64,000 bases of DNA, from NCBI RefSeq assembly GCF_900103425.1, contig NZ_FMXA01000005.1:1-64000 (forward strand). The letters are read 5' to 3'. Positions within the stretch are counted from its first letter, which is position 1. Each line of letters opens with the position of its first letter. Positions 1 through 64,000 of the stretch are shown one piece after another. The notes under the pieces are model-generated. The model was not told the origin of the DNA. It made no database searches and worked only from the letters and a program-made list of their open reading frames with translations. Origin of the DNA: Dialister histaminiformans (GTDB lineage Bacteria; Bacillota; Negativicutes; Veillonellales; Dialisteraceae). The position numbers and the translations under genes were made by a program.

Positions 1-100
1 CTGGCATCGGATTTACCAGCAGTGAAGCAGCAGGCGGGCTGAAATCGTCTCCGATTTACCAAATGGGGCCGAAAGTACTTGCTGGGAAGTCCTGGGAGGG

Positions 101-141
101 TAGAACCGCAGGAGGAAAATCCCCCTGCGGTTCTACTTTTT
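101..141 (+). terminator. Rho-independent terminator of an upstream gene
   Basis: A perfect 12-bp stem (101-112 with 124-135) is followed by CTTTTT. It points rightward and closes whatever transcription unit enters the window from the left. Bases 1-100 hold at most the last codons of that unit: one frame stops at 40-42 after 13 codons, but I do not recognise the peptide. Confidence 0.8.
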
Positions 142-581
142 CAGACCATCCTATGGACAATTTAACGTCCCAGCGGCACCTTCTGAATATAGAAATTTTC
201 AGATTTTGAGACCGTTAAGGAGTGCAGCTCACGAAGACAATCCCTTGTCTTTGTGCCTATTCTTCCAGGCCGCTTCTGGGCTAGTATGCGAAAGCTGATT
301 AACGGAAGTATGCAAAACGTTTCCCGTTCTGGAGAGAGACCGGCAAACTTCGTGGGATAATGAATTCCTCTATGTTTGAATACAGGAAAACAGACGGATG
401 TTACTCTATGGCCTTTTTTATAAAAACGTTCCTTATCCACCCTCCAACCACATACCTCCAACCTGTCTGTATAGCAAAGGAAAGCATGCAGCACGTTTTC
501 CTCTCTGGAAGACCATATTCTAATATAGTGCACAATGTCCAATCTCCAGGTTTGTTTTAGTCAGAAATCTGCGTTCTTACC
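142..581. other. Gene-free stretch, nothing recognised
   Basis: About 440 bases between a terminator and the promoter of the next gene. A reading frame of 126 codons exists on the minus strand (162-542), but it would start with TTG without a usable ribosome site and its product resembles nothing I know. I see no tRNA, repeat or clear RNA fold. It may be decayed sequence. Confidence 0.4.
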
Positions 582-610
582 TTGACTATTATTTGTATTG
601 TGACTTATAT
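582..610 (+). promoter_or_regulatory. Sigma-A type promoter for the B3/B4-domain gene
   Basis: TTGACT (582-587) and TTATAT (605-610) are separated by 17 bases. They lie about 35 bases ahead of the ATG at 644, which has GGAGG at 633-637. Confidence 0.7.
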
Positions 611-643
611 TATAAAAAATCTATATAATAATGGAGGTTTCTT

Positions 644-1357
644 ATGGAATTTTGTGTGGATAGTGAAATATTTAAGCTTTTTCCCGGGATACGTTTTGTT
701 TGTGTGATTGCCAAAGGCATTGATTCTGGAAAAATTAACAAAGAAGCTATTGAACATATGCTTCATGAAGGGTGGAGTGTTGCAGGGAAGGCGTCTGTCC
801 AGTATGGAAATCCGCAGTCCCATCCGAATATCAAACCGTGGGTGGCACGGCTGAAGGCTATTGGTGTATCCCGGAAAAAATTTCCAAATTCTATAGAATC
901 CATGGTTCGCAGAGCAGGAAAGGGAGGCGAACCTTTTCATATTATTCCTCTGGTCGATTTTTATAATTCTATTGCTTTATCGCATATAGTGCCAGCAGGT
1001 GGGTTTGATATTGATCAGATGCAGGAAGGACTTTCTTTGCGGTTATCCAGGGAAGGAGACCGGTTTATGGCTCTGGATGAAGAGAAAGAAATAAATGTTC
1101 CTGCTGGGGAAGTAAGCTATGCTGATGGAAATCAGATAGTCACCCGTCAGTTTGTGTGGAAGCAGGCAAAACACCTGCTGTTAAATGAAAAGACGAAGAA
1201 TGTATTCTTTGTATCGGAAATTCTGGGGGACCTGCCTTATGAGACGGCAGATAATGTGGCGAAAGCACTGGTCAATGGATTATGGAAATGTTTCGGCATT
1301 TCCACAACCGCCCATATTCTGGATGAGAGAAATACACATCTTGCCATCAATGAATAA
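644..1357 (+). CDS. B3/B4 (tRNA-editing-like) domain protein
   Basis: A 237-residue protein of the COG3382 type, a free-standing version of the B3/B4 domain found in the beta chain of phenylalanyl-tRNA synthetase, where it edits mischarged Tyr-tRNA(Phe). Family signs are the central PHIIPLVDFYNSIAL and PAGGFDID stretches and the later GD-N-IVTRQFVWKQ segment. Stand-alone members are cytoplasmic and have been proposed to act on amino acids or mischarged tRNA, but their substrate is not established. The gene is a single-gene unit: its own promoter lies at 582-610, GGAGG sits 6 bases before the ATG, and a terminator follows. The family call is firm; the substrate is unknown. Confidence 0.8.
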   Translation: MEFCVDSEIFKLFPGIRFVCVIAKGIDSGKINKEAIEHMLHEGWSVAGKASVQYGNPQSHPNIKPWVARLKAIGVSRKKFPNSIESMVRRAGKGGEPFHIIPLVDFYNSIALSHIVPAGGFDIDQMQEGLSLRLSREGDRFMALDEEKEINVPAGEVSYADGNQIVTRQFVWKQAKHLLLNEKTKNVFFVSEILGDLPYETADNVAKALVNGLWKCFGISTTAHILDERNTHLAINE

Positions 1358-1389
1358 CCACTGAGAGAAAAAACTGATTCCTGGCAATA

Positions 1390-1419
1390 AAAAAGCAGCG
1401 CTTTGGGGCGCTGCTTTTT
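1390..1419. terminator. Bidirectional terminator
   Basis: AAAAAGCAGCGC (1390-1401) pairs with GCGCTGCTTTT (1409-1419) around a short loop. There are A and T runs on both sides, so it can end the rightward B3/B4 gene and the leftward cupin gene. Confidence 0.85.
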
Positions 1420-1428
1420 GTATGCATA

Positions 1429-1770
1429 TCAATTGTCGTAAATAACAAGGCCCATGAACACCAGGTCTTCATCACCGATATTTTCCAGAGCATGGCGGTT
1501 TCCATTCTGACAGAACATGGCATCACCAGGCTTGACTTCGTAAGTGGTGTCATTATCAGTGTAGAGACCATGGCCGGAAAGGATGTAGTAGATTTCTCCA
1601 TCTCCCTTGTGCTGGTGCACACCCATGGAGCAGCCTTTTTCCAATGTAGCCTTTACATAGAGACGGCATTTTTCTTTTAAAGCGTCCGGGATGGTGACAG
1701 GCTGGAGAATGATGTGACCTTTACCGCCGTTGGCGTTTTCAATGATTTTAGATGGGATTTTGGGAAGCAT
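1429..1770 (-). CDS. Small single-domain cupin protein
   Basis: A 113-residue protein made of one cupin beta barrel. The first metal-binding motif is seen as GVHQHKGDGEIYYILSG (residues about 50-66), giving the His-x-His and Glu ligands. The second motif is GDAMFCQNGNRHALEN with its conserved His. Such small cupins bind a divalent metal and act as sugar- or acid-binding enzymes, isomerases or sensors; the sequence does not tell which. AAAGGAGG precedes the ATG at good spacing. The gene lies 83 bases downstream of the radical SAM gene and may be read with it. Function beyond the fold is unknown. Confidence 0.8.
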   Translation of the reverse strand: MLPKIPSKIIENANGGKGHIILQPVTIPDALKEKCRLYVKATLEKGCSMGVHQHKGDGEIYYILSGHGLYTDNDTTYEVKPGDAMFCQNGNRHALENIGDEDLVFMGLVIYDN

Positions 1771-1853
1771 AAGAATTCCTCCTTTAAAAGATAATCAACC
1801 GGTTTGAAAGTTGAACGTTCAGGATTCAGCTCATTTTTTCTGGTATTAATGCT

Positions 1854-2747
1854 TTATCGATTTACCCATTGGTATTCGTCCAGCTCTTCTTCGGATACAT
1901 TTCCTATTTTAACATGAGATAGGTATTTTCGTGCTATCTGCCCAAGAGATACCAGGGTGGAAAGCGGTGTAGGTGGACAATCGGTTAAGTGCCAGCAGGG
2001 GAAGAAACGGGTAATATGAAGAGGTATATCCTGATTCAGGGAACGGATCCATTTCACCATTTCTTCAAAAGTGGCAGGGTCATCGTTTTTTCCGGGAATT
2101 ACAAGATTGGTGAGTTCTACATGCGATTTCCCGACAGTGCGTTGGATGGTTTCCAACACAGGCTTTCTGGCAGCACCACAGATATTTCTGTAGAAATCTG
2201 GGTCCCAGCCTTTCAGGTCGATATTCCATGCGTCTATGAGAGGGAGAAGGATATCCAGTGCTTCACTGCTGATAAAACCGTTAGAAACCATTACATTAAC
2301 CATCCCCGCCTTTTTGATGAGAGGAGCTGTGTCCCGTATGAATTCAAGAGAAAGGGAAGGTTCATTGTACGTCCAGGCGACCCCGATGTTTCCCTCCACA
2401 GTAAGGGATTGGGCCAGACGTAGTACTTTTTCAGGAGAGAGTTTCCTGCTTTCCGCTTCTTTCTGTGAAATTTCAAAATTCTGGCAGAAAGTGCAGTTCA
2501 TATTGCATCCCCAGCTCCCCAGAGAAAGGATTCGGCTTCCGGGGTGAAACCAGGCCAGAGGTTTCTTTTCAATAGGATCCAGAGCAGCAGATGTAATAAG
2601 GCCATAGTTCAATGTTTTCAACATGCCATGATCATTCCACCGTGTGCGACACCATCCTCTGCGAGACGGAAGAATGCGGCATTGCCGTGGACAGACGCGG
2701 CAGATGCAGACGCCATTTTCTTTCTTATCATATAAAATTGATTCCAT
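1854..2747 (-). CDS. amrS: AmmeMemoRadiSam system radical SAM enzyme
   Basis: A 297-residue radical SAM protein. The cluster-binding motif is CNMNCTFCQNFE (Cys-x3-Cys-x2-Cys) at residues about 80-90. A second Cys-rich stretch at the N-terminus (CRVCPRQCRI, then RGWCRTR) is typical of the AmrS branch, which is related to pyruvate formate-lyase activases. YNEPSL and IDLKGWDPDFYR are further branch markers. Members occur with MEMO/LigB-like and AMMECR1 proteins, and the trio's reaction is not established. Here it follows the fused partner gene by 27 bases on the same strand, so it is clearly co-transcribed. I infer a radical-based modification by the trio with an unknown target. Confidence 0.88.
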   Translation of the reverse strand: MESILYDKKENGVCICRVCPRQCRILPSRRGWCRTRWNDHGMLKTLNYGLITSAALDPIEKKPLAWFHPGSRILSLGSWGCNMNCTFCQNFEISQKEAESRKLSPEKVLRLAQSLTVEGNIGVAWTYNEPSLSLEFIRDTAPLIKKAGMVNVMVSNGFISSEALDILLPLIDAWNIDLKGWDPDFYRNICGAARKPVLETIQRTVGKSHVELTNLVIPGKNDDPATFEEMVKWIRSLNQDIPLHITRFFPCWHLTDCPPTPLSTLVSLGQIARKYLSHVKIGNVSEEELDEYQWVNR

Positions 2748-2774
2748 AGTTATCTCCTGATGAATAACCAGTTA

Positions 2775-4124
2775 TTAAAAGTATCTCTTTACGGTGAATC
2801 GATAGAGTTTTATCGGTTCATCGTTTCTTATGCCAGCTTTTCTTCTGGCGATGTTTATTTGCTGTTCTGGTGAGTTAACGCCGTCAAGAGCAGGAAGAAG
2901 AAGGCCGCGACGGTTCCCGTTTTCTACGATGATGCCGTATTTTTTGACATTAAGGTCTGTAATTGCAGCCGGCTCGGGAGAGCTGAGAATATCGACAGAA
3001 ATGTCTAAATCGTCCAACTCATGTGCAGTGAGAGAAGGAAATCTGGGGTCATCCATGGCAGCCGCTCTTGCATTATGGATGATTTCTTCTGCTGTGTTTT
3101 TATAGCAGGGAAGGAAAGTTCCAATACAGCCTCTGAGGGCGCCGTACTTGTGGAGAGATACAAAGACACCGGCCCTTTTTTCCAGATCTGGTGCAAGCGG
3201 GGACGGAGTATCCATAATGGTTCCGTGTTCCAGGAAGTAACGTATACTTTCGCGGGCCAGCTTTACACGTACATCATGGACTGGTTCTTTTTCATCTTCT
3301 CCGTGGGGAAGATAAAGGCAGATTCCATATCCGACGCCAAAAGGACCTTCATGGGAGAAACAGGGCATGTCCGCTTTTCTTTGGCCCAGAATGCCGAAGA
3401 GAAAATAAACAGAAGGCAGGCCGCACATGGCAATTTCATAAATGAACTCCGGAGTCATGGATGTGAGAGGAGTTTTATCCCGTCTTCTCAGGGCGTTCAT
3501 GACTGCTTTATCGAAAAGTATTCCCTTCTCCGTATAACCGTTAGGAGACTCCGGAGTCAGCCGGTGAGAGAGGTCACCGGAAGCGATGACTCCAATCTTC
3601 CGCCCCAGTCTGGCAGCGGTGCGTTCCACTATGGTACCGAGAATTTCGTTTATTTCATAATTGGAAAAACAGGGAGAAAACATGACAGCTTTTCCTTTAA
3701 ATCCTGCTTTCTGCAGATAGTACATAGGAACAAAAGTACCCCAGTCTATGGTGAGAGTGCGGTTGTACCGGCGGGCCTCCGCTTCGTCTACCCGGTGCAG
3801 AGGAATCAGTGGGGCTGCTTCCTGCAGGACAGCTTCTGCCAGCATGCGGTCTATAGAAAGAGTCATGGAAAGCTGGGGATATCCAAAATCGGAAAGATTT
3901 CCGGAGATAGAATCGGCCAGGAAAAGAGCGGGACCATCATGAAAACAGAGATTATGCGGAGAAATGATAATCACAGTTTCTATACCTGAAGAAACCATTT
4001 TATGCATTGCTTCCTCTTCTGTTTTTATGGTGAGGGCCATACGGGAAAGCTCCCTGCCTCCAATCTCTGGAATCATGACAGGCGGATGAGGGAAAAGGCC
4101 AGCCGCTTTACATGTGGTTTTCAT
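2775..4124 (-). CDS. Fused LigB/MEMO-like and AMMECR1 protein of the AmmeMemoRadiSam system
   Basis: A 449-residue two-domain protein. Residues 1 to about 260 form a LigB/MEMO-like domain related to class III extradiol dioxygenases, seen in LFPHPPVMIPEIG, ISPHN and IASGDLSHRLTPESPNG, which carry likely metal ligands (His, His, Asp). Residues about 275-449 are AMMECR1, seen in GVFVSLHKYGALRGCIGTF and DDPRFPSLTAHELDDL. The two are often separate genes (proteins B and A of the system); here they are one chain. I choose the ATG at 4124, 8 bases after AGGAAG, rather than a GTG at 4148 with no ribosome site. It heads a leftward operon with amrS. The substrate is unknown. Confidence 0.85.
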   Translation of the reverse strand: MKTTCKAAGLFPHPPVMIPEIGGRELSRMALTIKTEEEAMHKMVSSGIETVIIISPHNLCFHDGPALFLADSISGNLSDFGYPQLSMTLSIDRMLAEAVLQEAAPLIPLHRVDEAEARRYNRTLTIDWGTFVPMYYLQKAGFKGKAVMFSPCFSNYEINEILGTIVERTAARLGRKIGVIASGDLSHRLTPESPNGYTEKGILFDKAVMNALRRRDKTPLTSMTPEFIYEIAMCGLPSVYFLFGILGQRKADMPCFSHEGPFGVGYGICLYLPHGEDEKEPVHDVRVKLARESIRYFLEHGTIMDTPSPLAPDLEKRAGVFVSLHKYGALRGCIGTFLPCYKNTAEEIIHNARAAAMDDPRFPSLTAHELDDLDISVDILSSPEPAAITDLNVKKYGIIVENGNRRGLLLPALDGVNSPEQQINIARRKAGIRNDEPIKLYRFTVKRYF

Positions 4125-4347
4125 TAGAAGCACTTCCTTTCTAATCACTTTTTACCTTAAGTGTAGTTGGTTTTGTGGGGAAAATCAAAAATGATGGAGT
4201 ACGGTGAGACGCGCAATGATTGGCCTGCGTAATGGCACGGATTAAGGATATTCCTGTACGACCGGAAATAAAAAGAACCGCAGTTTATTGCCTGGGATGG
4301 GCATGGACTGCCGGATGGGAAACAGGCCATCTGACATATCTCTATAT

Positions 4348-4389
4348 GACAGAAAAAATGCAGCTTATACGGGTTGCATTTTTTCTGTC
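4348..4389. terminator. Bidirectional terminator hairpin
   Basis: A perfect 15-bp stem (4348-4362 with 4375-4389) contains A6 and T6 runs inside its arms. It could act in both directions. Confidence 0.7.
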
Positions 4390-4626
4390 TGTTAATTCAT
4401 GTGGAGAAGGGAGGATTTTGGTATCGGAACGGGAGATGAGATAAAGGTCATCAATAAGAAGTCAGACATCGGACTGGGAACCCCAAGGCTTCTCTATCAG
4501 TCCCAAAGCTTGATTAAGAATACTGCCGGTAATCATAACTTTTTAAGAGGAACAACGATTCGTACTTTTCCCTTTGGTATCTTTTTCGCTGATGTTCTTT
4601 TTATCTGATAATGTACTCCGGCCAGC

Positions 4627-4664
4627 AAAAAGGACTTCCATTTAGATTAGGAAGTCCTTTTTTA
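4627..4664. terminator. Bidirectional terminator hairpin
   Basis: A perfect 13-bp stem (4627-4639 with 4650-4662) has A5 at its left edge and T6 at its right edge. It fits as a terminator in either direction. Confidence 0.75.
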
Positions 4665-4765
4665 ACTGTCAGTTTAGTCAAAGAGAAACCCTGAAGGAGG
4701 ATTCTGACTGAATTCTTTGTGGCTTTGTTTTCATGAGTCTGTTTTAAATAATGTCCTGTAAAGTC

Positions 4766-4828
4766 AAAACACTCCGGTTTCCTGTGCAGAATGTATGATG
4801 ATATCTGACAGGAAACCGGAGTGCTTTT
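4766..4828 (-). terminator. Terminator of the DUF4127 gene
   Basis: A perfect 16-bp stem (4770-4785 with 4808-4823). Read leftward it is followed by a T4 run, and it lies just past the stop of the DUF4127 gene. A T run also exists on the right side. Confidence 0.75.
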
Positions 4829-4862
4829 CTGTTCTGTATATTGTTTTGCGTGCGGTAGGGGA

Positions 4863-6548
4863 TTAATTCCACTGTACATCCACAACCTGAGAAGGCTGTT
4901 CTGTGCTCTCCAGTGCGGCAGCGGCTTCTTCTGCTTTCTTTTTTGCTTCTTCTTCCGCTATGCGCTGCTTTTCCGCCAGAGTCAGGATATGTTCATAAGA
5001 TGGAGTATCCGATACATAGGCATGAATTTCAAAGAAACGGTCCCATGGGAAGTCTGCATATACAGTCTGCGGATCTACACCCATTTTCTTCTGCGCAAAG
5101 TCCTGAAGCTCCGCTACCATTTCCTCACGAATTACGGGAGAAATCTTCTGATTTCCGGTGGCAGGGTACGAACTTTCCATGCGGTAGAGATTCTTACGAA
5201 CATTGGCCTGATAAGCCCAGTTGTCCAGATATTGTTCCAGAAGCATGTCTTTGTGTGCCTGTTCGTTCATGGCCGGAGCCAGTATGGCCTGCGCGATGGC
5301 GTAACCAATCGTATTGCTTGCCGTGTTCCAGCCATTATATGCGGCTACCTTATAGAGCAGGTCGTTTTCTGAGAGCAGGCTCATCAGGGTATTGTCTGAT
5401 CCGTTATTAAAATATACATCCACAATGGATACAGGGACATTACTGTCCGCATATTTCTTAATAGTGTCCACGAAGTCTATAGTGCTCTGCTTTTTCATGC
5501 TGAAGTTTTCAAAACGTCCGGATTCCTTCGTATTAAAGAGCGGAGTATTTATGGCTAGCATGATATCCGGATTGGCATTGTCTGTAATGGTTCCATTGAC
5601 GGCTTCGATATGTTCCTTAATGGTCTTTCCAATTGGCTGGCTTTCATAGCTGGGGACGGTTTCTTCGCCGCGGCCCAGAGGATAAATCACGCCAAAGGTG
5701 GGGTGAAGCTTATTGGAATCCACATAGTACCGGGCAATCAGAAGGAGAGCCAGCTGGTCGGCACCGGGGAAGGAGCCATACCGTGTAGACTTCAGACCTT
5801 TGGCATCTTTGGCCAGATATCTGGATTCCATGGCGGACTGTGAATATTCAGAACTGTCATCATGACCGAGGCAAAAATAGGTAAAGGTGTTATTTTTCAC
5901 ATCCTGGATTAATTCCTTATTGATGGTATTGTTTTTCTGTCGGCGGTCAAACCAGTCCTGAAGATATTCTACCGGTACGGACTGCTTCAGTGAAGTCAGT
6001 TGCGCCTTTTCCTTATCGGTAATAGTGCCTTGGTCCTGTTTATCCTGGAGGATAGAAATCTGATAAATCTTATTTCCATAGGTCCCGTAATAATACGGTT
6101 CTACTCCGGAATTTGAGGCATAAGGAGAACGCATAATAGTTCCAAAACCATAAAGGGGAATCTTAGGATTGTTCTTGTGAAGAAGTTCAATGCGATTTTC
6201 TCTGCTCTGCAGGGTAGCCAGAGATTCATTATGCTTACGGGAATCTACCAGGCCTCCGTAAATAAGAGTGTCTGTGGACAGAATGGCAGCATCTGACTTG
6301 GAAATATTATCTTCTACCCAGCTCCAGACTCTGTCTGCGTTTCCCTTATAATTGGAACCGGAAAGGATGGACTCCGGTGGAGTCAGCACTTGGTATCCCG
6401 CATGTTCAGCGGTGGACACCGTATAAGCAAGGCTTACCGGTCGATTATCCTGTGGAACCAGTAGTATGGTTTGGGCAGAAACGGACAGACAGGTAAGAGC
6501 GCAGGCAGCAGCCGTTGCTGCACTAAATAAGGATTTTATAATTCTCAA
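4863..6548 (-). CDS. Secreted DUF4127 family protein
   Basis: A 561-residue exported protein of family DUF4127 (PF13552), whose function is unknown. Recognisable parts are the early VPQDNRPVS segment, IYGGLVDSRKH, FGTIMRSPYA and the GHDDSSEYSQSAMES block. I set the start at TTG 6548: GGGAGG lies 6 bases ahead, and the product then opens with a normal signal peptide (MRIIKSLFS, a hydrophobic core, SVSA then QT as likely cleavage site). An ATG at 6617 would overlap the upstream gene and spoil the signal peptide. The C-terminus is a Lys/Glu/Ala-rich, probably helical tail (AEEEAKKKAEEAAAALE). It follows the TRIC-like gene by 16 bases, so the two form an operon. Confidence 0.82.
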   Translation of the reverse strand: MRIIKSLFSAATAAACALTCLSVSAQTILLVPQDNRPVSLAYTVSTAEHAGYQVLTPPESILSGSNYKGNADRVWSWVEDNISKSDAAILSTDTLIYGGLVDSRKHNESLATLQSRENRIELLHKNNPKIPLYGFGTIMRSPYASNSGVEPYYYGTYGNKIYQISILQDKQDQGTITDKEKAQLTSLKQSVPVEYLQDWFDRRQKNNTINKELIQDVKNNTFTYFCLGHDDSSEYSQSAMESRYLAKDAKGLKSTRYGSFPGADQLALLLIARYYVDSNKLHPTFGVIYPLGRGEETVPSYESQPIGKTIKEHIEAVNGTITDNANPDIMLAINTPLFNTKESGRFENFSMKKQSTIDFVDTIKKYADSNVPVSIVDVYFNNGSDNTLMSLLSENDLLYKVAAYNGWNTASNTIGYAIAQAILAPAMNEQAHKDMLLEQYLDNWAYQANVRKNLYRMESSYPATGNQKISPVIREEMVAELQDFAQKKMGVDPQTVYADFPWDRFFEIHAYVSDTPSYEHILTLAEKQRIAEEEAKKKAEEAAAALESTEQPSQVVDVQWN

Positions 6549-6564
6549 GATTAACCTCCCGAAT

Positions 6565-7215
6565 TCAGAGTTTGAAATAAATATGTCTAGGACGCGGATG
6601 ATGCAGCTGCCAGCCATAACGGATGGCTAATACACGGAGAAGGGTAACAAACAGGAAACAGCACCAGGATGCGATGGCTGAGCCAAGTGGTTCCCATAAA
6701 CAGACAATCAGTATGCCGCCCAATATGGATGCAAAAGCATAAAAATCCGTTTTCAGGACTACGGGAACGCGATGTGCCAGTATATCCCGAAAAATACCAC
6801 CGCCAATGGCAGTAATAAGCCCCAGAGTTACCGGAAGGATTATTGAACTTTCAGGATACAAGGTAAGGCCGGTAACGGCCCCGGTCACGGTGAACGATGC
6901 CAAACCCAGTGTATCTGAAATATTATAGACTATGGCAATAATCCGTTTTCCCTTCCGACTGAATTTTACGGTTTCAAAAAGAAAACATACAAACAGGGAA
7001 GTTATGATAGATAGTATGAATCCATAAGGATGTACCAAGGTGGTCGGTGGGATGACACCTACCAGAACATCGCGGAGAATTCCGCCACCAACGGCTGTGA
7101 GGACGGCAAGGACAGTTATTCCAAAAATATCCATGCGCTTTATAATTCCTACTATGGCACCGGAAAAGGCAAATGCAATAATGCCTATAATGTCAAAAAC
7201 AGCAGCTGTTGTCAT
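6565..7215 (-). CDS. TRIC-type (UPF0126) membrane protein
   Basis: A 216-residue integral membrane protein with two homologous three-helix halves, each carrying the hallmark glycine-rich motif followed by Arg-Asp: GGGILRDVL in the first half and GGGIFRDIL in the second. This is the YadS/YicG family, related to trimeric intracellular cation channels; some bacterial members are described as glycine transporters. It sits in the cytoplasmic membrane. The gene begins the operon that continues into the DUF4127 gene. The family is certain; ion versus amino-acid transport cannot be decided from sequence. Confidence 0.85.
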   Translation of the reverse strand: MTTAAVFDIIGIIAFAFSGAIVGIIKRMDIFGITVLAVLTAVGGGILRDVLVGVIPPTTLVHPYGFILSIITSLFVCFLFETVKFSRKGKRIIAIVYNISDTLGLASFTVTGAVTGLTLYPESSIILPVTLGLITAIGGGIFRDILAHRVPVVLKTDFYAFASILGGILIVCLWEPLGSAIASWCCFLFVTLLRVLAIRYGWQLHHPRPRHIYFKL

Positions 7216-7417
7216 AATTATTCCCTTTATTTTAAACTCTGTTCAATAATGTACAGAAAATTATGGATATTCTCATTATAGACGTGGGGAGAAGGCTTTT
7301 TCAAGGCACAGAAAAGTGTGGAAATAATACAGAAGTGAGAGAACAGAAGACATTAATATGTTTTTAAACAAAATATATTTAATGTATAATGAAATATACA
7401 GGCAAGGAGGAACATTT

Positions 7418-7735
7418 ATGGAATCATATAAAAATATTACACCACAGGAAGCTAAAATCATGATGGAAGAACAGAAGGTTATGGTTGTAGATGTGCGGGA
7501 ACCGGATGAATATGCAGAAGGCCATGTTCCTGGAGCAATTCTTATTCCGCTGGGGACCATTGGAAATGGCAGGCCGGAAAATCTTCCGGATATCAATGTA
7601 CCAATACTGACTTACTGTCGAAGTGGGGCAAGAAGTGCTAAGGCAGCATCCCGGCTGGCAGCACTTGGATACAAACATGTATATAATTTCGGGGGTATTT
7701 TAAATTGGCCCTATGAAACAGAGAAACAGGACTAA
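7418..7735 (+). CDS. Rhodanese-like sulfurtransferase domain protein
   Basis: A 105-residue single-domain rhodanese. The active loop TYCRSGARS (residues about 65-73) supplies the catalytic cysteine, and DVREPDEYAEGHVPGA is the usual rhodanese entry motif. Such proteins carry persulfide sulfur in the cytoplasm; the acceptor is unknown here. I choose ATG 7418, with AAGGAGG 7 bases ahead. An ATG 60 bases upstream lies in the promoter region. TATAAT at 7385-7390 is a likely -10 box. The stop is only 3 bases before tadA, so both are co-transcribed, which may hint at sulfur chemistry on tRNA but does not prove it. Confidence 0.88.
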   Translation: MESYKNITPQEAKIMMEEQKVMVVDVREPDEYAEGHVPGAILIPLGTIGNGRPENLPDINVPILTYCRSGARSAKAASRLAALGYKHVYNFGGILNWPYETEKQD

Positions 7736-7738
7736 GGA

Positions 7739-8188
7739 ATGACAGACAGAGAATTCATGGAACTGGCTCTCATTGAAGCTGAAAAGGCGTATAAGGAAGG
7801 GGAAGTTCCCATTGGGGCGGTGGTGGTGTGTGATGGAGTTATTGTGGCCACTGCGCATAATGAGAAGGAACAACGGAAGGATCCTACCGCGCATGCGGAA
7901 GTCATTGCCCTTCGAAAAGCGGCTTCTCGCCTGAAACGGTGGCGTTTGACCGGGTGTACGCTTTATGTTACTATAGAGCCATGCCCAATGTGCGCTGGCG
8001 CACTGCTTAATTCCAGAATAGATCACATCGTATATGGTGCAGATGATGCATTATATGGAGCCGTTCGCTCCGTATGGAAACTCTGTGATGGGAAAGCATT
8101 AAATCATCAGATTACAGTGAAAAGTGGTGTCATGGCAACAGAGGCAAGGGAAATCATGGACAGATTTTTTTCTGCCCGGAGGATATAA
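7739..8188 (+). CDS. tadA: tRNA-specific adenosine deaminase
   Basis: A 149-residue zinc-dependent deaminase that converts adenosine 34 to inosine in tRNA-Arg(ACG), an essential decoding step in most bacteria. Motifs are TAHAEVIAL, giving the zinc-binding His and catalytic Glu, and PCPMCAGAL, giving the two zinc cysteines. Full length matches the family. The ribosome site AAGG overlaps the end of the rhodanese gene. The stop codon is followed after a single base by the tRNA-Ser gene, so the mRNA and the tRNA share one transcript. Confidence is high. Confidence 0.95.
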   Translation: MTDREFMELALIEAEKAYKEGEVPIGAVVVCDGVIVATAHNEKEQRKDPTAHAEVIALRKAASRLKRWRLTGCTLYVTIEPCPMCAGALLNSRIDHIVYGADDALYGAVRSVWKLCDGKALNHQITVKSGVMATEAREIMDRFFSARRI

Positions 8189-8189
8189 T

Positions 8190-8278
8190 GGAGCAGTATC
8201 GAAGTGGTCATAACGGGGCTGACTCGAAATCAGTTGAACCGTAAGGTTCCGTGGGTTCGAATCCCACCTGCTCCGCCA
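8190..8278 (+). tRNA. tRNA-Ser (anticodon CGA)
   Basis: The acceptor stem GGAGCAG pairs with CTGCTCC, followed by G and an encoded CCA (8276-8278). The anticodon stem GCTGA/TCAGT closes the loop CTCGAAA, giving anticodon CGA at 8225-8227 (codon UCG). A long variable arm GAACC-GTAA-GGTTC is typical of serine tRNAs, and the T arm is GTGGG-TTCGAAT-CCCAC. It begins one base after the tadA stop. Confidence 0.96.
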
Positions 8279-8288
8279 GAAACACATA

Positions 8289-8320
8289 AGTCATGAGGAA
8301 GAAGTTCTCATGGCTTTTTT
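8289..8320 (+). terminator. Terminator after tRNA-Ser
   Basis: AGTCATGAG (8289-8297) pairs with CTCATGGCT (8308-8316, one G-T pair) and is followed by T6. It closes the rhodanese-tadA-tRNA unit. Confidence 0.8.
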
Positions 8321-8393
8321 GTTGTGGATAAATTTTTTCAAAGATCTATGGTGATGGATTTTTCAGGTAAGTATTACTTGCTCAAGATTTCAA

Positions 8394-8426
8394 AAGTAAA
8401 CTTTAATACATAAATTTGGTTGACAA
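8394..8426 (+). promoter_or_regulatory. BirA-like biotin operator
   Basis: The half sites AAGTAAACT (8394-8402) and GGTTGACAA (8418-8426) are 15 bases apart. They resemble the known Firmicute BirA site TTGTAAACC-N14/15-GGTTTACAA. The right half is good; the left half matches mainly at the GTAAAC core. It overlaps the -35 box of the bioD promoter, as a repressor site would. Confidence 0.5.
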
Positions 8427-8448
8427 TATAAGTATAACGGGGTATTCT
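8420..8448 (+). promoter_or_regulatory. Promoter of bioD
   Basis: TTGACA (8420-8425), a 17-base spacer and TATTCT (8443-8448). This is a strong sigma-A match ahead of the ATG at 8525. Confidence 0.75.
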
Positions 8449-8524
8449 GTAAAAACGAGAAGATATGCAGCAGGACTCCACAAAAGTATGCAGCTGTACC
8501 GAAATGTTTGAGGAGGGATACTGG

Positions 8525-9211
8525 ATGGGAAAGGCATTGTTTATTACAGGGACAGGGACGGATGTAGGAAAAACGTATGTAACAGGATTGATAGTCAGAA
8601 AACTTCGTCAGGCAGGATTGAATGGAGGCTACTATAAGGCAGCTCTATCCGGAGCCATTCATGATAAAGATGGCATGTTGCAGCCAGGTGATGCGCTTTA
8701 TGTCAGGCATGTGGCAGAGATGGATGAATCTGTTAAAAATCTGGTTACTTATGTCTATCCTGAAGCGGTATCTCCACATCTGGCCGCTAAAATAAACCAC
8801 AGGCCGATTGACTTTGACAAAGTGAAATCAGATTTTGAAAGGGCAAGGGGCCGTTACGACTATCTGACCATGGAAGGAAGCGGAGGTATCATCTGCCCGC
8901 TTCGATGGGATAATCAGCAGCATATGCTGTTGGATGATCTGATAAAAAAACTGAATCTGGGGGTAGTGATAGTTGCCGATGCAGGATTGGGAACTATCAA
9001 TAGTACCGTACTGACTATTGAACATCTGAACGCGCGGAATATTCCTGTCGCTGGAGTGATTTTTAATCAGTATCTGCCGGGGGATTATATGCAGGATGAC
9101 AATGCATTTATGATTGAAGAACTGACAGGGGTCAAGGTTTTGGCATATGTGGAAAAGGGAGATAAGGAGCTCAAAATAGATATAGAAGTTCTTAAAGGGC
9201 TGTATTCATAA
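8525..9211 (+). CDS. bioD: Dethiobiotin synthetase
   Basis: A 228-residue ATP-dependent carboxylase that closes the ureido ring of dethiobiotin from diaminopelargonate, CO2 and ATP. The P-loop GTGTDVGKTYVTG is at the N-terminus, and MEGSGGIICPL is the family's second nucleotide/substrate motif. The length is normal. I choose ATG 8525, with AGGAGGG 7 bases ahead; an ATG at 8465 lacks a ribosome site. No bioA, bioB or bioF lies nearby, so this is an isolated pathway gene. A BirA-like operator over its promoter supports the biotin assignment. Confidence 0.88.
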   Translation: MGKALFITGTGTDVGKTYVTGLIVRKLRQAGLNGGYYKAALSGAIHDKDGMLQPGDALYVRHVAEMDESVKNLVTYVYPEAVSPHLAAKINHRPIDFDKVKSDFERARGRYDYLTMEGSGGIICPLRWDNQQHMLLDDLIKKLNLGVVIVADAGLGTINSTVLTIEHLNARNIPVAGVIFNQYLPGDYMQDDNAFMIEELTGVKVLAYVEKGDKELKIDIEVLKGLYS

Positions 9212-9528
9212 AAAGCCGGAAGAAGCTGATGGTACTGGAGTTTTTCTGTGCTGTCGGCATTTATTTTTACCAGCAGGGCCATATCTAACGGCATATGGAG
9301 TAACCAGTTACATTCATCAGTTATTATCTGATTCAGCAGTAACGGCCTGTTGATGGAGATAAAATCCGGGGCCAGCGCTGCTGTGTAAGGGGCGTACAAT
9401 GGAGAAGAAATCCTTCGCAGGGGATAAAGGAGGCTGGGGAATGTGAGTTACGAATAAACTGTATTGCAATGGGTGAATTATTATAGAAAGAGAAATCTGG
9501 AACGCACCGTGTAAACGAAATTAACAGA
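9212..9528. other. Non-coding or decayed interval after bioD
   Basis: About 320 bases. One frame stays open for about 45 codons directly after bioD and is then broken by several stops. No start or ribosome site is convincing and no product is recognisable. It may be a remnant of a lost gene. Confidence 0.4.
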
Positions 9529-9563
9529 AAAAGGAGAGCCGCGCTATGCGACTCTCCTTTCTG
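9529..9563. terminator. Terminator of the lactate-oxidase-like gene
   Basis: AAAGGAGAG pairs with CTCTCCTTT around a 13-base loop. A and T runs on both sides suit the leftward gene that ends at 9605 and rightward read-through from bioD. Confidence 0.75.
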
Positions 9564-9604
9564 TCTGGTATATCTAGCATGAATTGATAGAAATGAGTTT
9601 CAGA

Positions 9605-10690
9605 TTAAATCAGTTCGGTCTTCTTCACATCTTCAATGGTTTTAGTTCCAGCCAGCTGCATGGTAATGGAAAGTTCCTTATTGAAGTGGTCGAATACAGA
9701 TTTTACTCCTTCCGCTCCGCCCAGATTGAGACCATAAATGACCGGACGGCCGATGGCTACCAGATCGGCACCGCTGGCCAGGGCTTTGAATACGTGATTG
9801 CCTCTTCTTACTCCGCTGTCGAAAATGATGGGAGCTCTCTTATTGACTGCTTTGGCAATGGAAGGAAGTACGGCGAAGGAAGCCGGGCCACCGTCGAGCT
9901 GGCGGCCGCCGTGGTTGGAAACCCAGATGCCATCAGCACCTGCATCCAGAGCGATTAATGCGTCCTCGGGGGACTGAATGCCCTTGACAATAACCGGAAG
10001 TCCGGAAAGGCGCTTCAGTTTGCCAATATCGGAAGGAACGAAGTCCTGCTTTGCGGCTGCATAAATTTCAGAAATGCCCTTGCCTTTTCCGTCAGCATTG
10101 CCATAGGCTGCCAGGTTGGGCATTGGCAGCGGGAACTGGAAATGAGTGGCAATGTCTTCTTCACGGTAGCCACCCAGTGTGGAATCAACCGTCATGATGA
10201 TGGCCTTTACTCCGGCGCGTACAGCTTTCCGGATAAGAAATTCATTGAAGCCATCATCCTTGCTCATATAAATCTGGAAGAACTGTGGTGCGCCCGGTGC
10301 TGCTTTAGCTGCTTCTTCCAGATCTGTGCTGCCGTAGGTGCTCATTGCAAACAATGTACCAGCCTTTGCAGCTCCGATGGCAGTATCTACTTCACCTTTT
10401 ACATGGGCAAGTCCATGGGCGGCGGAAGGTGCTTCAATGACCGGAGTGGACAACGGGATTCCAAAAATAGAAGTAGAAAGGTCGGCATGAGAAATGCCGC
10501 GAAGCACCCGTGGAACAATATATTTGTCTTCAAAGGAGCGGGTGTTTTCTCTTAATGTCCATTCGTCTTCTGCGCCTTCACGGATATAGCCAAAGGCGCC
10601 TGGTTCCATGCGGGCTTTCACTCTGGCTTCCAGGCCTTTAATATTGAGGATGTCAATCGGATGTTCTGCGTTGCTTGTGTAATATGCCAT
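9605..10690 (-). CDS. FMN-dependent alpha-hydroxy-acid oxidase, lactate oxidase-like
   Basis: A 361-residue TIM-barrel flavoenzyme. The active-site block WVSNHGGRQLDGGP carries the catalytic His and substrate-binding Arg; FDSGVRRGNHVFKALASGAD and AIGRPVIYGL bind FMN. LTVDSTLGGYREED-like residues (MTVDSTLGGYREED) are close to L-lactate oxidase. The family oxidises L-lactate or a similar 2-hydroxy acid to the keto acid; oxidase members pass electrons to O2 and make H2O2. I choose ATG 10690, 6 bases after AAGGAGA. The gene lies next to, and on the same strand as, a MarR regulator upstream, which may control it. Substrate and electron acceptor are inferred. Confidence 0.82.
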   Translation of the reverse strand: MAYYTSNAEHPIDILNIKGLEARVKARMEPGAFGYIREGAEDEWTLRENTRSFEDKYIVPRVLRGISHADLSTSIFGIPLSTPVIEAPSAAHGLAHVKGEVDTAIGAAKAGTLFAMSTYGSTDLEEAAKAAPGAPQFFQIYMSKDDGFNEFLIRKAVRAGVKAIIMTVDSTLGGYREEDIATHFQFPLPMPNLAAYGNADGKGKGISEIYAAAKQDFVPSDIGKLKRLSGLPVIVKGIQSPEDALIALDAGADGIWVSNHGGRQLDGGPASFAVLPSIAKAVNKRAPIIFDSGVRRGNHVFKALASGADLVAIGRPVIYGLNLGGAEGVKSVFDHFNKELSITMQLAGTKTIEDVKKTELI

Positions 10691-10720
10691 GATTTTCTCC
10701 TTGCAGCTGTAGCTGAACTT

Positions 10721-10730
10721 ATACATGTAT
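10721..10730. promoter_or_regulatory. Palindrome upstream of the lactate-oxidase-like gene
   Basis: ATACATGTAT is a perfect 10-bp palindrome 30 bases ahead of the gene's start. It overlaps a possible -10 box (TATAAG on the minus strand). It may be a site for the neighbouring MarR protein. Confidence 0.35.
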
Positions 10731-10765
10731 GCACATGATTAATGAAGTAAGAAGATAGCAGGAAT

Positions 10766-11176
10766 CTAAGAATTCATTTTTTTCAGCAGCTTTTTCATAA
10801 GTACTCTTTCTTCTTTTGTAAGTGGGGACTCCAGCAGTGCATTGGCTTTATCTTCCATAGGGGAAATCCTCGCGACCAGGGTTTCTCCCTCAGAAGTAAG
10901 CGATAATATAAGGTTTCTCCTGTCTGATGGGTCTTCCTCACGATGAATAAGTCCTTTGGATTGGAGACGGTCGACTAACGCTTTAATGGTGTTTGGACTT
11001 TTATGATTCAGCCTGGCCAGCTCTTTCTGACAAAGTGGGCTGTTTTCTTTTATCAGCTTCAATGCAGTCCATTGTTCCAGCGTAAGGCCGTAGCCACTGA
11101 AAAAATCATTCATTCTCACATGGATATTTCTGGCGGTTTGAGCCAGAAGGTAGCCCAGTGTATTTTTCAGTTCCAT
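10766..11176 (-). CDS. MarR family transcriptional regulator
   Basis: A 136-residue winged-helix regulator. The recognition part is seen in LCQKELARLNHKSPNTIKALVDRLQSKGLI, followed by the MarR wing EEDPSDRRNLILSLTSEG. MarR dimers bind short inverted repeats and let go when bound to a phenolic, oxidant or metabolite signal. I choose ATG 11176; an in-frame TTG at 11197 has no better ribosome site. A 10-bp inverted repeat at 11219-11252 lies over the likely promoter, fitting self-control. The downstream gene on the same strand is the lactate-oxidase-like enzyme, a likely target. The ligand is unknown. Confidence 0.87.
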   Translation of the reverse strand: MELKNTLGYLLAQTARNIHVRMNDFFSGYGLTLEQWTALKLIKENSPLCQKELARLNHKSPNTIKALVDRLQSKGLIHREEDPSDRRNLILSLTSEGETLVARISPMEDKANALLESPLTKEERVLMKKLLKKMNS

Positions 11177-11218
11177 GTTGACTCTCTCTCTCTTCAAAAC
11201 CGCATGCTGTTAATATAA

Positions 11219-11252
11219 AGCTAAATTAATACGATATAGAACTAATTTAGCT
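11219..11252. promoter_or_regulatory. Inverted repeat, likely MarR operator
   Basis: AGCTAAATTA (11219-11228) and TAATTTAGCT (11243-11252) are perfect 10-base arms with a 14-base spacer, 43 bases ahead of the MarR start. The spacing and AT-rich arms suit an autoregulatory MarR site. Confidence 0.5.
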
Positions 11253-11418
11253 GGCTTTATTATAGAAAGACATCTATATGGTGTCAATATGGAGATTATC
11301 TATGTAAGGGGTATAAGATATTCCTGTAGTATCCCGGTAAAAAGGAAAAGAGGGGCTTTTATCGTGGCAGTATTCTGTTATAATAATAATAGAATTTATT
11401 AACAACGGAGGGTTGGGT

Positions 11419-11865
11419 ATGGCAGAACAGACTATAGTAAATAAAAAGGCTGATAGTTTTGAGAAATATTTGAAAGATAACAATCTGAATTTCTTTACTC
11501 GTTTTGATAAGGGGGATGAAAATCAGACGGTTTTGTTTCGTTCCAATATTCAGGTGGAAGGACAGCAGCTTCCGGTGAATGTAATTACTGACCGGACCAT
11601 TTACACTATTATCCGTGTATTTGTGGGACAGCATATTATCAAGGAAAATAACCGTGCGGACTTTGATTCTTTCATGAATCAGATGAACAGAAGCTATAAG
11701 GTGTTCAAGTATGCAGCAACAGATGATGGGGATTTATTTCTCGATGCATGCATGCCAAGCACACAGGAAAGCTTTGACCCAAAGGTCGTACGCATTGTAC
11801 TGGATGTAGTGGTAGATCATCTCAACCACGAATACAAGAAAGTTATGCAGCTGGCATGGAAATAA
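11419..11865 (+). CDS. YbjN domain protein
   Basis: A 148-residue cytoplasmic protein with the YbjN fold (PF10722), which is related to type III secretion chaperones. Typical parts are the SFEKYLKDNNLNFF opening, FRSNIQVEGQQLPVNVITDRTIYTIIRVFV, and the C-terminal helix region VRIVLDVVVDHLNHEY. YbjN proteins have been linked to stress and motility control, but no biochemical activity is established. I choose ATG 11419, with CGGAGGG 6 bases ahead; the TTG two codons earlier sits inside that site. TATAAT at 11379-11384 is a likely -10 box. It is a single-gene unit closed by the terminator at 11892-11930. Confidence 0.75.
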   Translation: MAEQTIVNKKADSFEKYLKDNNLNFFTRFDKGDENQTVLFRSNIQVEGQQLPVNVITDRTIYTIIRVFVGQHIIKENNRADFDSFMNQMNRSYKVFKYAATDDGDLFLDACMPSTQESFDPKVVRIVLDVVVDHLNHEYKKVMQLAWK

Positions 11866-11891
11866 CCGGATATAAAAGCTGAGAAGTCAGT

Positions 11892-11930
11892 AAAAAGTCT
11901 CATCAAAAATACAGCGATGAGGCTTTTTTT
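11892..11930 (+). terminator. Terminator after the YbjN gene
   Basis: AAAAAGTCTCATC (11892-11904) pairs with GATGAGGCTTTTT (11916-11928) and is followed by further T residues. Confidence 0.85.
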
Positions 11931-12017
11931 GCGTGATAATGAAAATGATAATATCTTGTAGAGAATGAGAAAGAAAAGTGATAAAATAAGGATGTGATTA
12001 ACGACAGAGGTATGCAT

Positions 12018-14033
12018 ATGCAAAATAAACCTGAAACAGATAAACAGCAAGGTAAATATATATGGAAGTTTGCATCAGCAGGGAAGGATAATGAAATTCC
12101 TGCTTTTTTTTCAATACATGGAATTTCTCCGCTGGTGGCGGGTATCCTTCTGCGAAGAGGGATAGACACTGAAGATAAGCTGAAACATTTCTGCTATGAT
12201 ACGCCGGCTGATTTGTCAGATCCATTTCTAATGAAAGGGATGCAGGCTGCGGTAGACCGGATAATTCTGGCATTACAGAAAAAAGAACCCCTGGTTATCT
12301 ACGGGGATTATGATGTAGATGGCATAACGGCTACATCCATTTTGTACCGTTTTCTGAAAAGGGAAGGGGCGGATGTCCGCTTTTATATTCCTGCCAGAGA
12401 AACGGAAGGATATGGCCTGAACCTGCCTGCGGTACAGAAGCTGGCAGAAGAGGGGTGTAAACTGCTTATTACTGTGGACAATGGTATTGCCGCCGCTGAT
12501 ATTATTGCGCAGGCTCCTGAAACTATGGATATCATTGTTACGGACCATCACCTGGTTCCGGAAAAGATACCGAATGCTATAGCGGTGCTGAACCCCCATC
12601 AGACGAACTGCAGATATCCTTATAAAGAACTTGCAGGATGTGGAGTGGCCTATACGGTATGCCGGGCACTGGCTCTGACTCTTCATAACGAAGCCTATGA
12701 AGAGGATATGGAACTGGTAGCGATGGGCACCATCGCCGATGTGGTTTCCCTTACCGGAGAAAATCGAATCCTTGTGAGAGAAGGGCTCCGGAAGATGCGG
12801 TATACACAGATTCCCGGGCTGGCCGCTCTGCTCCGGGCAGCGGGCATTGTAAAACCGGGGGAGGACAAACCGATTTCTGTGGAAGATGTGTCCTTTGGAC
12901 TGGCGCCACGGCTTAATGCCGCAGGACGCATTGCCCATGCCCGGATGGGGGTGGACCTTCTTATCAGTTATTCCCGCGAAAAAGCAGAACATATTGCTCG
13001 CAATCTGTGTGAGATAAATGTGAAGCGCCAGGCTGTTGAAAAGGGAATCTATGAAGAGGCTGTCCGGCGGTTGCATCAGCTGAATGCGGAAAAGGCGGAT
13101 GTCATGGTGATTGATGGTCACGGGTGGAACCCTGGAGTTATCGGAATTTCAGCATCCAGAATTCTGGAGCAGTATAACCGGCCGGTGCTCATGATTACCA
13201 TCAAGGATGGTATTGGAAAAGGATCCTGCCGCAGTATTCCGGCTTTTGATATCTACCAGGCGTTAAAAGCACAGGAATCATTGCTTATACAGCTGGGTGG
13301 ACATAAGATGGCTGCGGGCTTCAGCATCAGGGAAGAAAACATCCCGGCGTTCAGAAAGGCAATCAATGATTACGCAGCCAGGGTGCTCAGTCCGGAAGAC
13401 TTTATTCCGGAACTGGAGCTGGAAGAATATCTTCCACTTCGGGAACTGACTCCCCGGTTCATTCATGAACTGGAAATTCTGGAACCCTGCGGGTGCGATA
13501 ATCCCCGACCGCTGTTTGCCAGCAAAAACCTGCATGTGAATTATACAAGGCATATGGGGAAGGACAATAAACATTTTAAATGTATGTTCGAACAGGATAA
13601 TATTTCCAGGCAGGGCATATTCTGGAACACTGGTATTTCGTCCCCTTGCAGAAACGGGGATATAGTGTCCGCTGCCTATCGAGCGGAAATACACGAATGG
13701 TATGGAGAGAATGTTCAGCTTATCTGCAAAGACATCATCATCAGGCCTGAACCGTTCCTGAACCGGGACAAGATGGTTTCCTTCTATCTAACAGTAAAAC
13801 GGGTCATGGATTCGGAAGGTCCGATAGAGGAAATACAGCATCAGGTGGCAGACAGACTTAAACCGTCCTTCTCTTTCCAGGAAGTGGAACTTATGTTCAG
13901 AGTTTTTGAGGAGATACATCTTCTTAACCGGCGGCAGAGGGGGAATGAAACCTATTACCAGTATCAGCCGGCGGTGAAGAAGCTGGATTTATTTACATCA
14001 TCTACGTATTGTAAGTATTCAATGAGGGGTTGA
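12018..14033 (+). CDS. recJ: Single-stranded-DNA-specific exonuclease RecJ
   Basis: A 671-residue 5'-3' single-strand DNA exonuclease of the DHH superfamily, used in recombination and base/mismatch repair. YGDYDVDGITATS (motif I) and IVTDHHLVPE (the DHH motif) provide the metal-binding aspartates and histidines; GGHKMAAGFSI is in the DHHA1 domain, and an OB-type nucleic-acid-binding domain follows. It is longer than the E. coli protein because of a C-terminal extension, as in other Firmicutes. The ATG at 12018 lies 7 bases after AGAGG. An in-frame ATG at 12012 is too close to that site and a GTG at 11994 is also possible. It is followed by rel after 5 bases. Confidence 0.93.
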   Translation: MQNKPETDKQQGKYIWKFASAGKDNEIPAFFSIHGISPLVAGILLRRGIDTEDKLKHFCYDTPADLSDPFLMKGMQAAVDRIILALQKKEPLVIYGDYDVDGITATSILYRFLKREGADVRFYIPARETEGYGLNLPAVQKLAEEGCKLLITVDNGIAAADIIAQAPETMDIIVTDHHLVPEKIPNAIAVLNPHQTNCRYPYKELAGCGVAYTVCRALALTLHNEAYEEDMELVAMGTIADVVSLTGENRILVREGLRKMRYTQIPGLAALLRAAGIVKPGEDKPISVEDVSFGLAPRLNAAGRIAHARMGVDLLISYSREKAEHIARNLCEINVKRQAVEKGIYEEAVRRLHQLNAEKADVMVIDGHGWNPGVIGISASRILEQYNRPVLMITIKDGIGKGSCRSIPAFDIYQALKAQESLLIQLGGHKMAAGFSIREENIPAFRKAINDYAARVLSPEDFIPELELEEYLPLRELTPRFIHELEILEPCGCDNPRPLFASKNLHVNYTRHMGKDNKHFKCMFEQDNISRQGIFWNTGISSPCRNGDIVSAAYRAEIHEWYGENVQLICKDIIIRPEPFLNRDKMVSFYLTVKRVMDSEGPIEEIQHQVADRLKPSFSFQEVELMFRVFEEIHLLNRRQRGNETYYQYQPAVKKLDLFTSSTYCKYSMRG

Positions 14034-14038
14034 TTATC

Positions 14039-16447
14039 ATGGCTGTTACGAACGAAGACATGAATAAGGATAAAAATAATGTATCCACAGAAACCACAAA
14101 AAAGATAAACATGGCTGAAATATTTTCAAAGACGCTGGATGATGAAACTATTCATACGGATGCATCGGCGTCTACGTTGGCAGATTTTCTGATTAATGAG
14201 GAAAACTATATTAAGGAAAAGGCCAAACAACATGATTTTTCTTTCGAAGTAAAAGAGGAATATGATCGCCTTATTAAGAAAGTGCAGTCGTATAACAAGG
14301 ACCCTAAGGCACTGGAATGGATTAATAAAGCTTATAACCTGGCGGCTCAGGCTCATGGGAAACAGGTAAGAAAATCGGGGGAACCCTATATTATTCATCC
14401 GTTGTCTGTAGCCTATATTCTGGCCGAACTGCAGATGGATCTGCCGGGGGTGATTGCGGCTCTGCTGCATGATGTGGTAGAGGATACGGAATATACCCGG
14501 GAAGATATTGCGAAGATTTTTGGCGAAGAAGTCGCTTTTCTGGTGGATGGGGTAACCAAGCTGTCCAGCTTCCACTATACGGACAAAGAGGATCAGCAGA
14601 CTGAAAATTTCCGTAAGATGTTCCTGGCCATGGCCAAGGATATCCGCGTAGTGGTTATCAAGCTGGCAGACCGTCTGCACAATATGCGTACCCTCGGAGT
14701 TTTCCGCCGGGAAAAACAGCAGCGTATAGCCAGAGAAACACTGGAAATCTATGCTCCGCTGGCACATCGTCTCGGGATTTATAACATTAAGTGGGAACTG
14801 GAAGATCTGTGTTTCCATTACCTCCATCCGGAGGAATATGAAGATCTGGTCCGCCAGATGAAACAGAAGCGCAGAGCCAGGGAAGAAATCGTTGAAGAAA
14901 CGATGAAAGTGCTGAAGGAACATCTGGATAAATCGGGAATTAAAGCCAAGGTAACCGGAAGACCAAAGCATTTCTACAGTATTTATAAGAAGATGAAAAA
15001 ACAGCATAAGGATCTGTCTCAGATATACGATCTGTATGCTGTCCGTGTCATTGTAGATACCATTCCACAGTGTTATGCCGTACTTGGTCTGGCTCACTCT
15101 CTCTGGAAACCGCTGCCAAACCGTTTCAAGGATTATATTGCGGTGCCGAAGCCCAATCTGTATCAGTCTCTGCATACTACCGTTATCGGAACCCAGGGAC
15201 AGCCGGTTGAAATTCAGATTCGTACCTGGGAAATGCACCATATTTCTGAATACGGTGTAGCGGCACACTGGCGTTACAAGGAAGGCAAGGCTAACGGAGG
15301 AGCCAGCCGGTTTGACTCCAAGATAAGCTGGCTCCGCCATATTCTGGAATGGCAGGATACCAGTAATTCCAAGGAATTTGTCAATGCGCTGAAACTGGAT
15401 GTATTCTCTGACGAAGTCTTTGTATTTACTCCGAAGGGGGATGTCATTAACCTGCCGCAGGGGTCAATTCCACTGGATTTTGCCTATCGAATTCATACGG
15501 AAATCGGTAATCACTGTGTAGGGGCCAAAGTCAACAATAAGATGGTGCCTCTGGATACGAAGCTGAAAAACGGGGATATTGTATCCATCGTTACATCCAA
15601 GTCCGCTAAGCCGAGTTATGACTGGCTGAACATTGTCGGGGCGTCGGAAAGCCGCAGTAAAATCAGAAGCTGGTTTAAACATGAAAACCGGGAAGAGAAT
15701 ATTGCCAGAGGGCAAGGACTGCTGGTTGAAGAAGCTAATCGGATGAACCAGGACTGGAAGGAACTGGCCAGCCGGAACCGGCTGGATGAAGTGGTTCACC
15801 GGGTCAATGTACAGTCTCTTGATGATATGTTCGCTGCAGTTGGGTATGGGGGTATTACACCAAAGAGTGTTATCCTCAATCTGATGAACATATATAACAA
15901 AGAGGTCAAAACCAGAGAAGCAGCTCAGGGAGCTAAATCGGCCAAAGCATTTGAACAGCTTAAGACGGAACCAAAGAAGAAACAGGTTGCTCCCCACGGT
16001 GTCCTGGTCAAAGGCGAATCCTCCTTGGAAGTTCACCTGGCTAAATGCTGCAACCCGGTTCCGGGAGATGAAATCATCGGGTATATTACTCGTGGCCGTG
16101 GTGTGACTGTACACAGGCTGGATTGTCCAAATATTGTAAATACTGATGAGCCGGAACGACTGATTGAAGCCACATGGATTAAGCAGACGTCAGGCACATT
16201 CCAGGTCAATATTGAAATCGTCAGCTATGACCGCACCGGACTCATGGCGGATATACTGGCCGTCCTGTCAGATAACAAGACATCGGTTTCTTCCGCCAAT
16301 ATCAATGTCAATGATGCCGGAGTGGCCACCATGCGGCTGGGAATTCAGATCAAGGATCTTCAACAATTGGAATATATAATGACGAAAATCAGAAGAGTAA
16401 AAGGTGTCCACTCAGTAGAACGACTGAAAGGCAGAAAGGGGAACTGA
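14039..16447 (+). CDS. rel: Bifunctional (p)ppGpp synthetase/hydrolase Rel
   Basis: An 802-residue stringent-response enzyme. Order: HD hydrolase (LLHDVVEDT present, so hydrolysis should work), synthetase (YAVRVIVDT, PNRFKDYIAVPKPN, with the RFKD signature of bifunctional enzymes), TGS domain (VFTPKGDVINLPQG), zinc-finger/CC region with CCNPVPGDEI, and a C-terminal ACT domain. It makes and breaks (p)ppGpp in response to uncharged tRNA on the ribosome. The chain has about 70 extra N-terminal residues, Lys/Asp/Thr-rich, compared with the usual Rel start. ATG 14039 follows GAGGGG by 9 bases and the gene is coupled to recJ; dtd follows after 3 bases. Confidence 0.95.
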   Translation: MAVTNEDMNKDKNNVSTETTKKINMAEIFSKTLDDETIHTDASASTLADFLINEENYIKEKAKQHDFSFEVKEEYDRLIKKVQSYNKDPKALEWINKAYNLAAQAHGKQVRKSGEPYIIHPLSVAYILAELQMDLPGVIAALLHDVVEDTEYTREDIAKIFGEEVAFLVDGVTKLSSFHYTDKEDQQTENFRKMFLAMAKDIRVVVIKLADRLHNMRTLGVFRREKQQRIARETLEIYAPLAHRLGIYNIKWELEDLCFHYLHPEEYEDLVRQMKQKRRAREEIVEETMKVLKEHLDKSGIKAKVTGRPKHFYSIYKKMKKQHKDLSQIYDLYAVRVIVDTIPQCYAVLGLAHSLWKPLPNRFKDYIAVPKPNLYQSLHTTVIGTQGQPVEIQIRTWEMHHISEYGVAAHWRYKEGKANGGASRFDSKISWLRHILEWQDTSNSKEFVNALKLDVFSDEVFVFTPKGDVINLPQGSIPLDFAYRIHTEIGNHCVGAKVNNKMVPLDTKLKNGDIVSIVTSKSAKPSYDWLNIVGASESRSKIRSWFKHENREENIARGQGLLVEEANRMNQDWKELASRNRLDEVVHRVNVQSLDDMFAAVGYGGITPKSVILNLMNIYNKEVKTREAAQGAKSAKAFEQLKTEPKKKQVAPHGVLVKGESSLEVHLAKCCNPVPGDEIIGYITRGRGVTVHRLDCPNIVNTDEPERLIEATWIKQTSGTFQVNIEIVSYDRTGLMADILAVLSDNKTSVSSANINVNDAGVATMRLGIQIKDLQQLEYIMTKIRRVKGVHSVERLKGRKGN

Positions 16448-16450
16448 CAG

Positions 16451-16900
16451 ATGAGAGCGGTTGTACAGCGCTGTGGATATTGTGACGTGGAGTCCGAAGG
16501 GAAAAAGGCAGGCCATGTAGGGAACGGTCTGCTGGTCTTTCTGGGGGTTCGTAAGGGAGATACAGAAAAGGATGGAGATTACCTGGCTGACAAGATAATA
16601 AATCTCCGGATTTTTGAGGATGAACAGGGAAAGATGAACCGCTCCATTCTGGATGAAGGCGGGGAACTGATGATCGTATCGCAGTTTACACTGTATGGGG
16701 ATTGCCGCCATGGCCGCCGGCCCAGTTTCTTTGAAGCGGAACTTCCAGAAAAAGCTAACCGGCTTTATGAATATGTAGTGCAGAAATGCCGGGCAGCAGG
16801 GCTTCATGTGGAAACGGGAAGGTTTCAGACCATGATGCATGTACGGCTGGATAATGTGGGGCCGATAACCATTCTCCTGGACAGCCAGAAGGAGTTCTGA
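16451..16900 (+). CDS. dtd: D-aminoacyl-tRNA deacylase
   Basis: A 149-residue homodimeric enzyme that removes D-amino acids (and glycine wrongly placed on tRNA-Ala) from tRNA. The family motifs SQFTLYGD and NVGPITILLDS are both visible; the latter provides the cross-subunit Gly-Pro that gives chiral proofreading (Gly-cisPro). The length is exactly that of the family. It follows rel by 3 bases, the common rel-dtd pairing in Firmicutes, and is followed by a metallohydrolase gene after 4 bases. Confidence 0.95.
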   Translation: MRAVVQRCGYCDVESEGKKAGHVGNGLLVFLGVRKGDTEKDGDYLADKIINLRIFEDEQGKMNRSILDEGGELMIVSQFTLYGDCRHGRRPSFFEAELPEKANRLYEYVVQKCRAAGLHVETGRFQTMMHVRLDNVGPITILLDSQKEF

Positions 16901-16904
16901 GTAT

Positions 16905-17549
16905 ATGTTGCGTGTGGTTAATTTTGTTCTGGGCCCGCTGAGGAATAATACGTATCTGATTACGGATGAGGAAACGGGAACGAGCCTGGTCATAGATCCT
17001 TCCTTTGGTTCGGAACAGGTGGCTGCTTATGCCGCGAGGGAACAGATTCACATTGATAAGATTCTGCTTACCCACGGGCATAATGATCATGTGGCAGGGG
17101 TTCCTGCACTTCAGCGGCAGTATAAGGAGATTCCGCTGTATATCAGAAAGGAAGATAACTTCTATCTGAAGAAAGAAGGGGATGAGGATTCTGACTTTAT
17201 GGGGATGCCGCGACCGTTTATTCATGGACCTTTCCATTGGCTGCAGGATGGGGATACCGTTTCATTGGGAAACAGTATATTTCAGGTGATTGCTACGCCG
17301 GGGCATACGCCTGGAAGTGTATGTTATTACCAGGAAGATAGGCAGTGGCTGTTTTCAGGAGATACCCTGTTTGCAGGTTCGGCAGGCCGATGTGATCTGC
17401 CACTGGGCGATGAGGAAAAGCTGGCTGACAGTCTGGATCGGCTAAAACAGATAATTCCTGATTCGGCCATTATCTTACCCGGGCATGGTGAACATTCTGA
17501 AATGGGCCTGGAAAAAATAAATAATCCTTTTCTGAGGGGAGGTTTATAA
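16905..17549 (+). CDS. MBL-fold hydrolase, glyoxalase II-like
   Basis: A 214-residue metallo-beta-lactamase-fold protein. THGHNDHVAG gives the His-x-His-x-Asp-His zinc motif. ATPGHTPGS, the FSGDTLF aspartate and LPGHGEHSEM complete the two-metal site. It belongs to the short YcbL/YqgX branch often labelled hydroxyacylglutathione hydrolase; lacking the C-terminal glutathione-binding domain, its thioester substrate in this organism is uncertain. The position after rel-dtd is conserved in many Firmicutes. It overlaps the next gene by one base (TAATG). Confidence 0.85.
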   Translation: MLRVVNFVLGPLRNNTYLITDEETGTSLVIDPSFGSEQVAAYAAREQIHIDKILLTHGHNDHVAGVPALQRQYKEIPLYIRKEDNFYLKKEGDEDSDFMGMPRPFIHGPFHWLQDGDTVSLGNSIFQVIATPGHTPGSVCYYQEDRQWLFSGDTLFAGSAGRCDLPLGDEEKLADSLDRLKQIIPDSAIILPGHGEHSEMGLEKINNPFLRGGL

Positions 17550-18601
17550 TGAAGAACAGTCCGGAATTCTGGCTCAGAATAGCTGTGACAGTTTTTATCG
17601 TTACCCTGATTATTCTGGTGCCGCAGATTTTGTATCCGTTCAGCATATCGCTCATACTTTCGGTGCTGCTCACTCCGGTAGCAGATTCTATACAGGCGCT
17701 GATGAGGAAAGCAGGTCTCAAAAAGTTTCCTTATGATATATCCATCATTCTCTCATTTTTGCTGTTTATAGCCCTTGTTTATCTGGTAATTATTCATATA
17801 CTGGTACCATTCGTTACCGAAGCTAAATCTTTCATTAATGGGTTGCCAGCTATTGTGCAGGAAATTCAGCAGGCTATACCGGCATTGGAAGCGGAATATG
17901 ATGTGCGTCTGATTCCACCGGAACTGCGGCATGTAATCAATAATGTGGTATCTTACATTGGTTCGTATACATTGCAGATTGCGCAGTTCAGTATTTCGGC
18001 TATTTTCTCTGTGGCCAGCACGCTGATTGAAATGGTGGTCGTGCCATTTATTACGTTTTATATGATTAAGAATGGCTCGGCATTTAAGGAAGCTTTCGTG
18101 AAATTGTTTCCCGTGCAGTATCAGAGACATCTGACTAACCTGCTGGAGGAAATTTATCGTATGCTTTCGGCGTATGTACGAGGGCAGCTTACCTTGTCAG
18201 TTCTTATGGCTATGGTTACATTCCTGGGGATGGTGGCCCTGGACATACCTTATCCGTTAGTTATAGGACTGCTGGCCGGTGTGATGGAACTGGTCCCTGT
18301 GCTGGGGCCGATTATCGGGGCCATACCTCCGGCACTGCTGGGGCTGCTGCAGAGTTCTCATGTGATGGCACAGGTTATAGTATTCTATATAATTGTTCAG
18401 CAGTTGGATTCTCACTTGATTATGCCTAAGGTAATGGGACATGTTATCAATGTGCATCCAGTGGCTATCATTGCCGGAGTGCTGATCGGGGGACACCTGT
18501 TTGGCATTCTGGGGATGATGATTGCAGTTCCGGTGCTGGCTGTGCTTCAGGTAGTCATCAGACATATGTGGTTTTACGATTATTACAAGGTCATTAGTTA
18601 A
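17549..18601 (+). CDS. AI-2E family membrane transporter
   Basis: A 350-residue integral membrane protein of the AI-2E/PerM family. It has two N-terminal helices, a middle soluble-looking stretch (FINGLPAIVQEIQQAIPALEAEYD), then a run of C-terminal helices with family motifs YVRGQLTLSVLMA and PVLGPIIGAIPPALLGLLQSS. Members have been assigned to autoinducer-2 export or to Na+/H+ exchange; the substrate here is unknown. GGAGG precedes the ATG, which overlaps the stop of the metallohydrolase gene. The fur gene follows after 12 bases. Confidence 0.85.
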   Translation: MKNSPEFWLRIAVTVFIVTLIILVPQILYPFSISLILSVLLTPVADSIQALMRKAGLKKFPYDISIILSFLLFIALVYLVIIHILVPFVTEAKSFINGLPAIVQEIQQAIPALEAEYDVRLIPPELRHVINNVVSYIGSYTLQIAQFSISAIFSVASTLIEMVVVPFITFYMIKNGSAFKEAFVKLFPVQYQRHLTNLLEEIYRMLSAYVRGQLTLSVLMAMVTFLGMVALDIPYPLVIGLLAGVMELVPVLGPIIGAIPPALLGLLQSSHVMAQVIVFYIIVQQLDSHLIMPKVMGHVINVHPVAIIAGVLIGGHLFGILGMMIAVPVLAVLQVVIRHMWFYDYYKVIS

Positions 18602-18613
18602 GGGTGTTGGTCT

Positions 18614-19093
18614 ATGAAAAAATCGACAGTAATGAATACGCTGAAAAAGCGTATCAGAGAACATAAGTATAAATTTACGACACAGAGGCAGATTATCCTT
18701 CAGGCATTTTTATCCAGCAAGGAGAATCACCTCAGTGCGGAAGATATATATGAAATGGTCCGCGGGGAAAATCCGGATATCGGGCTGGCTACCGTATATC
18801 GTTCCCTGGAACTGTTTACGTCACTGGATCTGGTGAAAAAGCTCGATTTTGGAGATGGGAGAAGCCGTTATGAATTAAATGATCATAACCTGTCTCACAG
18901 CCATCACCACCTTATCTGTCTTGGATGCGGCCGGGTTATCGAATTTACTTCTGATTTTGCAGAAGAAATAAGAAGCCGGATTAAAAAGAAAAATGGCTTT
19001 AATATTGTGGACTATCAGCTTAAGTTTTACGGATACTGCAAAGATTGTCAGAAGCAGCATCCGGAATACAGCGAAAAGGAACCGCAGATATAA
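18614..19093 (+). CDS. fur: Fur family metal-dependent regulator
   Basis: A 159-residue Fur-type repressor. The N-terminal winged helix contains FTTQRQIILQAF and LATVYRSLELF (recognition helix). The metal-sensing half has HSHHHLICLGCGRVIEF, and the structural-zinc cysteine pairs are CLGC and CKDC. This arrangement suits an iron-sensing Fur, but PerR and Zur share the fold and cannot be ruled out from sequence. It is the last gene of the recJ operon: only 12 bases separate it from the membrane protein, and no Fur box is visible in that gap. Confidence 0.87.
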   Translation: MKKSTVMNTLKKRIREHKYKFTTQRQIILQAFLSSKENHLSAEDIYEMVRGENPDIGLATVYRSLELFTSLDLVKKLDFGDGRSRYELNDHNLSHSHHHLICLGCGRVIEFTSDFAEEIRSRIKKKNGFNIVDYQLKFYGYCKDCQKQHPEYSEKEPQI

Positions 19094-19114
19094 GGTATGC
19101 GCATCCTGGCTTAT

Positions 19115-19143
19115 TTGCCAAGGTATAGCATAAATGATACAAT
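19115..19143 (+). promoter_or_regulatory. Promoter of hisS-aspS
   Basis: TTGCCA (19115-19120), a 17-base spacer and TACAAT (19138-19143). The leader to the hisS ATG is about 65 bases and carries a small GC hairpin, too short for a T-box. Confidence 0.7.
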
Positions 19144-19212
19144 TTATTCATGTTTTGTCCTGCCGGTTGGCAGTTGGCAGAATGTTTATTTTTTAGAAAA
19201 AGAGGGTTGCTC

Positions 19213-20466
19213 ATGCAGGCATTAAGAGGTACACAGGATATTCTTCCGGATCAGGTATATAAGTGGAATTATATGGAACGTGTAATCCGCCATTTATGTG
19301 CACTTTACGGATATGGCGAAATCAGAACGCCAATGTTTGAAGACACAAAACTGTTCCTTCGTGGAATCGGTGACACGACCGATGTAGTCACCAAGGAAAT
19401 GTATACGTTTGAAGACAGAGGCGGAAGATCGATTACACTTCGCCCTGAAAACACAGCATCCGTAGTCCGTGCTTATCTGGAACATAAATTGTACGGGGAT
19501 CAGCAGGTACATAAGGTATTCTACATTGGATCCATGTTCCGCTATGACAGACCACAGGCAGGCAGATATCGTGAATTCCATCAGTTCGGCGTAGAAATTC
19601 TGGGAGCCAAGTCTCCGGCCGCTGACGCAGAATGTATTGCTCTTGCCTATGACCTTTTTCAGAGACTGGGACTTCATGAATTGAAGCTCCACATTAATTC
19701 GATTGGTCACAGCGAATGCCGTGCGGCTTATCGCAAAAAACTGATTGAATTCTTTGAACCGAAGGTAGATGACCTGTGTGATGACTGCAGAGAACGACTG
19801 CACAAGAATCCGCTCCGTATTCTGGATTGCAAAGAAGAAGGCTGCCGTAAGGCAAGCATTGGCGCTCCGGAAATTACCGATTACCTCTGCGATGACTGCC
19901 AGGAAAAGTTTGATGCGGTTAAATCGTATCTGACGGCTATGGGCATTCCGTTTGAAGTGGATCCAAGACTGGTTCGTGGTCTGGATTACTATACCAATAC
20001 GGCATTTGAAATTCAGTACACTCCACTTGGGGCACAGAGCGCTATCTGCGGCGGCGGACGCTATGACGGCCTCGTAGAAGAAGTCGGCGGTCCGTCTACA
20101 CCGGGCATTGGGTTCGCAGTAGGTATGGAACGTCTGCTTCTGGCACTGGAAATGCAGAATCTTATTCCTGAACCGGAAACGGCAAAACATGTATATATTG
20201 CCGCTATGGGCAAGGAAGCGGAAGTGGCTGCGGTTAAACTCCAGAAGGAACTCAGGGACAGAGAAGTTCCGGCAGAAATTGACCTTCAGGGCAAGAGCCT
20301 TAAAGGACAGATGAAGCATGCCGGCAAGTCCGGAGCTGCCCTGGTAGCTATCATTGGTTCTTCAGAAATGGAAGAAGGCGTTGTCCAGGTTAAGACCATG
20401 GAAACCGGAGAACAGATTAAGGTTAACGTTGCTGAAGCGGCTGATTATATGGCCAAGAACTTATAA
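19213..20466 (+). CDS. hisS: Histidyl-tRNA synthetase
   Basis: A 417-residue class II synthetase that charges tRNA-His. Motif 2 is FYIGSMFRYDRPQAGRYREFHQFGVE; the HisRS-specific segments LVRGLDYYTNTAFE and GGGRYDGLVEEVGG bind histidine; motif 3 is GIGFAVGMERLLLAL. The C-terminal anticodon-binding domain starts near residue 325. I choose ATG 19213 after AGAGGG. Upstream in-frame starts lie in the leader. Length and motifs are standard. It is transcribed with aspS, 49 bases downstream. Confidence 0.96.
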   Translation: MQALRGTQDILPDQVYKWNYMERVIRHLCALYGYGEIRTPMFEDTKLFLRGIGDTTDVVTKEMYTFEDRGGRSITLRPENTASVVRAYLEHKLYGDQQVHKVFYIGSMFRYDRPQAGRYREFHQFGVEILGAKSPAADAECIALAYDLFQRLGLHELKLHINSIGHSECRAAYRKKLIEFFEPKVDDLCDDCRERLHKNPLRILDCKEEGCRKASIGAPEITDYLCDDCQEKFDAVKSYLTAMGIPFEVDPRLVRGLDYYTNTAFEIQYTPLGAQSAICGGGRYDGLVEEVGGPSTPGIGFAVGMERLLLALEMQNLIPEPETAKHVYIAAMGKEAEVAAVKLQKELRDREVPAEIDLQGKSLKGQMKHAGKSGAALVAIIGSSEMEEGVVQVKTMETGEQIKVNVAEAADYMAKNL

Positions 20467-20515
20467 TCGTCCTTTTCAGTTAACAATAAATAATATTTAG
20501 TGAGGTGCTCAAATT

Positions 20516-22321
20516 ATGGAAAACATGGCAGGTATGCACAGATCCTGCGGCTGTGGTGAAGTAAAAGACAATGATTCAGGCAAAGTTCTTACTCTGGCCG
20601 GATGGGTACAGAGAAGACGTGACCACGGCGGACTTATCTTCATCGATCTTCGTGACCGCACCGGTCTCGTACAGCTGGTATTCAGCCCGCAGTACGGTGA
20701 AGAAGCGTTCCACAAGGCAGAAGATGTTCGTAATGAATATGTAGTAGCTGTTGTGGGCAAGGTAAGAGAAAGAAGCGAAGAAACAATTAATCCGCACATG
20801 AAGACTGGCAGACTGGAAGTTGTTGTCAGCGAAATGCGCGTATTGAACAAGGCTAAGACTCCGCCATTCTATATTGAAGATGGTGTAGATGTTGATGAAA
20901 ATGTACGCCTCAGATATCGTTATCTCGATCTCCGCCGTCCGGAAATGCAGCGCAATCTGATCATGCGCCATAAGATTACCCATGAAATGCGCGAATTCCT
21001 GGATGAAAGAGGATTCCTGGAAATTGAAACCCCGATGCTGACAAAGAGCACACCGGAAGGCGCCCGTGACTATCTGGTTCCGAGCCGTGTAAACCCGGGC
21101 AAGTTCTACGCTCTTCCACAGTCCCCGCAGCTGTTCAAGCAGCTGCTCATGGTTTCCGGTTTTGAACGTTATTTCCAGGTAGCACGCTGCTTCCGTGATG
21201 AAGACCTGCGCGCTGACCGTCAGCCGGAATTCACTCAGTTGGATATGGAAGTATCCTTTGAAGATCAGGATTTCATCCTTGATCTGGTAGAACATATGAT
21301 GCAGAGAGTGTTCAAGAATGTACTGGATGTAGATATTCAGATTCCGTTCCAGCGCATTACCTGGACAGATGCTATGAATCTCTATGGTTCTGATAAGCCG
21401 GATCTCCGCTTTGATATGCATTTCTACGACATTTCCGACCTCCTTCGCGATACCGGATTTAAGGTATTCCGTAACGTACTGGACAATGGCGGCGTAGTTA
21501 AGGCTATCAACGTTAAGGGCGATGCTAAGATTCCGCGTCGTGAACTGGACGGACTGGTTGAATACGTTGGACATTACGGCGCTAAGGGCCTGGCATGGAT
21601 CGGATTCAATGAAGATGGAACATTGAAGTGTCAGATTACCAAGTTCCTTGGTGAAGACAAGATTCGTGAAATCGGCCGCTTCTGCGAAGCTGAAAAGGGA
21701 GATCTTATCCTTATCATTGCCGATAAGCCGAAGGTAGTAGCTCAGGCTCTGGGCGAACTCCGTCTGGAAATGGGCCGTCGTATGAATCTTATTGATCCGA
21801 ATGAATTCTGCTTCCGTTGGGTAGTAGACTTCCCGATGTTTGAATACAGCGAGGAAGAAAAGCGTTATGTGGCAGAACATCATCCATTCACCGCACCTCG
21901 TGATGAAGATGTTCAGTATCTGCTCACCAATCCGGAAAAGGTTTACGCTAAGGCCTATGATATGGTCCTCAATGGCGTAGAAGCCGGTGGCGGCAGCCTT
22001 CGTATTTACCAGGAAGACCTGCAGGAAAAGGTATTCCAGGCTATCGGAATTTCCAAGGAAGAAGCAGAAGAAAAATTCGGATTCCTGCTTAAGGCATTCC
22101 AGTACGGCGCACCGCCGCATGAAGGCCTTGCCTTTGGTCTGGACCGTCTGGTAATGCTTATGCTCCATCGCGAATCCATTCGTGATGTCATTGCCTTCCC
22201 GAAGACACAGAGCGCTATTGACCAGATGTCTGAAGCTCCGAATGTAGTTACCGACAAGCAGCTGGATGAACTCCATATCAAGCTGGTAACCAAGGAAGAC
22301 AAGGAAAAAGAATTATTCTGA
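20516..22321 (+). CDS. aspS: Aspartyl-tRNA synthetase
   Basis: A 601-residue bacterial-type class II synthetase. Order: N-terminal OB fold that reads the anticodon (LAGWVQRRRDHGGLIFIDLRDR), catalytic core with motif 1/2 (FLEIETPMLTKSTPEGARDY, RYFQVARCFRDEDLRADRQPEF), the bacterial GAD insertion (about residues 285-410), and motif 3 (GLAFGLDRLVMLML). Whether it also charges tRNA-Asn cannot be read from the sequence. GAGGTG lies before the ATG. The next feature is the 6S RNA with its own promoter. Confidence 0.96.
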   Translation: MENMAGMHRSCGCGEVKDNDSGKVLTLAGWVQRRRDHGGLIFIDLRDRTGLVQLVFSPQYGEEAFHKAEDVRNEYVVAVVGKVRERSEETINPHMKTGRLEVVVSEMRVLNKAKTPPFYIEDGVDVDENVRLRYRYLDLRRPEMQRNLIMRHKITHEMREFLDERGFLEIETPMLTKSTPEGARDYLVPSRVNPGKFYALPQSPQLFKQLLMVSGFERYFQVARCFRDEDLRADRQPEFTQLDMEVSFEDQDFILDLVEHMMQRVFKNVLDVDIQIPFQRITWTDAMNLYGSDKPDLRFDMHFYDISDLLRDTGFKVFRNVLDNGGVVKAINVKGDAKIPRRELDGLVEYVGHYGAKGLAWIGFNEDGTLKCQITKFLGEDKIREIGRFCEAEKGDLILIIADKPKVVAQALGELRLEMGRRMNLIDPNEFCFRWVVDFPMFEYSEEEKRYVAEHHPFTAPRDEDVQYLLTNPEKVYAKAYDMVLNGVEAGGGSLRIYQEDLQEKVFQAIGISKEEAEEKFGFLLKAFQYGAPPHEGLAFGLDRLVMLMLHRESIRDVIAFPKTQSAIDQMSEAPNVVTDKQLDELHIKLVTKEDKEKELF

Positions 22322-22347
22322 TTTTTCAGAAAGCAGAACATTTTTTC

Positions 22348-22376
22348 TTGTAAATGAACTATGATTCTGCTAAAAT
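22348..22376 (+). promoter_or_regulatory. Promoter of 6S RNA
   Basis: TTGTAA (22348-22353), a 17-base spacer and TAAAAT (22371-22376), the last preceded by TGC as an extended -10. It predicts a start near 22383. Confidence 0.65.
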
Positions 22377-22382
22377 GAATAC

Positions 22383-22568
22383 AGATGAAGCCCTGCTGTG
22401 CACGTGCAGCTTGAATATTTTGAACCAACACCTTTACATCGGGAGTTAGAGCTGAGGGATAGCGTTAATGCCCTTCAACGGGGACTAGTAAAGTCCTTCA
22501 TGATGACACCCACCTGCATTTTTGCAGACTCAAAATACGGCCAATACGACATGGTGGGGATATACAAA
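22383..22568 (+). ncRNA. ssrS: 6S RNA
   Basis: A non-coding unit of about 185 bases that matches the Firmicute 6S pattern. Its marks are TTGAACC and TTTACATCGGG in the 5' half, CCCTTCAACGGGGACT in the distal part, then CCCACCTGC-TTTT-GCAG and CAAAATACGG in the 3' half. CCCTGCTGTG near the start can pair with CATGGTGGGG near the end as the closing stem. 6S RNA imitates an open promoter and holds RNA polymerase-sigma-A in stationary phase. Its own promoter and terminator flank it. The ends are approximate. Confidence 0.85.
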
Positions 22569-22572
22569 TGAC

Positions 22573-22603
22573 AGTCGCCGAGGGAACTTGGCGACTTGTT
22601 TTT
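22573..22603 (+). terminator. Terminator of 6S RNA
   Basis: AGTCGCC (22573-22579) pairs with GGCGACT (22590-22596) and is followed by TGTTTTTG. Confidence 0.8.
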
Positions 22604-22675
22604 GTCTGTACAGCAATTTAACGGCTGACCGTAGAGAATATACTATGTCATGTGTGAGGAGGTAGAAATGAACAT

Positions 22676-25081
22676 ATGAAACGACGTGTCGTTTCTACAA
22701 GGAAATATAAAAAGAAGACAGGCTCCAGAGCTTATGAAGCCTGTGGTCTTCTTCTGACCCTGCTGGGGATACTGTCCTGTCTCAGCCTTGCCGGACAAAG
22801 TATGGGGCTTTTTGGCGATTTACTGCGACAGGTATTCCAGATCTTATTCGGAAAAGGAGCCATTATTCCTGCGTTTTTCTGTATTCTGCAGGGATTACAG
22901 TTTATCGGAAAAGGGCCTAAGGTAAGATTTACCTGGAGATTTGTTGCTATCAGCCTTTTATACTGGATGATACTGGCAGGAATACATGCCTGGATAGTTC
23001 CGATGGGGCAGGAGTTCTCCGGAGATATGATTCTTTCCGGAGGCGGGGCACTGGGAGCGATAGCTGTCTATGGCCTTCATGCCCTGTTTGGAACTGCTGG
23101 ATTATGGATTGTCCTGATTGCCGGATTTATTCTGGATATTGTCTTTCTTACCCATTTCTCCCTGTCTCCGGGAGTCAACTATGTGGAGCAGAAAACAGCG
23201 AAGCATGTGGCACGTATGGGGGAGGCCATTAAAGAGAAGAAGGCAATCTACGATGAACAGCGCCGGGTAGAACGTGAACTTGGAAAGTCATATTCCATGA
23301 CGGATTTTATCTTCCATAAGCGTCACCATGAGGATGACCAGGATGCGGAAAGTGAAAAAACGCAGCCACAGCCGATGGAGACAGTGGAATCGGACATGGA
23401 AAATCAGTTGGATTCTCAGGCGGTAGAAAACAACGGGCCGGAACTCATATTGAATACGGAACCAGAGGAAAATCCGGATATTCCGGAAGAAGAAGAAATA
23501 GCCGTTGCACCGGAACCAGAATCGGTACCGATTCCGGAGGAACCGGATATGCCTGCAGAAGTGGTGCCGCCGGAAAATGCAGCCACCGATAAAACGGAAG
23601 GCAGCATGAAGGGAGAAAACCCGGTTTCAACCTATAAGTTCCCACCTCTTACGCTGCTTAAACCTGGTGGAAGACAATCTGCGTCCCTCTCCCGGGAAGC
23701 GGAAGAAAAGAAAAAGATTCTGGAATCTACACTGCATAACTTTGGTGTAGCCGCCAGGGTTATTAATACCAGTGTGGGGCCAACAGTTACACGGTTTGAG
23801 CTTGAACCGGCTCCTGGCGTAAAGGTCAAAAAAATTGAAAACCTTGCTGACGATATTGCCCTTCAGCTGGCAGCCACACATATCCGTATTGAAGCGCCGA
23901 TTCCAGGAAAGTCTGCAGTAGGTATTGAAGTACCAAACGGTAAGACTACCATGGTGGCGCTCCGGGATGTGCTGGACAGCGATGAGTTCAGAAATGCCCA
24001 TGGTAATGTCAATGTGGCACTGGGCAAGGATATTACCGGAAAGACTATTGTGGCCGATCTGACCAGGATGCCGCACCTTCTCATCGCTGGTTCCACAGGT
24101 AGTGGTAAGAGTGTGTGCATTAATACTATCATTATGAGCATTCTGTACCATTATCGGCCGGAAGAAGTCAAGATGCTGCTTATTGATCCGAAGGTTGTAG
24201 AACTTTCTGTATACAATGCAGTGCCGCATCTTCGTTCTCCGGTGGTAACTGAACCGAAGAAGGCTGCTGGTGCACTTCAGTGGGCAGTTAAGGAAATGGA
24301 ACACCGCTATAAGTTATTCTCTGCATCGGCCGTCCGGGATATCCGGGGGTATAATCGTCTGAACCCGAAGGAAAAGATGCCATATCTGATTATCATCATC
24401 GACGAACTGGCTGATCTGATGATGGTGGCGGCCGACAGCGTAGAGCAGGCAATCTGCCGTCTTGCACAGAAGGCCAGAGCAGCAGGTATTCACCTGGTTC
24501 TGGCTACACAGCGTCCTTCTGTGGACGTTATCACTGGTCTTATTAAGGCTAATATTCCAAGCCGTATTTCCTTTGCCGTATCTTCTCAGATTGATTCACG
24601 CACTATCCTCGATAAGGCTGGCGCAGAAAACCTGCTGGGGAAGGGCGATATGCTCTTTGATCCTATCGGAGCACAGAACCCTGTGCGTGTACAGGGGGCT
24701 TTTGTTTCAGATTCAGAAGTAGAGTCGGTTACTTCCTATATCCATAATGAAACAGCAGTGAAGGAAATGCTTTCCAGTGAGGAACCCCTGGTGTTCACCG
24801 CTCCCGACGAGGCAGAAAAGGCTGCTGTGGAGGAAGAACAGGACGAACTCTTCCCAGAAGCGGTAGAATGGATACTGGATACAGGAAGGGCGTCTGTCTC
24901 TATGCTTCAGCGGCGTTTCCGTATTGGGTATACCCGGGCGGGACGACTTATGGATACAATGGAAGAGATGGGGATTGTAGGCCCGGCTAACGGAGCAAAG
25001 CCCCGTGAAATCCTTATGAATAAAGAACAAGCGGATAAACTGTTATCCGGAAATGTAAATAAAGAGGTAAATCATGGATAA
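22676..25081 (+). CDS. ftsK: DNA translocase FtsK/SpoIIIE
   Basis: An 801-residue septal DNA pump that moves chromosome ends during division. About four membrane helices lie in residues 20-170, followed by an acidic Pro/Glu-rich linker (about 215-310). The motor has Walker A GSTGSGKSVCINT (about residue 470), Walker B IIIIDELADLMM and LATQRPSVDVITG. The C-terminal winged-helix gamma domain (VEWILDTGRASVSMLQRRFRIGYTRAGRLMD) reads KOPS-like DNA. The ATG at 22676 lies 13 bases after GAGGAGG; a three-codon frame starts at the better spaced ATG 22668 and its TGA overlaps the ftsK ATG. TATACT at 22639-22644 may be the -10 box. It overlaps rodZ by 8 bases. Confidence 0.95.
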   Translation: MKRRVVSTRKYKKKTGSRAYEACGLLLTLLGILSCLSLAGQSMGLFGDLLRQVFQILFGKGAIIPAFFCILQGLQFIGKGPKVRFTWRFVAISLLYWMILAGIHAWIVPMGQEFSGDMILSGGGALGAIAVYGLHALFGTAGLWIVLIAGFILDIVFLTHFSLSPGVNYVEQKTAKHVARMGEAIKEKKAIYDEQRRVERELGKSYSMTDFIFHKRHHEDDQDAESEKTQPQPMETVESDMENQLDSQAVENNGPELILNTEPEENPDIPEEEEIAVAPEPESVPIPEEPDMPAEVVPPENAATDKTEGSMKGENPVSTYKFPPLTLLKPGGRQSASLSREAEEKKKILESTLHNFGVAARVINTSVGPTVTRFELEPAPGVKVKKIENLADDIALQLAATHIRIEAPIPGKSAVGIEVPNGKTTMVALRDVLDSDEFRNAHGNVNVALGKDITGKTIVADLTRMPHLLIAGSTGSGKSVCINTIIMSILYHYRPEEVKMLLIDPKVVELSVYNAVPHLRSPVVTEPKKAAGALQWAVKEMEHRYKLFSASAVRDIRGYNRLNPKEKMPYLIIIIDELADLMMVAADSVEQAICRLAQKARAAGIHLVLATQRPSVDVITGLIKANIPSRISFAVSSQIDSRTILDKAGAENLLGKGDMLFDPIGAQNPVRVQGAFVSDSEVESVTSYIHNETAVKEMLSSEEPLVFTAPDEAEKAAVEEEQDELFPEAVEWILDTGRASVSMLQRRFRIGYTRAGRLMDTMEEMGIVGPANGAKPREILMNKEQADKLLSGNVNKEVNHG

Positions 25082-25502
25082 TGGTACAGTAGGAGATATC
25101 TTACAGAAACAGCGCAAGTCGCTCGGGCTTTCCACCAGAGACATTGCGGATCGGACATTTATTAATGAAGCCTATATCATCGCCATTGAAAACGGGCAGT
25201 ATTCCCAGATACGCGATGCAGTCTATGTGCGCGGTTTTATCCGCAATTATGCGGAAGCCGTAGGCCTTAATGGCAATATGCTTATTCAGTATTTCAATGA
25301 GGAAACAGCAGCCGATGATGCCGGAATTCCTGTAAAGAAAAAAGAATCCGATGAAAGCAGGAAAGCCCTGCGCAAGAGCGTAGAAGTGGTATCCGATAAG
25401 AAAAAACAGCCAGATAAAGGGATGTCGCGGGCAGAAAAATGGATTCTGGCCGTAATCGTCATTCTGGCAGTTATATTCTGGATTCGTTTTTTCTATAATT
25501 GA
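25074..25502 (+). CDS. RodZ-like helix-turn-helix membrane protein
   Basis: A 142-residue protein with an N-terminal HTH_25 domain (GDILQKQRKSLGLSTRDIADRTFINEAYIIAIENG and VYVRGFIRNYAEAVGL), a charged linker, and a single C-terminal membrane helix (WILAVIVILAVIFWIRFFY). This is RodZ architecture: in rods it links MreB to the wall machinery. Unlike full RodZ it ends right after the membrane helix and has no extracytoplasmic DUF4115 domain. It overlaps ftsK by 8 bases and precedes the solute-binding-protein gene by 27 bases, so it is part of the ftsK operon. Confidence 0.82.
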   Translation: MDNGTVGDILQKQRKSLGLSTRDIADRTFINEAYIIAIENGQYSQIRDAVYVRGFIRNYAEAVGLNGNMLIQYFNEETAADDAGIPVKKKESDESRKALRKSVEVVSDKKKQPDKGMSRAEKWILAVIVILAVIFWIRFFYN

Positions 25503-25529
25503 TAATCAGTAAAAGTGCAGGAGCAGTAA

Positions 25530-26570
25530 ATGAAACGTTTGGCGTCAGTGCTGTTATTTCTGGGCATAGCGGTACTTGTGTTCGGGTCGGTTATCCTGTA
25601 TATGGAAAAGGCAGCAAGGCAGAGGGCTAATGATGTAGCATCTACGCGTTTTATACGTGTATATACGGATATGCCTGCGGATTTTATTCAGACGGTGGGG
25701 CAGGCATTTGCCAGAAAAGAAAAAATAAACATCGTTGTGGTTCCGCTCACTACCCGTCAGATACTGGATAGCACTCTGCGTTCTGATAATATGGGGGATG
25801 TGGTGATTACTTCACAGGAAGTACTCCAGCAGCTTTCGGAAAAGAAAGAACTGGCTCCATATTCTTCACCCGCTTCCGACACAGTAATGCATCAGTATCG
25901 TGCAGAAAATGATACCTGGACCGGTATCTGGATAGACCCGGTGGTATTTGCAGTGAACAGAGATTTCTATGCAGAGAATCCTGATTACATATATACATGG
26001 GATAATGTGGTCACATCACCGATGACACGTCTTTCCGTCACCGATTTTGTTTCTTCCTCCGAGGCGGAAGATTTGCTTTACAGCATGTCAGAACGTTTTG
26101 GGGAAGATGGGGCTATCGGTCGACTTGCCTATGCAGGAACACATATTGTGCAGTATGGAAAATTCCTTTCCACGCCTGCACGTATGGTGGCAATGGATAA
26201 GGCGGACATTGGGATTTCCAGCTTCAATGAAGTGATGCGGGTCAAGAATGAGCATCTGCCCATTGCTGTTGTTTATCCAGATGATGGACAGCCATGGTAT
26301 CTTTATGGTATAGGTATTTTCTCTGATGCAGCCCATAAGCCGGATGCCAGAAGATTCGTGGACTGGCTGCTTACGGGAAAGACACTGGATAAGGCAATGA
26401 ATGCCTCCGATACATACTACCTGTCTACCAATGAACTGAGGCGGGATAAGGATGAGCGTGGACATTTGCTGAGTTTATGGAATTTAAAAAAGGTTTTTGT
26501 TAAAACGGGTCGTGACAGCCTGAAAAAACGCTGGGTGACTCAGGTTAGATTTGCAAGAGATACGGAGTAA
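25530..26570 (+). CDS. Membrane-anchored extracellular solute-binding protein
   Basis: A 346-residue protein with one N-terminal hydrophobic helix (LASVLLFLGIAVLVFGSVILYME) after Lys-Arg and no lipobox Cys. It is therefore either an anchored or a cleaved exported protein. The rest looks like a type II periplasmic binding protein of the iron/thiamine/spermidine kind: an early VYTDMPADF strand, WTGIWIDPVVFAVNRDF, and DARRFVDWLLTGKTLDKAM near the end. No permease or ATPase gene is near. It sits inside the ftsK-rodZ-rimO-recA block, 5 bases before rimO. Ligand and role are unknown; a function in envelope or division processes is possible but only inferred from position. Confidence 0.7.
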   Translation: MKRLASVLLFLGIAVLVFGSVILYMEKAARQRANDVASTRFIRVYTDMPADFIQTVGQAFARKEKINIVVVPLTTRQILDSTLRSDNMGDVVITSQEVLQQLSEKKELAPYSSPASDTVMHQYRAENDTWTGIWIDPVVFAVNRDFYAENPDYIYTWDNVVTSPMTRLSVTDFVSSSEAEDLLYSMSERFGEDGAIGRLAYAGTHIVQYGKFLSTPARMVAMDKADIGISSFNEVMRVKNEHLPIAVVYPDDGQPWYLYGIGIFSDAAHKPDARRFVDWLLTGKTLDKAMNASDTYYLSTNELRRDKDERGHLLSLWNLKKVFVKTGRDSLKKRWVTQVRFARDTE

Positions 26571-26574
26571 CTAA

Positions 26575-27909
26575 ATGAAAAAAATTGGATTCATCAGCCT
26601 TGGCTGCTCAAAAAATCTGGTAGATACCGAAATGATGATTGGGCTTATGGAAAAGGCCGGCTACGAAATGACTGAAGATTTGAATGAAGCAAATGTTATC
26701 ATTATCAACACCTGTACGTTTATTGATGCGGCAAAGGATGAATCGGTACAGACACTGCTTCAGGCAACAGAATATAAGAAAAACGGTAAATGTGAAAAAC
26801 TTGTGGCCGCCGGCTGCCTGTCCCAGCAGTTCCAGGAAGGACTGGCCAGAGAGATCCCGGAACTGGACGTACTGCTCGGTACTGAATCCTGGTCAAAGAT
26901 TCTTGATGCGGTTAATGAGTCTTATCGCACCGGCAAGCAGGTTAACTGTTTTGACAGCGCTCCATGTGAACATGAAGAATTAATACCACGTCAGCTGGTG
27001 ACTCCAAAGTATACGGCCTATGTGAAGATTGCAGAAGGATGTAATAATGGATGCACATTCTGCTATATTCCTTATGTGAGAGGCAAGGCAAGGAGTCGTC
27101 CGATTCCCTCGGTAGTACACGAAGTAAAGCGCCTGGCGGCACAGGGAGTAAAGGAATTCAACCTGATTGCTCAGGATCTCAGCTATTATGGTAGAGATCT
27201 GGGAGATGGAACGAATCTGGCAGGGCTCCTGAGAGAACTGGTCAAAGTGGAAGGAGTAAAGTGGATTCGTCTGTTCTATATGTATCCAACTTATTTTACA
27301 GATGAACTGCTTGACCTTATTACCAGAGAAAAGAAAATCTGCAAATATGTGGATATTCCGCTGCAGCATATCAGCGATTCCGTTCTGAAGAGAATGCATC
27401 GCAGGGATACAAAAGAAAGCATTTATGCCCTGCTGGGTAAGCTGCGCGCAGCTTCTCCACGGATTACACTCCGCACTACCCTTATGGTAGGATTCCCGGG
27501 AGAAACAGAAGCGGACTTCCAGGAACTCTGTGATTTCATCCGGGAAGTTAAATTTGATGATATGGGTGCATTTAAGTATTCTCCTCAGGATGGAACACCA
27601 GCTGCACGAATGGCGGACCAGATTCCGGAAGATGTCAAAGAAGACCGTTATCATCGATTGATGTCTGTTCAGGCTGAAATTTCTGAGGAAAACGACAGAA
27701 ACCTGATTGGAACAGAAACGGAAGTGCTGGTGGAAGAACTGGTGGACAATGGAGATGGACTGGTTGCCAAAGGACGTGCTGAATTCCAGGCACCGGAAGT
27801 AGATGGTAATGTATATATCGAAAATCCAGGGGATTTAAAGCCTGGTGATTTCTGCAAAGTACGCATTGTCGATGGATATGCGTATGATCTGATTGCGAAC
27901 AGAATCTGA
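26575..27909 (+). CDS. rimO: Ribosomal protein S12 methylthiotransferase RimO
   Basis: A 444-residue radical SAM enzyme that adds a methylthio group to an aspartate of ribosomal protein S12. Order: N-terminal UPF0004 domain with its cysteines (SLGCSKNLVD, NTCTF, AAGCLSQ) for the auxiliary cluster, the radical SAM motif CNNGCTFCYIP, and a C-terminal TRAM domain (TEVLVEELVDNGDGLVAKGR). GCSKNLVDTE and CNNGCTFC distinguish RimO from its relative MiaB. The ATG is 5 bases after the preceding stop, with GGAG upstream. Confidence 0.94.
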   Translation: MKKIGFISLGCSKNLVDTEMMIGLMEKAGYEMTEDLNEANVIIINTCTFIDAAKDESVQTLLQATEYKKNGKCEKLVAAGCLSQQFQEGLAREIPELDVLLGTESWSKILDAVNESYRTGKQVNCFDSAPCEHEELIPRQLVTPKYTAYVKIAEGCNNGCTFCYIPYVRGKARSRPIPSVVHEVKRLAAQGVKEFNLIAQDLSYYGRDLGDGTNLAGLLRELVKVEGVKWIRLFYMYPTYFTDELLDLITREKKICKYVDIPLQHISDSVLKRMHRRDTKESIYALLGKLRAASPRITLRTTLMVGFPGETEADFQELCDFIREVKFDDMGAFKYSPQDGTPAARMADQIPEDVKEDRYHRLMSVQAEISEENDRNLIGTETEVLVEELVDNGDGLVAKGRAEFQAPEVDGNVYIENPGDLKPGDFCKVRIVDGYAYDLIANRI

Positions 27910-27933
27910 TTCATCCGGTAAAGAGGCGATATC

Positions 27934-29187
27934 ATGATTGTTGAAATCATTACCACGGGAACGGAACTCCTTCTGGGAGAGATTGTGAACGAAAACAGCT
28001 GCTGGCTGGCACGTTTTCTCAATGAACACGGATATACGGTGGCATACATGACAACCGTGGGAGATAATCCTGATCGTATGAAAAATGCATTTATCACTGC
28101 ATTGGGAAGGGCGGATATTGTTATTACTTCCGGAGGACTGGGGTCCACATTGGGGGATATAACCAAAAAGGCGGGGGCCAGTGCGATGGGACTGTCCCTG
28201 GTGCATGTGGAATCAGAATATAAGAGGTTGTGCGCCCATTATGAACATATAGGGCGCCCAATGAGCCCGCAGCTGGACCGGCAGGCCTGGTTCTGTAAAG
28301 GGGCATTCATTCTGAAGAACGATGTGGGGACAGCCAGCGGATCGGCGGTAACGTACAATGGAAAGACGCTGATTCATCTTCCCGGACCGCCTTTTGAGAT
28401 GAAAATCATGGCACAGCGTTATATGATGCCATGGATGGAAAAGCGCTTTGGAAATCAGGGGATTATCCGCTCAGTGGTCCTCTCTGTCACCGGAATGGGA
28501 GAACCTCAGGTGGAGTCACTGCTTATGGATCTGCTGAAAAAGCAGTCCAATCCAACCATTGCCCTGCTGGCAAGACCGGGATTTATTGCCGTCCGGGTTA
28601 CAGCCTGGGGGAAAGATGGCGAAGAGGCGCTGGACCGGATGGAACCGGTTATCCGGGAAATTGAAAAACGAATTCCGGAACATACTACAGTGAGAGAACA
28701 GGGAATCCATCCGGTTCTGGCAGAAGAACTGAAAAAGAGAGAGCTGGTTCTGTGTGCAGCTGAATCCTGCACAGGCGGACTTATTGGCAAACTGATGACG
28801 GATTATCCGGGAAGTTCTTCTTATTTCAAAGGTTCCTGTGTCACCTACTGGAATGAAGCCAAAGAACACATTCTGGGAGTGAAAAAGGAAACTCTGGATA
28901 AATATACGGCGGTGAGCGCAGAAACTGCCCGTGAAATGGCCGAAGGGGCAAGAAAGCTTTATGGGGCCCACCTGGCTGTTTCCACCACCGGCTATGCAGG
29001 GCCAGGCCAAGGAGAGAGGGGCGAAGATCCCGGCCTGGTGTATATCGCAGTTTCCGGTGAAGCAGGAACCCGGGTGTATAAGGAAAAATTTCTGGGAGAC
29101 CGGAATAATGTAAGGATGGGTGCGGCAGAAAAAGCTATGTACCGCGTGTGGCAATACATTCATTTATTTAATATAAGGAGGCAATGA
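27934..29187 (+). CDS. cinA: CinA-type nicotinamide-nucleotide amidase
   Basis: A 417-residue two-domain protein. The N-terminal MoaB-like COG1058 domain ([18 protein letters not shown]) usually acts as an ADP-ribose/nucleotide pyrophosphatase. The C-terminal domain ([31 protein letters not shown]) is the nicotinamide-mononucleotide deamidase of NAD salvage. The N-terminal motif usually reads GGLGPT-x-DD; here it is GGLGSTLGD, with Pro and one Asp replaced, so the first activity may be altered. The cinA-recA order is the usual Firmicute one; recA follows after one base. Confidence 0.9.
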
Positions 29188-29188
29188 G

Positions 29189-30265
29189 ATGGCTAAAGTC
29201 CATGATGCAGGTGTAAACACCGGCGAAGCAGGAAAGAAGAAAGCGTTGGAAAGTGCATTACACCACATTGAAAAGGAATTCGGTACCGGGGCAATTATGC
29301 GCCTTGGTGATCTGGGGACCAGAATGAATATTGAAGTCATTCCTACTGGATCACTGGCACTGGACATTGCTGTAGGGGTAGGGGGATACCCGAGAGGCCG
29401 TGTTATTGAAATTTACGGACCGGAATCATCCGGTAAGACAACACTGGCACTTCATGCTATCGCAGAAGCGCAGAAAGAAGGCGGAGTGGCCGCGTTTATC
29501 GATGCGGAACATGCTCTCGATCCTATTTATGCGCACAATCTGGGCGTAGACACAAAGAATCTCCTTATTTCCCAGCCTGACAGTGGTGAACAGGCACTGA
29601 GCATCTGTGAAGCCCTGGTAAGAAGCGGCGCAGTGGATATGGTGGTTATTGACTCTGTAGCGGCACTGGTACCGAAGCAGGAAATTGACGGGGACATCAG
29701 CGATCAGTCCGTAGGTCTTCAGGCGCGTCTCATGAGTAAGGCGCTCAGAAAACTTACCGGTATTATCAGCAAATCCAGAACTATCGTCATATTCATTAAC
29801 CAGATCCGTGAAAAGGTTGGGGTTATGTTTGGTAACCCGGAAACGACCACCGGCGGACGGGCACTGAAGTTCTATGCGTCCATGCGTATTGAAATCCGAC
29901 GTGGGGAAGCGATTAAGAATGGTACAGAAATCCTTGGGAACAGAACCAGGGCCAAGGTAGTTAAGAACAAGGTGGCACCGCCATTCCGTGTCGCTGAATT
30001 TGATATCATGTATGGTCAGGGCATTTCCAGAGAAGGCACATTGCTGGATATTGCATCCAACATGGAAATCATTAAAAAGAGCGGCGCATGGTATTCCTAT
30101 AATGGGGACAGAATCGGCCAGGGCAGAGAAAATGCCAAACGCTATCTGAAAGAACATCCGGAAGTATCGGCTGAAATCGATAAGATTGTAAGAGATACCC
30201 TGGTGGTAGAACCAGAACCGTTCGAAGATACGGTGATTGCAAAGAATGAAGAAGACAACGAATAA
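29189..30265 (+). CDS. recA: Recombinase RecA
   Basis: A 358-residue strand-exchange ATPase and LexA co-protease. Walker A is GPESSGKTT, Walker B is [10 protein letters not shown], loop L1/L2 regions are visible ([21 protein letters not shown] and [20 protein letters not shown]), and [14 protein letters not shown] is the family signature. The length is typical. AAGGAGG stands 8 bases before the ATG and overlaps the cinA end, so the two are coupled. I see no obvious LexA box ahead of it. Confidence 0.97.
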
Positions 30266-30707
30266 AAAGGCATTCGACGCAGCGCTGTCCATGCTTGGCT
30301 ATCGTTCCTACTCTGAAACCGAAATACGTACAAAACTCAGACGGAAAGGGTATGAAGAGGAAAAAATCGCGGAGGCAATAGACAGGCTGATACAGTATGG
30401 TTATCTGAATGACAGAGTACTGGGAGATGAAGTCTTCGAAGCGATAAAGAATAAGGGGATTTACGGTGATGCATATATCCATCGAAAGCTGGCACAGCGG
30501 GGACTTTCTTCTGACAGACATCTTTCTCGGGGCGAAGAAGAAACGGCGGCCCGCCGCATTCTGGAGGCTAAGATCCGCGTGAGCCCGGAAGCGGCTGGCA
30601 ATCCGAAGCGGCTGGCCGGGTTCCTGGTGCGCCGTGGATTTCCCGTGTATCTTATAATGGACATACTGACTGACTATACGGCCTGTGAAGAAAACGAACC
30701 GTGGTAA
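30246..30707 (+). CDS. recX: Regulatory protein RecX
   Basis: A 153-residue RecX protein, built of three-helix repeats that insert in the groove of RecA filaments and modulate their activity. Typical lines are [44 protein letters not shown] and the later [14 protein letters not shown] choose ATG 30246; it overlaps the recA end by 20 bases and lacks a clear ribosome site, so translation probably depends on ribosomes finishing recA. A TTG three codons earlier is the alternative. A terminator follows at 30747. Confidence 0.85.
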
Positions 30708-30746
30708 AGAAAAATACGGGACGTTTTCTGCACAGGAATGAAGAAG

Positions 30747-30789
30747 AGACCTTTCTGCTTTCTTACAGGAGAGCAGGAAGGTCTTTTTG
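30747..30789 (+). terminator. Terminator of the ftsK-recX operon
   Basis: AGACCTTTCTGC (30747-30758) pairs with GCAGGAAGGTCT (30773-30784, one G-T pair) and is followed by T5. Confidence 0.85.
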
Positions 30790-31022
30790 TGTTTTCCAGG
30801 TGGATAATAAGTCGAAAGTCAAAGATAAAAATCAAAAAGTTTAAAATAAAAGTTAAAAAATCTGGAAAATTCTGATATCTAATAGCTGAAAAAATCCGAC
30901 AAATACTAGTAAAATAGCATAAAATCAAAAAGTCTAATTTTCTTTAATAAAACTATTGACTTTTAAACTTTCGAATAATATAATGTATACAACGATAAGG
31001 AAGAAAGGAGGCAGGAGGAACG
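30790..31022 (+). promoter_or_regulatory. AT-rich leader with promoter of the ctsR operon
   Basis: TTGACT (30956-30961), a 17-base spacer and TATAAT (30979-30984) make a near-consensus promoter. The A-rich stretch before it holds several AGTCAAA-like heptads (AGTCGAA directly followed by AGTCAAA near 30811-30825; ATTGACT over the -35 box), similar to the CtsR half-site RGTCAAA. None forms the full RGTCAAA-NAN-RGTCAAA pair, so the operator is tentative. Confidence 0.6.
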
Positions 31023-31529
31023 ATGTTGTCAGATCAGATAGAGCAGCTGATACTTCAGCTTATGGATAAACAGAACGATGGTCCTGTGACATTAAGCCGA
31101 AATGAGCTGGCCGACTATTTAGGATGTGCGCCATCGCAGGTGACATATGTGATTAATACCCGCTTTACACCTAATCGGGACTATGTTGTGGAATCCAGGA
31201 GAGGGAATGGAGGCTATATCCGTATTTCCCTGTCTCCTAAAGGAAAGACTCGGACTAAGGAGGCCGAAAGTAAAAGCAGAACATCCAGTGATAAGCGTAA
31301 GACAGAGGGGACTTCCGGAAAAGAAACATATTCGTCTGTAGAGAAAGATGTGCTGGGATATTTCCGGATGATCAGACATTGCGGAGTTATTTCCGAAAGA
31401 GAATTTAAACTCATTACCTGTATGCTTGAGTCGTTATTTACTGTGTGCCCTGAAAACAGGGAGACGGAACTTATGCATGCATTGGTTAAGAATGTGAATA
31501 CCATTTTGAGAGAAGGGGATAATATATGA
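31023..31529 (+). CDS. ctsR: Class III heat-shock repressor CtsR
   Basis: A 168-residue dimeric repressor of clp genes. The N-terminal winged helix shows LSRNELADYLGCAPSQVTYVINTRFTPNRDYVVESRRGNGGYIRI; the C-terminal half is the McsA/McsB/ClpC-interacting part. In Bacillus the wing has a tetraglycine loop (RGGGGY) that senses heat; here the second glycine is Asn (RGNGGY). The Arg before the loop, a target of McsB in Bacillus, is kept. It heads ctsR-mcsA-mcsB-clpC and its TGA overlaps the mcsA ATG. Autoregulation is expected. Confidence 0.92.
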   Translation: MLSDQIEQLILQLMDKQNDGPVTLSRNELADYLGCAPSQVTYVINTRFTPNRDYVVESRRGNGGYIRISLSPKGKTRTKEAESKSRTSSDKRKTEGTSGKETYSSVEKDVLGYFRMIRHCGVISEREFKLITCMLESLFTVCPENRETELMHALVKNVNTILREGDNI

Positions 31530-32089
31530 TTTGTGAACGTTGTCATAAAAAGGAAGCTACCGTACACATTACGGAAGTACTGAATGGGAACAGAACTGAA
31601 AAACATCTGTGTCAGGATTGTGCGGCTCAGGAAAAGGGCATGCATTTTAAGCAGGATTTTTTCAGTGATCCGTTTACCAACTTTTTCGGCAGAGACAGTT
31701 TGTTTGACCGGCTCTGGGGAAATGGGAATGAACGGCTGACAGGCAGCCTGTCCTGTCCATCCTGTGGAACAACTTATCAGGATTTCAGACAGTCGGGCAA
31801 GCTGGGGTGCCCATCCTGCTACGAAGCATTCCGTGAAAAACTCCGTCCTCTGTTTCAGCAGGCAGGCGGTTCGCATAACCACACCGGAAAAGGTCCAAAG
31901 ATTTCCATTTCTACGGATGGGGATGCGGATACGTCAGGCCGCGTAAAGAATCCAGAGGCTGAAAAGAAGGTTTCTCCTGAAGTTGCGGAACTGAATAAGA
32001 AACTGCAGCAGTGTATTAAAGAGGAACGGTATGAGGACGCAGCCAGAATCAGGGATGAGATTAAGAAGATATCTGGAGGAGAGGCATAA
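31526..32089 (+). CDS. mcsA: McsA, activator/adaptor of McsB
   Basis: A 187-residue zinc-binding protein. Two cysteine pairs lie at the N-terminus (CERCHKKEA and CQDCAA) and two in the middle (SCPSCGTTY and GCPSCYEAF). A C-terminal UVR coiled segment follows (LNKKLQQCIKEERYEDAARIRDEIKKI). In Bacillus McsA activates the McsB arginine kinase and links it to ClpC and CtsR. All zinc ligands are intact and the length matches. It overlaps ctsR (ATGA) and mcsB (one base), so the operon is tightly coupled. Confidence 0.92.
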   Translation: MICERCHKKEATVHITEVLNGNRTEKHLCQDCAAQEKGMHFKQDFFSDPFTNFFGRDSLFDRLWGNGNERLTGSLSCPSCGTTYQDFRQSGKLGCPSCYEAFREKLRPLFQQAGGSHNHTGKGPKISISTDGDADTSGRVKNPEAEKKVSPEVAELNKKLQQCIKEERYEDAARIRDEIKKISGGEA

Positions 32090-33138
32090 TGATAGTAAAA
32101 GAGTGGCTGGATAAAGAAGATAATTCCAACAGCGAGTGGAATTCCATCGTTCAGACACGGTTGAAGCTGGCCCGGAATATGGCAGGGATACCATTTCCGG
32201 ATAATATGACTACCGCAGAGGCTGCGGAAGTGAATGACAAGGTCAGCCAGGTTGTGCAGAAGTGGAATGAAACCGGGTCGGTAAAGTTTACTCCGGTATC
32301 GGTATCAGCCCTGTCGGAAGGAGAAAAGAACCTTCTTCTGGAAAGCGGAATTGATTTTCCGGAGAGCGGAAACAGCCAGTGGAGAAAGTTGTATCTTTCA
32401 GATTCCTGGGGTATGGCTATCCTCACCAATGGGGATGACCATTTCACCGCCTGGGCGTTATCCCATGATGGCAATCTGACGGAAACCTGGGAAAAGTTGT
32501 CAAAGCTGGATGATTTTTTCAGTCAGTATATACCATTTGCCTTTGACCATGAATTTGGTTATCTTACCGCTTCGCCGCTTATGGCCGGGACCGGGTTATC
32601 TGTCCGGGAAACGGTGTTTATTCCGGGAATCAGTCAGCTTCGTCAGATTGAAAATCTGGCAGGTAAACTGGCCCGGAGTGGATACCGGATTGGTGCCATG
32701 GAACGAAGCGCGTCGGAATTCTTTCCGTTTTATGTGATTGAGAACAGTTATTCCATGGGCGTTTCTGAAAAAGGGCTCTGCAACCGTTTGGAAGAGGCGA
32801 ACAAGAATATTGAATTCGTTGAGGACAAGGCCTGGAATACATGGTATTCAGCTCATGAAGAACTCTGTAAGGATAAGGCGTGGAGAGCTATAGGCACGCT
32901 TTCCTACGCAAGAAGCCTTCCGTACAGGGAAGGGGTAGAGTGTTTTGCCTGGATTTACAATGGCATCCGCCATAAACTTCTCCCGGCACAGACAAAGGCA
33001 AAGTGCCTGCAGCTGCTGAAAATGCTTTCTACATCCTATGTGGAACAGAAAGTACAGCAGGAGGGGCTCTCTGAAAAAGACAGCAATCGATGGAGAGCCG
33101 TTATCGTAAGAGAATTTATTAAAGCAATGAACATATAA
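32089..33138 (+). CDS. mcsB: McsB-like protein, probable arginine-kinase pseudoenzyme
   Basis: A 349-residue phosphagen-kinase-fold protein in the mcsB position. The fold aligns without gaps to the remembered Bacillus McsB over residues 118-182 (for example FGYLTASPLMAGTGL against RGYLTSCPTNVGTGL), but key residues differ: Arg125 to Thr, Cys167-Pro-Thr-Asn to Ser-Pro-Leu-Met, Arg176 to Ser, Arg207 and Glu212 both lost, Glu121 to Asp, and SSR to QTR. These hold ATP phosphates or activate the target arginine. Family membership is clear from LARN, GTGL, length and context. I infer a catalytically weak or dead adaptor that still bridges McsA, CtsR and ClpC. Confidence 0.8.
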   Translation: MIVKEWLDKEDNSNSEWNSIVQTRLKLARNMAGIPFPDNMTTAEAAEVNDKVSQVVQKWNETGSVKFTPVSVSALSEGEKNLLLESGIDFPESGNSQWRKLYLSDSWGMAILTNGDDHFTAWALSHDGNLTETWEKLSKLDDFFSQYIPFAFDHEFGYLTASPLMAGTGLSVRETVFIPGISQLRQIENLAGKLARSGYRIGAMERSASEFFPFYVIENSYSMGVSEKGLCNRLEEANKNIEFVEDKAWNTWYSAHEELCKDKAWRAIGTLSYARSLPYREGVECFAWIYNGIRHKLLPAQTKAKCLQLLKMLSTSYVEQKVQQEGLSEKDSNRWRAVIVREFIKAMNI

Positions 33139-33154
33139 ACAAGGAGGGGTATAT

Positions 33155-35560
33155 ATGGATCAGAGATTTACGGATGGGGTAAAAAACGCATGGAGGTTTG
33201 CTATCGCTGAAGCGCAGAAACTGGGCAGTGAATACGTAGGGGTTGAACATCTGCTCATGGGGATTGCCAGTGAAAAGGATAGCGCCGGCGGCAAGATTCT
33301 TCATTCCTTTGGAATTACCCCGGAAAAGATTGAACAGCTGCTTGGAGGAGCTCATACCAGCTTCTTTAACCGCGAACTGTACATTGCGCCGCGTACGAAG
33401 AGGGTACTGGAACTGGCAGCTGCAGAAGCTAATGAATTGGGGAATAACTATGTAGGTACGGAGCATCTTCTTCTGGCTATACTGCGTGAAGGTGATGGGA
33501 TGACCATGAGCATTCTGGAACGTTTCGGTGTAACCGAAGAAAAAATGCAAAAGGCATTTGAAACCGTTATGAATGAATCCGGTAAAGGAGGAGACTCAGC
33601 AACATTGGGCGATCTCAGTGATTATGCAATCGATCTTAACGAACGGGCTAAGCAGGGGAAGATTGATCCGGTCATTGGCAGAACCAATGAAATCAACCGG
33701 GTTATTCAAATTCTGTCCCGTCGTAACAAGAACAACCCGGTTCTGATTGGTGAACCAGGGGTTGGTAAGACAGCCATTGCGGAAGGACTGGCACAGAGAA
33801 TTGTTGAAAATGACGTTCCTGAAATTCTTAAGAACTGCCATATTATTTCTCTCAATATGTCCTCTATGGTTGCCGGTACCAAGTACAGAGGTGAATTTGA
33901 AGAACGACTGAAGAAAGTCATTGAAGAAGTGAAGAAACATCCGGAATGGATTCTCTTCATTGATGAACTGCATACGCTGGTAGGGGCAGGTGCAACAGAA
34001 GGCTCTATGGATGCTGCCAATATTATGAAGCCGGCTCTGGCCAGAGGCGAACTCCGCTGCATTGGTGCTACCACATTGAAGGAATACAAGAAGTACATTG
34101 AAAAGGATGCAGCTCTGGAACGTCGTTTCCAGCCGGTAAAGGTAGGCGAGCCAACCAACGAAGAAACCGTGCAGATTCTGCAGGGACTCCGTGATAAATA
34201 TGAAGCTTTCCACAAGGTAAAGATTCCGGATGAAGCCATTAAGGAAGCCGTAAGATTGTCTTCCCGCTACATCACGGACCGTTTCCAGCCGGATAAGGCC
34301 ATTGACGTAATCGATGAAGCCGCTGCCAAGATTCGCATGGAAGCTTCTTCCGCGCCAAAAGGATTGAAGCAGAAGGAAGATGAACTGGCGAATATCCAGA
34401 AGGAAAAGGAAGCCGCTGTTTCCGCGCAGAACTTTGAAAAGGCAGCCGTCTACAGAGATCAGGCAAAGAAACTTTCCGATGAAATTGAAAATCTGAAGAA
34501 GGACTGGAAGGGGGCGGACCAGGATCATCTGGCCGTTACTCCAGAAGACATTGCCGAAGTTGTGGCTAAGTGGACCGGTATTCCGCTGCAGAACCTTACA
34601 CAGAGTGATTCGGAACGTCTGCTTCACCTGGAAGATGAACTCCATAAGAGAGTGGTTGGCCAGGAAGAAGCTGTACATGCAGTGGCTAAGGCTATCCGTC
34701 GTGCAAGAGCCGGCATGAAGGATCCACATCGTCCGATTGGTTCCTTTATGTTCCTCGGTACTACCGGTGTAGGTAAGACCGAACTGGCAAAGGCACTGGC
34801 TGAATGTATGTTTGGCAGTGAAAAGGCACTGATTCGTTTCGATATGTCGGAATTCATGGAGAAACACGAAGTGTCCCGTCTCGTCGGAGCACCTCCAGGA
34901 TATGTTGGTTATGATGAAGGCGGTCAGCTGACAGACGCTGTTCGTAAGAATCCATATTCTGTCATTCTGTTTGATGAAGTGGAAAAGGCACATGCCGATT
35001 TCTTTAATATCCTTCTCCAGGTACTGGATGATGGCCGTCTTACCGATGGTCAGGGCCGTACGGTAGACTTTACCAATACGGTTATCATCATGACCAGTAA
35101 TCTTGGTTCTACTCTTCTGAGAGAACATACCAAGAGCATGGGCTTTACAGCAGAACACAAGGAAGGGGAAACCACTGACTTTGAAGAAATCAAGGGGAAG
35201 ATTATGGATACGGTTAAGAGAACATTCCGTCCGGAATTTATCAACCGTATTGATGAAATCATTGTCTTCCATCCACTGACCGAAGACGATCTGAAGAAGA
35301 TTGTAAGACTGCTTATGGTCAAAGTAGAAAAGAAGATGGATTCCATGCATGTGGCTCTTAAGGTTTCTGATAAAGCCTTTGAACAGATTATCAAGGATGG
35401 GACCGATGTGGAGTATGGTGCAAGACCACTCAGAAGAACTATTCAGCGCGAAGTGGAAGATGCTATCGCTGAATTGATTCTTGAAGGTACCCTGAAGGGC
35501 AAGAACACCCTGCACATTGATGTGGACGACAAGGGTAAACTGGTATTTACAGCCGACTAA
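33155..35560 (+). CDS. clpC: ATP-dependent protease ATPase subunit ClpC
   Basis: An 801-residue Hsp100 unfoldase that feeds ClpP. The double N-domain carries [11 protein letters not shown] and [11 protein letters not shown], whose glutamates match the phosphoarginine receptors Glu32 and Glu106 of Bacillus ClpC. AAA1 has [13 protein letters not shown]-containing coiled-coil middle domain (about residues 405-455) binds adaptors. AAA2 has GTTGVGKTE. The loop SMGFT matches the ClpP-docking [LIV]GF loop. AAGGAGGGG precedes the ATG. It is the last gene of the ctsR operon and is followed by a hairpin. Confidence 0.96.
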
Positions 35561-35585
35561 GTTTTCCTGAAAGTTCATGTATAAT

Positions 35586-35617
35586 AAAGAGGTACGGAGC
35601 AGATCCGTACCTCTTTG
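35586..35617 (+). terminator. Hairpin between clpC and radA
   Basis: A perfect 13-bp stem (35586-35598 with 35604-35616) ends in CTCTTTG. Its T run is short, so it may terminate only partly and let some transcripts reach radA, whose ATG lies 20 bases downstream. Confidence 0.65.
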
Positions 35618-35636
35618 TTGTTTCAGGAGATAAGAT

Positions 35637-37061
35637 ATGAGTGCTAAAAAAAGTACAGTGAAATATATGTGTTCTGACTGCGGGGCAGAGTCCGCCCAGT
35701 GGATGGGAAGATGTCCGGTATGCGGAGCATGGAACACTATGGAAGAATTTACCATTACAGAAGAAAAGCATTATCCCGTGGCTTTGAAAGAAACCGGAGG
35801 GAAGCTGCAGAAAGCATCCCGCCTGTCAGAAATTCATCTGGGCAGTGAAAACCGGAATGTACTGGATATGCCGGAAGTGGATCGCACACTAGGAGGCGGT
35901 ATCGTTCCCGGGTCGGTCATTCTCTTTGGCGGCGAACCGGGGATTGGTAAATCCACGCTGATATTACAGCTGTGCCACGCGGTATCAAAAAAAGGGACGA
36001 AGGCCCTGTACTGCACAGGAGAAGAGTCAGAGAGACAGATTAAGATGCGGGCAGACAGGCTCCATATGGGAGAAGATGAATGTTTCATCCTGGCGGATGG
36101 CAATCTGACCCACATAGTGGAAACCGTGGAAAAACTGGCACCTGATTTTGTGGTTATCGATTCTATTCAGACCATGTATGTGCCGGAAAATGATTCGCCC
36201 ATCGGCAGTCCCAATCAGATTAAAAGCTGCACATCAGCTCTGGTAAAACTGGCGAAAATGAAGAATATCACCGTGCTTATCGTGGGGCATGTGACCAAGG
36301 AAGGCAATCTGGCCGGCCCGCGCATGCTGGAACATATGGTGGATGTGGTGCTGTACCTGGAAGGGGACAGAAGCTATCAGTTCCGTGTGCTCCGTACGGT
36401 AAAGAACCGCTTTGGACCCACATCAGAAACCGGACTTTTCATTATGAAGGAAGACGGACTTATGGGGATTAAGGATCCATCTGGATTCCTTATACGGGAA
36501 AAGAAAAATCCTGTGGCTGGAAGTGCCATAACCTCATGCATGGAAGGGCAACGGGCTATTATGGTGGAAATTCAGGCACTGGCAGTTCATTCTGTACTGT
36601 CAATGCCCCGGAGAATCAGCGTCGGATTTGATTATAGCCGCATGATTGTGCTGCTGGCGGTTCTGGAAAAACGGGCGCATATCCGCCTTTCACAGAGCGA
36701 TGTGTATGTCAATGTAGCCAGCGGCTTTAAAGTGCAGGAAACGGCAGCTGACTTATCCGCGGCTATGGCCATTGTGTCGGCTCACTGGGATATACCTATT
36801 CCGGCTGGTGTAATTGCCACCGGGGAAATCAGCCTGACCGGGGAGATTCTTCCGGTTACCCATGTGCTGGCCAGAATAAAAGAAGCGCAGCGTATGCACT
36901 TTACGGTTTTCCTGCTCCCTGAGGGGAACCGGGAGGAAGTGGAAGCCTGGTTTTCCGCACAGAAAGATAAAGGAACCTTCCATCCTGTATATGTAAGTCA
37001 ACTGGCGGATGCCGTTTCCTGGATGAAACAGAAGAAGGGTAAAAATCAGGACATCCGGTGA
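35637..37061 (+). CDS. radA: DNA repair protein RadA
   Basis: A 474-residue branch-migration helicase acting with RecA. Order: four-cysteine zinc finger (CSDCGAESAQWMGRCPVCGAW), RecA-like ATPase with Walker A GGEPGIGKST and the RadA-specific KNRFG motif, then a C-terminal Lon-protease-like domain (VYVNVASGFKVQETAADLSAAMAIVSA) without need for protease activity. CAGGAGA precedes the ATG. The clpC-radA-PIN/TRAM-ispD order is common in Firmicutes. Confidence 0.95.
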   Translation: MSAKKSTVKYMCSDCGAESAQWMGRCPVCGAWNTMEEFTITEEKHYPVALKETGGKLQKASRLSEIHLGSENRNVLDMPEVDRTLGGGIVPGSVILFGGEPGIGKSTLILQLCHAVSKKGTKALYCTGEESERQIKMRADRLHMGEDECFILADGNLTHIVETVEKLAPDFVVIDSIQTMYVPENDSPIGSPNQIKSCTSALVKLAKMKNITVLIVGHVTKEGNLAGPRMLEHMVDVVLYLEGDRSYQFRVLRTVKNRFGPTSETGLFIMKEDGLMGIKDPSGFLIREKKNPVAGSAITSCMEGQRAIMVEIQALAVHSVLSMPRRISVGFDYSRMIVLLAVLEKRAHIRLSQSDVYVNVASGFKVQETAADLSAAMAIVSAHWDIPIPAGVIATGEISLTGEILPVTHVLARIKEAQRMHFTVFLLPEGNREEVEAWFSAQKDKGTFHPVYVSQLADAVSWMKQKKGKNQDIR

Positions 37062-37128
37062 GGGGAAGAGCTGTATTTACAGTGGAATTATCCGCATACT
37101 TTCTGGCGCTTTATTAATTTTTATTAAA

Positions 37129-37159
37129 TTGATTAAAAGTAGAAATATTGTATTATAAT
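37129..37159 (+). promoter_or_regulatory. Possible promoter of the PIN/TRAM-ispDF genes
   Basis: TTGATT (37129-37134) and TATAAT (37154-37159) are 19 bases apart. An overlapping TATTAT gives better 17-base spacing. The 197-base gap from radA is otherwise AT-rich with no hairpin. Confidence 0.45.
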
Positions 37160-37258
37160 TCGCGGTCTTTTATGTTAAGATATATGTGTATATCTATGGC
37201 AGATTTTACATCTTCCATACAGATTCTTACTATTTAAATTTATAATGGGGAATTCAAA

Positions 37259-38371
37259 ATGTCGGAAAAAGTATTGAAATCAATCTTTGTCCTGCTCTTT
37301 GCCGTTCTTGGCGTCGTAGCAGGAGCGCAGCCGGCTCATTTGATGACGCAGTACATTCCCAGAACGTTGCTGACAGAGACAGTTTGGGGGATTAGTGCGC
37401 TGTCTCTGGGCATCATGATTTTAAGCGGTATGATAGGTGCCGTGGTGGGATTGCTGGTCGCCCCCTATCTGAATCGCCTTATTTTCTCTCTTACTTCCAG
37501 AATAGAAACCTCCCTTGCGGAAATTTCCATTCAGGATCTTCTTCTGGGGACAGGGGGATTGTTTGTCGGTCTGATTATTGCCAATCTGGTAGGACTGGCA
37601 TTTGAAAATATTCCATATATCGGGCCGTATATTTCTGTAGTGCTCAGTATTCTGCTGGGATATCTGGGCATGCATATGGCTATTTCCAAGCAGAGTGAAA
37701 TTGCGGAATGGATCCGTCTCAGCCCGGGGAAAAATGCACGGACAGCTGAAAATGAGGATATAGTTAAAGGCAAACTGCTGGATACCAGCGTTATTATTGA
37801 TGGCCGTGTGGCAGATATCCGCAAGACCGGGTTCCTGGAAGGCGAAGTCATCGTACCGGTCTTTGTTCTGGAAGAACTGCAGAAAATTGCCGATTCCGCT
37901 GATTTGCTGAAGAGAAATCGTGGCCGCCGTGGTCTGGACATTCTCAATAAAATGAGAAAGACCAGAAAAGATAACGTTATCATAGTCACCGATGATTTTG
38001 ATGATATTACAGAAGTGGATTCCAAGCTTATGCGTCTGGCGCAGAAAAAAGGATATCAGATTATTACTAATGATTATAATCTGAATAAAGTGGCTGAGCT
38101 TCGGGAGATTGAGGTACTGAATATTAACGATCTGGCTAATGCGCTTAAGCCGGTGGTTATTCCAGGAGAAAAGCTGTTTGTTCAGCTGGTTAAACGAGGC
38201 AAGGAACCTGGTCAGGGGGTTGCCTATCTGGATGATGGTACTATGATTGTGGTAGAGCATGGGGCACAATCCATAGGTAAAGAAGTGGCAGTCGTTATTG
38301 CATCCGTTCTGCAGACTTCCGCAGGGCGTATGATATTTGCAGAACTGGAGGCACCGGAGCAGGATGAATAG
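37259..38371 (+). CDS. PIN/TRAM domain membrane protein (YacL-like)
   Basis: A 370-residue protein with about four N-terminal membrane helices (residues 5-145), a cytoplasmic PIN ribonuclease-fold domain starting with KLLDTSVIIDGRVADI and keeping acidic residues (VTDDFDDI, TNDYNLNKV), and a C-terminal TRAM nucleic-acid-binding domain (VQLVKRGKEPGQGVAYLDDGTMIVVEHG). The Bacillus homologue is YacL; its RNA target is not established. The stop overlaps the ispDF start by 8 bases, so the two are co-translated. Confidence 0.9.
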   Translation: MSEKVLKSIFVLLFAVLGVVAGAQPAHLMTQYIPRTLLTETVWGISALSLGIMILSGMIGAVVGLLVAPYLNRLIFSLTSRIETSLAEISIQDLLLGTGGLFVGLIIANLVGLAFENIPYIGPYISVVLSILLGYLGMHMAISKQSEIAEWIRLSPGKNARTAENEDIVKGKLLDTSVIIDGRVADIRKTGFLEGEVIVPVFVLEELQKIADSADLLKRNRGRRGLDILNKMRKTRKDNVIIVTDDFDDITEVDSKLMRLAQKKGYQIITNDYNLNKVAELREIEVLNINDLANALKPVVIPGEKLFVQLVKRGKEPGQGVAYLDDGTMIVVEHGAQSIGKEVAVVIASVLQTSAGRMIFAELEAPEQDE

Positions 38372-39530
38372 TCTGATTTTTCTCGCGGCAGGAGAAGGCC
38401 GCAGGGTAGGTGCGGGAAAAAATAAGATGCTGATTTCTGTGAAGGGAAAGCCATTGGTGTGGTATAGCCTGAAGCATGTTCTGCAAAGCACAGAATTAGA
38501 TGAAATTATCCTGGTGACTCAGGAGAAGGAAAGACCGGAATTTGAGGAAGTGGTCCGGTCTTTTCATACGCAAATCCCCTTTATTCTTGCCAATGGGGGA
38601 AGGACCAGGAGTGAGTCTGTTCGAAATGGGCTGAATAAGGTTTCCGAAGCATCTGATAAGGTTCTGATACATGATGGGGCAAGACCTCTTGTGGATGGTC
38701 TGTTTATTGATTCTGTATTGAATCTTGTCAATGAAAAAGTTCCTGCTGTAGTGACCGGAATTCCTTGTGTGGATACCATAAAGAAGGTAACGCCGGAGGG
38801 AATGGTCAGCATGACACTGGACAGGAAAGAACTGTTTCGTGCACAGACACCACAGGGCTTTTATACCCCGTTATTTCGAAAGGTGGTAGATTCCCTTTCA
38901 GGAGATGAGAAATTTACGGACGATGTGTCTCTGTTTGAATATAAAGGCATTCCGGTAAAGATTATTCAGGGAAGGGAATCTTTTTTTAAAGTGACTACCA
39001 GAGAGGATGTTGAACGTTTCATGGCTTCACTGGAACAGCCAAAAATTGCATTTCGCATTGGGCAGGGGTATGATATACATCAGTTTTGTGATGATAGACC
39101 TCTGATTCTCGGGGGCATAAAAATTTCTGATACCCATGGGCTTCTTGGACATTCCGATGCGGATGCGCTGATTCATGCGATTATGGATTCCCTGCTGGGA
39201 GCAGCAGGCCTTCCGGATATCGGGCATTTTTTCCCGGATGATGATCCGGAGTTTGAAAATGCGTCCAGCGTTAAGCTGCTTATCCGGGTGATGAAGAAAA
39301 TCCGGGATATGGGATATGAAGTAGGTAACATAGATACCACTATCATTGCACAGCGCCCCAGACTTTCCGGCTATATTCCGGAAATGAAAGCATGCCTGTC
39401 CCGGGTTATGGGAATTACTGAGGATGCGCTGGGAATTAAAGCAACAACTAAAGAAAAAATGGATGCCATCGGTGAAGGCAAAGCCATTGCCGTTATGGCC
39501 AGTTCGTTACTGTACAGGAGGAATTACTGA
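38364..39530 (+). CDS. ispDF: Bifunctional IspD/IspF of the MEP isoprenoid pathway
   Basis: A 388-residue fusion. Residues 1 to about 225 are IspD (MEP cytidylyltransferase: FLAAGEGRRVGAGKNKM, HDGARPLV, TPQGF). Residues about 230-388 are IspF (2-C-methyl-erythritol 2,4-cyclodiphosphate synthase: RIGQGYDIHQF with Asp-x-His metal ligands, LLGHSDADALIHA, DIGHFFPD, TTKEKMDAIGEG). The enzymes act two steps apart, with IspE between them. The start ATG 38364 follows GGAG and overlaps the preceding gene. In most Firmicutes the two are neighbouring separate genes. Confidence 0.94.
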   Translation: MNSLIFLAAGEGRRVGAGKNKMLISVKGKPLVWYSLKHVLQSTELDEIILVTQEKERPEFEEVVRSFHTQIPFILANGGRTRSESVRNGLNKVSEASDKVLIHDGARPLVDGLFIDSVLNLVNEKVPAVVTGIPCVDTIKKVTPEGMVSMTLDRKELFRAQTPQGFYTPLFRKVVDSLSGDEKFTDDVSLFEYKGIPVKIIQGRESFFKVTTREDVERFMASLEQPKIAFRIGQGYDIHQFCDDRPLILGGIKISDTHGLLGHSDADALIHAIMDSLLGAAGLPDIGHFFPDDDPEFENASSVKLLIRVMKKIRDMGYEVGNIDTTIIAQRPRLSGYIPEMKACLSRVMGITEDALGIKATTKEKMDAIGEGKAIAVMASSLLYRRNY

Positions 39531-39532
39531 TT

Positions 39533-40981
39533 ATGGAAAATAAGATTAAAGTAAGATTTGCACCAAGTCCGACAGGTCCATTCCACATTGGCGGAGCTCG
39601 TTCTGCTCTCTTTAACTGGCTGGTTGCCAAACACACGGGAGGTACTTTCCTCGTACGTATAGAGGATACCGATCTGGCTCGTTCTTCCCGTGAATCAGAA
39701 GAAAATATCAAGGAAGCTATGAAGTGGCTGGGCCTTAACTGGGATGAAGGTATTGATGTTGGTGGAGACAACGGCCCATACAGACAGACAGAAAGACTGG
39801 ACATCTATAAAAAAGAAGTACAGCGCCTGATTGATGAAGGAAAGGCTTACTATTGCTATTGCACAGAAGAAGAGTTGCAGAAGGAAAGAGAAGAACAGCT
39901 GGCAGAAGGTAAGACCCCTGTTTACGGCGGACATTGCCGCCACCTCACTCCTGAACAGGTAGAAGAATATAAGAAGGAAGGCAGAAAGCCGGTAGTCAGA
40001 CTGGTTGTTCCTACCGATAAAGTATATGCATTTGATGATATGGTAAGAGGACATGTAGAATTCCAGTCATCCGGAGTAGGCGATTTTATCATTATGAAAT
40101 CCGATGGCATTCCGGTATATAATTTTGCAGTGGTTATTGATGATGCACTGATGGGGGTTACCGATGTAATCCGTGCAGAAGAACATCTGTCCAATACACC
40201 AAGACAGCTGGCTATTTATGAAGCGTTGGGATATAAGGTTCCCAGATTTGGTCATATCTCACTCATCCTTGGCTCTGACCATAAGAAGATGAGTAAGCGT
40301 CATGGAGCAACCTCTGTACAGGCTTATCGCGATATGGGGTATTTGCCGGATGCCATGGTGAATTATCTGGCACTGCTTGGATGGGCTCCTAAGGGAGAAC
40401 AGGAACTGTTTACCAGAGAAGAACTGATTAAGGAATTCTCCATGGATCGAGTATCTTCCAACGATGCCGTCTTTGATATCGAAAAGCTTAACTGGATTAA
40501 TTTCCAGTACATGAAGAAGCTTACTGCACCGGAACTCCTGGATTTCGTTATGCCATTCCTGGAAAAGGCTGGATATGTCACCCTTCCTCTGTCTGATGAA
40601 AAGAGGGACTGGCTCGAAAAGGTGGTATGGTATGTAAGAGACCATCTCTACTTTGGTCAGCAGGTGGTTGAAAATGTTAAACCGTTCTTTGAAGAACCGG
40701 CACCGGTGGAAGATGCTGAAATCAAGGCAATTATAGATGCAGAAGACAGCCATAAGATTCTGGCTGCCTATGCAGAAGCATTAAAGGCTCTTCCGGAATT
40801 TAATGAAGATAGCATCAAGAAGTGCTTTAAGGCGGTAATGAAGGAAACAGGTATTAAAGGCAAGGCTGCATTTGAACCGGTACGTATTGCTCTTACCGGC
40901 CAGACACAGGGACCTGGTCTTTATACTATGATTGAACTGCTTGGCCTGGAAGAAACGGAAAAGAGACTGAATCGTTTCTGA
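39533..40981 (+). CDS. gltX: Glutamyl-tRNA synthetase
   Basis: A 482-residue class I synthetase. The HIGH motif reads FAPSPTGPFHIGGARSALFNW and the KMSKS motif reads KKMSKRHGA; CYCTEEEL with GGHCR supplies the zinc-type insertion of bacterial enzymes, and a C-terminal helical anticodon-binding domain follows (GIKGKAAFEPVRIALTGQTQGPGLYTMI). Whether it also charges tRNA-Gln cannot be told. CAGGAGGAA precedes the ATG, 2 bases after ispDF, so it belongs to the same operon. Confidence 0.96.
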   Translation: MENKIKVRFAPSPTGPFHIGGARSALFNWLVAKHTGGTFLVRIEDTDLARSSRESEENIKEAMKWLGLNWDEGIDVGGDNGPYRQTERLDIYKKEVQRLIDEGKAYYCYCTEEELQKEREEQLAEGKTPVYGGHCRHLTPEQVEEYKKEGRKPVVRLVVPTDKVYAFDDMVRGHVEFQSSGVGDFIIMKSDGIPVYNFAVVIDDALMGVTDVIRAEEHLSNTPRQLAIYEALGYKVPRFGHISLILGSDHKKMSKRHGATSVQAYRDMGYLPDAMVNYLALLGWAPKGEQELFTREELIKEFSMDRVSSNDAVFDIEKLNWINFQYMKKLTAPELLDFVMPFLEKAGYVTLPLSDEKRDWLEKVVWYVRDHLYFGQQVVENVKPFFEEPAPVEDAEIKAIIDAEDSHKILAAYAEALKALPEFNEDSIKKCFKAVMKETGIKGKAAFEPVRIALTGQTQGPGLYTMIELLGLEETEKRLNRF

Positions 40982-41042
40982 TAATATGGAAATATCCTGT
41001 CATCCCTGCGGCTGTGAATTAAGGTTGTGATGACAGATAACA

Positions 41043-41080
41043 GAAATATGCTCCTCTGAAAGACAGAGGGGCATATTTCA
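41043..41080 (+). terminator. Hairpin after gltX
   Basis: A 16-bp stem (41043-41058 with 41064-41079, one G-T pair) with a 5-base loop. There is no long T run after it, so termination may be partial. Confidence 0.6.
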
Positions 41081-41238
41081 TGTAGTTTTGCCGAGGGTGG
41101 ATATTCCATGGTGAAATGTATAATGGACCATTAGAATAAATAATTATGCAAATAATAAAATATTTATACATAGTATTCAAAAGTGCCTGAATATGGGCTT
41201 TTTCGATAAAATACTATATTTATCACAATTTTTATCCA

Positions 41239-41267
41239 TTGACAAGTGAATACATTGGTTGTATTAT
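41239..41267 (+). promoter_or_regulatory. Promoter with embedded operator of the ABC transporter
   Basis: TTGACA (41239-41244), a 17-base spacer and TATTAT (41262-41267). Inside it lies the perfect inverted repeat AATACA-TTGGT-TGTATT (41249-41265), well placed for a repressor. I do not recognise the regulator; it is not a good ARG box or CodY box. Confidence 0.65.
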
Positions 41268-41320
41268 TACCAATATCAATTGTTTTATTATGCATTCATT
41301 AAGATGGCGGGGAAATAAAC

Positions 41321-41959
41321 ATGGATTTTGAGTTAATTGAACAATCGCTTCCTTACCTTATACAGGGGGCATTGATTACCATTGAAATTACACTAATGGC
41401 TGTCGGCATCGGTTTCTTTATCGGGCTGTTTGCCGGGATTGCACGAATCTGCAGAATAAAAGCACTGCGTATTATTGCGACAATATATGCCGACTGTATC
41501 CGTGGTACACCACTTCTGGTGCAGATTTTCCTTATATACTTTGCTTTACCAATGCTTATTCACACCCAGATTAATCCTTTTGTGGCCGCAGTGACTGCCT
41601 GCGCTATCAACTCTGGCGCATATGTATCGGAAATTTTCCGTGCAGGTATTCAGGCTATTGATCAGGGCCAGTTCGAAGCGGGGCGTTCTCTGGGATTATC
41701 CTGGTGGCAGACCATGTATTATATTATTCTGCCGCAGGCTTTTCATAATATCCTGCCGCCGCTGGGCAATGAATTCATTACCATGCTTAAGGATTCTTCC
41801 CTTGTTTCCGTTATCGGATTTGAAGAACTGACACGCCGCGGTCAGCTGATTATTGCACAGACCTATGCATCCTTTGAAATCTGGATGACCGTAGCAGCAC
41901 TTTATCTGATTATGACATTGGCAATTGCCAAGTTTGTTTCGTTCATGGAGCATAAATAA
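41321..41959 (+). CDS. Polar amino-acid ABC transporter permease
   Basis: A 212-residue inner-membrane permease of the His/Glu/Gln/Arg family with about five helices. [14 protein letters not shown] opens the family domain, [10 protein letters not shown] is its early signature, and the EAA loop that docks the ATPase reads [23 protein letters not shown]. The ligand cannot be read; glutamine, glutamate, arginine or cystine are options. It shares one base with the ATPase gene (TAATG). No binding-protein gene is next to it. Confidence 0.9.
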
Positions 41960-42708
41960 TGGAAGACAAGAATAGTACCCCATATCTTATTGATGTAGAT
42001 CATATCAGCAAATCCTTTGAGGACCTGCATGTATTAAAAGATGTTACCCTGAAAATCAAGCCGAAAGAAGTAGTGGTTATCATCGGACCATCCGGATCCG
42101 GAAAGAGTACTCTTCTCCGCTGTATGAACGGACTGGAAACACCAACCAGCGGAACCGTTTACTTTGATGGAATTGCACTGAACAGTGAAGATAATCTTAA
42201 TAAGGTACGCACCGAAGTGGGGATGGTATTCCAGCGTTTTAATCTTTTCCCGCATATGACTGTAATTAAGAACATTATGCTTGCTCCTATGAAGGTGAGA
42301 AAGGTAAGCAAAGAAGAAGCTTATGCTCGTGGGATGAAGCTTCTGGAAAAGGTAGGACTTAAGGACAAGGCAAACGCTATGCCGTCTCAGCTTTCCGGCG
42401 GACAGCAGCAGCGTGTGGCTATTGCCAGAGCTCTGGCAATGAAACCGAAAGCCCTTTTGTTTGATGAACCGACTTCAGCACTTGATCCGGAAATGGTTCA
42501 TGATGTTCTTGATATCATGAAGGAAGTAGCCATGGAAGGCATGACCATGGTGGTAGTTACCCACGAAATGGGATTCGCCAAGGAAGTAGGTACCCGTGTT
42601 CTGTTTGTAGACCATGGGACCATTCTGGAAGAAGGAACACCGGAAGAAGTGTTTGACCACACCAGGGAAGAACGAACAAAGAACTTCCTCTCCAAAGTGC
42701 TTAAATAA
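41959..42708 (+). CDS. Polar amino-acid ABC transporter ATPase
   Basis: A 249-residue ABC ATPase of the GlnQ/HisP branch. Walker [11 protein letters not shown]-loop [13 protein letters not shown], signature [15 protein letters not shown], Walker [15 protein letters not shown] and switch His VVTHEMGFA are all intact, so it should hydrolyse ATP. It powers the permease encoded just upstream. The solute-binding subunit must be encoded elsewhere. A strong terminator follows. Confidence 0.93.
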
Positions 42709-42710
42709 CA

Positions 42711-42752
42711 AAAAAGATGCAATATGGATTAAAGCCATTTGCATCTTTTTTA
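42711..42752 (+). terminator. Terminator of the amino-acid ABC operon
   Basis: AAAAAGATGCAA (42711-42722) pairs with TTGCATCTTTTT (42739-42750), with an inner ATGG/CCAT extension. It is followed by T. Confidence 0.85.
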
Positions 42753-43442
42753 TTGCAGTTAGATGACAAACAAAAGATGAGCGGTGAGAGATAAGAGGCC
42801 GGAGGTAGAATTCAGAAAATTCCATATAAAAGAAAAAATCCACACTTCCCTTCTTCCGGCCGTACGGCAGGATGTCCGCCGAAGAAAAACAAAGATTATT
42901 AGCGGCTTGATAATCTGTTTATTACAAAGAGGAATTTACACACACATATGGACTTGACTCTAAGAAAAGGAAGAATTCAGAACGAACCTCATTAAGAAAA
43001 GCTATACGTAGTATCCGCCCCTTATGGAAGTCATCGACTTCCATACAGCCTTGCCATTTTGATTTTAAGGACTGTGCGAATCGACAGATTCGCACAGTCC
43101 TTGAGTGTTAGCTCATTCCTGTATGTTAGAGCAAAGAAAAGCATGGCAAAGCTCTGAGTCTATGTTTAATCTGAAAGTGAACATGAAATGATCACGGGCT
43201 GCAGTCTGATAGAAAACCTTTCAGTTTTTTAGTGTCTGACCGTATGCCTTCAGGCCTGTACATCCCTAAGCCAGGGGCTTACAGCCATGAGCTTAGCTCA
43301 TCTTTCTCAAATCTCAAACCTGTCTTTTCCCCTCTATAAGTAATAATGTTGCACATATTTTTTAAAATGTATACTCCATTTAAGCTTAAAATATGGTAAA
43401 ATGAGATATCAAATGAAAAAAGGCTATACAGGAGGCACTTCA
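42753..43442. repeat. Gene-free stretch with a cluster of small-loop hairpins
   Basis: About 690 bases without a credible gene. Perfect inverted repeats with 2-4 base loops lie at 43023-43045 (10-bp arms, loop ATC), 43067-43102 (16-bp arms, loop GACA), 43246-43255 (GCCT/AGGC), 43267-43281 (TAAGCC/GGCTTA) and 43287-43301 (ATGAGC/GCTCAT). A perfect palindrome GCCGTACGGC lies at 42859-42868. The two large hairpins share TCGAC at or near the loop. This may be a REP-like repeat, a transposon relic or a structured RNA. The last bases carry TAAAAT (43395-43400), a likely -10 box for glpX. Confidence 0.5.
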
Positions 43443-44405
43443 ATGAACAGACAATTATCATTGGAATTTGTACGAATTGTAGAACAGGCAGCTATCAAGA
43501 GCGGCCGTCTTATGGGCAGAGGGGATAAGGAAGGTGCTGACCAGCTGGCAGTAGATGGCATGCATGAACAGTTTGCCAAGACACCGGTAAGCGGCACGGT
43601 CGTTATCGGCGAAGGCGAAATGGATGAAGCACCGATGCTCTACATCGGAGAACATGTAGGTGCAGGCGGAGAACCTATTGATATCGCGGTTGACCCGGTA
43701 GAAGGTACAAACCTGGTGGCTAAGGGACAGGATGGCGCTATTGCTGTTCTGGCTGTTGCTCCGCATGGATGCCTCCTGCATGCTCCGGATATGTATATGG
43801 ACAAAATCTGTGTTGGTCCAAGAGCTAAGGGAAGAATCAGCCTTGATGCATCCGTAACGGAAAATCTCCACAACGTAGCGGAAGCTATGGACAGAGAAGT
43901 TTCTGACCTTACTGTAGTCGTTCTCGACAGACCGCGTCATGAAAAGATTATCCGTGAATGCAGAAAGGCAGGGGCAAGAATCCGTCTGATTACAGATGGC
44001 GATGTAGCACCGGCTGTAGAATGCGGCGTTCAGGGTAGTGGTATTCATATGGTTATCGGACAGGGCGGAGCTCCGGAAGGCGTTCTGGCAGCTGCAGGAC
44101 TCAAGTGCCTTGGCGGGGATATGCAGGCAAGACTTCTTCCACACAATGAAGAAGAACTGAGCCGTCTCCGTGCCATGGGGATTGAAGATCCATCCCGTAT
44201 TCTTACTCTTGACGACCTGGTTCAGGGCGATGACTGCATTTTTGCGGCAACAGCCATTACGGACTGCAATCTGATGAAGGGCGTAAGATACTTTGGCGGC
44301 GGATGCCGTACATCTACCATGTTGCTCCGGTACAAGACAGGTACCGTACGCTTTGTGGATACCATTCATCGTTTTGGCGAAGATAAGCCAGGCGTAAAGC
44401 TCTGA
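43443..44405 (+). CDS. glpX: Fructose-1,6-bisphosphatase class II
   Basis: A 320-residue metal-dependent phosphatase that converts fructose 1,6-bisphosphate to fructose 6-phosphate in gluconeogenesis. Metal and substrate motifs are IGEGEMDEAPMLYIGE and DPVEGTNLVA; GQGGAPEGVLAAAGLKCLGG binds the sugar phosphate. The length is typical of GlpX. I choose ATG 43443, preceded by AGGAGG; an ATG 42 bases upstream has none. It is a single-gene unit closed by a terminator. Confidence 0.95.
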   Translation: MNRQLSLEFVRIVEQAAIKSGRLMGRGDKEGADQLAVDGMHEQFAKTPVSGTVVIGEGEMDEAPMLYIGEHVGAGGEPIDIAVDPVEGTNLVAKGQDGAIAVLAVAPHGCLLHAPDMYMDKICVGPRAKGRISLDASVTENLHNVAEAMDREVSDLTVVVLDRPRHEKIIRECRKAGARIRLITDGDVAPAVECGVQGSGIHMVIGQGGAPEGVLAAAGLKCLGGDMQARLLPHNEEELSRLRAMGIEDPSRILTLDDLVQGDDCIFAATAITDCNLMKGVRYFGGGCRTSTMLLRYKTGTVRFVDTIHRFGEDKPGVKL

Positions 44406-44441
44406 TATGCTATTAAAATACTGTAAAATCTGTTAAAATAG

Positions 44442-44488
44442 GGGCTGTGAAAAAATGCAGACACATTTTTCACAGCCTTCTCTTTTTT
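44442..44488 (+). terminator. Terminator of glpX
   Basis: GGCTGTGAAAAAATG (44442-44456) pairs with CATTTTTCACAGCC (44463-44476, one bulge). It is followed by TTCTCTTTTTT. Confidence 0.8.
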
Positions 44489-44561
44489 GCTCTGGCGATA
44501 AAATACCTGTGCAAAAGGGAAGGATGGATATTACGATTGAATGAAGGCATGGAGGCTTTAT

Positions 44562-45116
44562 ATGCATGAATTATTAGATTGGGTGTATTCTATTGCGATA
44601 GCTCTGGTACTGGCCATGATTATTCATATTTTTGTGTTCGTGCCAACCCGGGTATCCGGAGAATCCATGTATCCTACGCTGAATAATGGACAATACCTTA
44701 TTGTTTCAAAAATCGGGCATGTCTTCCATAAGGATGTAAATTATGGGGATATTGTCATTATTGACAGCCGGGTAGATCGTCCAAGAACATGGGCAGATGA
44801 TGTGGAAGAACCGCTGGATAACTATCTTTCCATTTTCAGCTCATCAGCTCAGCAGCACAACGTATGGGTTAAGCGTGTTATAGGTAAGGGTGGCGATGTT
44901 CTGGCCTTCCATGATGGACATGTATATCGCAATGGCAAAGCGCTGAATGAACCATATATCAACGAACCTATGGAATTCTCCATGGATGGTACTTTTACCG
45001 TACCGAAGGGATATGTATTTGTCATGGGGGATAACCGCAACCACAGCAGCGACAGTCGCTTCATCGGACCGGTTCCGGTTTCCCACGTGCTGGGAACCGT
45101 AGCTTTCAAGCTGTAA
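44562..45116 (+). CDS. lepB: Signal peptidase I
   Basis: A 184-residue membrane-anchored peptidase that removes signal peptides. One N-terminal helix (SIAIALVLAMIIHIFVFV) is followed by the catalytic-Ser box SGESMYPTL and the catalytic-Lys box VWVKRVIGKGGD. Box E, GDNRNHSSDSRFIGPV, is also present. The extracellular part has an insertion (SRVDRPRTWADDVEEPLDNYLSIFSSS). ATG 44562 lies 6 bases after GGAGG; an ATG 21 bases upstream precedes that site. dapL follows after 74 bases. Confidence 0.93.
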   Translation: MHELLDWVYSIAIALVLAMIIHIFVFVPTRVSGESMYPTLNNGQYLIVSKIGHVFHKDVNYGDIVIIDSRVDRPRTWADDVEEPLDNYLSIFSSSAQQHNVWVKRVIGKGGDVLAFHDGHVYRNGKALNEPYINEPMEFSMDGTFTVPKGYVFVMGDNRNHSSDSRFIGPVPVSHVLGTVAFKL

Positions 45117-45190
45117 GAGTTGGAAACACTGGGAAAGAGTGCTAAAATATTACGTGACTGAATAATTTTGAGTATATGAGGTGATTAATC

Positions 45191-46429
45191 ATGGCTTTTT
45201 GTAATGAACATTTTCTTGAACTGCAGGGAGCATACCTTTTTGCAGAAGTGCGTAAGAGAGCGGAAGCCTATAAGAAGCAGCATCCGGACGCAGATATTAT
45301 TTCTCTTGGCATTGGTGATGTGACTCAGCCATTAGCACCGGCTGTTGTAGAAGCCATGACTAAAGCAGTAGCTGAAATGGGAAGAATGGAAACTTTCCGC
45401 GGATATGGCCCTGAACAGGGATATATGTTCCTGCGCAAGGCTATTGCGGAAGGTGATTTCAAGTCCCGCGGTGTAGACATTGATCCATCAGAAATTTTCG
45501 TATCAGATGGCGCAAAGTGTGATACAGGCAATATGCAGGAAATTTTCAGTGATACAGCCATTGTGGCAGTAACTGATCCGGTATATCCGGTATATGTGGA
45601 TAGCAACGTGATGGCTGGACGCGGTGGCAAGTTCGTGAATGGCGGATATGAACGTATTGTTTATATGCCATGCTATGAAGAATGTGATTTTAAGGCATCC
45701 CTTCCAGTGCATGATCCGCAGATTATTTATCTCTGCTCTCCAAACAATCCGACAGGCACGGTTCTTAACCGTAAGGACCTGACACAGTGGGTACGCTATG
45801 CAAAGCAGACCGGTTCAGTGATTTTCTTTGATGCAGCATATGAAGCATTCATTACAGAAGATGATGTTCCGCACAGTATTTATGAAATTGAAGGAGCTAA
45901 GGACGTAGCCATTGAATTCCGCTCCTATTCCAAGACTGCCGGATTTACCGGCGTTCGCTGTGGATACTGCGTTGTGCCACATGCACTGAAGCTGGAAACA
46001 AAGAGTGGAGAAATGGTAAGCGCCAATGAACTGTGGGATCGCCGTCAGTGCACTAAGTTTAATGGCTGTTCCTATATTGTACAGCGTGGTGCAGAAGCAA
46101 TTTACACTGAAGAGGGAAGAAAGCAGATTCAGGCTACCTTGGATATTTACAGAAATAATGCCCGTGTCATTCTGGAAGGCGTAAAGGAAGCGGGACTGCA
46201 TGCTATTGGCGGAACCAACAGCCCATATATCTGGCTCAGCGTTCCGGAAGGCATGACCAGCTGGCAGTTCTTTGATTTCCTGCTGGATAAGGCGGGAATT
46301 ATCTGTACACCAGGTTCCGGTTTTGGTCCGTGCGGGGAAGGATATGTCCGTCTGACTTCTTTCAATACTCCGGAACTGACCAGGACTGCTGTAGAAAGAA
46401 TGAAGAAGGCATTGAAAGAAATTAAGTAA
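45191..46429 (+). CDS. dapL: LL-diaminopimelate aminotransferase
   Basis: A 412-residue fold-type I PLP enzyme that makes LL-diaminopimelate directly from tetrahydrodipicolinate and glutamate, bypassing the succinylase or acetylase steps. Marks are SDGAKCDTGN, CSPNNPTGTV, FFDAAYEAFI and the PLP lysine in YSKTAGFTGVRCGY. Residue pattern and length fit DapL rather than a general aspartate transaminase. Together with lysA further along it supports meso-DAP and lysine synthesis. GAGGTG precedes the ATG. ychF follows after 12 bases. Confidence 0.93.
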   Translation: MAFCNEHFLELQGAYLFAEVRKRAEAYKKQHPDADIISLGIGDVTQPLAPAVVEAMTKAVAEMGRMETFRGYGPEQGYMFLRKAIAEGDFKSRGVDIDPSEIFVSDGAKCDTGNMQEIFSDTAIVAVTDPVYPVYVDSNVMAGRGGKFVNGGYERIVYMPCYEECDFKASLPVHDPQIIYLCSPNNPTGTVLNRKDLTQWVRYAKQTGSVIFFDAAYEAFITEDDVPHSIYEIEGAKDVAIEFRSYSKTAGFTGVRCGYCVVPHALKLETKSGEMVSANELWDRRQCTKFNGCSYIVQRGAEAIYTEEGRKQIQATLDIYRNNARVILEGVKEAGLHAIGGTNSPYIWLSVPEGMTSWQFFDFLLDKAGIICTPGSGFGPCGEGYVRLTSFNTPELTRTAVERMKKALKEIK

Positions 46430-46441
46430 AGAGGAGTTTAA

Positions 46442-47548
46442 ATGAGTACAAATTTACAGATTGGTATTGTAGGTCTCCCAAACGTGGGGAAAAGTACATT
46501 GTTTAATGCAATTACTAAGGCAGGGGCAGAAGCGGCTAATTTCCCGTTCTGCACTATTGAACCGAATGTTGGCGTGGTAGAAGTTCCAGATCATCGTATT
46601 TATGATCTGGCAGGCCTTTTCCATCCAAAGAAGGTTACACCGGCGTTTACACGTTTTGTAGATATTGCAGGTCTCGTAGCCGGGGCTTCCCGCGGGGAAG
46701 GTCTTGGCAACCAGTTCCTGAGCCATATCCGTGAAACTGATGCTATTGCCCATGTAGTACGTTGCTTTGAAAATGGAGATATTACTCATGTGGAAGGATC
46801 TGTCGATCCGGTCCGTGATATGGAAATTATAAACACCGAACTTTGCCTGGCTGATCTGGATTCTGTGGAAAAGAAGAAGAACAAGGTGGCTAAACTGGCT
46901 TCTTCCGGTATTAAGGAAGCAAAGCTTGTTCTTCCGGTATATGAAAAGGTATATGCAGCACTTTCTGATGGAAAGCCGGTAAGAAGTCTGGGGCTGTCTG
47001 ATGATGAAAAGGAAGTGCTCCGCGAGCTGAATCTCCTGACGCTGAAGCCGGTTCTCTATGTGCTGAATACATCGGAAGATGACGTATCCGATCCGATGTC
47101 CAGCCCACTGGTGCAGAAGGCAGCGGCACAGGCAGAAAAGGAAGGCGCTAAGTGGGTACCGATTTCTGCGGAAATTGAACAGGAAGTATCTGAACTGGAT
47201 CCGGAAGAAGCCAAGGTATTCCTGGCAGACCTGGGAGAAAAGGAACCAGGACTTAACCGACTGATTCGCGCGGCTTATTCCCTGCTGGGACTCATCAACT
47301 TCTTCACCGTAGGGGAAGATGAATGCCGTTCCTGGACCGTTCGCGAGGGAACAAAGGCTCCTAAAGCGGCTGGTAAGATTCATACGGATATTGAACGCGG
47401 ATTTATCCGTGCGGAAATCGTATCCTATGATGACCTGATGGCCTGCGGTTCCTATGCGGCAGTTCGTGAAAAGGGACTTCTCCGTGTAGAAGGCAAGGAC
47501 TATATCATTCAGGACGGAGATGTAGCATATTTCCGTTTCAATGTATAA
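46442..47548 (+). CDS. ychF: Redox-regulated ATPase YchF (Obg family)
   Basis: A 368-residue P-loop protein of the Obg family that prefers ATP over [18 protein letters not shown] is Walker [15 protein letters not shown] covers switch [21 protein letters not shown] is the G3 region, [10 protein letters not shown] replaces the G4 motif as in YchF, and a TGS domain with [11 protein letters not shown]-like end ([12 protein letters not shown]) closes the protein. It binds ribosomes and takes part in stress control. AGAGGAG precedes the ATG. It is probably co-transcribed with dapL. Confidence 0.96.
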
Positions 47549-47563
47549 CTAACTGATAAGGCG

Positions 47564-47588
47564 AAAGGATGGGGTCCCCATCCTTTTT
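47564..47588 (+). terminator. Terminator of ychF
   Basis: AAAGGATGG pairs with CCATCCTTT around GGTCC and is followed by further T residues. It lies just ahead of the sfsA start. Confidence 0.75.
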
Positions 47589-47602
47589 CTGTGGACAAAA
47601 AG

Positions 47603-48748
47603 ATGAGACTATATAAGGAAAAGATAGTAAAGGGAATTTTTGTCAGCCGGCCTAACCGTTTTGTAGCCAGGGTAGAGATTCAGGGAAAAACAGAACTCTG
47701 TCATATGCCCAATCCGGGACGCATGAGAGAACTCCTTTTTCCAGGTACTGCGCTGTATGTTGTAAAGAACCATGGAGCACAGAGTAAGACTGCGTACAAG
47801 GTGGTCGGTGCTGAGCGGGATGGGATTCCTGTCCTGCTGGACACTGTTCGAGCCAATGATGTGGCAGAATACCTGATTACCATGCATAGGATTCCCGGAT
47901 GGGAGTCCTGCCGGGTTATCCGCAGAGAAGTCACTATGGGGGACAGCCGGTTTGACCTTCTGCTTATGGATGAAGCGACCGGAGAAGTATTTCCTGTGGA
48001 AGTGAAATCCTGTACACTGTTTGGAAGCCAGGGAGCTATGTTTCCTGATGCGGTTACAGCCCGTGGGAGAAAACATGTGGAACATTTAGGGAAAATAGCA
48101 GAACAGGGTGGACATGCCGGTATCCTTTTCCTGGTGCAGTGGCCCAGAGCTAAATGGTTTTTGCCGGATTTTCATACGGATCCTGAATTCGCGGAAACCT
48201 TTTCCCGGTATATGGATAAACTGGACTGGAAGGCGGCGGCCATTTCATGGAGTGAATCGTTTGATATGCCGGAATCGGTAAAACTTCTTCCATCATCCCG
48301 GGAAGTCATCCAGGAGGAAAACAGGGAATATGGGAATTTCCTTCTCGTACTTAATAATGAAAAGGAACTGGCCTGGCCGGGACAGGTTTCGCTGCCGGCA
48401 GGATATTACCTTTATGTTGGTCATTCCGAAGGGCGGTTGACCGCAGTGGAAAATTCCTTCCGGAGAAAACGCAGGACCTGGCGCAATCCGGTAGACAGAT
48501 TGCGGGCTTCCTGTCAGCTGGAGACGGTAATTACGCTTCGGTCTTCAGTGAATAACTCAGAATCTATTCAGAAACATCTGATTCAGGCAGGAGGTCAGCC
48601 AGTGGTGCTTTCTGATGATTCAGGAAAGGCAGCCTGTCTGTATTACCATAACAATCCGATAGAGACCAGAGAATTCAGCCAGGTAGAACTGTTCTTTGCC
48701 ATGGACAGGTTTAACGAATGCATGCATATGGCAGAAATAAAAAAATAA
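47603..48748 (+). CDS. SfsA domain fused to a DUF123 (GIY-YIG-like) domain
   Basis: A 381-residue protein. Residues 1 to about 225 are SfsA (NRFVARVEIQGK, HMPNPGRMREL, GDSRFDLLLMD, FPVEVKSCTL, FPDAVTARGRKHVEHL), a family with a restriction-enzyme-like core, described as a sugar-fermentation regulator in E. coli and now often labelled a DNA/RNA nuclease. Residues about 250-330 match DUF123 (YGNFLLVLNN, AGYYLYVGHSEGRL), a GIY-YIG-like domain. SfsA proteins are usually single-domain. ATG 47603 has no good ribosome site and a GTG at 47591 is the alternative. A terminator lies directly upstream. The role is unknown. Confidence 0.82.
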   Translation: MRLYKEKIVKGIFVSRPNRFVARVEIQGKTELCHMPNPGRMRELLFPGTALYVVKNHGAQSKTAYKVVGAERDGIPVLLDTVRANDVAEYLITMHRIPGWESCRVIRREVTMGDSRFDLLLMDEATGEVFPVEVKSCTLFGSQGAMFPDAVTARGRKHVEHLGKIAEQGGHAGILFLVQWPRAKWFLPDFHTDPEFAETFSRYMDKLDWKAAAISWSESFDMPESVKLLPSSREVIQEENREYGNFLLVLNNEKELAWPGQVSLPAGYYLYVGHSEGRLTAVENSFRRKRRTWRNPVDRLRASCQLETVITLRSSVNNSESIQKHLIQAGGQPVVLSDDSGKAACLYYHNNPIETREFSQVELFFAMDRFNECMHMAEIKK

Positions 48749-48755
48749 GCACAAT

Positions 48756-48823
48756 AAAAAGCAGTAGGCCGGAGAAGAACTCTGCCCCTGGAGGGGAGAG
48801 TTCCCTGTGGCTTACTGCTTTTT
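48756..48823. terminator. Bidirectional terminator between sfsA and lgt
   Basis: The outer stem AAAAAGCAGTAGGCC (48756-48770) pairs with GGCTTACTGCTTTTTT (48808-48823). An inner stem GAACTCT/AGAGTTC lies inside. It serves both convergent genes. Confidence 0.85.
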
Positions 48824-48848
48824 TAACGGTGAAGGGGTTGCGGCAGGA

Positions 48849-49628
48849 TTAATCTTTCAGAGAATGGTTCTTCCAGTAAAAATAAATAAAAAGCGCAGTG
48901 GCAATCATGAATCCGCCTAATGCAGTCACCTGTGCGCTCTTAAGGCCAAAAGTAAGGTGGACATAATCTCCACGGAAGTACTCAAGGAAAAAGCGAAGCA
49001 GGGAATACAGCATCACATAGAGGCAGATAACCGTGCCTCTGGGGCGCTTTTCACAAACATACCAGATGAGAAGAACAAAGATGAGGAGGTCACCCTGACA
49101 TTCCCAGACCTCAGCCGGCCATAACGGCTGGGAACCATAAGCCTTATAGGCCAGTGTGGTATGCGGGTAAAGAAGGCCAAAATCTGATCCGGTAGGGTGC
49201 CCGAAGGCGTCACCGTTCATGAAATTGGCAATGCGTCCTACCGCCTGGCCCAGGATAATGGCCGGTGCCACCGTATCGGCAAAGGGGAGAACAGGAATCT
49301 TATATTTCTTAAGATAGAAATAAGCGGCTATGCTGGCCAGGATGACGCCTCCCTGTATCGCCATACCGCCTTGCCAGACAAAAGGAATTTGCAGAAGATG
49401 ATCGTGGTAATATCCCCAGTCAAAGAAGAAGACATCCCAGAGTCGACCTCCGATGATACCGAAAAAGGCAATAACCAATCCCAGATTGAACATATGCTCT
49501 TCCCAGTGATGGCCCTCTTTCTGCAGAAGGAAATAGGCCATGATACAGCCGGATAGAATGCCTAAGGTGAAGAAAATACCATAAAAGCGGATAGGCCAGC
49601 CGCCGATAAAGAACAGATACTGGTGCAT
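48849..49628 (-). CDS. lgt: Prolipoprotein diacylglyceryl transferase
   Basis: A 259-residue membrane enzyme that moves diacylglycerol from phosphatidylglycerol to the lipobox cysteine of prolipoproteins. About seven helices are visible. The Lgt signature is GRIANFMNGDAFGHPT; GGRLWDV, the VWQGGMAIQGGV segment and PLWPAEVWE are further conserved parts. TGAGGT precedes the ATG. It is the only leftward gene of this area; the 250 AT-rich bases to leuS hold the start regions of both divergent genes and nothing else I recognise. Confidence 0.95.
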   Translation of the reverse strand: MHQYLFFIGGWPIRFYGIFFTLGILSGCIMAYFLLQKEGHHWEEHMFNLGLVIAFFGIIGGRLWDVFFFDWGYYHDHLLQIPFVWQGGMAIQGGVILASIAAYFYLKKYKIPVLPFADTVAPAIILGQAVGRIANFMNGDAFGHPTGSDFGLLYPHTTLAYKAYGSQPLWPAEVWECQGDLLIFVLLIWYVCEKRPRGTVICLYVMLYSLLRFFLEYFRGDYVHLTFGLKSAQVTALGGFMIATALFIYFYWKNHSLKD

Positions 49629-49881
49629 AAATACCTCACAATGCAGGAAAGAATATGGGAATTAATTTCATTGATATAATCAAATCACATAAAATTTATC
49701 ATCAATATCCTTATTATATTACCTGAACATGTATAAGCAAATATGGACAGAGAAAGAAAGTATACAGTAAGAAATAACTAGCTATTTTAAGCATGGTGTT
49801 GTAAAATGTAACGTATATATAAAGTTAAATTGGAGTTTATGCTTATACAGGCGACACAATAACTTATGGAAGGTGATGCAC

Positions 49882-52350
49882 ATGGTAGACAAATACGTAC
49901 CTCAGGAAATTGAAAAAAAGTGGCAGAAGAAGTGGCTGGAAGATAAGGCCTTTGCCACGAAACAGGATCCGGACAAGAAGAAATATTATGTTCTGGAAAT
50001 GTTCCCATATCCATCTGGGAATCTTCACATGGGGCATGTAAGAAACTATTCGATTGGCGATGTGGTTGCCAGATTCAAGAAGATGCAGGGATTCAACGTC
50101 ATCCATCCTATGGGATATGATGCTTTTGGTATGCCTGCTGAAAATGCTGCTATCAAGCATGGTATTGCTCCTGCAAAATGGACATATTCCAATATTGAAA
50201 ACATGACCCGTCAGCAGAGAGAACTGGGATTGTCCTATGACTGGGACAGAGAAGTACTGACCTGTCGCGAAGATTACTATAAGCATACCCAGAAGCTGTT
50301 TGAAATTTTCTATAAGCGTGGACTGGCTTATAAGAAGGAAGCTAAGGTTAACTGGTGCGACACCTGTCATACCGTTCTTGCCAATGAACAGGTAGAAGAA
50401 GGCAGATGCTGGCGCTGTAAGAATCCGGTAGTGAAGAAGAACCTTTCTCAGTGGTTCTTCAAGATTACTGCCTATGCAGACAGACTGCTCAAGGATTTGA
50501 ATAAGCTGGAAGGCTGGCCAGAACGTGTTAAGACTATGCAGAAGAACTGGATTGGCCGTTCCACCGGTACACAGTTCAGCTTTGCAGTGGAAGGCATGGA
50601 AGACAGAATCGAAGTCTACACAACCCGTGTTGATACCGTATACGGGGTGACTTATGTGGTTCTGGCTCCGGAACATCCTCTGGTTTCCAAGTTGATTGCA
50701 GGAAATCCGGAAGAAGAAAAAATTCGCGCCTTTATTGACAAGGTAAAGAATGAAAGTGATATTGACCGTACAGCGGAAGGTGCCGAAAAGCTGGGGATGT
50801 TTACCGGAAGCTATGCAATCAATCCGATGAATGGTGAACGTGTTCCGATCTGGATTGCCAATTATGTATTGTATGAATATGGTACAGGTGCCGTTATGGC
50901 TATGCCGGAAGGCGATGAACGTGACTGGGAATTTGCTAAGAAATACAACCTGCCGGTAAAGATTACTATTCAGAATCCGGAAGGGTCCCTCAAGCTGGAA
51001 GATATGGAAAACGCATATACTGAGGAAGGTGTGCTGGTTAATTCCGGGGAATTCAATGGATTGAGCGGCAATGAAGCCAGAGAAGCTATTACCCGTAAGA
51101 TGGAAAAGATGGGCATAGGCGAAGAAAAGGTAAACTATCGTCTTCGTGACTGGCTCATTTCCCGTCAGCGTTACTGGGGCTGCCCGATTCCGATTATCAA
51201 CTGCCCGGATTGCGGACCGGTTCTGGTACCGGAAAGCGATCTGCCGGTAAGACTGCCGGAAGACGTTGACTTTGTGGCCGGAGCTATGTCCCCGCTGCAG
51301 ACCAGCGATGGGTTTGTTCACTGCAAGTGCCCGCACTGCGGAAAGGACGCTCTCCGTGAAACCGATACCATGGATACATTCATTGATTCTTCCTGGTATT
51401 TCCTGCGCTATTGCGACCCGCATAATGCAGACGAACCGTTCAACAGAGAAAAGGCAGACTACTGGATGCCGGTTGATCAGTATATCGGTGGTATTGAACA
51501 TGCCATTCTGCATCTGCTCTATTCCCGTTTCTTTGTCAAGGTTCTTCATGATGAAGGCCTTGTATCCGCAGATGAACCGTTTACCAACCTGCTCTGCCAG
51601 GGCATGGTGCTGAAAGACGGCGGAAAGATGAGTAAGTCAGTCGGCAATGTAGTCAGCCCGGAAGAAATCGTTAACAAGTACGGCGCGGATACAGCCCGCC
51701 TCTTCATCCTCTTTGCCGCTCCGCCGGAAAGAGATCTGAACTGGAGCGATCAGGGCGTAGAAGGTTCTTACCGTTTCCTGAAGCGTGTATGGGCTATTAC
51801 AGAAAAGTATCTGGAATTCAAGGGCGCTGACGGAGACAGCCTGACAGCGGATGAAACCGCATTGAGACGTCGTCTCCATCAGACCATTGCCAAGGTAACG
51901 GATGATCTGGATGGCAAGTTTAATTTCAACACCGCTATCAGCTCTATCATGGAACTGGTTAATGCCATGTACCTGTTCATTGAATCCCACGGGGAAATCA
52001 ATACAGCACTGAAGCATGAACTGCTCCGCAGCCTGCTCATCCTCCTTGCTCCATTTGTTCCGCATATTACGGAAGAACTCTGGCAGAAGCTGGATGAACC
52101 GGAAGCCAGCGTTCACGAAGCGGAATGGGTTAAGGCCGATCCGGCAGCTCTGGTAGTTGATGAAGTAGAACTGGGCGTTCAGGTCAACGGCCGTGTACGT
52201 GCCGTTGTATCTGTTCCGGTATCTATGGACAGAGAAGCAATTGCTGAAAAGGCAAAAGCTCTTCCGGAAATTAAGAAGTTTACGGAAGGCAAGAAGATTG
52301 TCAAGGTTATCGTTGTACCGAAGAGAATCGTTAACATTGTAGTAAAATAA
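49882..52350 (+). CDS. leuS: Leucyl-tRNA synthetase
   Basis: An 822-residue class I synthetase. The HIGH motif reads [17 protein letters not shown]1 editing domain (about residues 215-400) includes the [19 protein letters not shown] threonine-rich pocket. A zinc-like insertion carries NCPDCG and CPHCG, the KMSKS motif reads [10 protein letters not shown], and the C-terminal anticodon and tail domains follow. I choose ATG 49882, 8 bases after GGAAGG; GTG and ATG codons just before it overlap that site. No T-box is visible upstream. A terminator follows. Confidence 0.96.
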
Positions 52351-52362
52351 AAAATAAATGCA

Positions 52363-52397
52363 AGAAAGGGTTTCTGCTCAGGCAGGGGCTCTTTTTT
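52363..52397 (+). terminator. Terminator of leuS
   Basis: A stem of about 15 bp with several G-T pairs (TTTCTGC against GCAGGGG at its top, AAGAAAG against CTCTTTTTT at its base) around a TCAG loop, ending in T6. Confidence 0.7.
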
Positions 52398-52501
52398 GCG
52401 GTCCATCGCAGGATGGTAATGTAGTCCAGGGAAGGGGTTCAGTGGATAGGTTATACTAAGGACAGGTAAATTGTTGCAGTTGAGATAAAGGGGGATATAT
52501 C

Positions 52502-54130
52502 ATGAAGATGATTTCACAGGGTACAACTGTCAGAATTGCCAGGGGAAGTACCTTTGGAATGCTCAGAGATACCCTGAATCTGGGAAGAGATAAGGTACTG
52601 GCAGAATATAATGGAGAACTGTTTGGGATGGGGAGGGAAATACCGGATGCCGGTGAGGTCCGGTGGTGGTCCATCCATTCTAAATATGGATTCCAGGCGT
52701 ATCAGAGAACGCTGGTTCTGCTTCTGGACTATGCCATTTACCGGATGCATAATAAAAAGCTGGGGGTGGAAGTAAAACATTCTATGGGCAGTTCGCTGTA
52801 CTGCGAATTTACTGATAAGCATGTGCCGCTGAAAAAAGAAATGGCCGATATCACCAGAGAAATGCATCAGATTATACAGGAAAAAGTGCCACTGACAGAA
52901 CACGTGGTGGCCAAAGAACCTGAGCTGGAGAAACTGGCGCTGTCTGTATTTGGGAAAGATCAGCAGAAGAAGATTAATAAGATAAAGAAATCCATGCATG
53001 TTTACTCCTGTGGAACCTGTTATGACTGTTTCCTTGGAGCATTACTTCCGGACTTCAGCTATATTAAAGAGTTTTCCCTTTCTCCTTATGCCCCTGGCTT
53101 CTTGCTGCATTGCCATAATGCAAAGACAGGAACCGGTGAAAAAGAAGGAGAAGCCATGTATGCCCGCGTGTTCCTGGAAGCTCAGGAATGGGGAGAACGT
53201 ATTGGGTGCAAAAATGTGTGGGAACTTAATCATGCCATAGAAGAGGGAAAAGCATTCCGGCTCATTTCCATTGCGGAAGCATTGCAGGAAAAGAAACTGG
53301 CCTGGCTGGCCGACTCTATTGCATTCAGTCGTCCGGGAATACGTATGGTATGTATGGCCGGACCATCTTCCTCCGGAAAAACCACATTCATGAACCGGCT
53401 GATTGTGCAGCTCTGGGTAAACGGAATCAAACCGGTCACCATTTCTCTGGATGATTATTACAGGGAACATCCTCCGGTTTCCTCGGGAAATAAAGAAAAT
53501 TATGAAAATCTGGACGCGCTGGATGTGCCGCTGTTCCAGCGGGTAATCAGTGGTCTTCTGGAAGGAAGGGCTATGAGGATTCCTCATTTTAATTTCAAAA
53601 CAGGGAAACGGGAATGGTCGGCGCAGGAAGTAAAACTGGAAGATAAACAACCGGTGCTGGTGGAAGGGCTGCATGCACTGAATCCTGAACTTACCAACTT
53701 TGTCCCCGGATATCAGTGTATGCATATTTTCCTGTCTGCATTGACCCAGCTTTCCATAGACAGGCATAACCGTATTTCTACATCAGATACCCGCCTTGTT
53801 CGACGTATCGTCCGAGATAGCTGGGCAAGAAATAATACGCCGGATGATACACTGAGTGCCTGGGCAAACGTGCAACAGGGAGAAAGAAAAAATATATTCC
53901 CATTCCAGGGGCGGGCAGATGTGGTTTTCAATACCGCACTCATTTATGAGCTTCCGGTGCTCAGAACCATGGCAATTCCTTTACTGAAAAAAGTGAAACC
54001 GGAAAGCCCTAATTATGGAGAAGCCCGCCGCCTTATTGATTTCCTGCACCTGTTTGATACGATCGACTGTTCACTGGTTCCTGACAGATCTCTTCTCCGG
54101 GAATTTATCGGTGGAGGAAAACTGGTGTAA
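52502..54130 (+). CDS. TGS/ThrRS-like domain fused to a uridine kinase-like domain
   Basis: A 542-residue protein. Residues 1 to about 65 look like a TGS fold and about 65-250 like the second editing-type domain of threonyl-tRNA synthetase (VKHSMGSSLYCEF). Residues about 275-480 are a phosphoribulokinase/uridine kinase domain with P-loop GPSSSGKTTFMNRL, TISLDDYYREH and the LVEGLHALNPELT segment. Proteins of this layout are labelled nucleoside or uridine kinases in Firmicutes; the purpose of the synthetase-like part is not established. It is a single-gene unit with its start after AAAGGGGG. Confidence 0.85.
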   Translation: MKMISQGTTVRIARGSTFGMLRDTLNLGRDKVLAEYNGELFGMGREIPDAGEVRWWSIHSKYGFQAYQRTLVLLLDYAIYRMHNKKLGVEVKHSMGSSLYCEFTDKHVPLKKEMADITREMHQIIQEKVPLTEHVVAKEPELEKLALSVFGKDQQKKINKIKKSMHVYSCGTCYDCFLGALLPDFSYIKEFSLSPYAPGFLLHCHNAKTGTGEKEGEAMYARVFLEAQEWGERIGCKNVWELNHAIEEGKAFRLISIAEALQEKKLAWLADSIAFSRPGIRMVCMAGPSSSGKTTFMNRLIVQLWVNGIKPVTISLDDYYREHPPVSSGNKENYENLDALDVPLFQRVISGLLEGRAMRIPHFNFKTGKREWSAQEVKLEDKQPVLVEGLHALNPELTNFVPGYQCMHIFLSALTQLSIDRHNRISTSDTRLVRRIVRDSWARNNTPDDTLSAWANVQQGERKNIFPFQGRADVVFNTALIYELPVLRTMAIPLLKKVKPESPNYGEARRLIDFLHLFDTIDCSLVPDRSLLREFIGGGKLV

Positions 54131-54135
54131 AGAAG

Positions 54136-54176
54136 TTGACTATATCGAAAAAATACGATAATATGAGTATATCGAA
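54136..54176 (+). promoter_or_regulatory. Promoter and direct repeats ahead of trxB
   Basis: TTGACT (54136-54141), a 17-base spacer and TAATAT (54159-54164). TATATCGAA occurs twice, at 54141-54149 (right after the -35 box) and 54168-54176 (just past the -10), 27 bases apart. This suggests regulator binding. Confidence 0.6.
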
Positions 54177-54205
54177 TTAATTGGATTTACGAAAGAGGTG
54201 GTACT

Positions 54206-55117
54206 ATGTACGACACCATAGTTATAGGCGGTGGTCCGGCAGGGCTTACTGCGGCATTGTATACGGTTAGAAAAGAAATGAAGACTATACTGGTCTCTCC
54301 TGATATCGGGGGCCAGATGCTTCTTACGAATGAAATTGAGAACTATCCGGGATTTGATTCGGTGGCAGGATATGAACTGGCTGATAAAATGGAAGCACAG
54401 GTTAGAAAATATCCGGTAACCATTGAATATGCATCTGTGGAAAAGTTCAGAAAAGGAAAGGATGGAACCTTTACCGTATCTCTGGATGACGGACAGGAAC
54501 TGCATGGCCGGACGCTGATTGTTACCGCAGGGAAAAGGAACAGGACACTGGATATTGATGGAGAAGCCCGTCTTACCGGCCGCGGCGTAAGTTACTGCGC
54601 CACCTGCGATGCACCATTTTACCGCAATAAGGTGACGGCTGTGGTTGGCGGCGGAGACAGCGCGGTGCAGGCGGCCATGGAATTGGCAGCCATTGGGACA
54701 AAAGTATATCTCCTTGTTCGAAGCCGTATCCGCGCTTCAGAAATCCTGGTAAACCGGCTGAATAAACTGCCCAATGTAGAAGTTATGATTGGTTATTCTC
54801 CGGTTCGTATTACCGGGGATAAGAAGGTGGATGGGGTAGATATCCGCAACAACTCCTCCAAGGAAGAGTCTCATATTGAAGTGGACGGACTCTTTGTGGA
54901 AGCTGGCGGTATTCCCAACAATGCCTATCTTCCGGAAGAAGTGGCGGTAAATGGCAAAGGGGAAATCCTTACTGATAAGGATGGTCTTACCAATGTGCCG
55001 GGGCTCTTTGCGGCAGGAGATGTGACAGATCGGGAAGCCAAGCAGGTGGTCATTGCGGCAGGAGAAGGGGCAGTGGCTGCCTTGTCTGCGCATGCTTTTC
55101 TGCTGAGAAACGAATAA
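54206..55117 (+). CDS. trxB: Thioredoxin reductase
   Basis: A 303-residue FAD/NADPH flavoprotein. The FAD motif is VIGGGPAGLTAALY, the redox-active disulfide is CATCDAPFY, the NADPH domain shows VVGGGDSAVQAAMEL and VRSRIRAS, and GLFAAGDVTD closes the FAD site. It reduces thioredoxin or a related dithiol carrier. Length is typical, without an AhpF-type N-terminal extension. AGAGGTGG precedes the ATG. nth follows after 15 bases in the same unit. Confidence 0.92.
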   Translation: MYDTIVIGGGPAGLTAALYTVRKEMKTILVSPDIGGQMLLTNEIENYPGFDSVAGYELADKMEAQVRKYPVTIEYASVEKFRKGKDGTFTVSLDDGQELHGRTLIVTAGKRNRTLDIDGEARLTGRGVSYCATCDAPFYRNKVTAVVGGGDSAVQAAMELAAIGTKVYLLVRSRIRASEILVNRLNKLPNVEVMIGYSPVRITGDKKVDGVDIRNNSSKEESHIEVDGLFVEAGGIPNNAYLPEEVAVNGKGEILTDKDGLTNVPGLFAAGDVTDREAKQVVIAAGEGAVAALSAHAFLLRNE

Positions 55118-55132
55118 CAGGGAGACGATAGG

Positions 55133-55780
55133 ATGAGAGTGACAAAAGCAATTAAGAAGGAGCAGTTGCGGCGATTGCAGGAAGTATATCGCGATGCCAG
55201 ACCGGCGTTGCATTATACAAGCCCTTTTACATTGCTGGTGGCTACTATTCTGTCTGCACAATGTACAGATGAACGGGTGAATGTAGTGACGGCCCGCCTG
55301 TTTCCACGGTTGGATACCCCGGAAAAGATGGTACAGCTCACACAGTCCGAGTTGGAAGGAGAAATCCATGACTGCGGGCTGTTTCGGAGCAAGGCAAAAC
55401 ATATTCTGGCTATGTCCCATATGCTCATAGAGAATTATGGCGGGGAAGTGCCTGAGGAGTTTGATGAACTGATTAAGCTCCCGGGGGTGGGGCGCAAGAC
55501 AGCCAATGTGGTACGCAGTGTGTACTGGGGGTATCCGGGCATTGCAGTAGATACCCATGTATTCCGCGTTTCCAACCGCCTTGGTCTGGCCAAAGGGTCA
55601 ACGCCGCTGGAAGTGGAGATGGGGCTTCAGAAAGTCATTCCCATAAAAGACTGGGGACACGCGCATCATTGGCTCATATGGCATGGTAGAAAAATATGTC
55701 ATGCCAGGAAACCAGAATGTGAGAAATGTTTCTTAAGTGACATTTGTCCGTCATCGACTGTACAGCATTCAAAAAAGTAA
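55133..55780 (+). CDS. nth: Endonuclease III
   Basis: A 215-residue DNA glycosylase/AP lyase that removes oxidised pyrimidines. ILSAQCTDERVNVVTARLF is the N-terminal family block, LPGVGRKTANVV is the helix-hairpin-helix with the catalytic Lys, GIAVDTHVFRVSNRL carries the catalytic Asp, and the [4Fe-4S] motif is Cys-x6-Cys-x2-Cys-x5-Cys (CHARKPECEKCFLSDIC). All catalytic residues are present. It is co-transcribed with trxB and followed by a terminator. Confidence 0.95.
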   Translation: MRVTKAIKKEQLRRLQEVYRDARPALHYTSPFTLLVATILSAQCTDERVNVVTARLFPRLDTPEKMVQLTQSELEGEIHDCGLFRSKAKHILAMSHMLIENYGGEVPEEFDELIKLPGVGRKTANVVRSVYWGYPGIAVDTHVFRVSNRLGLAKGSTPLEVEMGLQKVIPIKDWGHAHHWLIWHGRKICHARKPECEKCFLSDICPSSTVQHSKK

Positions 55781-55786
55781 ATAATG

Positions 55787-55819
55787 AAAAAGGCCTCTGA
55801 TATTCATCAGGGGCTTTTT
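55787..55819 (+). terminator. Terminator of trxB-nth
   Basis: AAAAGGCCTCTGAT pairs with ATCAGGGGCTTTT around a 4-base loop (one G-T pair) and is followed by T. Confidence 0.85.
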
Positions 55820-56024
55820 GTATTGAGAATAAAGATATGAGGATATAGGTTATGTTATGCTGGCTCTGCTACCGAAAGGCCGTGCACTTCAGTGCTCGTT
55901 TTTTCTAACCATTGGTTTAAAACAATAACTTATATGATATTAATTTAGCTGAAATTGCAATGTTATATAATTTAAATGGGATTTCAAGAAGAATCAGATA
56001 TTAATAAATAATATGTTTTGAACG

Positions 56025-56053
56025 TTGACCTCTGTCGTGAAGCATGTTATACT
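56025..56053 (+). promoter_or_regulatory. Promoter of lysA
   Basis: TTGACC (56025-56030), a 17-base spacer and TATACT (56048-56053), preceded by TGT as an extended -10. Confidence 0.75.
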
Positions 56054-56110
56054 TTCATCATTACATATAGAAGAAATTCTTGGTAAATTTATATGAAAGA
56101 GGTGCAGACG

Positions 56111-57367
56111 ATGTCTACAAAGAGTTTTCCATTAACACTGGAAGAATTAAGAAGAATAGCCGATGAATATGGCACTCCATTTCACATCTATGATGAACAG
56201 GGAATACATGATGGAGTAAAACGTCTGCAGAACGCATTTGCCTGGAATAAGAACTTTTTTGAATATTTTGCGGTAAAGGCGACCCCGAATCCGTGGATTA
56301 TGGATTCACTGAAGAGTATTAATGTCGGGGCGGATTGCAGTTCTCTGGCAGAGCTGGCCTTATCGGAAGCTGTAGGTCTTTCCGGTGATGAAATCGTATT
56401 TTCCTCTAATGAGACTTCGGATCAGGAATTTATTAAGGCCTGTGAACTGGGGGCTATCGTTAATCTGGATGATAAGAGCCTTATCAGCGATCTGAGAAGA
56501 CTGGACCTGCATCCGGACAAGGTATGTTTCCGCTATAATCCGGGACCGGATCTTGCGTTTGGCAATGATTTTATCGGAAAGCCGCAGGAAGCTAAGTATG
56601 GTATGACGAAGGAACAGCTTATGAAGGGAGTGGCCTGGGCCAGGGATGAAGGAATTAAGTATATTGGTATTCACACCATGGTTATTTCCGCAGAACTGGA
56701 ACTGACAGGACTTCTTGGTACTATTTCCATGATGTTTGATCTGGCGAATGAAGTGCGTGAACGTACCGGAGTTACGGTTTCCTTTATTGACTTTGGCGGA
56801 GGTATTGGGATCCCTTATCGCCCGGATCAGAACGGGGTCAATATTGAAGCACTCGGCGAAGGAGCTCATGAGCTCTTTAATCAGAAGATGCAGGGATTTG
56901 AGAATACCCGGATTTCCTTTGAATGCGGACGGTATATTACCGGGCCGCATGGATGGCTGGTAACAAGGGCTATTCATCACAAGAAGATTTACAGAAATTA
57001 TATTGGTGTGGACGCATGTATGGCTGACCTGATGCGGCCGGGCATGTATGGTGCGTATCACCATATTACAATAGCCGGGAAGGAAAATCAGCCAGAAGAT
57101 TTCGTATATGATGTGGTAGGATGCCTCTGCGAAAACAATGACAAGTTTGCCATCCAGAGACATCTTCCGGAAATCGAGAGAGGGGACTTAATTATCATCC
57201 ACGATACCGGAGCTCACGGACACAGCATGGGATTCAACTATAATGGCCGGCTTCGTCATCAGGAACTGTTCATCCGGACGGATGGGACAATTCAGAAGAT
57301 TCGCCGGAATGAAACGCTGGCCGATCTGTTTGCTACATTAGATTATCCTGGGTTGAAGAAAGAATAA
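56111..57367 (+). CDS. lysA: Diaminopimelate decarboxylase, divergent branch
   Basis: A 418-residue fold-type III PLP enzyme that makes L-lysine from meso-diaminopimelate. The PLP lysine is in FEYFAVKATPNPWIM, the glycine-rich phosphate site is FIDFGGGIGIPYRP, FECGRYITGPHGWLVT follows, and GCLCENNDKFA is the dimer-interface Cys-Glu motif. The usual HIGSQ segment reads IGIHTMVIS here, so this is a divergent subgroup; a related amino-acid or polyamine substrate cannot be wholly excluded. ATG 56111 is 6 bases after AAAGAGGTG; an ATG at 56093 precedes that site. With DapL in the window it fits lysine synthesis. Confidence 0.85.
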   Translation: MSTKSFPLTLEELRRIADEYGTPFHIYDEQGIHDGVKRLQNAFAWNKNFFEYFAVKATPNPWIMDSLKSINVGADCSSLAELALSEAVGLSGDEIVFSSNETSDQEFIKACELGAIVNLDDKSLISDLRRLDLHPDKVCFRYNPGPDLAFGNDFIGKPQEAKYGMTKEQLMKGVAWARDEGIKYIGIHTMVISAELELTGLLGTISMMFDLANEVRERTGVTVSFIDFGGGIGIPYRPDQNGVNIEALGEGAHELFNQKMQGFENTRISFECGRYITGPHGWLVTRAIHHKKIYRNYIGVDACMADLMRPGMYGAYHHITIAGKENQPEDFVYDVVGCLCENNDKFAIQRHLPEIERGDLIIIHDTGAHGHSMGFNYNGRLRHQELFIRTDGTIQKIRRNETLADLFATLDYPGLKKE

Positions 57368-57417
57368 AAAGACGCAGTCTCCAGTGTACTGGTAATACGG
57401 ATTCCAGGCGGATAAAA

Positions 57418-57462
57418 AAGAGAGAGGAAACAACAGAGATACTGAGGTTTCCTCTCTCTTTC
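57418..57462 (+). terminator. Terminator of lysA, first hairpin
   Basis: A perfect 14-bp stem (57418-57431 with 57447-57460), flanked by A and T runs. Confidence 0.8.
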
Positions 57463-57492
57463 TGTACCAGACCTATCATATAATAAAAAGTG

Positions 57493-57536
57493 AAAGAGGA
57501 AGAAATCTGAAGTAATTGGGATTTCTTCCTCTTTTT
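57493..57536. terminator. Second hairpin between lysA and fabK
   Basis: A perfect 15-bp stem (57493-57507 with 57520-57534) with T5 at its right edge and A residues on the left. It could end leftward fabK transcripts as well. Confidence 0.75.
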
Positions 57537-57580
57537 GCGGAACAGGGACTGTCTGTGCAGCCTTGACGGTCTTTGATATG

Positions 57581-57624
57581 GAAATCCTTTGCATTTCATA
57601 AGGCTGTGGAATGTAAAGGATTTC
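57581..57624. terminator. Third hairpin, next to the fabK stop
   Basis: GAAATCCTTTGCATTTC pairs imperfectly with GGAATGTAAAGGATTTC (57608-57624). No T run is present, so a role in mRNA stability is as likely as termination. Confidence 0.5.
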
Positions 57625-57630
57625 ATTATC

Positions 57631-58584
57631 TTATTCTTTAATAACGGTAGCCGCCTTATTCAGCGTCTTTTCTGTTTCAGCAACCAGTTCTTCCATGATT
57701 TCCTGCATAGGCTGAATCTTATTCAGATGGGTAAGGGACATGCCGGCCAGCACATAGCCTTCATGAATGTCGCCTTCCTGAACAGCCCGTCTGGTGGTGC
57801 CGCGGGAGAGAGCGCGCAGTTCATCGATGGAAGCGCCGCTGTATTCAGCTTCCAGGTAACGTCTGGTGAATGCATTGCGCAGACCACGGACACTGTCGTT
57901 TTTCGAAAAACCGGTAACGGTGGAATCCTTGTCACTGGCATGGATGATGGCTTCCTTATACGCCGGATGTACCTGGCATTCTTCAGAAAGAAGGAAACGG
58001 GTACCCATCTGTACACCGGAAGCGCCCATAATCAGCGCGGCGGCAATACCGCGTCCATCCACAATACCACCGGCAGCGATAACCGGTACTTCTACGGACG
58101 GAATGACATTTTCCATAAGGGCCATAAGTGTCAGCTTGCCATCATGGCCGCCGGCTTCCATACCTTCAATGATGATGGCATCCGCTCCGCGTTCCTGTAC
58201 ACGCTGAGCCAGCTTAACTGTTGGAACGATGGCCAGGGCACGAACACCTGCCTGGTGGAGCGGGGCGATATAAGGGGAGGCGTTGCCTGCACCGATGGTT
58301 ACAAAAGGAACTTTTTCATCGCACACCAGCTGGGCGATATCATCCTTGTTTGGAGCCTGAAGCATCAGATTGACGCCAAATACCGCACGGGAACCGCACA
58401 TATCACGTACTTCATGGATATAGTTCTGTACTTCATCTACAGTGAAACCGCCACTGGCGATGACACCGGCCCCGCCTGCGTGATAAATGGAAGCGGCTAG
58501 CTGTGATTCAGAAATATAGGCCATGGCGCCCTGGATAATCGGATAATCAATTCCCAATAATTCAGTAATTCGTGTTTTCCACAT
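57631..58584 (-). CDS. fabK: Enoyl-ACP reductase II
   Basis: A 317-residue FMN-dependent TIM-barrel enzyme that reduces enoyl-ACP in fatty-acid elongation, in place of FabI. The active/FMN segments are EGMEAGGHDGKLT with the catalytic His, AAGGIVDGRGIAAALIMGASGVQMGTRFL, and IIQGAMAYIS at the start. It is close to 2-nitropropane dioxygenases, but EAGGHxG and length favour FabK. It stands alone, without fab neighbours. FAPR- or FabT-type sites are not evident upstream. Confidence 0.9.
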   Translation of the reverse strand: MWKTRITELLGIDYPIIQGAMAYISESQLAASIYHAGGAGVIASGGFTVDEVQNYIHEVRDMCGSRAVFGVNLMLQAPNKDDIAQLVCDEKVPFVTIGAGNASPYIAPLHQAGVRALAIVPTVKLAQRVQERGADAIIIEGMEAGGHDGKLTLMALMENVIPSVEVPVIAAGGIVDGRGIAAALIMGASGVQMGTRFLLSEECQVHPAYKEAIIHASDKDSTVTGFSKNDSVRGLRNAFTRRYLEAEYSGASIDELRALSRGTTRRAVQEGDIHEGYVLAGMSLTHLNKIQPMQEIMEELVAETEKTLNKAATVIKE

Positions 58585-58956
58585 AAGTTAATATATGTTC
58601 CTTTCTCGTTGGTTCATGTTGCTTTTAAATGGTATAAAACAATGTATTGTTGTATATTGGACGTACCATGCATAGATATATATGCAATGAGTCGAACGTT
58701 ATTATTATATAAAACGCGCGGCAGGTAATGCAAGCCGGATGGATTGGCAGTCAAACGGAAGTTCCGGAAGGGGAAGAGGTGTGATAAAGAGTACAGAAAG
58801 AATAATTAAGTAGACACATCAATATGATTAATAGATTAAAGTACACTTATTTTTTATAAAAGCTATACTGGTATTGAGAACGAAAGGATGCTGTGATATA
58901 CTAATGTCAGGATTTTTATCACACAGTATAAATGAGACAGCCATGTTAAGGAGAAA
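58585..58956. promoter_or_regulatory. Divergent control region of fabK and cggR with repeated TGTGATA elements
   Basis: On the right, TTGAGA (58874-58879), a 17-base spacer and TATACT (58897-58902) form the cggR promoter. TGTGATA occurs at 58780-58786 and at 58892-58898, just before and touching the -10 box; its inverse TATCACA is at 58917-58923, near the start point. The pair over the promoter, 18 bases apart, is a likely CggR operator. On the left, small palindromes (TGCATA/TATGCA near 58673-58690; ACAAT/ATTGT near 58639-58650) precede fabK. Confidence 0.6.
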
Positions 58957-60000
58957 ATGATGCGTGATGATTCATTGCTTTTGATACTTGTGCCAGAACT
59001 GGCACAGGTTACGCAGGAAAGATACAATATTCTTCACCAGATTTCTCTGCTTAGCCCGGTGGGAAGACATCTGCTTGCTGTATCTACTAAGTTATCAGAA
59101 TCCGCAGTGCGGACCCATCTGACCATTATGGCAGAACAGGGACTGGTAGAGGTGCGGCCAAATGGGATCAGCCTGTCACGTAAGGGAGAAACTCTGCTTA
59201 CGTCATTTTCTGATGCTCTGTATAAAGATCCGACACTGGAAGATATGGAAAAACGCCTGCAATCGCTGCTTTCCATGGAGAGGGTAGTGATAGTACGCGG
59301 CGATTCCGATGCTTCAGGAGCAGTAAAGGCCAATCTTGGATGCCGGATGGCGCAGGAACTGACAAAGGTCGTGCGCGATGAAAGTATTCTGGCTGTAGGC
59401 GGAGGGGAGACCCTGTCGCTTATGACCGACGCTCTTCCGGAGATTCATTCTCCGATTTCCATGAGGCTTACTGTAGTGCCGGCCAGGGGCGGATTTGGTG
59501 CAGAAATTAAGTACCAGGCGAACCTCATTGCGGCCAGAACAGCGGAAAAGCTGGGAGGAACCTATAAACTGCTCCATGTACCTGATGGAATCAGTCCAGG
59601 GCTCATCCGGCAGATTCGGAATGAATCCCCGGAAACGGCGGAAGTGGAATCCCTGATTCATCGGGCGGATATCCTCGCTATAACCATTAACGGAGCGAGA
59701 GATATGGCCAAGGTTCATCAGCTCCCTCTGGATGTATGTGAAAGACTGCATGAAGAAGGAGTCTGCGGAGAAGCGCTGGGGGTGTATGCGGACATTCACG
59801 GGAAAGTGCTGTATCGCATGTATAACCTGGGAATATCTGCAGATGAATTAAGTTCAGTGTCTAATGTACTGATTGCGGCCGGCGGGTCGCACAAGGCAAG
59901 GGCTATTCTGTCAATGGCCAGGGCTGGCGCCCGTGGCGTACTGATCACAGACGAAGGCGCAGCGAAAGCTATACTGGAATTGACTGAAAATAATAATTAA
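58957..60000 (+). CDS. cggR: Central glycolytic genes regulator
   Basis: A 347-residue SorC/DeoR-type repressor. An N-terminal winged helix (LLSPVGRHLLAVSTKLSESAVRTHLTIMAEQGLVEVRPNGISLSRKGE) is followed by a sugar-phosphate-binding domain with AVGGGETLSLM, VVPARGGFGAEIKYQANLIAARTAEKLGG and the closing IAAGGSHKARAIL. In Bacillus, CggR represses the gapA operon until fructose 1,6-bisphosphate binds. Here it is the first gene of cggR-gapA-pgk-tpiA-eno, and TGTGATA/TATCACA elements overlap its promoter. AAGGAG precedes the ATG; a second ATG follows at once. Confidence 0.92.
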   Translation: MMRDDSLLLILVPELAQVTQERYNILHQISLLSPVGRHLLAVSTKLSESAVRTHLTIMAEQGLVEVRPNGISLSRKGETLLTSFSDALYKDPTLEDMEKRLQSLLSMERVVIVRGDSDASGAVKANLGCRMAQELTKVVRDESILAVGGGETLSLMTDALPEIHSPISMRLTVVPARGGFGAEIKYQANLIAARTAEKLGGTYKLLHVPDGISPGLIRQIRNESPETAEVESLIHRADILAITINGARDMAKVHQLPLDVCERLHEEGVCGEALGVYADIHGKVLYRMYNLGISADELSSVSNVLIAAGGSHKARAILSMARAGARGVLITDEGAAKAILELTENNN

Positions 60001-60014
60001 CAGGAGAGATAACT

Positions 60015-61031
60015 ATGACTAAGACTAAAGTAGGAATTAACGGATTTGGCAGAATCGGCAGACTGGTATTTCGCGGGATGCTGGAAAGAGATGATCTGGA
60101 AGTAGTAGCTATCAACAATCCAAGCGGCGCAGCTAATGCGGCATATCTTCTCAAGTATGATACAGTGCATGGCCGTCTGGACAGAGAGGTAATCGTAGAT
60201 GGAGATACACTGATCGTTGATGGAAGACGCGTAGCTGTACTTCATGACAGAGATCCGGAAAATCTGGACTGGTCCTCCTATGATGTCGAAATCGTTGTTG
60301 AATCCACAGGCAAACTGAAAGATAAGGCCAGCGCGTCCAAGCACATCCGCGGCACAGTAAAGAAGGTTATTATCACTGCACCGGGCAAGGATGAAGATGC
60401 AACCATCGTTATGGGTGTAAATGAAGAAATCTATAATCCGGAAAATCACTCCATCATTTCCAATGCTTCCTGCACCACAAACTGCCTGGCACCGGTTGTC
60501 AAGGTACTGAATAATACCTTTGGTATCAGAAGAGGCCTTATGACCACCGTTCACTCCTATACCAATGACCAGGCTATTCTGGATAAGAACCACAAGAAGG
60601 ATGCAAGAAGAGGCCGTGCAGGGGCAGAAAACATTATTCCAACCAGCACCGGCGCCGCTAAGGCCATTGGTCTTGTTATTCCGTCCATGAAGGGCAAGCT
60701 TAACGGTCTGTCCATCCGTGTACCAACCCCGGATGTTTCCCTGGTCGATCTGGTATGCGAACTTAACGTAGACGAAGTAACCAAGGAAGAAATCAACGCA
60801 GCACTTAAGTCGGCCAGCGAAAATGAAATGAAGGGAATTCTCGGATATACCGACGAACCATTGGTATCCAGCGACTTCCGCGGAACCAATGAATCCTCCA
60901 CCGTGGATTCTTCCCTGACCATGGTCATGGATAAGAACCTGGTTAAGGTTATTGCCTGGTATGATAACGAATGGGGCTATTCAGAAAGAACCATTGATCT
61001 GGTAGCTTATGTGGCATCGAAAGGACTTTGA
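60015..61031 (+). CDS. gapA: Glyceraldehyde-3-phosphate dehydrogenase
   Basis: A 338-residue glycolytic enzyme that oxidises glyceraldehyde 3-phosphate to 1,3-bisphosphoglycerate. GINGFGRIGRLVFR is the NAD-binding start, SNASCTTNCLAPVVK holds the catalytic Cys, HSYTNDQ the catalytic His, and WYDNEWGYSERTIDLV is the C-terminal signature. CAGGAGA lies before the ATG, 14 bases after cggR. The TGA overlaps an upstream in-frame TTG of pgk. Confidence 0.97.
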   Translation: MTKTKVGINGFGRIGRLVFRGMLERDDLEVVAINNPSGAANAAYLLKYDTVHGRLDREVIVDGDTLIVDGRRVAVLHDRDPENLDWSSYDVEIVVESTGKLKDKASASKHIRGTVKKVIITAPGKDEDATIVMGVNEEIYNPENHSIISNASCTTNCLAPVVKVLNNTFGIRRGLMTTVHSYTNDQAILDKNHKKDARRGRAGAENIIPTSTGAAKAIGLVIPSMKGKLNGLSIRVPTPDVSLVDLVCELNVDEVTKEEINAALKSASENEMKGILGYTDEPLVSSDFRGTNESSTVDSSLTMVMDKNLVKVIAWYDNEWGYSERTIDLVAYVASKGL

Positions 61032-61033
61032 TC

Positions 61034-62226
61034 ATGAATAAGAAGACCATTTATGACATTCCTGTAAACGGAAAAAAAGTATATGTTCGCGTAGATTACA
61101 ATGTTCCTCATGATGAACAGGGGAATATTCTGGATGACAGAAGAATCCGTTCCACCCTTCCGACAATCAACTATCTGCTGGAACATGGGGCAGCGGTTAT
61201 TCTGGCCAGCCATATGGGACGTCCGAAAGGACAGATTAAGCCGGACCTTTCTCTGAAGCCAGTAGCTGCCAGATTGTCTGAACTCCTGGGCAGAGAAGTC
61301 AAGTTCGCACCATCATGCGTTGGGGAAGAAACCCGTCAGATGAAAAAGGCACTCAAGCCGGGAGAAGTACTTCTTCTTGAAAATCTTCGCTTTGAAAAAG
61401 GAGAAGAAAGGAATGATGAGGACTTCGCAAGAGAACTGGCTGAAGGCTGCGATGTAGCAGTAAATGATGCGTTCGGTTCCTCCCACCGTTCCCATGCATC
61501 CATTGTGGGTGTAGGACATATCCTTCCTATGGTGTCCGGCCTTCTTATGAAAAAGGAAATTGACTTCCTCGGCGGAGTCATTGATCATCCGGTACGTCCG
61601 TTTGCGGCCATCATCGGCGGCGCTAAGATCAGCGACAAGATTCATGTCATTGCCAATCTCATGGAAAAGGCGGATGTCATCCTCATCGGTGGCGGCATGG
61701 CCAACACATTTGTGGCAGCGGAAGGCTACGATATGGGTAAGTCCCTCCAGGACAGAGACAGATTTGATCTGGCTAATGAACTGCGTGAACGGGCTAAGAA
61801 GCTCGGGTCCCACATTATGCTTCCGGTAGATTTTATGGCCGGTGATTCCTTCTCGGAAAAGGCAAAGACCCGTGTACTGACCGCAGAAGAATTCGGAGAT
61901 CCATGGATGGCTCTGGATATCGGACCGCGTACCATTGAACTGTATGTAGAAACATTAAAGAAGATGAAGACCGTAGTATGGAATGGCCCGATGGGTGTAT
62001 TTGAAATGAAGCCATTCGCTAAGGGAACCTATGCTATTGCCAATGCGGTGGCTAATCTGGATGCTACCACAGTTATTGGCGGCGGCGAATCCGCAGCGGT
62101 AGTGGATCAGATGGGGATCGGAGATAAATTCTCCCATGTTTCCACCGGCGGCGGCGCCTCCCTGGAAATGCTCGAAGGTATGATTCTCCCTGGTGTAGCT
62201 ATCCTTGCTGATAAGGAGGAAGCTCG

Positions 62227-62230
<4 letters not shown>
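61034..62230 (+). CDS. pgk: Phosphoglycerate kinase
   Basis: A 398-residue kinase that transfers phosphate from 1,3-bisphosphoglycerate to ADP. KVYVRVDYNVPHD is the N-terminal signature, ASHMGRPKG and LLENLRFEKGEE bind the substrate, and VVWNGPMGVFEMKPFAKGT with IGGGESAAVV binds nucleotide. I choose ATG 61034, 8 bases after AAGGA. The stop overlaps the TTG start of tpiA (TTGA). Confidence 0.97.

Positions 62231-64000
<1,770 letters not shown>

Follow-up and report, generated by a model that had tools for sequence, protein, structure and literature searches.

A LigB-type AmmeMemoRadiSam locus with fused A and B parts in Dialister histaminiformans, and its lineage-limited cupin neighbour

A compact locus of Dialister histaminiformans encodes a LigB–AMMECR1 fusion protein (AB) followed by a radical SAM enzyme, and we hold, with even confidence, that this is the LigB-type AmmeMemoRadiSam locus in its standard form, found in an anaerobe and working as an O2-independent radical SAM modification system. 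It is an ordinary copy of a common system in its usual fused form and adds little by itself. A cupin gene next to the pair is read as a lineage-limited companion, not as a core member. The window, by which we mean the whole 64,000-nucleotide stretch that was analysed, begins with base 1 of its contig, and the sequence past the cupin gene is limited to 1.4 kb. The source genome comprises 1.70 Mb in 40 contigs and contains a single AMMECR1 match. The features of the locus are as follows.

1390 to 1419, minus strand: terminator-like hairpin after the cupin gene (12-bp stem, T run, z −6.1)
1429 to 1770, minus strand: Cupin_2 gene, 113 aa, by Pfam
1854 to 2747, minus strand: AmmeMemoRadiSam-type radical SAM gene, 297 aa, by Pfam and NCBIfam models
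2775 to 4124, minus strand: gene for the LigB–AMMECR1 fusion (AB), 449 aa, ATG start at 4124
AB residues about 4 to 274: LigB domain, with proposed metal ligands H13, H57 and E259, and H187
AB residues about 281 to 449: AMMECR1 domain, with LRGCIG at 330 to 335

Open reading frames and Pfam models confirmed the layout proposed by a sequence-only reading of this DNA, namely a LigB/MEMO-like and an AMMECR1 domain on one chain with a radical SAM gene 27 bases further on (spacer at bases 2748–2774). An alternative reading of AB is the minus-strand ORF 2775–4148, which starts with GTG at 4148 and yields 457 residues. Because AGAAAGGAAG is found 5′ of the ATG at 4124 and the alignment of the closest relatives of AB begins there, this ATG is the better start, and the GTG 24 bases upstream is possible and less likely. 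The radical SAM and cupin genes are separated by 83 bases. A terminator scan of the minus strand gave no site in the gap between them, a weak negative since the same scan missed the hairpin after the cupin gene. As judged from the sequence, the AB, radical SAM and cupin genes plausibly form one transcript. A 19-pair hairpin with T runs at window positions 4348–4389, within the 0.7-kb gap ahead of AB, is probably the terminator of the preceding gene. No RNA family reached its gathering score within window positions 600–7300, and the promoter scan returned a single site, on the opposite strand, fewer than the shuffle mean of 5.1.

Both domains of AB were recognized by Pfam on the same chain, LigB (PF02900) with E 5.6e-27 and 94.9 bits against a cut-off of 26.3, and AMMECR1 (PF01871) with E 7.9e-46; in the 457-residue reading they span residues 18–276 and 295–455, respectively. 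Among the NCBIfam models, AB passed TIGR04335 (AmmeMemoRadiSam protein A) with 138 bits, the cut-off being 99. The predicted structure, with a mean pLDDT of 93.9, a pTM of 0.68 and one low-confidence stretch at residues 277–280, suggests two well-defined domains joined by a loose linker, their relative orientation being uncertain. By structure comparison, residues 4–274 matched TK2203 (5hee; Z 32.5, rmsd 2.1, 253 aligned), extradiol dioxygenases (Z 22–28) and human MEMO1, which has the same fold (Z 19.1), and residues 281–449 matched the archaeal AMMECR1 protein PH0010 (1vaj; Z 21.4). The closest named AB protein is that of Dialister succinatiphilus, at 79% identity.

Residue conservation was examined in 48 aligned AB sequences drawn from 76 long ones. 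In the LigB part, H13, H57, D184, S186 and H187 were present in 48/48 and E259 in 47/48; in the AMMECR1 part, G332, C333, I334, G335, T336, D359, R361 and F362 were present in all 48. Across all 76 proteins, H13, H57, H187 and the run G332-C333-I334-G335-T336 were invariant, and E259 was found in 74. AB has a complete 2-His-1-Glu site and the catalytic His (H13, H57, E259 and H187), and by motif reading these would correspond to H12/H61/E242/H195, the active-site residues of LigB in the accessible parts of PMC11081632 and PMC11926856. The AB fold, the two His and one Glu ligand and His187 are shared with LigAB, DesB, aminophenol dioxygenase and TK2203. AMMECR1 occurs in 50.66% of anaerobes versus 3.38% of aerobes, going by the table columns as read in the accessible part of PMC13386939, and this bias together with the complete extradiol-type metal site points to chemistry without O2.

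AB differs from class III extradiol dioxygenases in its anaerobic hosts, its fusion to AMMECR1, its failure to match an equivalog model, and a Trp in place of the second-sphere His. This substrate His (H127 of LigB) corresponds to W128 of AB by motif, not by structure, and with W128 in its place substrate handling may differ. Position 128 (window 3741–3743) was His in 40 of the 48 sequences, Trp in six (this protein, two from Dialister and three from other loci) and Gln in two, which are from Megasphaera. The His of the LDHG motif varies at this position while the metal ligands remain nearly invariant.

The sequence-only reading had called the locus an AmmeMemoRadiSam locus, which the A and radical SAM models bear out and the B model does not. 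AB scored 15.9 bits with TIGR04336, the model for the Memo-type protein B, against a cut-off of 26, and its N-terminal domain belongs to the LigB type, whereas AmmeMemoRadiSam B is defined by a Memo-type protein. Pfam gave no match to Memo (PF01875) in AB or in the 40 contigs of the source genome, and the His-His-Cys site of Memo is absent from AB, whose third ligand is Glu. The likeness to AmmeMemoRadiSam systems consists of the AMMECR1 and radical SAM matches, a third part of LigB/Memo fold and adjacent genes; the differences are that this third part is LigB-type and that A and B form one chain, as is usual in this phylum. Memo–AMMECR1 systems were reportedly defined by Burroughs et al. in 2019 (J Biol Chem), a paper cited in PMC7159879. 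MEMO1 is not known to have a radical SAM partner in animals. According to the accessible part of PMC11081632, the iron site of MEMO1 is formed by H49, H81 and C244, and dioxygenase activity was undetected on the substrates its authors tried. The third ligand is thus Cys in MEMO1 and Glu259 in AB.

Three of 300 class genomes, all from one genus, matched Memo strongly (E below 1e-40). The other 10 Memo matches in the class were weak, at E 1.8e-8 or worse, with six passing the Pfam cut-off; they are taken as cross-hits to LigB domains, and two LigB proteins show such cross-matching. The border between Memo and LigB is soft, as some LigB-type relatives weakly pass the Pfam Memo cut-off. In two of the three genomes with a strong match, the Memo protein is full length, has AMMECR1 as its C-terminal part and is encoded next to the same radical SAM gene; in the third, it is truncated by the end of the contig. 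LigB and Memo appear to occupy the same slot in the same order. The two AMMECR1 domains linked to Memo scored 63–65 bits versus 142–187 for those linked to LigB, and judged by these scores alone we infer that the Memo and LigB fusions may have arisen separately. The two Memo–AMMECR1 genes, at 2446–3948 on the minus strand of locus L170 and 4626–6134 on the plus strand of L171, share one domain order with AB and make up a second kind of B–A fusion.

The trio had been described as widespread, and it is. AMMECR1 was found in 228 of 299 phylum genomes, and the radical SAM gene adjoined all 30 of the phylum loci inspected, with just its beginning in L191 and L199. The statement that its reaction is not established also stands, as our literature search gave no paper with a reaction. 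The fusion had been treated as special, which it is not. Among the 150 AMMECR1 matches listed for the phylum, 140 lie in frames of at least 380 codons and 10 in frames of at most 300, and 29 of the 30 inspected loci have LigB and AMMECR1 on one chain (one of them cut by a contig end), the remaining one being split. AMMECR1 was present in 194 of 300 class genomes; among the 150 class matches listed, 109 are in frames of at least 380 codons and 41 in frames of at most 300, so that fusion is the majority form and unfused AMMECR1 a genuine minority.

AB profile matches at E ≤0.001, fused or not, were obtained in 212 of 300 class genomes, and those listed run from query residue 8 or before to 445 or beyond, five of them containing a stop. 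Split AB genes were seen as neighbouring ORFs 12 bases apart in L100 and 18 in L108, and L103 and L104 are also split. The relatives in which a stop codon splits the chain and the low-confidence linker also speak against its being special. The idea that fusion puts the partners at one place holds to the extent that it argues for a shared complex, and the fusion tells nothing new about this locus.

Closer to D. histaminiformans the set is patchy, with full-length AB in 5 of 12 family genomes and 17 of 61 order genomes (E 1e-100 or better), and it is therefore dispensable there. Nine further genomes of the order gave weak AB matches, G127 at E 1.8e-32 and eight at about 1e-11 to 1e-14; G127, the one inspected, contains an AB fragment of 294 codons. 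Of the 154 class genomes with full-length AB (E ≤1e-100), 149 also match the radical SAM model TIGR04337 at E ≤1e-42. The five with a weak radical SAM match or none (G011, G058, G183, G200 and G233) count against an explanation by joint action. G011 is an incomplete genome; the other four are near-complete, and in these AB may function by itself or its radical SAM partner may have been lost.

The cupin protein matched Cupin_2 with E 7.9e-17 in Pfam, and its H52, H54, E59 and H93 were conserved in 24/24 sequences. The gene had been suggested as a fourth member of the locus, and within the order this has some substance: it follows the pair on the same strand in 14 of the 17 genomes with full-length AB, its distance from the radical SAM gene ranging from 12 bases to about 3 kb. 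Of the other three, G011 is a fragment that lacks a radical SAM match, and G054 and G091 have the cupin gene elsewhere in the genome. An ORF comparison of four Dialister-family loci (stretches of 17–18 kb in three and 13 kb in the window) identified the cupin as the only gene besides the pair present in two or more, with 12 to 415 nt between it and the preceding radical SAM gene in the ORFs picked.

That the cupin is a true fourth enzyme, working as a single unit with AB and the radical SAM enzyme in this order, is conceivable and on balance doubtful. Its position, its being the sole other gene shared in the Dialister family, its invariant residues and the hairpin terminator after its gene all favour such a unit, whereas a profile search in the ORFs of 80 named loci detected it only in the four from Dialister and Megasphaera (L007–L010) and in none of the 76 of other lineages. 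Its location apart from the pair in G054 and G091 also speaks against the unit, as do seven order genomes (G008, G009, G010, G127, G182, G226 and G238) in which the cupin (E below 1e-15) is present and full-length AB is not. Three of these, G182, G226 and G238 (L164–L166), place it immediately behind the gene that stands ahead of AB in the Megasphaera family, which looks as though the pair had been lost and the cupin retained. The supposition that the cupin might never be conserved beside the pair fails in this order. The cupin as a universal member of the trio was rejected.

We then consider the wider neighbourhood, for which the 80 named loci (up to 8 kb on each side, many shorter) and the window made a sample of 81. 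An ORF of the AB cluster was present in 78; L017, L053 and L074, whose AB ORF did not cluster, were left out, and the AB ORF of L055 and L059 comprises just the LigB part. The radical SAM gene was found in 72 of the 78 AB loci, on the same strand in 72/72, after AB in 70 and within 200 nt in 64; of the six loci without it, two (L024 and L039) reach a contig edge soon after AB. A cell-wall amidase gene, assigned from one tested member, recurs near AB in 29 loci. A LysE-like gene, its cluster likewise assigned from one tested member (PF01810), precedes AB in the same orientation in 23 of 78 loci (L015 and 22 others), most of which have Desulfotomaculum-like titles; in 22 it is no more than 600 bases away. 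Genes named by eye as argJ-like and argC-like occur in 15 and 14 loci, and ribosomal protein genes, also named by eye, are among the frequent neighbours. In the Megasphaera family, 9 of the 10 loci that keep the cupin have a LarAH10 racemase gene between it and the radical SAM gene (one member tested, 612.8 bits, cut-off 540). These nine are L149, L150 and L153–L159; in L146, from Dialister, a homologue is located upstream on the other strand.

Such neighbours would suit a pathway in which the trio makes a diffusible small molecule, further shaped by the cupin or LarA and exported by LysE-type transporters where present. The LysE-like gene ahead of AB, the inserted LarAH10 gene and the cupin that follows the pair in this order all fit with it. 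We nevertheless regard this pathway as unlikely, because the LysE-like gene belongs mostly to Desulfotomaculum-like loci and LarA and the cupin to this order, and because the other frequent neighbours (amidase, arginine biosynthesis and ribosomal proteins) resemble housekeeping genes. The proposed survey of neighbours of fused AB proteins has found the cupin recurring in the order and no neighbour that indicates a substrate; recurring neighbours are lineage-bound.

The radical SAM protein matched Radical_SAM (PF04055) in Pfam with E 1.3e-19 and TIGR04337 in NCBIfam with 247.2 bits (cut-off 220). Its cysteines include CX3CX2C at C81/C85/C88 and an N-terminal group at C16, C19, C23 and C33, both conserved in 70/70 radical SAM proteins (a cluster of 73 minus three shorter ORFs). 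A C-terminal extension with four cysteines, which a pattern search detects in 50 of the 70 relatives, is absent from this enzyme. Selenocysteine was considered on account of in-frame TGA codons in several strong class matches and was dropped, as the TGA stands at the protein end in three of the four regions inspected and the fourth ends at TAG. The nearest solved structure is pyruvate formate-lyase activating enzyme (PFL-AE), by a clear margin (Z 25.0, rmsd 2.2, 227 aligned), with NifB next (Z 18.3), and the likeness to PFL-AE covers the radical SAM core, CX3CX2C and an aligned DLK stretch.

PFL-AE activates its glycyl radical enzyme. The radical SAM enzyme might in the same manner modify or activate AB at the invariant RGCIG, after which AB would be the catalyst, and the structural match, the Cys and both Gly of RGCIG in 48/48 sequences and the tight pairing of the two genes agree with such a role. 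We find it quite improbable: R[VI][SATCG]G[YF], which we take to be the glycyl radical motif, occurs in 0/76 AB proteins, and the NCBIfam activase models stay far under their cut-offs (YjjW 65.4 versus 250.2, PFLA 58.6 versus 231.75). The AMMECR1 motif is moreover placed by the structure model on a strand (329–335), not on a free loop, and the extra N-terminal cysteines set the radical SAM enzyme apart from PFL-AE.

That AB is an ordinary dioxygenase which cleaves rings with O2 and was joined to AMMECR1 by chance can be very nearly dismissed, for its full 2-His-1-Glu site and the strong match of its fold to ring-cleaving enzymes are outweighed by AMMECR1 being an anaerobe marker, by the named host lineages, which are anaerobes, by an HpaD model score of 46.6 versus a cut-off of 315.95, by a fusion that recurs phylum-wide beside a radical SAM gene, and by W128 where the substrate-binding His is expected.

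We return to the preferred reading, an O2-independent modification system; everything in it beyond sequence, fold and linkage is inference. The three activities would share one substrate. The radical SAM enzyme would cleave SAM and remove a hydrogen atom from the substrate, supplying the oxidation, while the AMMECR1 domain would hold the substrate near the invariant cysteine of LRGCIG. The LigB domain, whose complete 2-His-1-Glu site is expected to bind Fe(II), would orient or finish the substrate without O2, and the fusion would hold the substrate-binding site and the metal site together. The cupin would accompany the system in Dialister and Megasphaera relatives as an optional metal-binding protein. 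As a weak first guess, the substrate might be a nucleobase or a protein side chain, since RlmN, TYW1 and PFL-AE, which are related radical SAM enzymes, have targets of these kinds. To our knowledge, eukaryotes keep MEMO1 and AMMECR1 without this radical SAM enzyme. It would be a long shot to propose that LigB is an O2-free version of the extradiol site, in which the radical SAM enzyme replaces oxidation by O2 on a substrate delivered by AMMECR1, that eukaryotes use O2 for this step, and that the cupin adds a metal-dependent step in Dialister and Megasphaera relatives.

The conservation of the cupin in one order is a modest local detail, of which our literature search on the trio gave no description. 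For practical use, the locus offers a compact two-gene form with A and B on one chain, and, in this order, a short AB–radical SAM–cupin unit that can be deleted or expressed as a set. Since AMMECR1 marks anaerobes strongly and the two parts other than the radical SAM enzyme have human relatives in MEMO1 and AMMECR1, any solved substrate of the system would matter widely.
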